Below, one piece after another: positions 1 through 36,619 of a stretch of 36,619 bases of DNA; the first letter of the stretch is position 1; each line of letters starts with the position of its first letter. The DNA lies in the NCBI GenBank assembly GCA_018056425.1, contig JAGPFR010000022.1, positions 1-36,619 on the forward strand, read 5' to 3'. The notes beneath the pieces were generated by a model. That model was not told the DNA's origin and ran no database searches. It saw only the letters and a program-made list of their open reading frames with translations. This DNA is from Lachnospiraceae bacterium (GTDB lineage Bacteria; Bacillota; Clostridia; Lachnospirales; Lachnospiraceae). A program made the position numbers and the translations under genes.

Positions 1-239
1 GACGAGGGCTGATACCGGAAGCAGTCAGGGAATTGATGCGCTACGGTTTTGAAAACCTGAAACTTAATAAAATATGGTGTGGTTACTTTGATGGGAATGA
101 AAAGTCAAAGCGTGTTCAGGAGAAGTGCGGTTTTCATTATCATCATACGGCCTATAATGTGCCCTGTGCCATAGAGGGCGTTCTCCGAACGGAACACATA
201 ACATGCCTTTCCAAAGAGGAATGGCAGTCTGTCAGATAA
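1..239 (+). CDS. GNAT family N-acetyltransferase, C-terminal part (5' end outside window)
   Basis: The reading frame is open from the window edge (frame starting at base 3) and ends at TAA 237-239. The readable part begins RGLIPEAVRELMRYGF and continues to NEKSKRVQEKCGF, then HYHH. This is the usual GNAT C-terminal half: a helix after the acetyl-CoA-binding R/G loop, then the N-x-x-S-x-x-x-x-x-x-x-GF segment in which a late beta strand carries the 'asparagine then GF' pattern of RimJ/RimL-type acetyltransferases. An internal ATG at 33 is not the true start, because the conserved family sequence continues upstream of it. The substrate cannot be told. No terminator separates it from the next gene. 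Confidence 0.8.
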   Translation, partial: RGLIPEAVRELMRYGFENLKLNKIWCGYFDGNEKSKRVQEKCGFHYHHTAYNVPCAIEGVLRTEHITCLSKEEWQSVR

Positions 240-307
240 CTTCAAGTTTGTACATATAGAAACACTTTTGTAAAAAGGGAGAAATAAAAAAGAGAGGCGG
301 AGGAGAC

Positions 308-1450
308 ATGGAGAATGTTTTTGGTGAAAACACGAAGAAACTTGGTTTCGGAATGATGAGACTTCCTGAACTTGCTACATCCGGAAAGTTTGGAAACATC
401 GATATTGAGCTTACCAAGAAGATGGTGGATTACTTTATATCCGAAGGCTTTACTTACTTTGATACTGCTTGGATGTATTGTGGGTTCAAGAGTGAGGATG
501 CTGCCGGTGAAGCACTGGTAAGCAGACATAACAGAAACGAATTTACACTGGCCACCAAGCTTCACTCAGGATTCTTTAACAGTGAGGAAGAAAGAGAGAA
601 AGTATTTAATACCCAGCTTGAGAAAACAAGGGTGGATTATTTTGACTACTACCTTCTTCATGACCTCGGAGAGGACCATTATAAGAAGTATCAGAAATTT
701 GGATGCTTTGAATGGCTGGCTGACAAGAAGAAAGCGGGATATGTCAGACATATGGGCTTTTCATATCATGACAGGGCAGACCTTTTGGACAGGATACTTA
801 CAGATCATCCTGAAGTGGAATTTGTTCAGCTCCAGATCAATTACCTTGACTGGGAGAGTGAGGTAATACAGTCAAGAAAATGTTATGAAGTGTGTGAAAA
901 ACACGGTAAGCCGGTGATCGTTATGGAGCCTGTCAAAGGCGGAACACTGTCTAACGTAGTGCCGGAGGTTGAAAAGCTGTTTAAGGATCATGCGCCTGAT
1001 ATGTCGATCGCATCCTGGGCAATCAGATTTGCAGCAAGTCAGCCAAATGTAAAGATGGTTCTTTCCGGTATGGGAAATATGGACATGCTGACAGATAATA
1101 CAGGGTATATGAAGGATTTTATTCCATTGAACGCTGAAGAGATGGACATCATAAAGAAAGTAACGGATTTGATAAATTCAAGCATAGCTATACCTTGTAC
1201 AGGGTGTGCATACTGCGTGGACGGATGCCCTAAAAATATACCGATACCAAAGTATTTTTCTGTTTATAATGCTGAGATGCAGGAATATAAAGGTAAACCA
1301 TTTACTCCTCAGGGCGAATACTATGACAGGCTTACTCAGGTATATGGCAAACCGGGTGACTGCATAGGATGTGGAAAGTGCGAGAGAATCTGTCCTCAGC
1401 ATCTGCCGATAAGAAACAATCTTAAACTGGTAGCTTCGCAATTTGAGTGA
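308..1450 (+). CDS. Aldo/keto reductase with C-terminal 2x[4Fe-4S] ferredoxin-like domain
   Basis: 380 residues. The N-terminal 290 residues look like an aldo/keto reductase TIM barrel: GFGMMRLP near the start, the FDTAWMY strand with the catalytic Asp/Tyr region, DYYLLHDLG, and GFSYHD. The C-terminal part carries two Cys clusters of the C-x2-C-x2-C-x3-C-P type (CTGCAYCVDGCP and CIGCGKCERICP), so two [4Fe-4S] clusters are expected. This architecture is common in strict anaerobes, where the protein is presumed to be a cytoplasmic oxidoreductase; the physiological substrate is generally unknown. The start at 308 is supported by GGCGGAGGAGAC directly upstream. It appears to be transcribed alone. 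Confidence 0.9.
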   Translation: MENVFGENTKKLGFGMMRLPELATSGKFGNIDIELTKKMVDYFISEGFTYFDTAWMYCGFKSEDAAGEALVSRHNRNEFTLATKLHSGFFNSEEEREKVFNTQLEKTRVDYFDYYLLHDLGEDHYKKYQKFGCFEWLADKKKAGYVRHMGFSYHDRADLLDRILTDHPEVEFVQLQINYLDWESEVIQSRKCYEVCEKHGKPVIVMEPVKGGTLSNVVPEVEKLFKDHAPDMSIASWAIRFAASQPNVKMVLSGMGNMDMLTDNTGYMKDFIPLNAEEMDIIKKVTDLINSSIAIPCTGCAYCVDGCPKNIPIPKYFSVYNAEMQEYKGKPFTPQGEYYDRLTQVYGKPGDCIGCGKCERICPQHLPIRNNLKLVASQFE

Positions 1451-1504
1451 TATTGACAAGAGCAGACGATGATGATAGCGAAGGATATATAATCCACGCA
1501 TTAA

Positions 1505-1741
1505 TATACCGTGTATATAGAAGAACAGAGCAAATGGATAAGGCTTGATGACCGTGGAAACAAGACAAATGTACATGCGGAGTTTAGTATTGAGGAAGAA
1601 CAGCTTGCTTTCCCTGTCAGAAGTCAGTATGGAGTAGTTGATTGTCGGGATAATAACCCGGATTTAGACGAAAGACTTGTAAGTATATTAAACAATAGTG
1701 AAAATATATTAGAGATTACAACAGATTTCACAATGGATTGA
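1505..1741 (+). pseudogene. Remnant of a transglutaminase-like protein (C-terminal fragment)
   Basis: The frame opens after TAA 1502-1504 and reads YTVYIEEQSKWIRLDDRGNK, later EEEQLAFPVRSQYG, ending at TGA 1739-1741. A 'W-I-R-L-D-x-R-G-N' strand followed by 'F-S-x-(D/E)-x-x-x-L-A-F-P-V-R-x-x-Y-G' is what I recall as the end of small bacterial transglutaminase-like proteins, downstream of the catalytic His. The catalytic Cys and His part is absent. Just upstream, another frame reads IIHAL, which may be the displaced His-Ala region. The only in-frame start candidate is GTG 1511, with no ribosome site. I read this as a decayed gene; a short expressed hypothetical protein is the alternative. Confidence 0.5.
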
Positions 1742-1800
1742 TAACTCACAATATTATTGACTAAGACAAATTCCAGTTTTTCTCAATAAGGAGGTAATGA

Positions 1801-2352
1801 ATGATTCTGTTGGTAGTTGATACCCAAAAGGGCTGTTTTGACGAGAGGTTATATGCATTTGAAACCGTGAGAAATAATATCAAACAACTGATTACTATCG
1901 CACGGGAAAACAATGTTGAGGTTGTTTATGTTCAACATGATGACGGCCCGGGAACTGATCTTGATAAGGCTACGGACAACTATGAGATATATGAGGAATT
2001 TGCTCCGCGAGAAGACGAAAGGCGCTTCGAAAAGAATGTAAACAGCGCATTCCACCCTATGACCGGATTAACGGAATACCTACAGTCTAATGGTGAAAAG
2101 GATATTATAACGATAGGTGTATCAACGGATTATTGTATGGATGCAACAATCAAAAGCGGATTTGAGAAGGGATTCAATATGCTTGTTCCGTCCTACACAA
2201 ACTCAACATATGACAATCCATACTTTGATAAGGAAACCGCTTATAAGTATTATAATGAATTTATGTGGGGAAGGCGCTATGCAAAGATTATAACCGTTGA
2301 ACAGGCAATTCAACTTTTGCAAGGTGACGTGGACGTTAAAATCGGAATTTGA
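1801..2352 (+). CDS. Isochorismatase-family cysteine hydrolase
   Basis: 183 residues, normal for the family. The expected Asp-Lys-Cys triad is visible: D7 in LLVVDTQKG, K78 in RFEKNVNSAF, and C112 in GVSTDYCMDAT. Such enzymes hydrolyse amides or vinyl ethers (nicotinamidase, isochorismatase, N-carbamoyl amidases) through a Cys thioester; the exact substrate cannot be inferred. The ATG at 1801 directly follows a strong AAGGAGGTAATGA site. The next gene starts 12 bases after its stop with its own AAGGAG, so the two probably form an operon. Confidence 0.9.
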   Translation: MILLVVDTQKGCFDERLYAFETVRNNIKQLITIARENNVEVVYVQHDDGPGTDLDKATDNYEIYEEFAPREDERRFEKNVNSAFHPMTGLTEYLQSNGEKDIITIGVSTDYCMDATIKSGFEKGFNMLVPSYTNSTYDNPYFDKETAYKYYNEFMWGRRYAKIITVEQAIQLLQGDVDVKIGI

Positions 2353-2364
2353 AGGAGTATCACT

Positions 2365-2778
2365 ATGTGGTTTTTATTAGCGCTTGGTTCGGCAATCTTT
2401 GCCGCACTGACATCAATATTGGCAAAGATAGGAATTGAAGGTGTCGGATCGAATCTGGCTACTGCGATCCGTACGATGGTTGTTGTTATCATGGCATGGG
2501 GAATGGTATTTATTACTCATCAGCAAGCCGGAATAAAAGACATTAGCCCAAAATGCTGGATTTTCCTGATTCTGTCCGGCCTTGCTACTGGTGCCTCATG
2601 GCTTTGCTATTACAAGGCCTTGCAGATGGGAGACGCTTCAAAAGTCGTCCCGATTGATAAGTTGTCCGTTGTCATTACGCTGATACTGGCGTTTGTTTTT
2701 CTGCATGAAGAATTTACTTTTAAGTCAGTGATAGGGTGTATCCTGATTGGAGCCGGAACATTGCTGATGGTTCTGTGA
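2365..2778 (+). CDS. Small EamA/DMT-family membrane protein
   Basis: 137 residues with four to five hydrophobic segments, beginning MWFLLALGSAIFAALTSILA, and ending in GCILIGAGTLLMVL. The segment 'K-V-V-P-I-D-K-L-S-V-V-I-T-L' and the following 'F-L-H-E' are typical of one EamA repeat of the drug/metabolite transporter superfamily. The protein is half the size of ten-helix EamA transporters and would have to act as a dimer, as small multidrug-resistance-like proteins do. Substrate unknown. It sits 12 bases behind the cysteine hydrolase with AAGGAG as its ribosome site, suggesting co-expression. Confidence 0.8.
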   Translation: MWFLLALGSAIFAALTSILAKIGIEGVGSNLATAIRTMVVVIMAWGMVFITHQQAGIKDISPKCWIFLILSGLATGASWLCYYKALQMGDASKVVPIDKLSVVITLILAFVFLHEEFTFKSVIGCILIGAGTLLMVL

Positions 2779-2779
2779 T

Positions 2780-2795
2780 ACAAATTCCAATTTGT
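2780..2795. repeat. Short perfect inverted repeat after the EamA gene
   Basis: ACAAATT-CC-AATTTGT is a 7-bp inverted repeat with a 2-base loop just behind the stop codon. It is not followed by a T-run, so it is a weak terminator candidate at best. The remaining bases up to the next gene (2913) hold nothing recognisable. Confidence 0.3.
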
Positions 2796-2912
2796 TGGGA
2801 TCGTGGAACATAAAATCGGAAAATATATTCCAGTTAAATGCAAGATGGGGATTTAAAGAGAATCGGTAGTTTGTAAAATAATTGATAGATATATCAGGAG
2901 TCGGAGGATATT

Positions 2913-3440
2913 ATGTTAAGACTCAGACAGTATAAGGAAGCTGATGCCGAGATAATCGAACAGTGGGTACAGGACAAGGATACCTTTATGAAATGGGGCG
3001 GGGAACTCTTCGGTGAGTTTCCAATTAATGGAGATATCATAGACGATGTATATATGAATAAGAACGGCCTTTGCAAGGAAAAGGACAATTTCTATCCATG
3101 GGTCGCCTTTGATGAAAGCGGTATCGTCGGGCACTTTATCATGAGATATCTTAACGGTGACAATAAGATATTGAGGTTTGGCTGGGTCATCGTTGACGGG
3201 AATATCCGTGGAAAAGGCTATGGCACAGAGATGCTCCGTCTTGGGATGAAATATGCCTTTGAGATCCTTGGAGTAGAAAAGATCACGATCGGGGTTTTTG
3301 AGAATAATAGTCGTGCACATGCATGTTATAAGAAAGTAGGATTTCATAACACGGAGATTGTTAAGAAAGACCCATGGAATGTAGTGGAGATGGAGATACT
3401 GAGGAAAGAATGGGAAACAATTGTATTTCATCATAACTGA
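2913..3440 (+). CDS. GNAT family N-acetyltransferase (RimJ/RimL type)
   Basis: 175 residues, usual length for the family. It begins MLRLRQYKEADAEIIEQW, a normal N-terminal strand and helix. The acetyl-CoA-binding loop is RGKGYGTEMLRL, followed by the late strand ITIGVFENNSRAHACYKKVG, in which the N-x-x-A-x-x-x-Y-x-K-x-GF pattern is complete. Small-molecule or protein N-acetyltransferase; the acceptor is unknown. Start ATG 2913 has GGAGTCGGAGG upstream. The long open frame on the opposite strand here is only a shadow. Confidence 0.9.
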   Translation: MLRLRQYKEADAEIIEQWVQDKDTFMKWGGELFGEFPINGDIIDDVYMNKNGLCKEKDNFYPWVAFDESGIVGHFIMRYLNGDNKILRFGWVIVDGNIRGKGYGTEMLRLGMKYAFEILGVEKITIGVFENNSRAHACYKKVGFHNTEIVKKDPWNVVEMEILRKEWETIVFHHN

Positions 3441-3465
3441 CTACTGACCGAACGGGATACTACAA

Positions 3466-3570
3466 ATGGAGATAAAAACAAAACGATTGACACTAAGACC
3501 TATCCACATAGGCGATGAAAATGAAATACATGAGTATGCCGGTGATAGAGAAATAACAATGAGGTTTTAA
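3466..3570 (+). pseudogene. N-terminal stub of a GNAT acetyltransferase
   Basis: ATG 3466 opens a 34-codon frame: MEIKTKRLTLRPIHIGDENE, then IHEYAGDREITMRF and TAA. 'T-x-R-L-x-L-R-P-x-x-x-x-D' is the classical first strand of RimJ/RimL-type acetyltransferases, and 'YAGDREIT' matches the end of the first helix in that family. The stop comes right after this helix, so the acetyl-CoA-binding core is absent. The next gene starts only four bases later. I read it as a deletion remnant. Confidence 0.7.
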
Positions 3571-3573
3571 GTA

Positions 3574-4341
3574 ATGAATAATGGTGAGATAAAGGAGATC
3601 GCATTGAAGCAGTCTGCAGAGGATATAGGCTGCCAGGCGCATGATTTCCTTTCAGATAAGAATGTTATTGTGCCATTTTGTTTAGGCAAGAATGCGCGAA
3701 AGTATTATAAGGAACCAATCATATGTAATTTTGTTTCCTATGGAAGTAATATCGTTGTGGCTACAACAAAAGATGTATCGGATCTGGTAACGGAGTATAT
3801 AGGCAAGTTTGAGTTTTATCATTGCTTTGAAACGCCAAATGTGCACTGGCTCAATGATAGACTGTTAGAGCGGGGGCATAAGGTATGTTTCATGGCTGAA
3901 TATTATCTTCCTGATGTAAACAAAATTCCTGATGCGGAGTGCTTATATGAAACGCACATACTGGTTCAGGAGGATTTCAAGAATTTGTATCTGCCTGAAT
4001 GGAGTAATGCACTATGTAAGGATCGCAGCCATCTGGATATGCTGGGTATTGGAGCATTCGATAATGGCAGATTGATTGGGTTTGCGGCATGTTCAGCAGA
4101 TTGCGATGAAATGTGGCAGATAGGCATAGACGTTCTGCCGGAATACAGGCAAAAAGGGATTGCATCAGCACTGACTAGCAAACTGGCAAAAGAGATTCTA
4201 AATCGGGGAAAGGTTCCGTTTTATTGCTCTGCATGGTCAAACATCAGATCCGCCAGAAATGCGGCAAAAAGCGGTTTTATTCCGGCATGGGTAGAAATGA
4301 CTGTAAAGCCGGCGGACGTTGTTGATGAGATGAATTCATAA
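3574..4341 (+). CDS. GNAT family N-acetyltransferase, two-part
   Basis: 255 residues. The C-terminal 100 or so residues are a GNAT domain: IGAFDNGRLIGFAACSADC, then IGIDVLPEYRQKGIASALT with the acetyl-CoA loop (R-Q-K-G-I-A), and a final strand where S-A-R-N-A-A-K-S-GF replaces the usual N-x-x-A. The N-terminal 130 residues, with IICNFVSYGSNIVVATT, are a second, poorly conserved alpha/beta part of the type seen in longer GNAT proteins of Clostridia. Substrate unknown. A GAGG motif lies about ten bases before the ATG, inside the preceding GNAT stub, so this gene uses leader sequence left over from the broken gene. Confidence 0.85.
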   Translation: MNNGEIKEIALKQSAEDIGCQAHDFLSDKNVIVPFCLGKNARKYYKEPIICNFVSYGSNIVVATTKDVSDLVTEYIGKFEFYHCFETPNVHWLNDRLLERGHKVCFMAEYYLPDVNKIPDAECLYETHILVQEDFKNLYLPEWSNALCKDRSHLDMLGIGAFDNGRLIGFAACSADCDEMWQIGIDVLPEYRQKGIASALTSKLAKEILNRGKVPFYCSAWSNIRSARNAAKSGFIPAWVEMTVKPADVVDEMNS

Positions 4342-4373
4342 CTTCCAGGATAACTTGCTATGAATATCACAGC

Positions 4374-4417
4374 AAGTACACTTTGAAAGTAGACTTTAAG
4401 TAGACTTTGAGTGGACC
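4374..4417 (+). repeat. Short tandem repeat, 11-bp unit
   Basis: The unit AAGTAGACTTT occurs twice, perfectly and head to tail (4387-4408). It is flanked by diverged copies: AAGTACACTTTG before, GAGTGGACC after. The unit is itself partly palindromic (AAGT...ACTT). An inverted repeat ACTTGCT/AGCAAGT (4353-4359 and 4371-4377) overlaps the left edge. The block lies exactly at the junction with the GNAT tail remnant, so it may mark a slippage or recombination scar. Confidence 0.6.
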
Positions 4418-4421
4418 ATAA

Positions 4422-4622
4422 GATTTTGAAATACCTGAGTATCAAGGACAGGGAATAGGAAGGAAGATTGTTAATTATTTGGTTGAATATGTAATCTTGC
4501 ATTCTTCCACCGGAAAGTTCACCACTATTGGTGGAGTATCAGCTAAGGGTAAAGAAGGTTTCTATCAAAAACTGGGATTTGAGATCATACCCAATGGTAT
4601 AAAAATGATGGTAGAGATTTAA
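4422..4622 (+). pseudogene. C-terminal fragment of a GNAT acetyltransferase
   Basis: The frame opens after TAA 4419-4421 and reads DFEIPEYQGQGIGRKIVNYL, then further to SAKGKEGFYQKLGFEI and MMVEI before TAA 4620-4622. It contains the acetyl-CoA-binding loop (Q-G-Q-G-I-G-R) and the final 'G-F-Y-x-K-x-G-F' strand, but nothing of the N-terminal half and no start codon. It is of another GNAT subtype than the stub at 3466-3570, so the two are not halves of one gene. The next gene's ribosome site overlaps its stop, which suggests it once was the first gene of that operon. Confidence 0.75.
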
Positions 4623-4632
4623 AGGAAGAACT

Positions 4633-5025
4633 ATGTTAGCCGAACTTAAGGAATTAGAGAAGAAAATAGCATACGAAGAAGGTCAAGTCTCTTTTCTCTT
4701 TTCTTGTGATCATGTGCCCATGTCTTTGTCTGATTTGGGCGCGTTAAAAGAAATACTGGTAAAAAATAAAGTTATTGCAAAGGATGATAATGTATCGTTA
4801 AAGATGATTGATGATCCGTTAACGGATATGGAAGGAATATGCAGGGAATGGCATATTGATGATGAGATATCAGCCGGTCTCTTGCGCATAGTGCAAAACT
4901 CTGATTGTTATTATCTTGTGTGGGCAGACGGTACTTATTCTGCATATGGGTATTTATGGTCTGAGTGTCGCATCATATATAAAGATAAAGAATTTATTCT
5001 TCTTGATTTTTACATATGTGACTAA
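4633..5025 (+). CDS. Hypothetical protein, 130 aa
   Basis: The ATG at 4633 has AAAGGAAG eight bases upstream and the frame is intact. The protein begins with a charged helix (MLAELKELEKKIAYEEG), has no signal peptide or membrane segment, and ends in aromatic-rich strands (YYLVWADGTYSAYGYLW, FILLDFYICD). I do not recognise a family. The size, acidity and alternation of strands would fit small SMI1/immunity-like or cytosolic accessory proteins, but that is only an impression. Confidence 0.65.
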   Translation: MLAELKELEKKIAYEEGQVSFLFSCDHVPMSLSDLGALKEILVKNKVIAKDDNVSLKMIDDPLTDMEGICREWHIDDEISAGLLRIVQNSDCYYLVWADGTYSAYGYLWSECRIIYKDKEFILLDFYICD

Positions 5026-5073
5026 TATTTCTTGTAGCGTCCGGAACCGGTATAAAAATGGAGGATGATAACG

Positions 5074-5259
5074 ATGGAATTTAAGACAGATATCTTAAGC
5101 GTATTCGATAAGAAGTGGGCGTTGATCACCGCACGATATGTATATCGGAGAAATCGTGGAGATCATCAGGCAGGATTGAGATATAGAAACGAGCCGAGAG
5201 GCGTGTTATCCGTCCCGGGAGATAACGGATATCCCTATGGCGTCACTATGGATGTGTAA
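5074..5259 (+). pseudogene. Flavin-reductase / PPOX mosaic remnant
   Basis: ATG 5074, behind GGAGG at 5060-5064, begins MEFKTDILSVFDKKWALITA, which matches the start of a flavin reductase-like protein ('F-D-K-K-W-A-L-I-T-A-G'). The sequence then breaks. In the +1 frame it reads DMYIGEIVEIIRQD and a stop, which resembles the family's C-terminal end, as if the centre were deleted. The next 80 bases return to another theme, EPRGVLSVPGDNGYPYGV, a pyridoxamine 5'-phosphate oxidase-like first strand, and stop at TAA 5257-5259. At least two different genes appear to be stitched here, none functional. Confidence 0.6.
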
Positions 5260-5308
5260 TATTTATGGACAGTATAATTAAAAATTCAAAGAAAAAGTTA
5301 GCGATTGA

Positions 5309-5461
5309 TTGCATATGCTGCGCCTTGATCGGAGCAATAAGCTGTATTGCAGAAGCGGACGCAGAAGCAAGGAAGCTTCTTCTAAGCTTGCGGCACTCGG
5401 CTATACTAACATTTACGAGTTTGGCGGTATTTTGGACTGGGATGGCGAGATAGAAAAGTGA
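5309..5461 (+). pseudogene. Rhodanese-domain C-terminal remnant
   Basis: The frame opening after TGA 5306-5308 reads on to LYCRSGRRSKEASSKLAAL (from 5342), then YTNIYEFGGILDWDGEIEK and TGA 5459-5461. This is the end of a single-domain rhodanese: the active-site loop with catalytic Cys (C-R-S-G-R-R), the following helix, and the conserved 'GY-x-N-(V/I)-Y-x-F-G-G-I-x-D-W' strand. The first half is missing and no ribosome site precedes the only in-frame ATG (5315). A frame in another phase (5265-5453) covers the same bases but has no family resemblance. Confidence 0.75.
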
Positions 5462-5548
5462 CAGCCGGGCGAATTAGCATAAGCGGAGAGGCTGCCCTTG
5501 TAGCTGTCTCAGACGTCGTTGTTGAATGAATAGAACATCACATTGACT

Positions 5549-5578
5549 AAAAAGGATAGGCAGATGCCTATCCTTTTT
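5549..5578. terminator. Bidirectional intrinsic terminator
   Basis: AAAAAGGATAGG - CAGATG - CCTATCCTTTTT is a perfect 12-bp stem with a 6-base loop and A/T tracts on both sides. It can stop transcription coming from the remnants on the left and from the AraC-type gene arriving from the right. Confidence 0.85.
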
Positions 5579-5585
5579 CCATGTT

Positions 5586-6479
5586 TTATATCTTTTCCTT
5601 CACAGGTACGAGCTCGATATAACCTCTTTCACCTCTGGGCTCCAACTGGATCCTGGGATTTTCATCATCCCACTCATATCCGATGAATGCCGGATCATAT
5701 TTCTTTTCGGCATCCCATATTTCTCCGATTGCCTGAGCATAATCTTCTTCTGCAAAGGGCTCGCCTCGGAACAGAAGATATTTTGCGGCCGGAAGTTCTA
5801 TGATCTCGAACCCTTCCGGCAGCTTTCCGCTGTAATCATTCTCCACTTCCACGCCCTGTACATACTCGTTTGTCACAGGCTTTCTCAGTTTTTCGGGAAG
5901 CCACATACACACCGGCTCTCCGCTGATGGATTTGATGCTGGTAAGCAGTCCCCACACATCACAGCCTACTTCTTCACAATAGCTGAAGTACTCGTTTGCT
6001 TTGATGCCACGCTTGATTATCACTTTTCTTGCGGGCTTTTCGATTACCTGGATAAAGATATTCCGTATGTCTTTGTTTTCACTCATTTCACTTGTTTTCC
6101 CTTCTTTGGATGATCTGTTTTCAATTAAGTAAGGGGTAAACAGCCAGACAGGGACGAGACTTGAGGAATACTCTTTCGGGTTACATCCGAATTCTCTTCG
6201 AAATGCCCTCTGGTATCCGTCAACACTTCCAAATCCCAGATCCAGGGCGACGTCCAGAACGGTCACATGTTCATCTCTCAGTTTCAATGCGGATTTTGAC
6301 AGTTTCAGGCGCCTGATGTAAACTGCCGGCGTCATATTCAGATATTTCAGGAACAATCGTCTTGCATACCACGGTGAGAAAGCCGATGCGTCGGCAAGAT
6401 CGCCTATTGTGATATCATCCTGAATATGCTCCCGGATATACTCCTGCATTTTCCTGACCGCTTCTCTTTGTTCGTCCAT
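5586..6479 (-). CDS. AraC-family regulator with GyrI-like ligand-binding domain
   Basis: 297 residues. Residues about 8-105 form the two helix-turn-helix motifs of AraC/XylS proteins: ITIGDLADASAFSPWYARRL, and VLDVALDLGFGSVDGYQRAF followed by F-G-C-N-P-K-E-Y. After a short linker, residues about 140-297 resemble a GyrI-like/SOUL-type small-molecule-binding domain (VIEKPARKVIIKRG; FEIIELPAAKYLLFRGE), the arrangement of Rob/BltR-type multidrug or metabolite sensors. A good AAGGAG lies upstream of the ATG on the minus strand. The 209 bases to the divergent lipoprotein gene are AT-rich and presumably hold both promoters, but no clear -35/-10 pair stands out. Confidence 0.9.
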   Translation of the reverse strand: MDEQREAVRKMQEYIREHIQDDITIGDLADASAFSPWYARRLFLKYLNMTPAVYIRRLKLSKSALKLRDEHVTVLDVALDLGFGSVDGYQRAFRREFGCNPKEYSSSLVPVWLFTPYLIENRSSKEGKTSEMSENKDIRNIFIQVIEKPARKVIIKRGIKANEYFSYCEEVGCDVWGLLTSIKSISGEPVCMWLPEKLRKPVTNEYVQGVEVENDYSGKLPEGFEIIELPAAKYLLFRGEPFAEEDYAQAIGEIWDAEKKYDPAFIGYEWDDENPRIQLEPRGERGYIELVPVKEKI

Positions 6480-6688
6480 CTGCTTAACTCCTTGTGAGCC
6501 TATATTACTTTATCGCAGGATTTTTACTCTCGACTATTTTTGCTCTCTTACGTATTTTTATATATTTTAACATACGCACTGATCGTTAAATGCCTGTTTT
6601 ATTGATATGGAACCGATTCGTGGCAGGATATGGTATTATTTATTTTGTAACCGGTTAGTACAGATACATTTTGAGATTGATATTATCT

Positions 6689-7150
6689 ATGAAAAAAATT
6701 TTTTGTACCGTATTTACTGCAGGAGTCATTTGTTTTTTATTGTCTTCCTGTAACAATGCAAATAATAATGATATAAGCAGCGAAGAAGCAGATACTTATT
6801 CAAGCGGCTATTCCCCATATGAATGGGAGGATGATCCGACGGTAGGTAAAGTTCCGGCCGGATGCTACCGGCGGGTCGGGATTTCGAAAAGCGATGCGAC
6901 ATACGAAGAAACTCTTGAACTGCTCGAAACGGGACAGCAAGGCTGTCTTACCGTCCGCGAAGACGGAACGGCAACTTTTGAACTTGACGGAGTAAAGACA
7001 GAGTATACTTACGATCAGTTTAATTTCTATTATGCCGAAGATACTGAAAGAGTAAATGGGATCACTTATGTATTTATAGGCGGAAGACTGATCGTTGATG
7101 ATGGGACGACGGTTACACAATATTCCAGAATCTCTGATGAAGAAGAATAA
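6689..7150 (+). CDS. Small secreted lipoprotein, hypothetical
   Basis: ATG 6689 gives MKKIFCTVFTAGVICFLLSS followed by Cys: a lysine N-region, hydrophobic core and lipobox L-S-S-C, so signal peptidase II processing and membrane anchoring are expected. A longer frame from TTG 6671 would spoil the signal peptide. The mature part is about 130 residues, acidic, with an early S/Y/E-rich stretch and then short beta strands (GCLTVREDGTATFELDG; YVFIGGRLIVDDG). No family recognised. The ribosome site is poor. It lies 44 bases before the GH43 gene on the same strand and may share its transcript. Confidence 0.75.
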   Translation: MKKIFCTVFTAGVICFLLSSCNNANNNDISSEEADTYSSGYSPYEWEDDPTVGKVPAGCYRRVGISKSDATYEETLELLETGQQGCLTVREDGTATFELDGVKTEYTYDQFNFYYAEDTERVNGITYVFIGGRLIVDDGTTVTQYSRISDEEE

Positions 7151-7194
7151 CGTATAGCGATTTGGGTATGACAAAACAATGCGAGGTGAATGAT

Positions 7195-8628
7195 ATGAAA
7201 GAATATATAAAAGGTGCTAATCCCTATATGCCGCTCTGGGAGCATGTTCCGGATGGAGAACCCCGTGTTTTTGAATATAACGGTGAAAAACGCGTTTTTG
7301 TTTATGGTTCTCATGATATTGAAAAAGACAAGTATTGCGGAAGAAACTATGTTTCATGGTCTGCACCGGTGAGCGACCTTACAGACTGGACATATCACGG
7401 TGTTTGCTATGAAACCCATTATGATTCAATACTGTATGCTCCGGATGTGGTTAAAAAGGGCGATAAGTATTACATGTATGCTGCGGAAAAATGTGGCAGC
7501 CTTGTAGTGGTGGCTTCCTCAAAATGCCCGTTCGGTCCGTTTGAAAATCCCGTGGAAACCAGGCTCGGCTTTGATCCCGGCGTACTGGTTGATGATGACG
7601 GTAAAGTATATGCATATTGGGGCGGATGTGCTGCACCCTGTTATATTGCCGAACTGGAAAGTGATATGGCTACCATAAAAGAAGGTACACTTGTCTCTAA
7701 TCCTCTGGGACATTCCACCTGTCCCTGGGATCCGGTCGATGATGGTCATATTTCTCTGATCGATGCCTTCTTCGAAGCTTCCAGCCCGAGAAAAGTTCTT
7801 GGCAAATATGTCTATTTATATTCCAAACGATATGAAAAACCTGTTCCGGAACTGGGAGTGTTTGAACCCTGTAACGGATTTTTGTCATACAGAATAAGTG
7901 ATACTCCTTTCGGACCTTTCCATGACGGCGGGGATATAAGCTTCAATGGCGGAGAAATCCTGCATGACGCTGAAGGCCTCGGATGTATGACGTATCAATG
8001 GGGAAACAATCATGGTTCCATTATGGAAGTAAACGGCAAGTGGTACATCTTTTATCACAGGCAGACCGGAACGAACGAATATTCCAGGCAGGCAATGCTG
8101 GAGCCTGTTGATGTTGCACTCGGATCGGATGGAAAACTGTATATCGGGGATATAAAGTATCTGAACGGCGAACCCGTCTCTTCAAAACCGGTTGAGATGA
8201 CATCCCAGGGACCGCACATAAACGGATTGGATGCCAGAAAATGGATTTCCGCAGGATACGCATGCCATATTTACGGAAGTAAAAAGAAAGCGTATGTCCG
8301 CCCCGGATACGAGCAGAGAGACGATATTTCAACTCCTGTAGTAAACATTACTGCAGGAACTACGGTTGGATTCAGATATCTTCAGTTTGGAAATAATTCT
8401 CCCAAAAGCGTGACCGTCGTTATGGAAGAAGCGAAGAAAGTAACCGTAACTGTTCGAATAGATTCATACAAAGGCCGCATTATAGCCGCAGTTGATTTAG
8501 ATGAGTCCGGGAATGAAGGAACAGCAATGCTTAATACCGGTGTAGTGGGAAAGCATGCGGTTTATTTTGAATTTGTATCAGATCGGACTGAAGAAGCATA
8601 TTCTTTTGATAAGTTTTCCTTTGATTAA
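7195..8628 (+). CDS. Glycoside hydrolase family 43 (beta-xylosidase/arabinosidase-type)
   Basis: 477 residues from ATG 7195, chosen because GAGGTG lies seven bases upstream; a TTG 33 bases earlier has no ribosome site. The five-bladed propeller repeats of GH43 are visible: VFVYGSHDIEKD, YAPDVVKKGDKYYMYAAEK, DPGVLVDDDGKVYAYWGG, EASSPRKVLGKYVYLYS (the Glu is a candidate general acid) and NNHGSIMEVNGKWYIFYHRQ. The last 130 residues form a beta-rich extra domain, possibly CBM6-like. There is no signal peptide, so it should act in the cytoplasm on imported xylo- or arabino-oligosaccharides. No transporter lies beside it. A strong terminator follows. Confidence 0.88.
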   Translation: MKEYIKGANPYMPLWEHVPDGEPRVFEYNGEKRVFVYGSHDIEKDKYCGRNYVSWSAPVSDLTDWTYHGVCYETHYDSILYAPDVVKKGDKYYMYAAEKCGSLVVVASSKCPFGPFENPVETRLGFDPGVLVDDDGKVYAYWGGCAAPCYIAELESDMATIKEGTLVSNPLGHSTCPWDPVDDGHISLIDAFFEASSPRKVLGKYVYLYSKRYEKPVPELGVFEPCNGFLSYRISDTPFGPFHDGGDISFNGGEILHDAEGLGCMTYQWGNNHGSIMEVNGKWYIFYHRQTGTNEYSRQAMLEPVDVALGSDGKLYIGDIKYLNGEPVSSKPVEMTSQGPHINGLDARKWISAGYACHIYGSKKKAYVRPGYEQRDDISTPVVNITAGTTVGFRYLQFGNNSPKSVTVVMEEAKKVTVTVRIDSYKGRIIAAVDLDESGNEGTAMLNTGVVGKHAVYFEFVSDRTEEAYSFDKFSFD

Positions 8629-8653
8629 GTGTATGATTTCTGCACAGTTTGAA

Positions 8654-8689
8654 AGGCCCGGAGGGATGAGTTCCTTCCGGGTCTTTTTT
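8654..8689 (+). terminator. Intrinsic terminator after GH43
   Basis: GGCCCGGAGGGA / TCCTTCCGGGTC forms a GC-rich stem (one G-T pair) with a 5-base loop, followed by six or more T. Confidence 0.9.
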
Positions 8690-8709
8690 GGAAATTCCGA
8701 TATCATCAC

Positions 8710-8752
8710 TTGACAGAATTTACCTGTTGCCATAATATAAACATGTTTATAT
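8710..8752 (+). promoter_or_regulatory. Promoter with 18-bp palindromic operator, flavoprotein-TetR operon
   Basis: TTGACA (8710-8715) is followed after 17 bases by TAATAT (8733-8738). A perfect palindrome, ATATAAACATGTTTATAT (8735-8752), overlaps the -10 box and the likely transcription start. Palindromes of this size at the promoter are typical operators of TetR-family repressors, and the third gene of the operon (9966) encodes one, so autoregulation is likely. The binding itself is inferred. Confidence 0.7.
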
Positions 8753-8806
8753 AAACACATTTACATAAAACGTTTGTGTTAGGAACGAAAGGGGAATCTG
8801 ACAGAT

Positions 8807-9313
8807 ATGATACTGATCATAAATACCACTACCGATACCTCTGTAACCGATGAACTTAAGAAAAATCTGCCCGGCAATGCGAAAGGTATCGAGATCATAG
8901 AGGCCGGCAGCATGAATATCAGCCACTGCATAGGATGCAATTATTGCTGGCTGAAAACTCCGGGAGAATGCGCTGTCAAGGATGATTATGAGATCATTCT
9001 TAAAAAGATCATACATGCGGACCAGATGTGGGTCATCTCTGATACCGCACTCGGATTTATCGACCATAAAGGAAAGAACATCTATGACAGGATTCTTCCG
9101 ATAGCAACGATGTATCTTCAGTTCGTCGGCAATCAGATGAGACATGTGCCCAGATATGATAAACTTCCGGATCTGGGGCTTATCTATTTCGGAGATGGTG
9201 AAAAAGAGTACCTTAAGCGTTGGCTTGAAAGAGCTGCCCTTAATTTTGAGAAAAAGTCACTCGGAGTGTTTGAAAGAGATAACATAAAGGAGGCGGTATC
9301 ATGCATGTGCTGA
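8807..9313 (+). CDS. Small flavoprotein with Cys cluster (flavodoxin-like / iron-sulfur flavoprotein-like)
   Basis: 168 residues. It starts with a beta strand, MILIINTTTDTSV, where the FMN-phosphate loop of NADPH-dependent FMN reductases would lie. C41, C44, C47 and C55 (CIGCNYCWLKTPGEC) match the compact Cys motif of iron-sulfur flavoproteins, which bind one [4Fe-4S] cluster. Then VISDTALGFIDHKGKNIYDR follows. It probably transfers electrons in the cytoplasm. AAAGGGGAA precedes the ATG. It overlaps the next flavoprotein gene by 13 bases, so the two are translationally coupled. Confidence 0.8.
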   Translation: MILIINTTTDTSVTDELKKNLPGNAKGIEIIEAGSMNISHCIGCNYCWLKTPGECAVKDDYEIILKKIIHADQMWVISDTALGFIDHKGKNIYDRILPIATMYLQFVGNQMRHVPRYDKLPDLGLIYFGDGEKEYLKRWLERAALNFEKKSLGVFERDNIKEAVSCMC

Positions 9314-9951
9314 TCATTAACGGAAGCCCCAGAATAAAACAATACAGTAACACGGATAAAATACTTGAGAAATTCACGGAAGGAATGTGCGAAAACGGAA
9401 CTACCTTCGAACAATATGAAGTATCCGACAAAGGATCCTGGGATAAGATCCGTCAGGCCTATAACGAGAACACCAATATACTGATCGCATTACCGCTTTA
9501 TGTAGAATGCATTCCCGGGCTCCTTATGGAATTTTTGGAAACCCTTACTCCGAAATCCGACGGCTCAAAGATGGCTTTCATTCTGCAGAGCGGATTTGCG
9601 GAAGGCGTGCAGCTGCGCTGCGGTGAAGCATACCTTGAGATGCTTGCGGGTAAACTCGGATGTGAGTACATGGGAACACTGGTAAAAGGCGATAATTTCA
9701 GCATCCGTTTCTTTGATGAAGAACGCAGGGATAAAGTTACATGCCCCTATAAGGATATGGGACGTGAATTTGCGGCAAACGGAGATTTCAGATCCGAGGC
9801 TTGTAAAAAGTTCACCGGGCCCGAAATCTTTCCTGCCCATGTTCGTTTTATAGTCGGTTTTGTTTTTAAGACTCTGGCTAAAAAGGGATTTACTCAGATG
9901 GCAGCGGGGCTCGGATGCAATAAGCCGCTTGATTATAAACCTTATTCATAA
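9301..9951 (+). CDS. NAD(P)H-dependent oxidoreductase, flavodoxin-like fold
   Basis: 216 residues. MHVLIINGSPRIKQYSNTDK carries the classical FMN-phosphate loop 'N-G-S-P-R-x-x-x-x-N-T' of the FMN-reductase family. NILIALPLYVECIPGLLMEFL is the second FMN-contact region ('P-L-Y-x-x-x-x-P'). It lacks the Cys cluster of its upstream partner, so the pair may act as a two-subunit reductase. The ribosome site AAGGAGG lies within the upstream gene. The TetR gene follows after 14 bases. Confidence 0.85.
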   Translation: MHVLIINGSPRIKQYSNTDKILEKFTEGMCENGTTFEQYEVSDKGSWDKIRQAYNENTNILIALPLYVECIPGLLMEFLETLTPKSDGSKMAFILQSGFAEGVQLRCGEAYLEMLAGKLGCEYMGTLVKGDNFSIRFFDEERRDKVTCPYKDMGREFAANGDFRSEACKKFTGPEIFPAHVRFIVGFVFKTLAKKGFTQMAAGLGCNKPLDYKPYS

Positions 9952-9965
9952 GACAGGAGCGTAAT

Positions 9966-10556
9966 ATGGGAAGAAAAACTCAGATCACAAAAGAGATGAT
10001 CCTGCAGGCAGCATATGAAATTCTTGAGGAATCCGGCATCGGTGCAGTCGGGATCAAGGCAATTGCTGCAAGGCTCGGATGCTCAACTCAGCCTGTATCC
10101 TGGCATTTTGGGAGTATGACGGATCTTAAAAAGGAGCTGTTTCAATACGCCGGCGCAAAACTTTTTGAAGCACTTCCTGCGCAAATGGAAGGAAAAAACG
10201 CAGTCGATGCATTCTTTGCATCAGGTGTATATTACATTTCCGCAGCCTGTGACCACCCGAATGTATTTCGTTTCACCAGTGTTGATGATCCGATGGATAC
10301 AATAGGTGAACAGCTGACAGACACGGGAAGTATCTTTTCTCTGCAATTCGATCCCGGAGCGGTAAAAATGCTTTCCGCCGAATATAACATCAAGCCTAAA
10401 GTCATCGCAGATACCGTCAAGGATATTGTGATCTACACGCACGGACTTGCTGTCTTGATGATGTTTGACAGTTACAGACTGCCTAAAGAAGAAGCCTGTA
10501 AAATGGTCTACAATATGGGCGTTAAATTGCTTAATACAATCGGAATAAAACAATGA
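9966..10556 (+). CDS. TetR/AcrR-family transcriptional regulator
   Basis: 196 residues. The N-terminal helix-turn-helix is clear: ITKEMILQAAYEILEESG, AIAARLGCSTQPVSWHFGSM, DLKKELF. The remaining helical domain would bind an inducer. It is the last gene of an operon with two flavoproteins, so the likely role is ligand-dependent repression of that operon through the palindrome at 8735-8752. AGGAGC precedes the start. No terminator is evident behind it. Confidence 0.9.
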   Translation: MGRKTQITKEMILQAAYEILEESGIGAVGIKAIAARLGCSTQPVSWHFGSMTDLKKELFQYAGAKLFEALPAQMEGKNAVDAFFASGVYYISAACDHPNVFRFTSVDDPMDTIGEQLTDTGSIFSLQFDPGAVKMLSAEYNIKPKVIADTVKDIVIYTHGLAVLMMFDSYRLPKEEACKMVYNMGVKLLNTIGIKQ

Positions 10557-10647
10557 AATGATTTTATAACGGAAAATATAATAAATATGGTATGATAATA
10601 GAAACACGCCAAATGATCTGTCAGAAAGTAAATCTTTGCAAAGTAAC

Positions 10648-10670
10648 TGCAAAATGTAAGAGATTTTGCA
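10648..10670. repeat. Inverted repeat in the leader of the binding-protein gene
   Basis: TGCAAAAT - GTAAGAG - ATTTTGCA, perfect 8-bp arms with a 7-base spacer, ending 26 bases before the ATG at 10697. It could be an operator or a leader hairpin. The 140-base gap from 10557 also holds AT-rich -10-like words (TATAAT, TATGAT near 10580-10600), but no confident promoter. Confidence 0.5.
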
Positions 10671-10696
10671 GGCATGATCCGGGAGGTAAATAGAGC

Positions 10697-11986
10697 ATGA
10701 AAAAAATGATCAGTTTCATTTTAGTCATAAGCTTTGTTGTATCACTGACAGCTTGCAACGGCAAAACAACGGTTGAAACCCCGGAAGGGTTCGTTCCGGC
10801 TCTCGACACAAACACTTCCTGCAGCATTACCGTTGCAGGAAGTTATGATAATTTTGAAGCTCTGGAAGCTGAATTTGACAGATTCAACGAGTTTTATCCG
10901 AATGTTCAGCTCAGCTATGTAAAACTTGATGATTATAACAATGTTTTGGGAAAAGTGCTGGAAGGCAATGACAAACCCAACATATTCTTTTCATATACCT
11001 GGATGATCGGAAGTGAGAAATATGACCAGGTATATTCTTATATGGAAGATCTTTCCGATGCAGCTTTGGGAATTAACCTCAGCTGTATCCGTCCCGGACT
11101 TATAAATCATGATGATGAGGGCAGGGTAATGATGGTTCCCGTGTTCTCCAGAAGCTACGGTATGCTTGTGAATAATGACCTTTTTGAAAAAGAAGGCCTC
11201 AGTGTTCCCACAACCTTATCCGAACTTGTTACGGTATGCGACGAGTTCCGCCAAAAAGGGTACAACAGCCCTATGATGGGATACAGTCTGAGTTCATCCA
11301 GCTGTTTCATGTACACGGTAGCATATCCCTTGTTTGTGGCAACTCTTTCCCAAAATCCCGAAGCTCTGGCACTTGCCAATGATCTGGATCCCGCAGCAGG
11401 CGAATACCTGCGTCCTGCACTGGAAGCTGTAGAAAATCTCATTCAAAGCGGATGCATCGATCTTAGTGAGTGTGATAAGATCGAGGACAATTATGCTCAG
11501 GTAATCCTTCGATTCTTTGAAGGGGATGTACCGATGATGATATGCAGCGGTGATACTGTTTCGGGTACCAGGAAACGAGAGAGTCAGTCGGAAGCATTCA
11601 CAAATTCTCCTTTTGATTACACATTTGTGCCGATTCCGCTTACTGATGACGGCGGATACTTTCTTGACAGTCCTTCGGTCGAGTTCTCCGTCAATAAGGA
11701 CTGTGATGATCTGGACATGACTAATGAGTTTATGCGTTTCCTTATTTCCGACGATGAGCTGAAAGAGATGGCTTCCGTTAAGCGGCTTGTGACGCCCACC
11801 TCGAATCTGTCCTTTGATCCTGTTTATGCTTCATTGGGACAGGTGCCTTCGGAACGCACGATATCGCCTGAGGTTCTCGGAATTTCCGATCCTCTGACCG
11901 TACAGACAAGAATTGCAGCATACAAAGTCGGAACCGGTGAGATCACCGTAGATGAAGCGGTAGGAATGTACGGCTCTTTTGAGTAA
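10697..11986 (+). CDS. Extracellular solute-binding lipoprotein, likely sensor component
   Basis: 429 residues. Signal peptide MKKMISFILVISFVVSLTAC with lipobox L-T-A-C and lipidated C20. The mature part looks like a family 1 (sugar-type) ABC binding protein: FEALEAEFDRFNEFYPNVQL, then MVPVFSRSYGMLVNNDLFEK and PTTLSELVTVCDEFRQKGYN. Usually such a gene is followed by two permease genes. Here a hybrid histidine kinase follows instead, with its start 16 bases behind the stop, and no permease is nearby. I infer that it captures a ligand and presents it to the kinase's extracellular domain. Start supported by GGGAGG. Confidence 0.85.
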   Translation: MKKMISFILVISFVVSLTACNGKTTVETPEGFVPALDTNTSCSITVAGSYDNFEALEAEFDRFNEFYPNVQLSYVKLDDYNNVLGKVLEGNDKPNIFFSYTWMIGSEKYDQVYSYMEDLSDAALGINLSCIRPGLINHDDEGRVMMVPVFSRSYGMLVNNDLFEKEGLSVPTTLSELVTVCDEFRQKGYNSPMMGYSLSSSSCFMYTVAYPLFVATLSQNPEALALANDLDPAAGEYLRPALEAVENLIQSGCIDLSECDKIEDNYAQVILRFFEGDVPMMICSGDTVSGTRKRESQSEAFTNSPFDYTFVPIPLTDDGGYFLDSPSVEFSVNKDCDDLDMTNEFMRFLISDDELKEMASVKRLVTPTSNLSFDPVYASLGQVPSERTISPEVLGISDPLTVQTRIAAYKVGTGEITVDEAVGMYGSFE

Positions 11987-12002
11987 GAAACGGAGGGGCT
12001 GC

Positions 12003-14822
12003 GTGAAAAAAGCTCTGGTCATCATTCCCAATCTTCTTATCATTGGATTCATATTGATCTTTATCATTCTGTACTCGAATTTCAAGGTAGAAGAAAGTAA
12101 ACAAAATGCCATAGCAGAATATGAGAAGATGACTGCTACCGTTAATCAGATCATCACCAACTATCTTGAGGATGAGCAGCATCTGTGTGACATATGGTCG
12201 AACTATGTAAACGGATCTGCGATGGCGGGCAATCCCATGACTGCAGAGGAGATCATCTCCTATATCAGAAAGGCTAAGATATCTCCGGAAATATCCGGTC
12301 ATCTGATCTTCATGGATGATCCTGCACTATCAGGAATTTCAACCACGGAAAATTCGGTTAAACCGGGAGACTATTACGTTTCATACAAAAATATATCCAT
12401 CTTTGACAATCTCAACAGTGTGAGTAATGATGTCGGAGTGGTCAATCTTACAAGGGCATATACGAATCCCATGAACGGAATCCAGTCGATCGCCTTCATG
12501 AATTACGTACAGGTTCTTGATCCGGAATCGGGTGAACTGAAGACGGGGCTTTTGATGAGAGTGGTTCCTTTGAGCCATCTCGAGCAAAAACTTGTATTTT
12601 TAAAGGGAGAATATGAGAGTGTTGAGATAAGCATTATTGATAAGGACGGCAACTATATCATCCATGGCAAATCCCTGAAAAACAATAATTTCTTTGAATA
12701 TTACAAGTCCTACAATTACGTTTCTTCCGAAGAATTTGAGCGCGTAAAGAGCGAGATAATCGGCGGTGTCGGTTCAACAGTCATCAAAAACTCAAAAGGC
12801 GAGGACTGCATGATAGCATATAATCCGCTCGAGTCTTTAAAAGTATGGTATCTGCTTTCATACATTCCGAAGAATGACCTTGTACAAAACAGTGTGGTTG
12901 ACTGGCTTTTGCTCGGAACTGTTTCGGTCGGACTGATCGTTTTGCTCGTCTTCAATTTCGTTATTTTAATGATCTATAACCGTAAACTGTCTGAAGCGGC
13001 ATCACAGGCAAACCAGGCCAATGATGCCAAGTCCTACTTTCTTTCTACAATGTCGCATGATATACGAACTCCCATGAATGCTATTTTGGGTCTTAACGAG
13101 ATGGTACTCAGAGACAGCCGTGACGATAACATCATCGGTTATTCCGAGAGTATCAGAACGGCCGGAAATACTCTTCTGGGGCTCATAAACGACATCCTCG
13201 ACTTTTCCAAGATCGAAGCGGGAAGAATGGACATTATCAATGTGGATTACAGTTTTGTGTCCCTGCTTAACGACCTTGTCAATATGGTACAAAAGAAAGC
13301 GGAGGTCAAAGGTCTTGCTTTCAATATGGATATCGACGGCAGGATTCCTTCTGTCCTGCACGGCGATGAGATAAGGATTAAACAGATCATCACCAATATT
13401 CTTTCAAACGCGGTAAAATATACCAAAGAAGGTTCTGTAACATTTTCTGCTAAATGTGAAAAGATACCGGATAAAACAGATTCGATAATTTTGCATATCA
13501 GTGTTGCTGATACCGGAATCGGGATCAAGCCGGAAGATATGGACAAGCTTTTCAGGGCTTTTGAGCGTATCGAAGAAAAAAGAAACCGTAACATCGAAGG
13601 TACCGGCCTTGGCATGACCATAGCTCAGAGTTTCCTCGATATGATGGGTAGTAAGCTTCAGGTAGAGAGCAAATACGGGGAAGGCTCGGTGTTTTCTTTT
13701 GACCTGGAACAGAAAGTTATCAACTGGGATGAAGTCGGAGATTATGAGGATGCGTTCAGGCACTCGCTGAAAGAAAGACAGGGTTACAGGGAGAAATTCA
13801 CGGCACCACACGCAAAACTTCTGGTTGTTGATGACACTCCGGTAAACCTCACGGTATTTATAAGTCTGCTAAGCCGTACGCTGATTCAGATCGATACCGC
13901 AGAGAGCGGAGATGAAGCAATCCCGATGTATAAGAATACGCATTACGATGTGATATTCCTGGATCATATGATGCCTGATAAGGATGGCGTCGAGACGCTT
14001 TCGGAAATGAGAGATCTTAAAGGAACGCCGAATGATACGACTCCCATCATCTGTCTTACCGCAAATGCGATATCGGGTATGCGTGAGAAATATATCAATT
14101 CGGGCTTTGATGATTATATTACCAAGCCGATCGATCCGGACAGACTTGAAGTTATGCTTCTGCATTATCTGCCCAAAGGCAAGATAGCGCCCGCATCGGG
14201 TGATGATGAAAAGCTTGATTATCCTTTGCCTGATTTCATTTTCCATCTGAATGAGATTGATGTTAATTCCGGACTTGCCCATTGCGGAAGCGGCGAGTCA
14301 TATATGGCAACACTTAAAATGTATCTGGATACCGCTGCTAAAAATGCGGATGATATCGAACAGTTCTGGGCAGCGAGGGATATCAGAAACACCACTATAA
14401 AAGTTCATGCTCTTAAGAGTACGTCGCGAGTCATAGGAGCACTTGAACTTGGTGAGTTTGCTGCAAGGCTGGAGAAAGCCGGTGATCGCGGTGACGCAGA
14501 AATGCTTGACAGGGATCTGGGCAAACTGATCTCTCAATACAGAAAACTGGCCCGGGATCTTGAACCTTTGAATGAACAGGATGCATCGGAAGCAGACGAT
14601 GAAAGACCGGTCATTACTGTTGAGGAATTAAGCGAAGCCTACAAGACGCTTTCGGAATTCTGCGCGAACTATGATTTCGACAGTGTCGTTCATGTTGCTG
14701 AATCTCTGCAACGCTACAGGATTCCGGATGATGAGGCAACACGTGTTGACGCTGTTATAAAAGCTGTGGATAATTTTGATTATGAGTTGATACCGGGGAT
14801 AATCTCCGGAGAAATTGGATGA
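12003..14822 (+). CDS. Hybrid sensor histidine kinase (HisKA-HATPase-REC-HPt)
   Basis: 939 residues from GTG 12003, chosen because CGGAGGGG lies just upstream; an in-frame TTG at 11979 lacks a site. Order: first membrane helix (LVIIPNLLIIGFILIFIILY), about 270 extracellular residues of Cache-like sensor, second helix near residues 300-325, HisKA with phospho-acceptor H352 (STMSHDIRTPMNAILG), HATPase with GTGLGMTIA, receiver with D610/D611 and acceptor D654 (FLDHMMPDKDG), and a C-terminal HPt domain with H802 (VHALKST). All phosphorelay residues are present. The relay presumably continues to the two receiver proteins encoded directly downstream. Its stop overlaps the next start by four bases. 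Confidence 0.93.
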   Translation: MKKALVIIPNLLIIGFILIFIILYSNFKVEESKQNAIAEYEKMTATVNQIITNYLEDEQHLCDIWSNYVNGSAMAGNPMTAEEIISYIRKAKISPEISGHLIFMDDPALSGISTTENSVKPGDYYVSYKNISIFDNLNSVSNDVGVVNLTRAYTNPMNGIQSIAFMNYVQVLDPESGELKTGLLMRVVPLSHLEQKLVFLKGEYESVEISIIDKDGNYIIHGKSLKNNNFFEYYKSYNYVSSEEFERVKSEIIGGVGSTVIKNSKGEDCMIAYNPLESLKVWYLLSYIPKNDLVQNSVVDWLLLGTVSVGLIVLLVFNFVILMIYNRKLSEAASQANQANDAKSYFLSTMSHDIRTPMNAILGLNEMVLRDSRDDNIIGYSESIRTAGNTLLGLINDILDFSKIEAGRMDIINVDYSFVSLLNDLVNMVQKKAEVKGLAFNMDIDGRIPSVLHGDEIRIKQIITNILSNAVKYTKEGSVTFSAKCEKIPDKTDSIILHISVADTGIGIKPEDMDKLFRAFERIEEKRNRNIEGTGLGMTIAQSFLDMMGSKLQVESKYGEGSVFSFDLEQKVINWDEVGDYEDAFRHSLKERQGYREKFTAPHAKLLVVDDTPVNLTVFISLLSRTLIQIDTAESGDEAIPMYKNTHYDVIFLDHMMPDKDGVETLSEMRDLKGTPNDTTPIICLTANAISGMREKYINSGFDDYITKPIDPDRLEVMLLHYLPKGKIAPASGDDEKLDYPLPDFIFHLNEIDVNSGLAHCGSGESYMATLKMYLDTAAKNADDIEQFWAARDIRNTTIKVHALKSTSRVIGALELGEFAARLEKAGDRGDAEMLDRDLGKLISQYRKLARDLEPLNEQDASEADDERPVITVEELSEAYKTLSEFCANYDFDSVVHVAESLQRYRIPDDEATRVDAVIKAVDNFDYELIPGIISGEIG

Positions 14823-15598
14823 TTATGGACGCTGCAAAAATACTTGTTATAAGCCATGGTTCCGGTTTTATGGCCGATGCACTCGACAATAATCTTAAGG
14901 AAATGGGATTTACGACGGAGTTTGCCGAACCTGTTGTAAAGAAAATCGAAGCCGGAAGAACTGACTGTGACATTGTCCTGTTACTGGCGGGTGATTATCT
15001 GTATGATTCTGCGGATGCTCTTGTTTACATCAAGGATATCACTGCGGACGATGACATTCCTCTGTGTGTTATCGGTTATAATCAGGAACTCGCAGAGATA
15101 GGAAAGCTTATTCCCGAAGAGTACATCAGCAGGACATTTAAACGTCCTTTTGATGCCAAATATGTTGCTGAGGAATTAAAAGCTGTAGCGGAAGTCGTAT
15201 CGGAGAACAGACTCGGAAAGCGAATACTTCTGGTTGACGATGATCCGACATTCCTGAAAATGCTTCAGGGCTGGCTTTCTGACAAATACCGTATCACCGC
15301 TGTCAAATCCGGAATGCAGGCGATCACCTATATCGCTAATCACACACCGGATCTTATACTGCTTGACTACGATATGCCGATAACTCCCGGACCGCAGGTG
15401 ATGGAGATGATCAGAAGCGAGATAAGTGCTTCCGAGATTCCCATCATATTCCTTACAGGTAAATCGGACCGCGAAAGCATTATGAATGTTATGAGGCTTA
15501 AACCTCAGGGATATCTGTTAAAAACAATGAGCAAAGGCGACATCGTTTCTGCCATTGATAATTTCTTTATTGGACATAAGTGGGATTATCTTAACTGA
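14819..15598 (+). CDS. Tandem receiver protein: degenerate REC plus intact REC
   Basis: 259 residues. The C-terminal half is a complete receiver: ILLVDDDPTFLKML, acceptor Asp in LILLDYDMP, IIFLTGKSD, and the Lys in YLLKTMS. The N-terminal half has the same alpha/beta rhythm (KILVISHGSGFMADAL; IVLLLAGDYLYD; TFKRPFDAKY) but lacks the acidic pair and the phospho-acceptor, so it looks like a pseudo-receiver. There is no output domain, so it may act as a phosphate shuttle or sink between the hybrid kinase and the HD-GYP protein. ATG 14819 overlaps the kinase stop; ATG 14825 is an alternative. Confidence 0.85.
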   Translation: MIMDAAKILVISHGSGFMADALDNNLKEMGFTTEFAEPVVKKIEAGRTDCDIVLLLAGDYLYDSADALVYIKDITADDDIPLCVIGYNQELAEIGKLIPEEYISRTFKRPFDAKYVAEELKAVAEVVSENRLGKRILLVDDDPTFLKMLQGWLSDKYRITAVKSGMQAITYIANHTPDLILLDYDMPITPGPQVMEMIRSEISASEIPIIFLTGKSDRESIMNVMRLKPQGYLLKTMSKGDIVSAIDNFFIGHKWDYLN

Positions 15599-15626
15599 TA
15601 ACAATTTAGGAAGCGGGACAATAAAT

Positions 15627-16637
15627 ATGGATGAGAGAGTCGTTGTTGTTGATGATGATGCGATCATACTGAAACAGGCCAACCTGATACTCACTGAAGC
15701 CGGATTTAAAGTCACATGCTTGAAAAGCGGAAGGCTGTTATTGGATTATATCTCTAAGAATCCGATAGATCTTCTTTTGCTGGATATAAGAATGCCCGAG
15801 ATGGACGGATTCGAGACAATCCGTGCATTAAGAAAGTGGGAGTGTGAAAATTCACGTGAGACGGTTCCTGTTATATTCCTCACGGCCAATGAAGATTCCG
15901 ATTCCGAGGCCAGGGGTCTTTCGCTCGGTGCAATGGATTTTATCAGAAAGCCTTTTTCTTCGGAAGCTTTGAAAATAAGGATAAGAAATCTTATCGATCT
16001 TATAAAGCTTCAAAGAGATCTTCACCGTGAAGTAAGGAATAAGACCGCGCAGCTCGAAAGCCTTTCACTGCATGTAGTACATACTCTCGCCAAAACGATA
16101 GATGCCAAGGATGCATATACCAACGGCCATTCCGAGAGGGTGGCGACTTATTCTAGAGAAATAGCAAGAAGATACGGTTATGATGAAGATGCTCAGGAAG
16201 AAATATACATGATGGGGCTTTTGCATGATGTCGGAAAGATAGGCGTACCGGATACGGTTATAAATAAGCCCGGTAAACTGACCGATGAAGAATATGCGAA
16301 GATTAAGACTCATCCCGTTATCGGAGCGGAAATACTTGCAACCGTAAGCGAAATGCCCAAACTCGTAACAGGTGCCAGGTGGCACCATGAAAGGTACGAC
16401 GGAATGGGATATCCTGATGGCTTAAAGGGAGAAGACATTCCCGAAGAGGCGAGGATCATTGCGGTTGCGGATGCGTATGATGCAATGACCAGTCACAGAA
16501 GTTATCGTGACATAATCCCTCAGGATCATGTAAAGAGCGAAATAGAAAAGGGAATGGGCTCTCAGTTTGATGAGAAGTTTGCCTGTATTATGCTGGAGAT
16601 GATCGAAGAGGATAAAGAGTACAGCATGCATGAATAA
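15627..16637 (+). CDS. Response regulator with HD-GYP c-di-GMP phosphodiesterase domain
   Basis: 336 residues from ATG 15627; an open frame begins earlier but overlaps the previous gene and lies upstream of the receiver domain. Receiver: VVVVDDDAIILKQ, acceptor in LLLLDIRMPEMDGF, Lys in FIRKPF. HD-GYP: HSERVATYSREIARRYG, the HD pair in GLLHDVGKIGVPD, and the signature HHERYDGMGYPDGL. Metal ligands and the GYP motif are intact, so hydrolysis of c-di-GMP is expected. It is the output end of the binding protein-kinase-receiver operon, implying that ligand sensing changes c-di-GMP level. Confidence 0.93.
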   Translation: MDERVVVVDDDAIILKQANLILTEAGFKVTCLKSGRLLLDYISKNPIDLLLLDIRMPEMDGFETIRALRKWECENSRETVPVIFLTANEDSDSEARGLSLGAMDFIRKPFSSEALKIRIRNLIDLIKLQRDLHREVRNKTAQLESLSLHVVHTLAKTIDAKDAYTNGHSERVATYSREIARRYGYDEDAQEEIYMMGLLHDVGKIGVPDTVINKPGKLTDEEYAKIKTHPVIGAEILATVSEMPKLVTGARWHHERYDGMGYPDGLKGEDIPEEARIIAVADAYDAMTSHRSYRDIIPQDHVKSEIEKGMGSQFDEKFACIMLEMIEEDKEYSMHE

Positions 16638-16659
16638 CTGAAAGATAATCAAAAACCGG

Positions 16660-16713
16660 TTGACAAAATATAGGTAACATATTACATTTATAAATGTGCA
16701 ATATGTTACCTAT
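16660..16713 (+). promoter_or_regulatory. Promoter with long palindromic operator for the MarR operon
   Basis: TTGACA (16660-16665), 17-base spacer, TACATT (16683-16688). The arms ATAGGTAACATATT (16670-16683) and AATATGTTACCTAT (16700-16713) are perfect inverted repeats covering the spacer, the -10 box and the start site. A second short palindrome, ACATTTATAAATGT, lies between them. The MarR-family product of the following gene is the natural candidate to bind here and repress itself. Confidence 0.8.
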
Positions 16714-16738
16714 TTATTTGCAGATAATGAGGATGAAA

Positions 16739-17218
16739 ATGAACTATGATGAAGTGATGAACATGAGCAAGGTCCATTTTGGACAGATGCCTCCACAGGC
16801 ATTTTTGCTTGGACTGTTAAGTGCATTCGATAACAGATATCAGGCGGCGGCAGACAGGTTTTTCAAAGAAATCACCTGGAAACAGTTCTTTGCAATCATC
16901 TGTATCAATCTGTGTAAGGAACCTCCTACATTGAATGATCTGTCGGAAGTGATGGGCAGTTCACATCAGAATGTGAAACAAATTTTGCTTAAACTTGAGA
17001 GCAAAGGATTTGTCACCATGATGGCTGATGAGAAGGACAGGAGAAAGCAAAGATATTTTGTCACCGACAAATGCAGAAAGTTTCTGAAAGCCAACGATAA
17101 TCAAAGCAAGACAAGTTCACAGATCATCGATCAGATTTTTGAAGGCGTAAAAGAAAAAGATCTTGCGGTAACGATTGATACGATTATGAAAATGGAAAGG
17201 AATTTGGAAAAGATATGA
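16739..17218 (+). CDS. MarR-family transcriptional regulator
   Basis: Start ATG 16739 (159 residues, MNYDEVMNMSKVHFGQMP) is preferred: it has ATGAGGA at the right distance, while the upstream in-frame ATG 16694 lies inside the operator palindrome. The winged helix is clear: ITWKQFFAIICINLCKEPPT, LNDLSEVMGSSHQNVKQILL, LESKGFVTMMADEKDRRKQR with the wing and its D-x-R-x-x-R-like motif. Its stop overlaps the start of the flavodoxin gene by four bases, so both are co-regulated. Confidence 0.9.
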   Translation: MNYDEVMNMSKVHFGQMPPQAFLLGLLSAFDNRYQAAADRFFKEITWKQFFAIICINLCKEPPTLNDLSEVMGSSHQNVKQILLKLESKGFVTMMADEKDRRKQRYFVTDKCRKFLKANDNQSKTSSQIIDQIFEGVKEKDLAVTIDTIMKMERNLEKI

Positions 17219-17751
17219 AAGCTTTAGTAGTCTACACTTCACAGACAGGATTTACCAAAAAATATGCCGAATGGATAGCGGATGAAATTGGAGCGGACAT
17301 CTATGATCTTAATGATGTGAAGAAGAAAGACGATGATTTTTTTGCCGCTTATGATGCAATAGTATACGCAGGGTGGTGTATGGCAGAGCGCATTGTTAAG
17401 ATCAAGTGGTTCCTTGACAAGGCAGTTAACTGGAAGAATAAGCGGCTTGCCGTGGTTGCAGTCGGCGGTAGCCCCAATGATAATCCGCAAGTTGAGAAAT
17501 TTGTACAAACTGTCCTGAGTGATGAACAGAGCCGGTATATTAAAGCATTCTATTGCCAGGGTGGATTTAACTATGAAAAAATGAATGCACCTTCCAAAAT
17601 GGCTATGAAAATGTTTGTCGGTGCATTGAAGAAAAAGCCCGATGAAGAGACTCGCCAAATGGCAGAGATGATTTCCAAGTCATACGATATATCGGATAAA
17701 AAGTTTATTGAGCCGATAGTTGCATATCTTACTGAAAATATAGATAGTTAA
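17215..17751 (+). CDS. Flavodoxin-domain protein
   Basis: 178 residues. MKALVVYTSQTGFTKKYAEW is a standard flavodoxin phosphate-binding loop (T/S-x-T-G-x-T). IVYAGWCMAERIVKIKWFLD and LAVVAVGGSPNDNPQVEKF fit the FMN isoalloxazine-binding loops of the flavodoxin/HemG-like group. Probably a cytoplasmic redox protein controlled by the MarR regulator encoded before it. Its stop (TAA 17749-17751) overlaps the stop of the convergent gene by three bases, and no terminator lies between the two. Confidence 0.85.
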   Translation: MKALVVYTSQTGFTKKYAEWIADEIGADIYDLNDVKKKDDDFFAAYDAIVYAGWCMAERIVKIKWFLDKAVNWKNKRLAVVAVGGSPNDNPQVEKFVQTVLSDEQSRYIKAFYCQGGFNYEKMNAPSKMAMKMFVGALKKKPDEETRQMAEMISKSYDISDKKFIEPIVAYLTENIDS

Positions 17752-18908
17752 TATAACTTTCCGTCATAGTATCTGAGCATCAGAAGTACTACGCCGTCGT
17801 AATTATATTCCTGAAGGATTTCTGCCTGAGTGCTCCAGCCCATATCGGAAATCTCTTTGGCTTCATCGGCATAATCTTCAAGAATATGTTCATCCTGAAG
17901 GTAGAGCTCATCGGCTTCCATCTGAGCATTAAGTACATCCAGATACACACGGTCTGCTAATTTATGTTCATCGGCATCGCTCTTATACATGTCGATATTG
18001 CCCGTGGCAACACATGACTCATAATATGCTTCGTTTATAAAGCGGAATACATAGTAATAACCGGAGTAGCGAAGCACCGGGTCATCACTGTTGACAAGGG
18101 ACAGGTAACTCAGGAAATTGGCTTCATGCTCCTTGTAATATCCCATGTGATGGGAGCTTTCATGTGAATAAAGAGACGGAAAATAAAACCGGTTGATGTA
18201 TTTGTTATATGTTGTTTCAAGTGTATACGGATAGGTGTAACCACCGATCCACATCCAGTCCAGTACGTCTGAGCACATGGCAGGCTTTATGGAAGGATAA
18301 TACCCGCTTAATCTGGTAAACTCATCAGAAATCCCGTTCATGGCGACAGAGACTTTCTGCTCTGTCGCTGTTTTTGTGTCATAGATCACATTTCCTTCTT
18401 CATCTCTGGGAACGTTCATGCATTCTTCATTGATGTGATCGGCAACATAAATATAGAGAGTCCGCATTTCCTCCACGGTAAATTCACGGCCGGATGTGGT
18501 AGCATTATTAAGCACGGAACTTCGGTAGGGTGTGAGCCACTGATATGTATAAATCAGGAGTACGGACAGGATGATGATCGTAAGGCATTTGAAATATCCC
18601 GAAACGAAAGCCTTATAAGCGTTCTTTTTTCTCAGGAAGATGAGGAGTATCAGGATTGGGATTGTAAGGAGAATCAGTATCGCACCGAGATACATAATAA
18701 CCTCTCCGAGAGGAAAGGGGATGCTTTCGGTAATATGAGTGATGGGATCGCGAAGGAAGGTGTAGATGTGGTCGGTATAAAAGTCCGCCCATACTCCGAT
18801 CATGGACAGTAAGATACCGCAGACGATCAAAGAGGTCATGACAATAACCGCAGTGATAAACTTCCTGTTACGCTTAAACGACTGTTTTGTTTTCTCCCCG
18901 ATTTTCAT
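17748..18908 (-). CDS. DUF3810-type membrane protein with HExxH motif
   Basis: 386 residues. Three membrane helices occupy the first 125 residues (FITAVIVMTSLIVCGILLSM; LGEVIMYLGAILILLTIPIL; CLTIIILSVLLIYTYQWLTP). The rest is extracytoplasmic and carries SHESSHHMGYYKEHEANFLS: an H-E-x-x-H zinc motif followed by a Glu in E-A-N-F, the hallmark I know from DUF3810. A membrane metallopeptidase-like function is plausible but unproven. The start codon follows a TATAAT box directly (see 18915-18920) and no ribosome site is seen. Confidence 0.85.
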   Translation of the reverse strand: MKIGEKTKQSFKRNRKFITAVIVMTSLIVCGILLSMIGVWADFYTDHIYTFLRDPITHITESIPFPLGEVIMYLGAILILLTIPILILLIFLRKKNAYKAFVSGYFKCLTIIILSVLLIYTYQWLTPYRSSVLNNATTSGREFTVEEMRTLYIYVADHINEECMNVPRDEEGNVIYDTKTATEQKVSVAMNGISDEFTRLSGYYPSIKPAMCSDVLDWMWIGGYTYPYTLETTYNKYINRFYFPSLYSHESSHHMGYYKEHEANFLSYLSLVNSDDPVLRYSGYYYVFRFINEAYYESCVATGNIDMYKSDADEHKLADRVYLDVLNAQMEADELYLQDEHILEDYADEAKEISDMGWSTQAEILQEYNYDGVVLLMLRYYDGKLY

Positions 18909-18914
18909 ACCTGT

Positions 18915-18920
18915 ATTATA
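18915..18920 (-). promoter_or_regulatory. -10 box giving a probable leaderless transcript
   Basis: On the minus strand TATAAT is followed by ACAGGT and then the ATG of the DUF3810 gene. With the usual six to seven bases from -10 box to start point, the A of the ATG would be the first transcribed base. No -35 box is clear. Confidence 0.45.
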
Positions 18921-18996
18921 CTATGGAATTTCTCCGGGTACCTCATTTTTAGATGCTCTTATGATAAAATAAAAAATGCATTTGGGAGGTACATAT

Positions 18997-19491
18997 ATGC
19001 ATAAATTGATCATGCTTCGCGGAAACTCAGGGAGCGGTAAAACAACTGTTGCGAAGGCACTTCAGGAGCTTTTCGGGCGTAATACCATGGTGCTTTCACA
19101 GGATATGATCAGAAGGGATGTTCTGAAAGCAAGAGACGGGATAGATCCGCCGGCGCTGCCGCTGATAAAGCAAATGCTTGAGTACGGAAGTAAGAACTGC
19201 GAAGTGGTAATTATGGAGGGGATATTTGTCGCTGAGTGGTACCGTGAACTGTTTGAAACGGCACTTGAGCTGTACGGCTCCGACATACTTGCGTACTATT
19301 TTGACATTCCGTTTGAAGAAACCGTGAGGCGCCATCAGACCAGGGATAAAGCTGCCGAGTTCGGGGCTGATGAGATGCGAAAGTGGTGGGTGGAAAAGGA
19401 TTATCTGGATCTGATACAAGAAACCATGATCACGGAAGATATGAGTAAGGAAAAAATCGTAAGCGAGATCTGTTCGAGAGTGAGAAATTGA
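18997..19491 (+). CDS. Small P-loop kinase (AAA, zeta-toxin/uridine kinase-like)
   Basis: 164 residues from ATG 18997, which follows GGGAGGT by six bases; ATG 18976 lies upstream of that site. Walker A is GNSGSGKTT (residues 9-17). MVLSQDMIRRDVL is the typical second strand with an acidic residue and Arg, VIMEGIF is the Walker B-like strand, and VRRHQTRDK resembles a lid with Arg residues. Likely phosphorylates a small molecule. First gene of a run with a methyltransferase and a HAD phosphatase; the methyltransferase follows after three bases. Confidence 0.8.
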   Translation: MHKLIMLRGNSGSGKTTVAKALQELFGRNTMVLSQDMIRRDVLKARDGIDPPALPLIKQMLEYGSKNCEVVIMEGIFVAEWYRELFETALELYGSDILAYYFDIPFEETVRRHQTRDKAAEFGADEMRKWWVEKDYLDLIQETMITEDMSKEKIVSEICSRVRN

Positions 19492-19494
19492 GTT

Positions 19495-20250
19495 ATGGCA
19501 AGTATTTATGACAGTGCGGATATTTATGACATTATTGAGGATGATACCCGCTATGAGATGTATGTAAAGCATTGGGAGAAGGTTCTCGGTGGCAAAGATA
19601 TAAAGTCGATATTGGATGTGAGCATCGGTACGGGAAGTGTTACACTTCCCGTTATGGACAGGGAGATTTCACTTTCGGGCTCGGACCTTAGTGAGTCCAT
19701 GCTCGCAAATTGCAGGAAGAAGATTGAGGCGAAGGGATTCAACCCGGATCTTAAATGCTCCGATTTCAGGGATCTGTCCTGCTGGGGTGACCGAACTTTT
19801 GACATGGTTGCAAGCACGGGGAATTCTCTTGCCTATGTTTCAAATGATGATGCGGCCAAAGCCCTTCGTGAGATGGATAAGCATGTTAATGAGGGCGGAT
19901 ACATATACATAGACATTCGCAACTGGGACAAGATAGTATCGGAGAAAACCAGGTTCTATGTCTACGATCCTTTCTTTGTGGGTGATACCAGACTCAATCT
20001 TATTCAGGTATGGGATCATAATGCTGACGGAACCGTTACATTCAATCTTCTGTATACCTTTGAAAAAGAAAACAGGATCTATCGCAAAGAGAAGTTTGAA
20101 GAGCACTATATTCCTCTTTCAAAGAACATTATTTTGAAAACTCTTGAAGAGATGGGATTTCACGATGTGAGCGTTATGGGATTCCCCTCGCAGCGCACCT
20201 ATGACGATATTGATAAAGTCGACTGGTTTACAATCGTAGCACAGAAGTAA
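19495..20250 (+). CDS. Class I SAM-dependent methyltransferase
   Basis: 251 residues. Motif I is ILDVSIGTGSVTLPVM, followed by the acidic end of strand 2 (SLSGSDLSESML), FDMVASTGNSLAYV as motif for strand 4, and GYIYIDIRNWD as strand 5. The C-terminal beta-rich part (VTFNLLYTFEKENRIYRKEK) is of the glycine/sarcosine-N-methyltransferase-like type. Acceptor unknown. Tightly packed: three bases after the kinase, eleven before the HAD gene. No strong ribosome site, so translation may be coupled. Confidence 0.88.
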   Translation: MASIYDSADIYDIIEDDTRYEMYVKHWEKVLGGKDIKSILDVSIGTGSVTLPVMDREISLSGSDLSESMLANCRKKIEAKGFNPDLKCSDFRDLSCWGDRTFDMVASTGNSLAYVSNDDAAKALREMDKHVNEGGYIYIDIRNWDKIVSEKTRFYVYDPFFVGDTRLNLIQVWDHNADGTVTFNLLYTFEKENRIYRKEKFEEHYIPLSKNIILKTLEEMGFHDVSVMGFPSQRTYDDIDKVDWFTIVAQK

Positions 20251-20261
20251 GTGAGGTAATA

Positions 20262-20876
20262 ATGGATACAGTTAAATGGCTGTTTTTTGATATCGGTTCC
20301 ACACTTGTTGACGAAAGCCATGTGTATGAGTACATATTCGGAACGCTTGCCGAAAAGTCAGGTAAAAGCATCGAATACATATATGATAAGGCGATGGAAT
20401 TCTATAGGCAGAATAAGAAGGGCGATAAGGAAGTTGCATCGCTCCTTGGATTGAAACCGCCTGCGTGGGATACCAAGCGTGAAAGGCTTTATCCGGATAC
20501 GGAAGAAGTCCTGATAAATCTGCATGAGAAATACAAGATTGGTATCATCGCAAATCAGATGTATGGAACCGAGGACAGACTTGAAGAATATGGGATCCGC
20601 CGCTTTATCGATGTTGTTGTGGCATCAGCGGAAGAGGGTGTGGAAAAGCCTGACAAAAGGATCTTTGAGATCGCATTTGAAAGAGCGGGATGCACACCTG
20701 ATGAAGCAGTTATGATCGGTGACCGTATCGATAACGACATTGTCCCGGCCAAAAAGCTTGGTATGAAAACCATTTGGATGAAACAGGGATTCGGCAGATT
20801 TTGGATAATAGGCGGTGATGAAGAAAAGCCCGATTACGAAGCAACATGTCTTACCGATTTATTAGATCTTTTATAA
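20262..20876 (+). CDS. HAD-superfamily hydrolase
   Basis: 204 residues. Motif I is WLFFDIGSTLVDES: the nucleophile Asp is present, but the second Asp of the usual D-x-D-x-T is Gly (D-I-G-S-T). Motif II is IGIIAN, motif III uses the Lys in GVEKPDKRIFEIA, and motif IV is VMIGDRIDNDIVPAKKLGMK, all as expected for the Cof/YjjG-like group. Loss of the second Asp occurs in some subgroups and may mean a changed reaction. Co-transcribed with the upstream kinase and methyltransferase; GTGAGG as ribosome site. Confidence 0.85.
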   Translation: MDTVKWLFFDIGSTLVDESHVYEYIFGTLAEKSGKSIEYIYDKAMEFYRQNKKGDKEVASLLGLKPPAWDTKRERLYPDTEEVLINLHEKYKIGIIANQMYGTEDRLEEYGIRRFIDVVVASAEEGVEKPDKRIFEIAFERAGCTPDEAVMIGDRIDNDIVPAKKLGMKTIWMKQGFGRFWIIGGDEEKPDYEATCLTDLLDLL

Positions 20877-20892
20877 CACTTAGGAGGGTGAT

Positions 20893-20976
20893 ATGGGATT
20901 ATTTGATTTATTTAAAAAGAAAACAGAACCTGAAACATCATCTGAAATTAATGAGGTAAACACTCAGGGTTTTTGA
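20893..20976 (+). pseudogene. Start of a truncated gene (27 codons)
   Basis: ATG 20893 stands behind an excellent TTAGGAGGGTGAT site and gives MGLFDLFKKKTEPETSSEIN, then stops at TGA 20974-20976. 'M-G-L-F-D-L-F-K-K-K' is a common start of several larger cytosolic proteins. Either a real 27-residue peptide or, more likely, the head of a gene lost by deletion: the sequence changes at once into a kinase fragment in another frame. Confidence 0.5.
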
Positions 20977-21064
20977 AAATGCATATTTCGTAATAGGAAC
21001 TGCATATGCGGGGAAGTCCACGACGGTTAAAGAACTTGCAGCAAAGTCCTTCGGACTTGCATAA
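20960..21064 (+). pseudogene. P-loop kinase fragment (Walker A only)
   Basis: In the frame opening after TAA 20957-20959, the sequence reads VFENAYFVIGTAYAGKSTTV, then KELAAKSFGLA and TAA 21062-21064. G-x-A-Y-A-G-K-S-T is a Walker A motif, recalling small ATP-binding kinases of Clostridia. There is no start codon and no rest of the protein. It is fused out of frame to the preceding 27-codon head. Confidence 0.65.
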
Positions 21065-21103
21065 GTTGCAACAAGTGCTTACGCTTATGGAATGCGTAGA
21101 TTA

Positions 21104-21145
21104 ATTCCTCTATGATCGAGATGTGAAGATCATGGAGGAATTTTT
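21104..21145 (+). terminator. Hairpin terminator 1 after the remnants
   Basis: ATTCCTCTATGATC / GATCATGGAGGAAT: 14-bp stem with one T-G pair and a 10-base loop, running into a short T-run. Confidence 0.7.
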
Positions 21146-21169
21146 ATGTGGAGAAAAATGTGCCTCAAA

Positions 21170-21208
21170 GGCTTCGGGAACTCGTGGGTGACCGAAGCCC
21201 TTTTTTTT
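21170..21208 (+). terminator. Hairpin terminator 2
   Basis: GGCTTCGG / CCGAAGCC stem with a 14-base loop, followed by eight T. It lies 62 bases behind terminator 1 and closes the left run of small-enzyme genes. Confidence 0.85.
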
Positions 21209-21254
21209 CATAATATATGGTAAAATATAAAGGTATTTTCGAAAGGAAGAAGCG

Positions 21255-21773
21255 ATGGTTATCCTGATCACGGGAGCATCTCATACGGGCAAGACCTTTC
21301 TGTCCCAGAAGATGCTGGAAAAATATAAATATCCGTACCTTTCCATTGACCACTTGAAGATGGGGCTCATCCGAAGCGGGAACACATCCCTTACTCCAAT
21401 GGATGACGATAAGCTTACCGGGTATCTTTGGCCCATAGTCCGGGAGATGGTAAAGACCGCGATAGAAAATAAGCAGAATCTTATCGTTGAAGGCTGTTAT
21501 ATTCCTTTTGACTGGCGTAAGGATTTTGATGCGAAGTATCTTGCGGATATCAGGTTCATTTGTCTTGCGATGACAGATGAGTATATCGATAAACATTTTG
21601 ACGACATTGTCCGCTGCGAGTCCGAGATTGAGAAGAGGATTATGGATCCGGATTACACGGTGGAAAGCGTTAAACGCGATAACAGGGAGTTTATCAAAGG
21701 CTTTTCCGAAAGCGGAGAGAGCATCACGCTGATAAATACCGATTACATTAAGACTATAGGATCAATACTTTAA
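21255..21773 (+). CDS. P-loop kinase-like protein
   Basis: 172 residues. MVILITGASHTGKTFLSQKM has Walker A GASHTGKT (residues 7-14). YPYLSIDHLKMGLIRSGN is the second strand with substrate-contacting residues, LIVEGCYIP the Walker B-like strand, and KRDNREFIKGF the C-terminal helix. Family resemblance is to adenylate kinase/shikimate kinase-like small ATPases of unknown substrate. AAAGGAAG precedes the ATG. AT-rich sequence between the terminator and this gene (21210-21240) presumably contains the promoter of a six-gene run ending at 24849. Confidence 0.8.
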   Translation: MVILITGASHTGKTFLSQKMLEKYKYPYLSIDHLKMGLIRSGNTSLTPMDDDKLTGYLWPIVREMVKTAIENKQNLIVEGCYIPFDWRKDFDAKYLADIRFICLAMTDEYIDKHFDDIVRCESEIEKRIMDPDYTVESVKRDNREFIKGFSESGESITLINTDYIKTIGSIL

Positions 21774-21779
21774 GGCATT

Positions 21780-22349
21780 ATGAAGAGAAAATCAGTAGCA
21801 CCTAATTTTTCGATGTGCGTTCAGCCGTCTTTTATCATCGGAACTTACAATGAAGACGGATCATATAATTTTGCACCCATCACATGGGTAAGTGCGACAT
21901 GTGAAGGCGGAGATAACTACATGCTTGTAATCAGCATGTACGGATCCAAGAGGACAAAACAGAACGTTATCAGAAACGGGAAGTTCAGCGCAAATCTTGT
22001 TAACAAGTCAATGCTTCCTCTTATGGATTATCTTGGAACCAAGCATTCATGTGACGCCAATACCGCTGAGGCTCATTACGGTGTGGGTAGCGGAGAAGTT
22101 ATGGACGTACCCACTTTGGATGACAGTCCCTGGGTTTATGAATGTGAAGTTGCAAAGTCTGTGGAGACAGGTGAGTCCACTACATTCTTCTGTCCCATCC
22201 GTAATGTTCAGATGGATGAGAATGTTTTCTGCGAAAATACTTTTGATGTGGATCTTACTAAATTTGATCCCGTCATATATTCCGGAAGATATCACAGCCT
22301 CGGTAAATTCCTCGGCAGGATCGGTGATTTCAGAAATACCGGAAAATAA
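21780..22349 (+). CDS. Flavin reductase-family protein
   Basis: 189 residues. SFIIGTYNEDGSYNFAPITW and SMYGSKRTKQNVIRNGKFSA are the flavin-binding strands of the split-barrel flavin reductase family; FSANLVNKSMLPLMDYLGTK follows. It ends in VIYSGRYHSLGKFLGRIGDF, matching the family end. Presumably binds FMN and uses NAD(P)H; the physiological acceptor is unknown. It starts six bases behind the kinase stop with hardly any ribosome site, suggesting coupled translation. Confidence 0.88.
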   Translation: MKRKSVAPNFSMCVQPSFIIGTYNEDGSYNFAPITWVSATCEGGDNYMLVISMYGSKRTKQNVIRNGKFSANLVNKSMLPLMDYLGTKHSCDANTAEAHYGVGSGEVMDVPTLDDSPWVYECEVAKSVETGESTTFFCPIRNVQMDENVFCENTFDVDLTKFDPVIYSGRYHSLGKFLGRIGDFRNTGK

Positions 22350-22358
22350 GGAGCGGTC

Positions 22359-23078
22359 ATGGCAGGTTCAATAGCTGATTACAGAAAAATGGTGGAGCAG
22401 CCCTGGGGCAAGATGTTTTACGAGCAGATCTTTGCACAGCTGCCTCTGCCTGAAGATAATAGATTAAAGATTCTTGATTTCGGAGCGGGCTTTTGCATTA
22501 CCTCGGAGCACTATGCAAAGTTCCATGATGTAATAGCAGTTGAACCTAACGAAGAAATGTACAGTGTAAGATTTGAAGGTGACTATACTCTTATCACTAA
22601 GGGAATAGAGTTCCTTTCAGAGATTGCTGATAACACTTATGACGTCGTCATCTGCCACAACGTTTTGGAATATGTTGATGACAAGGACGTGATTCTTAAA
22701 GAGCTTGGAAGAGTGCTAAAGTCCGGCGGAAAGTTATCCGTTATCAAGCACAACATTTATGGAAGAGCACTGGCAAGTGCGGTTTTCGGTGATGATCCCA
22801 AAGTGTCTCTCGATCTTTTAAACGGAGAATCTGAGGACAGCATGTTCGGAAACAGGGATGTTTATCCTAACGAGTATCTGACCGGTTTCTTTTCCGGAGA
22901 GATGGAACTTGAGAATGTTTATGGAATTAGAGCATTCTTCGGACTTTCCAAAAACAACGAGATCAAGTACACAGAAGACTGGTATACCGCCATGCTTGAA
23001 CTTGAAAACAAGGCAAGCTCCATGGATGAGTACAAGAGGATCGCATTCTTTAATCACCTGATACTTACCAAAAACTGA
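22359..23078 (+). CDS. Class I SAM-dependent methyltransferase
   Basis: 239 residues. Motif I is ILDFGAGFCITSEHYA, with VIAVEPNEEMYSV as strand 2 (acidic end), YDVVICHNVLEYVDD as strand 4 and GGKLSVIKHNIYGRAL as strand 5: the UbiE/type 11 pattern. The acceptor is unknown. AAGGAG eight bases ahead of the ATG. Member of the 21255-24849 run. Confidence 0.9.
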   Translation: MAGSIADYRKMVEQPWGKMFYEQIFAQLPLPEDNRLKILDFGAGFCITSEHYAKFHDVIAVEPNEEMYSVRFEGDYTLITKGIEFLSEIADNTYDVVICHNVLEYVDDKDVILKELGRVLKSGGKLSVIKHNIYGRALASAVFGDDPKVSLDLLNGESEDSMFGNRDVYPNEYLTGFFSGEMELENVYGIRAFFGLSKNNEIKYTEDWYTAMLELENKASSMDEYKRIAFFNHLILTKN

Positions 23079-23092
23079 TATCCCCTAAATAT

Positions 23093-23569
23093 ATGGAATA
23101 CAGAAAGATAGAAAAATCGGACGATCCTTCACTTGCAATTATCATTAGGAAGAATCTGAAGGCGCATAAACTGGATATTCCCGGTACCGCATACTTCGAT
23201 GATAATCTTGATCACTTAAGCGATTATTATCTGGCGGATGCTGACAAAAGGTTTTACCTTGTTGCCACAGAAGACGACTCAGTTGTAGGCGGAATCGGAG
23301 TGGATAAGCTGGACCTTTTTGAAAACTGTGCGGAGCTTCAAAAGCTTTACTTGGACGATCCTGTTAAAGGCCACGGCTACGGATATGAAATGATCCGCAT
23401 GATCGAGGATAAAGCAAGGGGACTTGGATACAGTAAGATATATCTGGAGACTCACACAAATCTCCCCACTGCGATTCATATGTATGAAAAGAGCGGTTAC
23501 AGGGAGATAGATAAGCCGGAAGGAGTTATTCATTCGACTATGAATAAATTCTTCATCAAAGATCTGTAG
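23093..23569 (+). CDS. GNAT family N-acetyltransferase
   Basis: 158 residues. AELQKLYLDDPVKGHGYGYE contains the acetyl-CoA loop (K-G-H-G-Y-G), and IYLETHTNLPTAIHMYEKSG is the last strand and helix of the fold. The acceptor is unknown. There is no ribosome site before ATG 23093, 14 bases behind the methyltransferase, so translation probably depends on the upstream gene. Confidence 0.9.
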   Translation: MEYRKIEKSDDPSLAIIIRKNLKAHKLDIPGTAYFDDNLDHLSDYYLADADKRFYLVATEDDSVVGGIGVDKLDLFENCAELQKLYLDDPVKGHGYGYEMIRMIEDKARGLGYSKIYLETHTNLPTAIHMYEKSGYREIDKPEGVIHSTMNKFFIKDL

Positions 23570-23581
23570 AGGATTTGATCA

Positions 23582-24178
23582 GTGAACATTTACGTGGATT
23601 TTGATGACTGCCTTTGTGAGACCGCAAGACATTTCTCAGGCCTTGCGAAGGATATGTTTGGGACAAATGTTCCCTACGAGAATATAAATTTCTTCAATCT
23701 TCAAAAGTCATTTTCCCTTTCCGACAAGCAGTACGAGGATATGATGGCCGAAGCTCACAAGCCGGAAATACTCCTGTCATATGCGGAGACTCCGGGAGCT
23801 GCTGATACGCTTAACAGCTGGGTGGATGAGGGACATGACGTTTCCGTTATCACCGGCAGACCATTCAATTCCTTTGAACCTTCGAGGGAATGGCTTGATC
23901 GTCACCGCCTCGGCAGGATCAAACTCTATTGTCTTAATAAGTACGGCAGGGATTCTTTTTATCAAAATACCGAATACAGCCTTGAACTGGAAGATTATTA
24001 CAAGATGCATTTTGACATTGCGGTTGAAGATTCGCCTCATGCATTTAAATTCTTCGATCATCTCCCGGATCTTAAGATACTGGTTTATGACCGGCCGTGG
24101 AATCATAATGTAGAACTCCCCGGAGATAATTACATAAGGTGCTTTGATTGGAATGAAATAGAAAGGAATGCAAAATGA
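23582..24178 (+). CDS. HAD-like nucleotidase (5'-nucleotidase C type)
   Basis: 198 residues from GTG 23582, supported by GAGGAT upstream and by the family start. MNIYVDFDDCLCETARHFSG holds a complete D-x-D-D-x-x-x-E motif I; DVSVITGRPF is motif II and FDIAVEDSPHAFKFF motif IV. This resembles 5'(3')-deoxyribonucleotidase-like proteins, which dephosphorylate nucleotides; here the substrate is an inference. It overlaps the next HAD gene by four bases (ATGA). Confidence 0.8.
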   Translation: MNIYVDFDDCLCETARHFSGLAKDMFGTNVPYENINFFNLQKSFSLSDKQYEDMMAEAHKPEILLSYAETPGAADTLNSWVDEGHDVSVITGRPFNSFEPSREWLDRHRLGRIKLYCLNKYGRDSFYQNTEYSLELEDYYKMHFDIAVEDSPHAFKFFDHLPDLKILVYDRPWNHNVELPGDNYIRCFDWNEIERNAK

Positions 24179-24849
24179 TTAAAGCGGTGATCTTTGATAT
24201 GTTCGAAACTCTTGTGTCCTTGTTTGAAGGACGAACATATTTCGGCGAGCACATAGCTGCGGACGTGGGGATAGATCCTGCTGCTTTCAGAAAAGAATGG
24301 CATTCAATTGAAAAAGACAGAAGCATCGGAATATACAGTATCGAAGAGGGACTTGAAGTTGTCCTGAAAAGACTCGGCATATACTCGGCAGAAAAAGTAG
24401 AACTTGCGGCATCAAAGAGGCGTGACAGCCTGACGGATACTTTTAACGGTATCCCCGATGCAACCTTTGATATGCTCGATGAATTGAAAAAGAGAAATAT
24501 CAGGATCGGACTTATTACAAATACATTCTCGGATGAGCGTGATTTTATAAGAGCGAGCAGGCTGTTCCCGTATTTTGACGTGGCACTTATCTCTTATGAA
24601 CAGGGAGTCTGTAAACCTGATCCCGAGATATACAGGCGCATGCTGGTTGAGCTCGGACTTAAACCTGAAGAGTGCCTCTATGTGGGTGACGGAGGTTCGA
24701 ATGAACTGTATGCTGCAAGAGACGCGGGGATGCACCCTGTTCAGTGCACATGGTTCCATGATATGGCCTACGAGCCACATATCCCGTGTCCGATACTTGA
24801 TGAGTTTGACCGTGCGGACAAAACGCTTGATATCCTTAAATATCTCTGA
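24175..24849 (+). CDS. HAD-superfamily hydrolase
   Basis: 224 residues. Motif I is VIFDMFETLVSLFEG: nucleophile Asp present, but Phe in place of the second Asp (D-M-F-E-T), the pattern of haloacid-dehalogenase-like members. Motif II is IGLITNTFSDE, Lys in GVCKPDPEIYRRM, and motif IV CLYVGDGGSNELYAARDAG. Probably a phosphatase or dehalogenase-like hydrolase of a small metabolite. Translationally coupled to the nucleotidase, last gene of its run, followed by a terminator. Confidence 0.88.
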   Translation: MIKAVIFDMFETLVSLFEGRTYFGEHIAADVGIDPAAFRKEWHSIEKDRSIGIYSIEEGLEVVLKRLGIYSAEKVELAASKRRDSLTDTFNGIPDATFDMLDELKKRNIRIGLITNTFSDERDFIRASRLFPYFDVALISYEQGVCKPDPEIYRRMLVELGLKPEECLYVGDGGSNELYAARDAGMHPVQCTWFHDMAYEPHIPCPILDEFDRADKTLDILKYL

Positions 24850-24896
24850 TCCAGGCCACTAAAACGTTTACTTCACAAATAATTAACGCTGTTTAT

Positions 24897-24936
24897 AAAA
24901 AAATAAGGATAGGGTTATACCTGTCCTTATTTTTTT
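24897..24936. terminator. Bidirectional intrinsic terminator
   Basis: AAAAAAATAAGGATAGG - GTTATA - CCTGTCCTTATTTTTTT: long stem with one G-T pair, six-base loop, and A/T tracts on both sides. Separates the HAD gene from the hydrogenase-fusion gene. Confidence 0.9.
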
Positions 24937-24952
24937 GTGTAATGATATGCGA

Positions 24953-24958
24953 TATAAT
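24953..24958 (+). promoter_or_regulatory. Candidate -10 box of the hydrogenase-fusion gene
   Basis: A perfect TATAAT lies 26 bases before ATG 24985. The matching -35 region falls in the T-run of the terminator (TTTTTT, 17-base spacing), so the promoter is weak or needs an activator. Confidence 0.5.
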
Positions 24959-24984
24959 AGCTTTTAGGAAAATGTTTTCTGACA

Positions 24985-27591
24985 ATGGCAAAAGGTTTAG
25001 TCTATACAAATGAAAAATGCGTAGGCTGTAACAAATGTGTTGCGGTATGCAGTGCAATGGGAGCATGTATCTCCACCGTAGCCGATGCGAAAGGTAATTC
25101 CAGAATAAACGTCGATCCGTCCAGATGCGTCGGGTGCGGCGCTTGTTTTGATGTCTGCGAGCACGGAGCAAGGGAATTTTGTGACGATACGGATACATTC
25201 CTTGCAGATCTTGAGGCGGGCAAGGAAATCTCTGTTCTTGTAGCACCTTCATTTCGTGCCAATTATCCCGATGAATACGAAAAAGTGCTCGGCGGTCTCA
25301 AAGCCCTGGGCGTCAAACATATCATAAATGCAGCTTTCGGTGCGGACATCACTACCTGGGGCTATATCAAATACATGCAGGAAAACGGCTTTAGAGGCGG
25401 CATTTCACAGCCCTGTCCCGCCGTTGTTACATATATCGAAAAATATCTTCCGGAACTTCTGCCCAAACTTTTCCCCGTGCAGAGTCCTCTTATGTGTACC
25501 GCCATCTATGCGAAAAAAGAACTGGGTATAACCGATAAGCTTGCGTTTATCAGCCCCTGTATAGCCAAGAAGCTTGAGATCGACGATCCCGAGAATTCGG
25601 GCCTTGTCGATTACAACGTTACATTCAGACATTTGATGAAGATGGTTCGCGAGAAAGGCATTTACGGCGAGCCTGTTACGGATGAGATCGAATACGGTCT
25701 GGGTTCAATCTACCCCATGCCCGGCGGGCTTAAAGATCATGTTAAGTGGTTCCTCGGAGACGGTGCATTTATTCGTCAGATTGAAGGCGAAAAGCAGATG
25801 TACGATTATCTCAGAAAGCAGTCCTCACAGCTTGCCGGCAAGGATAATCCTTTCCTGTTTATAGACGCACTCAATTGTAAGGACGGGTGTTTGTGCGGAA
25901 CCGGAACGGAGCCCGAACTTGCTTTTACCGACAAGGCACTCTTTAATCTCCTGAAGATCCGTGAGGATCTGAAAAAAGAAAATAAAGACCCTGCTTTATC
26001 GCGTGAGCTCACTCCGGAGCAGCGGCTTGAAGCTCTCAATAAACAGTTCGGGAATCTGAATCTTTCGGATTATCTGCGCCATTATACGGATCTTTCTTCG
26101 AGGTGTGCGATCAGGACGCCGAGCGAAGAAGAACTTGATAACATCTTCCTTACGATGCAAAAGGATACTCCCGAATCCCGCGTGATCAACTGCGGTTCCT
26201 GCGGATACAATACCTGTAAGGAAATGGCGACAGCCATCTATAACGGATTCAACCACCGCGACAACTGCGTTCACTATTTGAAGAATGCGATCGAAGCGGA
26301 GCACAAGAGTCTTATCTATAATGCCCAGCATGATGAACTTCTCGGAATCTACAACCGAAGTTATGCAATGGATCTTCTTATAATTAACGGGGATTATTGG
26401 AAGAACGCTTCCTTTGTAATGGCTGATATTGATGGCTTTAAGGGTATCAATACGACATACGGACATGAACTTGCCGATCAGATCCTTATGAATGCAGCGG
26501 TAGGATTGCTTAAACTGGCCAAGGATAAAGGCTGGCTTTTATCCAGATACGGCGGAGACGAATATCTGATCTGTCTGCCCGAACCCATGACTGAAGATCA
26601 TCCATTCATGGAGCTTATCCGTGGAGTATTCGAGCAGCCTTTCAGACTCGGGAGTATCGAGCTTCAGCTGTCTGCATGTATGGGCGTATCCAATACCGAC
26701 GGACACCTCAGCGTTGAAGAAAATATAAACAATGCTGAAGAAGCTATGCATGAAGCTAAGAAGCTCGGTCATAACCGTACTGTTTTCTACAGTGAGATTC
26801 TTCAGGAGAAAGCAAGAGAAGAAAAGATCATTCGCGAGAAGATCGTGGATGCTTTTGAAAATGACGGGTTTTATATAGTTTACCAGCCGAAGGTTGATGC
26901 GCAGTCAGTCACGCTCTGCGGATACGAGGCACTGATAAGAATGAAGGAGCCGGGATTCGGACCGGGTCAGTTTATTCCCATTGCGGAAAAGCATGGATGG
27001 ATCTGGAGAATCGGACGTATGACGACGGAGCTTGTTGTCAGGCAGCTGTCCGATTGGAGAAAAGCGGGTTATGAGCTTCATCCTGTCTCCGTAAACTTCT
27101 CCAGCAATCAGCTTAGTGATACGGGTTATGTTGATTTCCTTGCAGATCTTTTGAAGCAGTACGACATTCCTTCGAAGTATGTTGAGATAGAGATCACGGA
27201 AGGTATTTTCCTGGATCGTTCGTCACAGGTTGAGGAGCTGTTCAGGAAATTTAAGGAGCTCGGCATAAGGCTTCTTATGGATGATTTCGGAACGGGATAT
27301 TCTTCACTCGGATATCTGACATACATACCCGTTGATACTATCAAACTGGATAAATCACTTGTCGACAATTATCTGATCGATGGCAAGGATGCATTTATTA
27401 ATGACGTTATCAGACTGGTTCACCATCTTGATAAGGAGATGACCATTGAAGGTGTTGAAGAAGAATGGCAATACAGCCGTTTGAGAGAATTCGGTGCGGA
27501 CACGATACAGGGATTCTACTTCAGTAAGCCTCTTCCTGCGGATGAAGCGATAAACTTTATTCCGGGCGTCAATCGGGATGAACAAAGATAA
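24985..27591 (+). CDS. Hydrogenase-like sensor fused to GGDEF and EAL domains
   Basis: 868 residues, no membrane segment. Order: two [4Fe-4S] ferredoxin motifs (C12/C15/C18/C22 and C48/C51/C54/C58); an [FeFe]-hydrogenase catalytic-type domain with the three H-cluster motifs SQPCPA (C144), ISPCIAKK (C192) and LNCKDGC (C298, C302); a further FeS motif NCGSCGYNTC with C428; GGDEF with DIDGFKGI and RYGGDEY (523-527); EAL (648-650) with EIEITEG, MDDFGTGYSSL, IKLDKS and IEGVEEE. The cluster ligands are kept, but the proton-relay Cys next to C144 is Pro, as in sensory rather than turnover hydrogenases. Predicted: a cytoplasmic protein coupling H2 or redox state to c-di-GMP synthesis or breakdown. 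Start ATG 24985 has a distant TAGGAAAA. Confidence 0.9.
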   Translation: MAKGLVYTNEKCVGCNKCVAVCSAMGACISTVADAKGNSRINVDPSRCVGCGACFDVCEHGAREFCDDTDTFLADLEAGKEISVLVAPSFRANYPDEYEKVLGGLKALGVKHIINAAFGADITTWGYIKYMQENGFRGGISQPCPAVVTYIEKYLPELLPKLFPVQSPLMCTAIYAKKELGITDKLAFISPCIAKKLEIDDPENSGLVDYNVTFRHLMKMVREKGIYGEPVTDEIEYGLGSIYPMPGGLKDHVKWFLGDGAFIRQIEGEKQMYDYLRKQSSQLAGKDNPFLFIDALNCKDGCLCGTGTEPELAFTDKALFNLLKIREDLKKENKDPALSRELTPEQRLEALNKQFGNLNLSDYLRHYTDLSSRCAIRTPSEEELDNIFLTMQKDTPESRVINCGSCGYNTCKEMATAIYNGFNHRDNCVHYLKNAIEAEHKSLIYNAQHDELLGIYNRSYAMDLLIINGDYWKNASFVMADIDGFKGINTTYGHELADQILMNAAVGLLKLAKDKGWLLSRYGGDEYLICLPEPMTEDHPFMELIRGVFEQPFRLGSIELQLSACMGVSNTDGHLSVEENINNAEEAMHEAKKLGHNRTVFYSEILQEKAREEKIIREKIVDAFENDGFYIVYQPKVDAQSVTLCGYEALIRMKEPGFGPGQFIPIAEKHGWIWRIGRMTTELVVRQLSDWRKAGYELHPVSVNFSSNQLSDTGYVDFLADLLKQYDIPSKYVEIEITEGIFLDRSSQVEELFRKFKELGIRLLMDDFGTGYSSLGYLTYIPVDTIKLDKSLVDNYLIDGKDAFINDVIRLVHHLDKEMTIEGVEEEWQYSRLREFGADTIQGFYFSKPLPADEAINFIPGVNRDEQR

Positions 27592-27601
27592 AGGGGGACA
27601 T

Positions 27602-28231
27602 ATGAACGAAAATATAACAAAAAGAAACACTCTTCTCGCACAGAAGGTTATCAAGGGTCTGGAATCCCGTAATATGAATGGATATTATGCAGAAAATAAG
27701 GAAGATGCTTTGAAGCTTGCCCTTGAGCTGATACCCGAAAACTCTTCCGTAACCATGGGCGGTGCCATGAGCGCTCATGAGATCGGCCTTGTAGAGGCAC
27801 TTAAAGCCGGAAAGTATAACTTCATCGACAGGGATAAGGCAGAGGATAAGAGGGCTGCGATGCTTGCGGCATATGATGCCGACTTTTTCCTGACCAGTGC
27901 GAATGCAATGACTGAAGACGGCGTTATGGTCAATATCGACGGCAACTCCAACAGGGTTTCGGCGATTGCACAGGGTCCCAGGCATGTGCTGGTAATAGTG
28001 GGGATGAACAAGATCTGTCCCGATGTTGATGCTGCCATGAAGAGAGCGAGAAATGTAGCGGCTCCCATCAATGCACAGCGCTTCGGCCTTAATACTCCCT
28101 GTGCAAAGACCGGATCCTGCATGAACTGCAAATCCCCCGATACCATCTGCTGTCAGTTCCTTATCACCAGATTTTCAAGACACGAGGGCAGGATTCATGT
28201 CATCCTTGTAAATGATTCGCTCGGATTCTAA
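27602..28231 (+). CDS. LUD-domain protein (lactate-utilisation family)
   Basis: 209 residues from ATG 27602, which follows AAAGGGGGA directly; the earlier ATG 27578 overlaps the previous gene and lacks a site. ENSSVTMGGAMSAHEIGLVE and FFLTSANAMTEDGVMVNIDG are the conserved core of LUD (DUF162) proteins, and the Cys-rich end CAKTGSCMNCKSPDTICC is a usual feature. Some members (LutC) take part in lactate oxidation; short solitary members like this have no assigned role. The gap to the sensor gene is 10 bases, so both are likely co-transcribed. Confidence 0.88.
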   Translation: MNENITKRNTLLAQKVIKGLESRNMNGYYAENKEDALKLALELIPENSSVTMGGAMSAHEIGLVEALKAGKYNFIDRDKAEDKRAAMLAAYDADFFLTSANAMTEDGVMVNIDGNSNRVSAIAQGPRHVLVIVGMNKICPDVDAAMKRARNVAAPINAQRFGLNTPCAKTGSCMNCKSPDTICCQFLITRFSRHEGRIHVILVNDSLGF

Positions 28232-28244
28232 AGGAGTTTAGGTA

Positions 28245-28661
28245 ATGGAACCTGTCAGGGATTATGTACATACCGTTCAGTATTACGAAACGGACAAGAT
28301 GGGAATAACCCATCACTCGAACTATATCAGATGGATGGAAGAGGCAAGGGTTGATTTCCTGGATCAGATCGGCTGGAACTACGCAAAGCTCGAAGAGAGC
28401 GGGATCATTTCCCCCGTCATCAACGTTACATGTGATTTCAAGCGCACGACAACATTTTCGGATGTTATCACGATAAGCGCGTCCGTCAGGGAATTTAACG
28501 GAGTTAAGCTTAAGTTTGCATATGAGATGAAGAATGCGGAAGGGACCGTGGTCTTTACCGCAACTTCCATGCATGCCTTTTTGAATCATGAAGGCAGACC
28601 TGTCAGGATGAAGCAGGATTATCCCGAGTTATACGAGACAATAATGAGCCTGGTCCGGTAA
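28245..28661 (+). CDS. Acyl-CoA thioesterase, YbgC/4HBT family
   Basis: 138 residues, normal for a hotdog-fold thioesterase. YYETDKMGITHHSNYIRWME is the signature region: the Asp-x-x-G-x-x-(H/Y)-H/N-x-x-Y-x-x-(W/F)-x-E pattern with the catalytic Asp. It ends with AFLNHEGRPVRM, as expected. It hydrolyses an acyl-CoA or acyl-ACP; chain preference is unknown. AAAGGAG precedes the start. Last gene of the three-gene run starting at 24985. Confidence 0.92.
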   Translation: MEPVRDYVHTVQYYETDKMGITHHSNYIRWMEEARVDFLDQIGWNYAKLEESGIISPVINVTCDFKRTTTFSDVITISASVREFNGVKLKFAYEMKNAEGTVVFTATSMHAFLNHEGRPVRMKQDYPELYETIMSLVR

Positions 28662-28662
28662 T

Positions 28663-28689
28663 GTGACAAGGAGTCCGACCCTCTGCCAC
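28663..28689. repeat. REP-like palindromic element, copy 1
   Basis: GTGACAAGGAGTCCGACC followed by CTCTGCCAC. It shares the frame GTG-CA...GG...CC-CCTCTG-CAC with the element at 31819-31846. Such imperfect 27-28 bp palindromes between genes recall REP elements of Firmicutes, which are often associated with REP-associated tyrosine transposases. Two copies only are seen here. Confidence 0.5.
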
Positions 28690-28723
28690 GGTTTACATAA
28701 TGCGTGCAATTTTGCACTCTTTT

Positions 28724-28746
28724 AGGGCGTGGAAACGCCCTTTTTT
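28724..28746 (+). terminator. Intrinsic terminator after the thioesterase
   Basis: AGGGCGT - GGAA - ACGCCCT followed by TTTTT. A smaller hairpin (GTGCAA/TTGCAC, 28704-28717) precedes it. Confidence 0.85.
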
Positions 28747-28747
28747 A

Positions 28748-28776
28748 TTGACTTAGAACCCCCGACAAATTATTAT
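28748..28776 (+). promoter_or_regulatory. Strong sigma-A-type promoter of the aldolase gene
   Basis: TTGACT (28748-28753), 17-base spacer, TATTAT (28771-28776). It starts at the last bases of the preceding terminator and leaves about 50 bases of leader before AAGGAGG and the ATG. Confidence 0.85.
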
Positions 28777-28831
28777 TGATGTATGCGAGACTTTTCGTAA
28801 ACCCTATATATTTTTAAGGAGGTTTTTCGTT

Positions 28832-29800
28832 ATGGCATTGGTAACAACGAAAGAGATGTTCAAGAAAGCTTATGACGGCGGATATGCTGTCGGTGCTTTC
28901 AACGTCAACAACATGGAGATCGTACAGGGCATCACCGAAGCTGCAGGAGAGCTCGAGAGCCCCGTTATCCTTCAGGTTTCCAAGGGTGCGCGTGCATACG
29001 CAAACCACACCTATCTTGTAAAGATGGTTGAGGCTGCTGTTCAGGAGAATCCTCAGATCCCCATCGCTCTTCACCTTGATCACGGTGATACCTTTGAGCT
29101 CTGCAAGTCCTGTATCGACGGCGGATTCACTTCCGTTATGATCGATGCATCAAGCAAGTCTTTCGAAGACAACATCGCACTTACCAAGCAGGTAGTTGAG
29201 TACGCTCATGATCACGGCGTAGTAGTAGAGGCTGAGCTCGGAACTCTTGCAGGTATCGAGGATGAAGTTCAGGTTGAGGCAGGAAAAGAAGCTTACACCA
29301 GACCTGAAGAAGTTGAAGAGTTCGTAGACAGAACCGGATGTGACTCCCTTGCAATCGCAATCGGAACCAGCCATGGCGCTTATAAATTCACCGCTGCTCA
29401 GTGCACCAGAAATGCTGACGGCATCCTTGTTCCCCCTCCGCTTCGTTTCGACGTTCTCGAGGAGTGCATCAAGAGACTTCCCGGATTCCCCATCGTTCTT
29501 CACGGATCATCTTCAGTTCCTCAGGAATTCGTTAAGATGGTTAATGAGTACGGCGGAAACATGCCTGATGCGATCGGTATCCCTGAAGATCAGCTTCGTG
29601 AGGCTGCTAAGCTTGCTGTATGTAAGATCAATATCGACTCCGATATCCGTCTTGCGATGACTGCAACCATCCGTAAGTACTTCGTAGAGCATCCCGATCA
29701 CTTCGATCCTCGTCAGTATCTCAAGCCCGCTCGTCAGGCTGTTAAGGATATGGTTGCTCACAAGATCGTTAACGTTCTCGGATCCGATCACAAGATCTGA
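28832..29800 (+). CDS. fba: Class II fructose-bisphosphate aldolase
   Basis: 322 residues. GGYAVGAFNVNNMEIVQGI at the start, IALHLDHGDTFELCKSCI with catalytic D83 and zinc ligand H84, VVEAELGTLAGIEDE with the zinc-ligand Glu, AIGTSHGAYKF and VLHGSSSVP with further His ligands, and CKINIDSDIRLAMTATIRKY at the substrate phosphate site: complete class II (zinc) aldolase. It reversibly cleaves fructose-1,6-bisphosphate in glycolysis, cytoplasmic. Own promoter, AAGGAGG at 28816-28822, and a strong terminator behind. Its codon use looks more biased than that of the neighbours, as expected of a highly expressed gene. Confidence 0.97.
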   Translation: MALVTTKEMFKKAYDGGYAVGAFNVNNMEIVQGITEAAGELESPVILQVSKGARAYANHTYLVKMVEAAVQENPQIPIALHLDHGDTFELCKSCIDGGFTSVMIDASSKSFEDNIALTKQVVEYAHDHGVVVEAELGTLAGIEDEVQVEAGKEAYTRPEEVEEFVDRTGCDSLAIAIGTSHGAYKFTAAQCTRNADGILVPPPLRFDVLEECIKRLPGFPIVLHGSSSVPQEFVKMVNEYGGNMPDAIGIPEDQLREAAKLAVCKINIDSDIRLAMTATIRKYFVEHPDHFDPRQYLKPARQAVKDMVAHKIVNVLGSDHKI

Positions 29801-29827
29801 TGATCTGAAGGTAATTCAGAAACCAGG

Positions 29828-29855
29828 GGCCCCGATTCGCTCGGGGCCTTTTTTT
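29828..29855 (+). terminator. Intrinsic terminator of the aldolase gene
   Basis: GGCCCCGA - TTCGC - TCGGGGCC followed by seven T: very stable stem. Confidence 0.95.
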
Positions 29856-29879
29856 GACCACCGGAACCGGAGGTAATAT

Positions 29880-30623
29880 ATGGCAAAACAAAACATATAT
29901 GACAACGAGGTCTTCTTTGAAGGCTATAAGAACCTGCGAGGGAAAGAGTCCAATGCAAATGTGCTCTTTGAGATCCCTGCTTTATTTTCACTGCTTCCCG
30001 AACTGAACGGGCTGTCCGTTCTTGATCTGGGCTGCGGTTTCGGAGAGCACTGCAAGGGCTTTATAGAGCGCGGTGCAGCGAAGGTGGTCGGAATCGATAT
30101 TTCTGAGAAAATGCTGGAGGTTGCCAAGGCGGAAAACGCTGATCCGAAGATCACATATCTGAACATGCCCATGGAAGATCTTGATAAGATCGATGGCAAG
30201 TTTGATCTTATTGTCAGCTCCCTTGCGATCCATTATGTCGAGGACTTTGGCGGCCTTGTAAAAAACATTTATGATCTCCTTAATCCCGGCGGACTCTTTG
30301 TTTATTCCCAGGAAAATCCCATCAACACCTGCCATTCGACGGGAGAGAGATGGACAAGGGATGAAAACGGCAAAAAGCTCTACGTCAATCTCAGAAACTA
30401 TGGGGTCGAAGGAGAACACGAATCCGTATGGTTTGTAGATAATGTCAAGAAATATCACAGAATGTTTTCAACCATCGTAAACACACTTGCATCCAGCGGT
30501 TTTGTGATAGAGAAGATGATCGAGCCCCTTCCCGATGATGAGATACTTGCCAAATATCCGGATCAGGAAGACTTGTTCCACAAACCTGATTTCCTGCTCG
30601 TACGGGCTGCAAAAAGGAACTGA
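29880..30623 (+). CDS. Class I SAM-dependent methyltransferase
   Basis: 247 residues. Motif I is VLDLGCGFGEHCKGFIERG, then VVGIDISEKMLEVAK, ITYLNMPMEDLD, FDLIVSSLAIHYVEDF and GGLFVYSQENPI. This is the type 11/25 pattern and typical of the family's full length. The acceptor is unknown. GGAGG before the start; its 3' end lies 12 bases before the next start. With the following two genes it may form an operon. Confidence 0.92.
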   Translation: MAKQNIYDNEVFFEGYKNLRGKESNANVLFEIPALFSLLPELNGLSVLDLGCGFGEHCKGFIERGAAKVVGIDISEKMLEVAKAENADPKITYLNMPMEDLDKIDGKFDLIVSSLAIHYVEDFGGLVKNIYDLLNPGGLFVYSQENPINTCHSTGERWTRDENGKKLYVNLRNYGVEGEHESVWFVDNVKKYHRMFSTIVNTLASSGFVIEKMIEPLPDDEILAKYPDQEDLFHKPDFLLVRAAKRN

Positions 30624-30635
30624 TTGGAGAAAAAT

Positions 30636-30866
30636 ATGAACTCTATTTTGATCAAAGACACAACACGTGAAGAAAGAGAACAGATAGTTGCGGAGTCCAT
30701 AGGTAACATAAACGGAAGCTGTGACGGATGCATGGCGGGACTGGCCGAGATGTATCAGGATTATATCGACGGTAAAAAAGAAATCCGTGACATCAACATG
30801 GAGTTCAGGGCACGTTATGAGTCGGGCATAGAAGCTCCCGAAAGAAGTAACTGCGGGTATTATTAA
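30636..30866 (+). CDS. Small conserved-looking CxxC protein, 76 aa
   Basis: Start ATG 30636 follows GGAGA; an upstream TTG at 30624 is less good. The protein begins MNSILIKDTTREEREQIVAE, then carries GSCDGCMAGLAEMYQDYIDG, with a single C-x2-C pair, and ends in a charged helix. It is soluble. I have no named family. Its stop and the next ATG overlap as TAATG, so this peptide and the next protein are made together, and a complex or shared metal/redox function is likely. Confidence 0.75.
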   Translation: MNSILIKDTTREEREQIVAESIGNINGSCDGCMAGLAEMYQDYIDGKKEIRDINMEFRARYESGIEAPERSNCGYY

Positions 30867-31759
30867 TGAAAATCTGTTACCACCTTCCCGGATTATTTGA
30901 ATTCTGTGAACTCTACAAAGTATTCCTTCCTCTGTACAGTGAGCACAGGGAATACTTCTACGAGTGGTGCGAAATAGGTTCGATCTATGGGGCACCAATG
31001 GACTGCATCTGGGGCGGCGGACGTGTCGGATTCGGTGATGCGGACCCTCTTGAAGTTGCAGAACTTATGAGTAAGTACGATATCTCATCGCGTCTTACGT
31101 TCAGCAACTCGCTCATAACCGAAGAACACTTAAGCGATAAGAAATGTAACAGGCTCTGTTCGCTCTTTGAGAAAAACGGTAATGTGCAAAACGGTGTGAT
31201 CATTTATTCGGATCTGCTTCTTGAACACATTCATAAGAAGTTTCCTGACTTTTACTTCGTCTCCACAACGACCAAAGTAATAACAAACTTCGACAGATTC
31301 GAAGATGAACTTGATAGAAAAGAGTACAGATACGTAGTTCCCGATTTCAGACTGAACAAACAGTTCGACAGATTAAATGCACTGACGGATGTACAGAAAG
31401 CAAAGGTTGAGTTTTTATGCAACGAATGCTGCAGCTTTACATGCAGGGACAGAAAAGCATGCTACGAGAACGTAAGCCGTAAGAGCCTCGGAGAAGACTG
31501 CGCAGATCATATTTGTACATCTCCCAAGGCGCTACGCGGATACCGTTTCTCAGCTGCTATGGAAAATCCTGCGTTTATCGGAACAGACGAGATCCGAAGA
31601 GTTTATGCTCCAAACGGATTCAGACATTTTAAGATCGAAGGCAGGAGCCTGGGAAGTGCGGTTGTTTTGGAAATGCTTCTGTACTACATGGTAAAGCCTG
31701 AGTGCAGACTTAAAGTAAGAGAAGAAGTATATCTGGACAGTAACTTAGATCTGTTTTAA
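30866..31759 (+). CDS. Cys-rich TIM-barrel-like protein, uncharacterised
   Basis: 297 residues, soluble, no signal. MKICYHLPGLFEFCELYKVF begins it; SSRLTFSNSLITEEHL and FYFVSTTTKVI look like barrel strands; then a Cys-rich block FLCNECCSFTCRDRKACYEN and a later DHIC; the end GFRHFKIEGRSLGSAVVLEM resembles the closing strand of peptidase U32-type barrel proteins (F-K-I-E-G-R). Four to six Cys could bind an Fe-S cluster. Function unknown; I would look first at U32-like or radical-SAM-related proteins. Coupled to the 76-aa protein. Confidence 0.75.
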   Translation: MKICYHLPGLFEFCELYKVFLPLYSEHREYFYEWCEIGSIYGAPMDCIWGGGRVGFGDADPLEVAELMSKYDISSRLTFSNSLITEEHLSDKKCNRLCSLFEKNGNVQNGVIIYSDLLLEHIHKKFPDFYFVSTTTKVITNFDRFEDELDRKEYRYVVPDFRLNKQFDRLNALTDVQKAKVEFLCNECCSFTCRDRKACYENVSRKSLGEDCADHICTSPKALRGYRFSAAMENPAFIGTDEIRRVYAPNGFRHFKIEGRSLGSAVVLEMLLYYMVKPECRLKVREEVYLDSNLDLF

Positions 31760-31779
31760 AAAATTTATAATTTATCAAA

Positions 31780-31810
31780 AACCGGCGGGTATTCTGCCGG
31801 TTATTTTTTT
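31780..31810 (+). terminator. Intrinsic terminator
   Basis: AACCGGC - GGGTATTCT - GCCGGTT, followed by A and seven T. Ends the methyltransferase/Cys-rich protein operon. Confidence 0.88.
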
Positions 31811-31818
31811 GTGTCACG

Positions 31819-31846
31819 GTGTCACGGGGCCTGCCCCCTCTGACAC
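31819..31846. repeat. REP-like palindromic element, copy 2
   Basis: GTGTCACGGGGCCTGCC plus CCCTCTGACAC: outer arms GTGTCA/TGACAC and inner GGGG/CCCC make a hairpin, followed by seven T so that it can also stop transcription. A half copy, GTGTCACG, precedes it directly. Related to the element at 28663-28689. Confidence 0.6.
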
Positions 31847-31885
31847 AATTTTTTTGCAATAGTTTCAGCCTATAACAGACTATAA

Positions 31886-32053
31886 GATACCTGTATTAGC
31901 CAAATTACCGCTGCAATAATAGAATGCATGAATGACGGAGAGCCCGTTCAGAACATGCCCCGTTCGATCAAGGATGAAGGACACCGGATTCTTAAACTCG
32001 ATGATAACGGTGACGGAACCTATACCCTCTATGTCAAGAAGGTCGGCGACTGA
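31886..32053 (+). pseudogene. TusA/YedF-like C-terminal remnant
   Basis: Frame opening after TAA 31883-31885. From 31922 it reads ECMNDGEPVQNMPRSIKDEG, then HRILKLDDNGDGTYTLYVKK before TGA 32051-32053. 'D-(D/G)-x-P-x-Q-N-(V/M)-P-R-S-x-x-x-E-G-H' is how I recall the second half of TusA/YedF-type sulfurtransferases. The N-terminal part with the C-P-x-P active site is missing and no ribosome site precedes ATG 31928. Its place directly before a sulfur-carrier operon supports a sulfur-transfer origin. Confidence 0.55.
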
Positions 32054-32086
32054 TCCACACAAATACAGATTTAGGAGAATGAGGAA

Positions 32087-32293
32087 ATGATCATTACAGT
32101 AGCAGGTGAAAAGAAAGAATACAAAGACGGACTTACTCTTCCCGAGCTTCTTACAGCAGAGAATGTTGAGATGCCCGAGTATGTAACCGTATCCATCAAC
32201 GAGGAGTTCGTTGAATCCGATAAGAAGGAATCCACCGTTCTTAAGGACGGAGACAATGTTGAATTCCTTTACTTCATGGGAGGTGGATGCTGA
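32087..32293 (+). CDS. ThiS/MoaD-like sulfur carrier ending in Gly-Gly-Gly-Cys
   Basis: 68 residues with the ubiquitin-like fold pattern: MIITVAGEKKEYKDGLTLPE, VTVSINEEFVES, VLKDGDNVEFLYFMGGGC. Sulfur carriers normally end in Gly-Gly, which is adenylated and thiocarboxylated. Here an extra Cys68 follows G65-G67, so the tail would need trimming before activation; a JAMM protease is encoded two genes on. This matches the published logic of HcyS, which carries one extra C-terminal residue removed by HcyD. ATG 32087 follows TTAGGAGAATGAGG. The last Gly codons also form the ribosome site of the next gene. Confidence 0.85.
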   Translation: MIITVAGEKKEYKDGLTLPELLTAENVEMPEYVTVSINEEFVESDKKESTVLKDGDNVEFLYFMGGGC

Positions 32294-33108
32294 TGGCTCT
32301 TACAGATGAACAGCTTGAGAGATATTCCAGACATATTATTCTCAAGGAAGTAGGCGCTAAGGGACAGAAGAAACTCCTTAACGCGAAGGTACTTATAATA
32401 GGTGCCGGCGGACTCGGAGCTCCCGCAGCAATGTATCTTGCGGCAGCAGGCGTAGGCCACATCGGAATCGTTGATGCCGATGTAGTCGATCTTTCAAACC
32501 TTCAGAGACAGATCATTCACCAGACCGCAGATGTTGGCAAAGCAAAGGTTCAGTCTGCCAAGGAAACCATGAATGCGATGAACCCCGATGTCGAGGTTAC
32601 CACTTACAGGGAGTTCGTATATTCGGACAACATTCAGCAGCTTATCCGCGATTATGATTTCATCATCGACGGAACCGACAACTTTCCTGCAAAGTTCCTT
32701 ATCAATGATGCATGCGTCCTTGAAAAGAAACCATTCTCACACGCAGGTATCATCAGATTCAAAGGCCAGCTCATGACATATGTTCCCGGACAGGGCCCCT
32801 GCTACAGATGTGTGTTCAAGAATCCCCCGCCAAAGGATGCTGTTCCTACCTGCAAGCAGGCAGGGGTTATCGGAGCAATGGGCGGCGTGATCGGAAGCCT
32901 TCAGGCAATGGAAGCTATCAAGTACATCATAGGAGTAGGTGATCTTCTCACCGGATATCTCCTTACATATGATGCACTTACCATGGAGTTCCACAAGATC
33001 AAACTGCCTAAGGATACTCATAATTGTGCTGTATGCGGAGATCATCCCACCATACTCAAACCCATTGATTATGAACAGCCCGCTTGTGAACTCAAGTCAC
33101 ATGCGTAA
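32293..33108 (+). CDS. ThiF/MoeB-like E1 adenylyltransferase
   Basis: 271 residues from ATG 32293, which overlaps the carrier's stop as TGATG and sits seven bases behind GGGAGGTGG. ERYSRHIILKEVG at the start; nucleotide-binding IIGAGGLGAPAA (37-42 is GAGGLG); DADVVDLSNLQRQIIH; the substrate loop IIDGTDNFPAKFLIND; and paired zinc cysteines CYRC and CAVC. All core elements of MoeB/ThiF-type enzymes are present. It should adenylate the C-terminal Gly of the carrier for sulfide addition. No rhodanese domain is attached, so sulfur may be delivered as free sulfide. Confidence 0.92.
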   Translation: MALTDEQLERYSRHIILKEVGAKGQKKLLNAKVLIIGAGGLGAPAAMYLAAAGVGHIGIVDADVVDLSNLQRQIIHQTADVGKAKVQSAKETMNAMNPDVEVTTYREFVYSDNIQQLIRDYDFIIDGTDNFPAKFLINDACVLEKKPFSHAGIIRFKGQLMTYVPGQGPCYRCVFKNPPPKDAVPTCKQAGVIGAMGGVIGSLQAMEAIKYIIGVGDLLTGYLLTYDALTMEFHKIKLPKDTHNCAVCGDHPTILKPIDYEQPACELKSHA

Positions 33109-33125
33109 CAGATTTAGGAGATAAA

Positions 33126-33557
33126 ATGGCAGTCGTAAGGATAGATTTTCATTTATATGATGATATTGTAAAATACGCCAAAGAACATTTGCCCGAGGAA
33201 GCATGCGGACTTATCGCAGGCGAAGAGACGGCGGAAGGAAAGCTTGTTAAGAAAGTATATTTCCTTACAAATGTAGACCATGCAGAGGACCATTTCACGT
33301 TGGATCCCAAGGAACAGCTTGATGCGATCAAGGATATGAGAGCAAACTCACTTAAGCCCCTCGGCAATTGGCACTCACATCCGGAATCACCTTCAAGGCC
33401 TTCCGAAGAAGATATCAGACTTTCTTACGATAAGAATGCCAGCTATTTTATCCTGTCACTTATGGCGGAAAATCCCGTACTGAATTCTTTTCACGTAGAG
33501 AACGGTATAGTGACGAAGGAAGATCTCAGGATCATATCCGAGAAATATTATTATTGA
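33126..33557 (+). CDS. JAMM/MPN+ metalloprotease (Mec/HcyD-like)
   Basis: 143 residues. E25 in EEACG and the motif GNWHSHPESPSRPSEEDI give H83-x-H85, S93 and D96, the full JAMM zinc site. Small bacterial JAMM proteins of this type (Mec, HcyD) cut after the Gly-Gly of sulfur carriers: they release amino acids built on the carrier, or remove a blocking residue. The neighbouring carrier with an extra Cys is the obvious substrate. AGGAG precedes ATG 33126; 17 bases separate it from the E1 gene. Confidence 0.92.
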   Translation: MAVVRIDFHLYDDIVKYAKEHLPEEACGLIAGEETAEGKLVKKVYFLTNVDHAEDHFTLDPKEQLDAIKDMRANSLKPLGNWHSHPESPSRPSEEDIRLSYDKNASYFILSLMAENPVLNSFHVENGIVTKEDLRIISEKYYY

Positions 33558-33578
33558 AAGTGAAGTTTTAGATTTGAT

Positions 33579-34592
33579 ATGAAAAGACATATTTTAATAA
33601 AGACCGTATCAGTTCTCACATCTCTTTTTCTGCTTGCAGGATGCGGCAGTGGAAATGTACAGACTGAGGTAAATGTTGAAACCGAAATTGAAACCTCTGA
33701 AGTAGAGATAAATTCAGCTGCAGAACCTTCTCAGGATGCTGCTGAGGTCCAAGCACCCGAAGAGTATGTTTTCACTGATGCCCTTGGAAGAGAGGTTACC
33801 GTAAGCACCGCGGATAATGTTGCCGTCCTTCTCGGAAGCTTTGCCGATGTATGGATGCTTGCAGGCGGTGAAGTAAATGCGGTTGTAAGCGATGCGTTCG
33901 GAAATTACGATCTTGCGAAAGGAACCATCGATCTCGGTAGAATGCTTGAGCCCAATGTCGAAGCGCTTATCGCATCCGAACCTGATTTTGTAATAGCAAG
34001 TGCGGGAACAGATGCTCAGGTAGAACTCCTTGATACCTTTGAATCCGCAGGACTTAACGTAGCGTATTTCGAAGTATCCGATTTTGATGATTATCTGAAC
34101 ATGCTGGATACTCTTACCGATATTACCGGCAGGAAGGAACTTTTTGAACAGTATGGAACCCGACTTGCTCAGGAGATAGATGCCATCAAAGAATCGATTC
34201 CCGATACCCATCCTACTGTTTTATTTATCAGAGCCGCGGCAAGTTCCGTTAAAGCAAGGGGCAGTGAAGGAACAGTCGGAGGAGAGATACTTGCAGATCT
34301 CGGATGCATCAACATTGCAGATTCCGACAGTGCGATACTTGACGATCTGAGCCTTGAAGCGATCGTTGCAGCAGATCCGGATTTCATCTTTGTAACAACT
34401 CAGGGAGATGATAAGGAAGCAGCGCTTGCAAATGTCCAGGATCTTCTCATTAATAATCCCGCCTGGTCACAGCTTTCTGCTGTTCAGAACGGACATTATT
34501 ATGAGATCGAAAAAGAACTTTATAATTCCAAACCCAATGCAAGATGGGCGGAAGCATATGAAAAACTCGTAGATATTTTATACGGAGAGTGA
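33579..34592 (+). CDS. FecB/BtuF-type substrate-binding lipoprotein
   Basis: 337 residues. Signal peptide with lipobox L-A-G-C and lipidated C22, then a Glu/Ser/Ala-rich linker of about 40 residues. The binding domain begins YVFTDALGREVTVSTADNVA and shows IDLGRMLEPNVEALIASEPD, the typical class III pattern for ferric-siderophore, heme or cobalamin binding proteins. It ends WAEAYEKLVDILY. With the permease (35194) and ATPase (36200) it should make one ABC importer. The ribosome site is weak. A metal chelate or tetrapyrrole as ligand is an inference. Confidence 0.9.
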   Translation: MKRHILIKTVSVLTSLFLLAGCGSGNVQTEVNVETEIETSEVEINSAAEPSQDAAEVQAPEEYVFTDALGREVTVSTADNVAVLLGSFADVWMLAGGEVNAVVSDAFGNYDLAKGTIDLGRMLEPNVEALIASEPDFVIASAGTDAQVELLDTFESAGLNVAYFEVSDFDDYLNMLDTLTDITGRKELFEQYGTRLAQEIDAIKESIPDTHPTVLFIRAAASSVKARGSEGTVGGEILADLGCINIADSDSAILDDLSLEAIVAADPDFIFVTTQGDDKEAALANVQDLLINNPAWSQLSAVQNGHYYEIEKELYNSKPNARWAEAYEKLVDILYGE

Positions 34593-34593
34593 T

Positions 34594-35106
34594 ATGGCAT
34601 ATTTCCCGTTTTTCCATGAACTGGATGGCAAGAATATTACGATCATAGGCGGAGGAAACATCGCTCTTGAGAAGGTTGAAAGACTCATCGGACTGGGAGC
34701 AAAGATCACGGTCATAGCCCCCGAGATAGGGGATGAGATTTCAAATATCTCCGAAATCACCTGTATAACCAAAAGATATGCGCCGGAAGATTTATCCGGC
34801 GCTGATTTTGTAATATCGGCAACCGGTGATAAGCAGGTCGATAACGAAGTCTTTGAGCGGTGCAGAGCAGATAAGATTCCCGTCAATGTGGTCGATGTTA
34901 AGGACAAATGCGATTTTATTTTTCCTTCCGTTATCCGCAGAAAGAATCTTGTTATCGGAGTTTCAAGTTCCGGTGCAAGTCCTCAGATTGCGATAAAGCT
35001 CAGGAAGGAAATTGAGAATCTGATCCCTGAGAATATCGAAGATATCCTGGATTATCTCGAAGAGATCAGACGCTTGTTAAAAGCCGCATCAGTGATCCCA
35101 AGGTAA
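34594..35106 (+). CDS. Precorrin-2 dehydrogenase/siroheme-synthase N-domain, frameshifted
   Basis: 170 residues in this frame. MAYFPFFHELDGKNITIIGG plus GNIALEKVERLIGLGAKITV is the NAD-binding start of CysG-N/SirC; FVISATGDKQVDNEVFERC, VVDVKDKCDFIFPSV, and GVSSSGASPQIAIKLRKEIE complete the family core. It oxidises precorrin-2 to sirohydrochlorin for siroheme. The frame ends RLLKAASVIPR; but one base inserted at the A-run 35079-35082 would continue it into a proper helical end (see 35083-35204). Either a sequence error or a true frameshift. It is encoded between the parts of an ABC importer and may serve sulfite reductase. Confidence 0.88.
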   Translation: MAYFPFFHELDGKNITIIGGGNIALEKVERLIGLGAKITVIAPEIGDEISNISEITCITKRYAPEDLSGADFVISATGDKQVDNEVFERCRADKIPVNVVDVKDKCDFIFPSVIRRKNLVIGVSSSGASPQIAIKLRKEIENLIPENIEDILDYLEEIRRLLKAASVIPR

Positions 35107-35204
35107 GACACAGAATTTTGAAACATGCTGCGGATATCTGTCTTGGTGAAAGCAGAACACTATCCGCAGAAGAGTTGGAAGAGTTACTTGTTAATGAAAG
35201 ATAA
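35083..35204 (+). pseudogene. Displaced C-terminal end of the precorrin-2 dehydrogenase
   Basis: Read in the other frame after AAAA (35079-35082), the sequence gives SRISDPKVRHRILKHAADIC, then LGESRTLSAEELEELLVNER and TAA 35202-35204. A helical end of this kind belongs to the family, and the join R-R-L-L-K to S-R-I-S-D-P is smooth if one A is added. The stop would then overlap the next gene's ATG (35194) by eleven bases, a normal operon arrangement. Confidence 0.75.
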
Positions 35205-36207
35205 GAACAAAGCAGATAAGAAAATAATATATATCACTGCGCTTTTGGTCTTACTTGTGTTTTCTTTTATTGTCAGTTTATCGTTCGGAAGCGTTAAGGT
35301 CCCGGTGAAGGATGTGATCGGAGCTTTTGTATCCCCCTCATCATCGCGTGTTACAACGACGATCATAAGGGATGTGCGTTTTCCCAGAGTGCTTGCGGGA
35401 CTTTTGGCAGGTGCGGGTCTTGCCGTAGCGGGAGTCATACTTCAGGGCGTAATGAACAATGCACTCGCAAGTCCCAATACCATCGGCGTTGGTTCCGGTG
35501 CTGGATTTTTCGTAATGTTATCCCTTGCTCTTTTTCCGGGTAAGGTATGGCTTCAGCCTGTCTTTGCTTTCGCGGGAGCACTCTTTGCGACGATTTCGAT
35601 CTTTGCACTGGCATATTTTGCCGATACTTCGCGTATTACGATCATACTTGCTGGAATTACCGTTTCGAGTTTTCTTTCCGCAGGAATAAATCTGATCAAG
35701 ACTCTTGATACGGATATCGCTCTTAATATCAATTCGTTTCTGATAGGATCACTGTCCGGAGTTTCGATCAGGGATATAACCGTTCCCGGAATACTGATAG
35801 GTGCCGGGGCTTTGATATCGATCTTTCTTGCGGGTGCGCTGGGCATCCTCGGACTCGGTGATGACGTTGCGGCATCACTTGGTATAAGAGTACCTGCAGT
35901 AAGATTTATCCTGATGATAGTTTCGAGCATTCTTGCGGGAAGCGTTGTAAGCTATGCCGGAGTACTTGGCTTTGTGGGACTTATTGTTCCTCATATATGC
36001 AGAAGGCTTTTCGGAAATGATGCGAAGATCCTGATCCCCTGCAGCATTCTTCTCGGAGGAAGCTTTGTGATGATATGCGATCTTCTCTCGAGAGTTTTAT
36101 TTTCACCTTATGAACTTCCTACGGGAATCATCATGTCGTTTATCGGCGGACCCTTCTTCATGTACCTTCTTATAATTAAGAAAGGAGGCCGCAGGTTAAA
36201 TGCTTGA
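35194..36207 (+). CDS. FecCD-family ABC transporter permease
   Basis: 337 residues from ATG 35194 (MKDKNKADKKIIYITALLVL); an in-frame ATG at 35125 lies inside the precorrin-2 dehydrogenase tail. About nine to ten membrane helices; RDVRFPRVLAGLLAGAGLAV and GVILQGVMNNALASPNTIGV are the FecCD signature, GFVGLIVPHICRRLFGND is the coupling region for the ATPase. Belongs with the binding protein 33579 and the ATPase 36200. The GGAAGAG site is a little distant. Confidence 0.93.
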   Translation: MKDKNKADKKIIYITALLVLLVFSFIVSLSFGSVKVPVKDVIGAFVSPSSSRVTTTIIRDVRFPRVLAGLLAGAGLAVAGVILQGVMNNALASPNTIGVGSGAGFFVMLSLALFPGKVWLQPVFAFAGALFATISIFALAYFADTSRITIILAGITVSSFLSAGINLIKTLDTDIALNINSFLIGSLSGVSIRDITVPGILIGAGALISIFLAGALGILGLGDDVAASLGIRVPAVRFILMIVSSILAGSVVSYAGVLGFVGLIVPHICRRLFGNDAKILIPCSILLGGSFVMICDLLSRVLFSPYELPTGIIMSFIGGPFFMYLLIIKKGGRRLNA

Positions 36208-36619
36208 GTTTAAAAATGTTAGCGTGGTCAAAAACGGAACCACGTTGCTTAAAGACATCAATCTGAATATTGAAACGGGTAAGCTCACTGTTTTTATCGG
36301 CCCCAATGCCTGCGGTAAGACTTCGCTTCTTCAGACATTAAACGGAAGCAGCAAAGTATCAAAGGGCTCCATTATCCTGGACGGCGAAGATTATCTGTCG
36401 CTTGCGCCCAAAGAAAGAGCAAAGAAGTTATCGTTCCTTCCCCAGGTTCATTCGGTGATCCCGTCAATTTCTGTAAGGACGCTGGTTTCGCACGGACGTT
36501 TTCCGTACCTTGGCTTTTCCATAAGATCCGGTGATGAGGATAAACGGATCGTCAGTGAAGCGATGGAAAAGACAGGTGTTTCGGAGTTTTCCGGCGCAGG
36601 CGTTGATACCTTATCGGGG
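36200..36619 (+). CDS. FepC/BtuD-type ABC transporter ATPase (3' end outside window)
   Basis: 140 codons are present. MLEFKNVSVVKNGTTLLKDI begins it; Walker A is GPNACGKTS, the Q-loop is SFLPQVHS, and the frame breaks off in the signature region (TLSG). It overlaps the permease by eight bases, with AAAGGAGG 17-10 bases before the start. It energises the FecB/FecCD importer encoded upstream. Confidence 0.95.
   Translation, partial: MLEFKNVSVVKNGTTLLKDINLNIETGKLTVFIGPNACGKTSLLQTLNGSSKVSKGSIILDGEDYLSLAPKERAKKLSFLPQVHSVIPSISVRTLVSHGRFPYLGFSIRSGDEDKRIVSEAMEKTGVSEFSGAGVDTLSG

Follow-up and report, generated by a model that had tools for sequence, protein, structure and literature searches.

A single gene of a rumen-type bacterium of the Lachnospiraceae joins an [FeFe]-hydrogenase-like module to both a GGDEF and an EAL domain, and it raises the question of whether H2, or the redox state of the cell, is reported to c-di-GMP in this anaerobe. 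The window analysed here is the whole stretch of 36,619 nucleotides carrying the gene, and its relevant features are the following.

24894..24939, + strand: terminator-like hairpin with a 20-bp stem and a U run, separating the fusion gene from the HAD gene upstream of it (folding energy -24.9 kcal/mol, z -7.5 versus shuffles)
24985..27591, + strand: fusion gene, 868 aa, in the order 2x[4Fe-4S] ferredoxin - [FeFe]-hydrogenase H-domain - Fe-S - GGDEF - EAL
25018..25158, + strand: two CX2CX2CX3C ferredoxin motifs (C12, 15, 18, 22 and C48, 51, 54, 58), by Pfam and motif reading
25225..25899, + strand: H-domain PF02906, residues 81-305, by Pfam
25399..25428, + strand: L1 motif GISQPCPAVV; C144 = CpI C300, and P143 replaces the proton-relay Cys (CpI C299)
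25552..25572, + strand: L2 motif SPCIAKK; C192 = CpI C355, K195 = CpI K358, and S190 stands at M353
25864..25902, + strand: L3 motif DALNCKDGCLCGT, core DALNCKDGC; C298/C302 = CpI C499/C503, and L296 stands at M497
26191..26268, + strand: C-terminal Fe-S motif CX2CX4CX16C (PF04060), residues 403-428, by Pfam and motif
26269..26328, + strand: helix 429-448, leading from the Fe-S domain to the output; predicted with modest confidence, and from a comparison of junctions in 10 proteins
26323..26778, + strand: GGDEF domain, residues 447-598, with GGDEY at 523-527 and no RxxD I-site
26836..27531, + strand: EAL phosphodiesterase domain, residues 618-849, catalytic residues all present
27602..28231, + strand: LUD-domain gene (PF02589), likely on the same transcript as the fusion gene
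28245..28661, + strand: 4HBT thioesterase-like gene, likely the last gene of the transcript
28724..28741, + strand: terminator-like hairpin after the thioesterase gene, one of 7 found versus 3.8 (sd 1.7) in shuffles

The fusion gene and its transcript

The open reading frame starts with ATG and runs without interruption, and its reverse complement is not open, stops being present. A Pfam scan of the protein finds Fer4_7 (residues 11-62), Fe_hyd_lg_C (PF02906, residues 81-305, E 9e-32, 111 bits versus a cut-off of 22), FeS/PF04060 (residues 401-429), GGDEF (PF00990, residues 447-598, E 8e-22) and EAL (PF00563, residues 618-849, E 8e-58), the Fe-S motif being spelled C403-X2-C406-X4-C411-X16-C428. 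Pfam and motif reading thereby confirm what the earlier note had read from the letters, namely ferredoxin, three H-cluster, extra Fe-S, GGDEY and EAL motifs within one polypeptide. PF02906, PF04060, PF00990 and PF00563 are all present in 22 of the 22 fusions scanned (the window and 21 of the 22 named fusions; L153, a near copy of L152, was left out), and the domain architecture is thus far beyond chance. MCP, kinase and GGDEF outputs are exchanged at helix 429-448, right after the Fe-S domain, as seen at the junctions of the 10 proteins. A predicted full-length model recovers the domains with no reliable mutual arrangement (pTM 0.42). The search of a plasmid collection matched 20 records, the best at 38% identity, and the 9 PHROGs matches are confined to the GGDEF/EAL half of the protein.

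The strong hairpin upstream, which a pattern scan did not list, suggests that the fusion gene starts its own transcript; the same scan gave no promoter-like site between the hairpin and the gene. With hairpins both before the fusion gene and after the thioesterase gene, the fusion, LUD and thioesterase genes probably form one transcript. For the LUD gene, an ATG behind a GGGGG stretch at 27602 is a more probable start than the 27578 of the ORF list. The earlier note regarded these two downstream genes as possible regulated targets or partners; although likely in one operon with the fusion gene, they are not general targets, for the synteny is seen only in the closest kin (L094-L097, together with L106-L108 of the same genomes) and in no other fusion locus examined. 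Among ten fusion loci at greater distance, inspected by eye, no neighbour is common to all. Elsewhere in the window, a run of small enzyme genes upstream (18976-24849; kinase-like, methyltransferases, GNAT, HAD phosphatases, flavin reductase, mostly named by eye) is partly kept in close kin, and ThiF/MoeB-like, MPN-domain and solute-binding protein genes, also named by eye, stand in a row at 32287-34592.

The H-domain and its place among known sensors

The H-domain has a genuine [FeFe]-hydrogenase fold. Aligned with CpI and other solved hydrogenases, C144, C192, C298 and C302 are in register with the cubane cysteines, and together with K195 they are invariant in a 68-row module alignment (the window and 67 of the 80 named modules); their CpI counterparts I take to be C300, C355, C499 and C503, and K358 for the lysine. 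A non-H-cluster Fe-S look-alike, which the earlier note had named as a finding that would overturn its claim, is ruled out by the Pfam match, the fold and the aligned ligand residues. Residues diagnostic of sensory forms are replaced in the same way as in published HydS, with Pro for C299, Ser for M353, Leu for M497 and Tyr (Y243) for F417; sensory forms are reported to have Pro at C299 in about 10% and Ser at M353 in about 32% of cases in the relevant passages of PMC10055695. At the position of CpI Q325, sensory modules have Leu or Met and, in one case, Val, and the window's module has neither the group A nor the group D proton relay. K195, A87-P88 and S167-P168, presumably equivalent to the [2Fe]-lining residues K358, A230-P231 and S323-P324, are invariant in the 59-row pocket comparison described below. 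All four cysteines ligate the cubane, hence they are no proof of a [2Fe] subsite. Fold, ligands and residue changes agree with the claim of the earlier note that a sensory-type [FeFe]-hydrogenase fold is joined here to c-di-GMP enzyme domains.

In a 48-row tree the window's module shares a clade (100/100) with modules fused to MCP or kinase outputs, and the rows taken by motif as groups A, B, C-with-PAS and D lie outside it; in this tree long branches meet at the module clade (as the tool warned), and a long branch separates the module from the characterised groups. To my knowledge, no member of this clade has been characterised. The HydDB table (PMC5037454) gives kinase (C1), chemotaxis (C2, 'Chemotactic (putative)') and phosphatase (C3) as the only outputs of [FeFe] sensors, and no c-di-GMP output is present in it. 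The window's module is kin of group C2 and not filed as C2, this label following from the MCP link in the same table: the same module bears MCP signalling domains in 50 of 80 loci, including the same-genome paralogue L003, whereas the window's output is GGDEF-EAL. In Clostridium acetogens, C2 enzymes are described in passages of PMC9431212 as possible H2 sensors acting via chemotaxis proteins.

TamHydS (group D) shares with the window the order of ferredoxin, H-domain and CX2CX4CX16C (a motif named for TamHydS in PMC6984386), Ser at M353, Leu at M497 and the loss of C299 (relevant passages of PMC6984386, PMC11803613, PMC10407848 and PMC13104023), but it has no output domain, and its S249/E252 relay is missing from the window (P246/L249). 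Nor does the window's module belong to group D, since in the 48-row tree, with its long-branch warning, it lies outside the clade of 8 rows taken as group D by motif; two of these eight (L190, L192) are also without the Glu. TmHydS (group C with PAS) is likewise similar in having Tyr at F417 (Y243 in the window), a small residue at M353 and no C299 (PMC10055695, in part), but its C-terminal end is a PAS domain, for which the Pfam scan found no counterpart after the Fe-S domain of the window's protein, and in the same tree the PAS-type rows have a clade of their own. On plasmid pRUMAL01 of Ruminococcus albus 7 (L209:363-9280), a PAS-type sensory hydrogenase occurs with Rex, adhE and a SpoIIE phosphatase gene; lying beside the SpoIIE gene, this sensor resembles the PAS-type rows by eye, which supports that group labelling.

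As for the link to c-di-GMP, [NiFe] group 2c, 'Diguanylate cyclase-linked (putative)' in the HydDB table (PMC5037454), also ties H2 sensing to c-di-GMP, but it is an unrelated [NiFe] enzyme class and is linked to synthesis rather than breakdown. DosP and DibA, which NCBIfam matches at scores far below cut-off, have the same order of sensor, GGDEF and EAL and a complete EAL site, but their sensor is not an H-domain, DosP being named oxygen-sensing. Prior characterisation of this architecture would also have told against the earlier note; among the matches listed, neither the HydDB table, as far as it goes, nor the open-access literature holds a characterised example of an [FeFe] sensor tied to GGDEF or EAL. 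In PMC12727194, EAL/GGDEF appears as a row of a gene-set table, within a study of [NiFe]-hydrogenase and succinate dehydrogenase neighbourhoods, and PMC10787695 deals in its relevant passages with separate genes and not with a fusion. The new aspect is the GGDEF-EAL output on an already known kind of sensor.

The output half: probable breakdown of c-di-GMP

The residues which I take to make up the EAL catalytic set (E648, N704, E736, D766, D767, K787, E822 and Q842 in the window) are invariant in all 24 fusion rows, i.e. the window, the 22 named loci and L060. Of these 24 rows, 17 have a degenerate GG[DE]E[FY] motif and 7 keep it, the window together with its closest kin making up five of the 7; the RxxD that would precede the motif is absent throughout, the window having DKGW there. 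An invariant EAL site beside a mostly degenerate GGDEF points to c-di-GMP hydrolysis by EAL as the activity kept by selection in these fusions. The earlier note had seen in the two domains a switch between synthesis and breakdown, in which GGDEF would make and EAL would break c-di-GMP, the sensor choosing between them. Bifunctional GGDEF-EAL proteins are known, and the window's own GGDEF keeps GGDEY, D481, N489 and D498; against the counts just given, such a switch is nonetheless unlikely.

The sensory module is found in 26 of the 31 genomes of the window's genus at E 1e-60 or better. Six genomes have the GGDEF-EAL form, judged by ORF length and sequence, and the remaining complete copies resemble MCP or hybrid histidine-kinase forms by length, one of each being confirmed by Pfam; the latter, a third output form in the genus (L088-L093), joins the module to HisKA-HATPase-REC-Hpt in about 1050 aa (Pfam for L088 only). 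A scan of relatives, with one genome per species, gave 359, the best 80 of which were kept as named loci; among these 80 there are 50 MCP, 22 GGDEF-EAL and 7 kinase outputs and one that is cut, so that outputs are exchanged on one and the same module. Taxon names of these relatives (e.g. Treponema, Christensenellaceae) are those of the MAG titles. A single-sequence search saw GGDEF in 14 of the 22 named fusions, versus 22 of 22 in the Pfam-scanned set.

The fusions fall into two clades, whose sensory halves are 64-66% identical on average and whose GGDEF and EAL domains are 20% and 35% identical, respectively; this high sensory versus low output identity suggests that two different GGDEF-EAL pairs were joined separately to one module. 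The tree of the sensory halves also splits the GGDEF-EAL fusions, yet the AU test does not reject a single clade (p 0.288), and the case for two joinings thus rests on the output halves. The host probably makes use of c-di-GMP signalling, given 32 GGDEF matches and one PilZ match in its genome, and the fusion protein would then be one input among many. In Acetoanaerobium noterae (L208:1-8351), an MCP-fused module is flanked by GGDEF/HD-GYP and GGDEF-EAL genes (by eye), as if the link existed there unfused. A GGDEF-looking gene, again by eye, lies near 3 of 10 distant fusion genes (L110:7995-9314, L113:2389-3804, L152:6606-8108).

Maturases and the nature of the signal

The earlier note presupposed maturation of the H-cluster by HydEFG, a premise which the host does not bear out: its genome has no match for HydG or HydE, and the best of 27 HydF candidates, all of them scored, reaches 87 bits versus a cut-off of 326. 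Across the genus (the host and 30 others), HydE, HydF and HydG are each over cut-off in 0 of 31 genomes, with at most the best 20 HydF candidates scored per genome; the control Thermotoga maritima is over cut-off for all three. H2 sensing is therefore not secured. Matches below cut-off occur in the genus for the HydG family (3 of 31) and the HydE family (7 of 31). HydG-family matches of 186-189 bits (cut-off 312) in G007, G016 and G025 are perhaps ThiH-like, and HydE-family matches of 109-222 bits (cut-off 255) occur outside the genus in G039, G053, G063 and G064; matches below cut-off could hide divergent maturases. That maturases were missed through incomplete assembly (the host is 90.8% complete) is unlikely, none being over cut-off in the 30 further genomes of the genus, even in G027 (99% complete, 10 contigs) and G011 (98%, 9 contigs). 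The single-contig G067 (99%), outside the genus, also has no maturase over cut-off.

An H-domain protein is present in 77 of 78 related genomes (G000-G077). Of these 77, 21 match HydE, HydF and HydG (G077 being counted here though its HydF match is truncated and below cut-off), 3 match some of the three and 53 have no maturase over cut-off, as is the case in 27 of the 46 genomes with a completeness of 90% or more and a contamination of 5% or less. Among 34 named-locus genomes searched for HydG and HydF (all 22 fusion loci and 12 chosen others, of 80), 14 have HydG and 16 HydF over cut-off, and 18 neither; for the 22 fusion genomes the figures are 7 with both, 2 with HydF only and 13 with neither. 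The genus set above already includes the genomes of L106-L109. Absence of HydEFG beside hydrogenases is already known in kind, and its extent in the present sample looks large; a literature search found no discussion of it for gut or rumen clostridia, and hydEFG homologues are treated in parts of PMC8898433 in the setting of equol gene clusters.

Presence or absence of maturases makes no difference to how well the sensor pocket is conserved: 27 of the 31 listed positions, including the four Cys and the Lys, are invariant in 59 rows, and the other four (89, 142, 169, 245) vary around the same commonest residue in both classes, which comprise 16 maturase-positive rows (two HydF-only genomes included) and 43 negative ones (40 distinct). 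The catalytic enzymes examined in maturase-free genomes keep canonical motifs (loci including L001, L039, L099 and L103), e.g. TSCCP, PCIAKK and MVCPGGC in the host's group B hydrogenase and TSCCPAW, MPCLAKK, FGSTGGV and MACPGGC in the group A enzyme of G067. Group A enzymes of the genus, read in 5 genomes, have TSCSPGW, with Ser at the C300 position; such TSCSPGW hydrogenases (L022, L039-L043 and other loci) occur in genomes with and without maturases. In G027 (L101:7363-11093), a group B hydrogenase is followed directly, in the same orientation, by an MCP-fused sensor, and an H-domain protein is close to the sensor also in G001, G017 and G030 (contig coordinates).

The H-cluster may be assembled by some other route; if not, [4Fe-4S] clusters would be all that the sensor uses. 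In the latter case the protein would be an Fe-S redox (or O2) sensor without a [2Fe] subsite, its four cysteines holding just the [4Fe-4S] half of the H-cluster, and c-di-GMP breakdown would track ferredoxin or redox state and not H2. I regard this as a serious possibility, albeit less probable than the explanation preferred below: the lack of all three maturases across the genus, cysteines that ligate the cubane, Leu at M497, mostly Leu or Met at Q325, the missing relays of groups A and D and a pocket equally conserved in both classes, as expected if maturases were never needed, are all in its favour. Along the same line, in the relevant passages of PMC10407848, replacement of E252 in TamHydS leaves <0.01% of H2 oxidation, and E289D leaves <=3% of oxidation and 70% of evolution. 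The window has P246 for S249, L249 for E252 and D294 for the second relay Glu, E289, so that L249 and D294 would disfavour easy H2 turnover, which helps to keep the redox reading alive at its present weight, though a sensor need not turn over fast. Conversely, the residues presumed to line [2Fe] are also invariant, TamHydS works with an H-cluster despite Leu at M497, and catalytic hydrogenases of maturase-free genomes keep their motifs, so that absence of HydEFG is no proof against an H-cluster. It is possible, though doubtful, that in the genus and in many related clostridia an unknown route replaces HydEFG and gives a working H-cluster to catalytic hydrogenases and sensor alike, and that the sensor is a real H2-to-c-di-GMP switch. 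A hydrogenase merely carrying the c-di-GMP half, with no signalling between the two, would equally have a genuine H-domain fold, but the sensory-type replacements at catalytic relay positions and the recurrence of the same module with MCP and kinase outputs make this highly improbable.

The best explanation, which I hold with moderate confidence, is a soluble sensor in which the sensory-type [FeFe]-hydrogenase module, made up of ferredoxin, H-domain and C-terminal Fe-S domain, regulates a c-di-GMP phosphodiesterase. A change in the region of the H-cluster, which I infer to be brought about by H2, or by a redox state set by H2, at a putative [2Fe] subsite, would alter the shape of the module; the change would pass through the Fe-S domain and helix 429-448 to the GGDEF-EAL half and raise or lower the hydrolysis of c-di-GMP by EAL. 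GGDEF would mainly be a regulatory partner domain, and the window's own copy may still be active. In TamHydS, H2 changes the secondary structure and the C-terminal cluster is not reduced, according to passages of PMC13104023, and by analogy a conformational route would be more likely than electron delivery to the cluster. The absence of HydE, HydF and HydG over cut-off counts against this explanation, for the [2Fe] subsite cannot come from the known route. So do L249 and D294 at the TamHydS relay positions, Leu or Met at Q325, the long branch of the module and a full-length model that leaves the domain arrangement unreliable. Of the claim that H2 or redox state is reported to c-di-GMP, the joining of a sensory module to c-di-GMP enzymes stands, and the H2 part is weakened by a host without HydEFG.

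If the soluble-sensor reading is true, c-di-GMP breakdown would be a fourth kind of output of sensory [FeFe] hydrogenases, beside the three of HydDB, and attachment or movement in the gut or rumen, where H2 shapes fermentation and methane, could be steered by H2 or redox state. The genus is also a sharp test case, for its [FeFe]-hydrogenase sites are conserved although HydE, HydF and HydG are all below cut-off or absent in each of the 31 genomes, and strain V9D3004, in which the same fusion architecture occurs with HydG and HydF present, makes a direct comparison possible.
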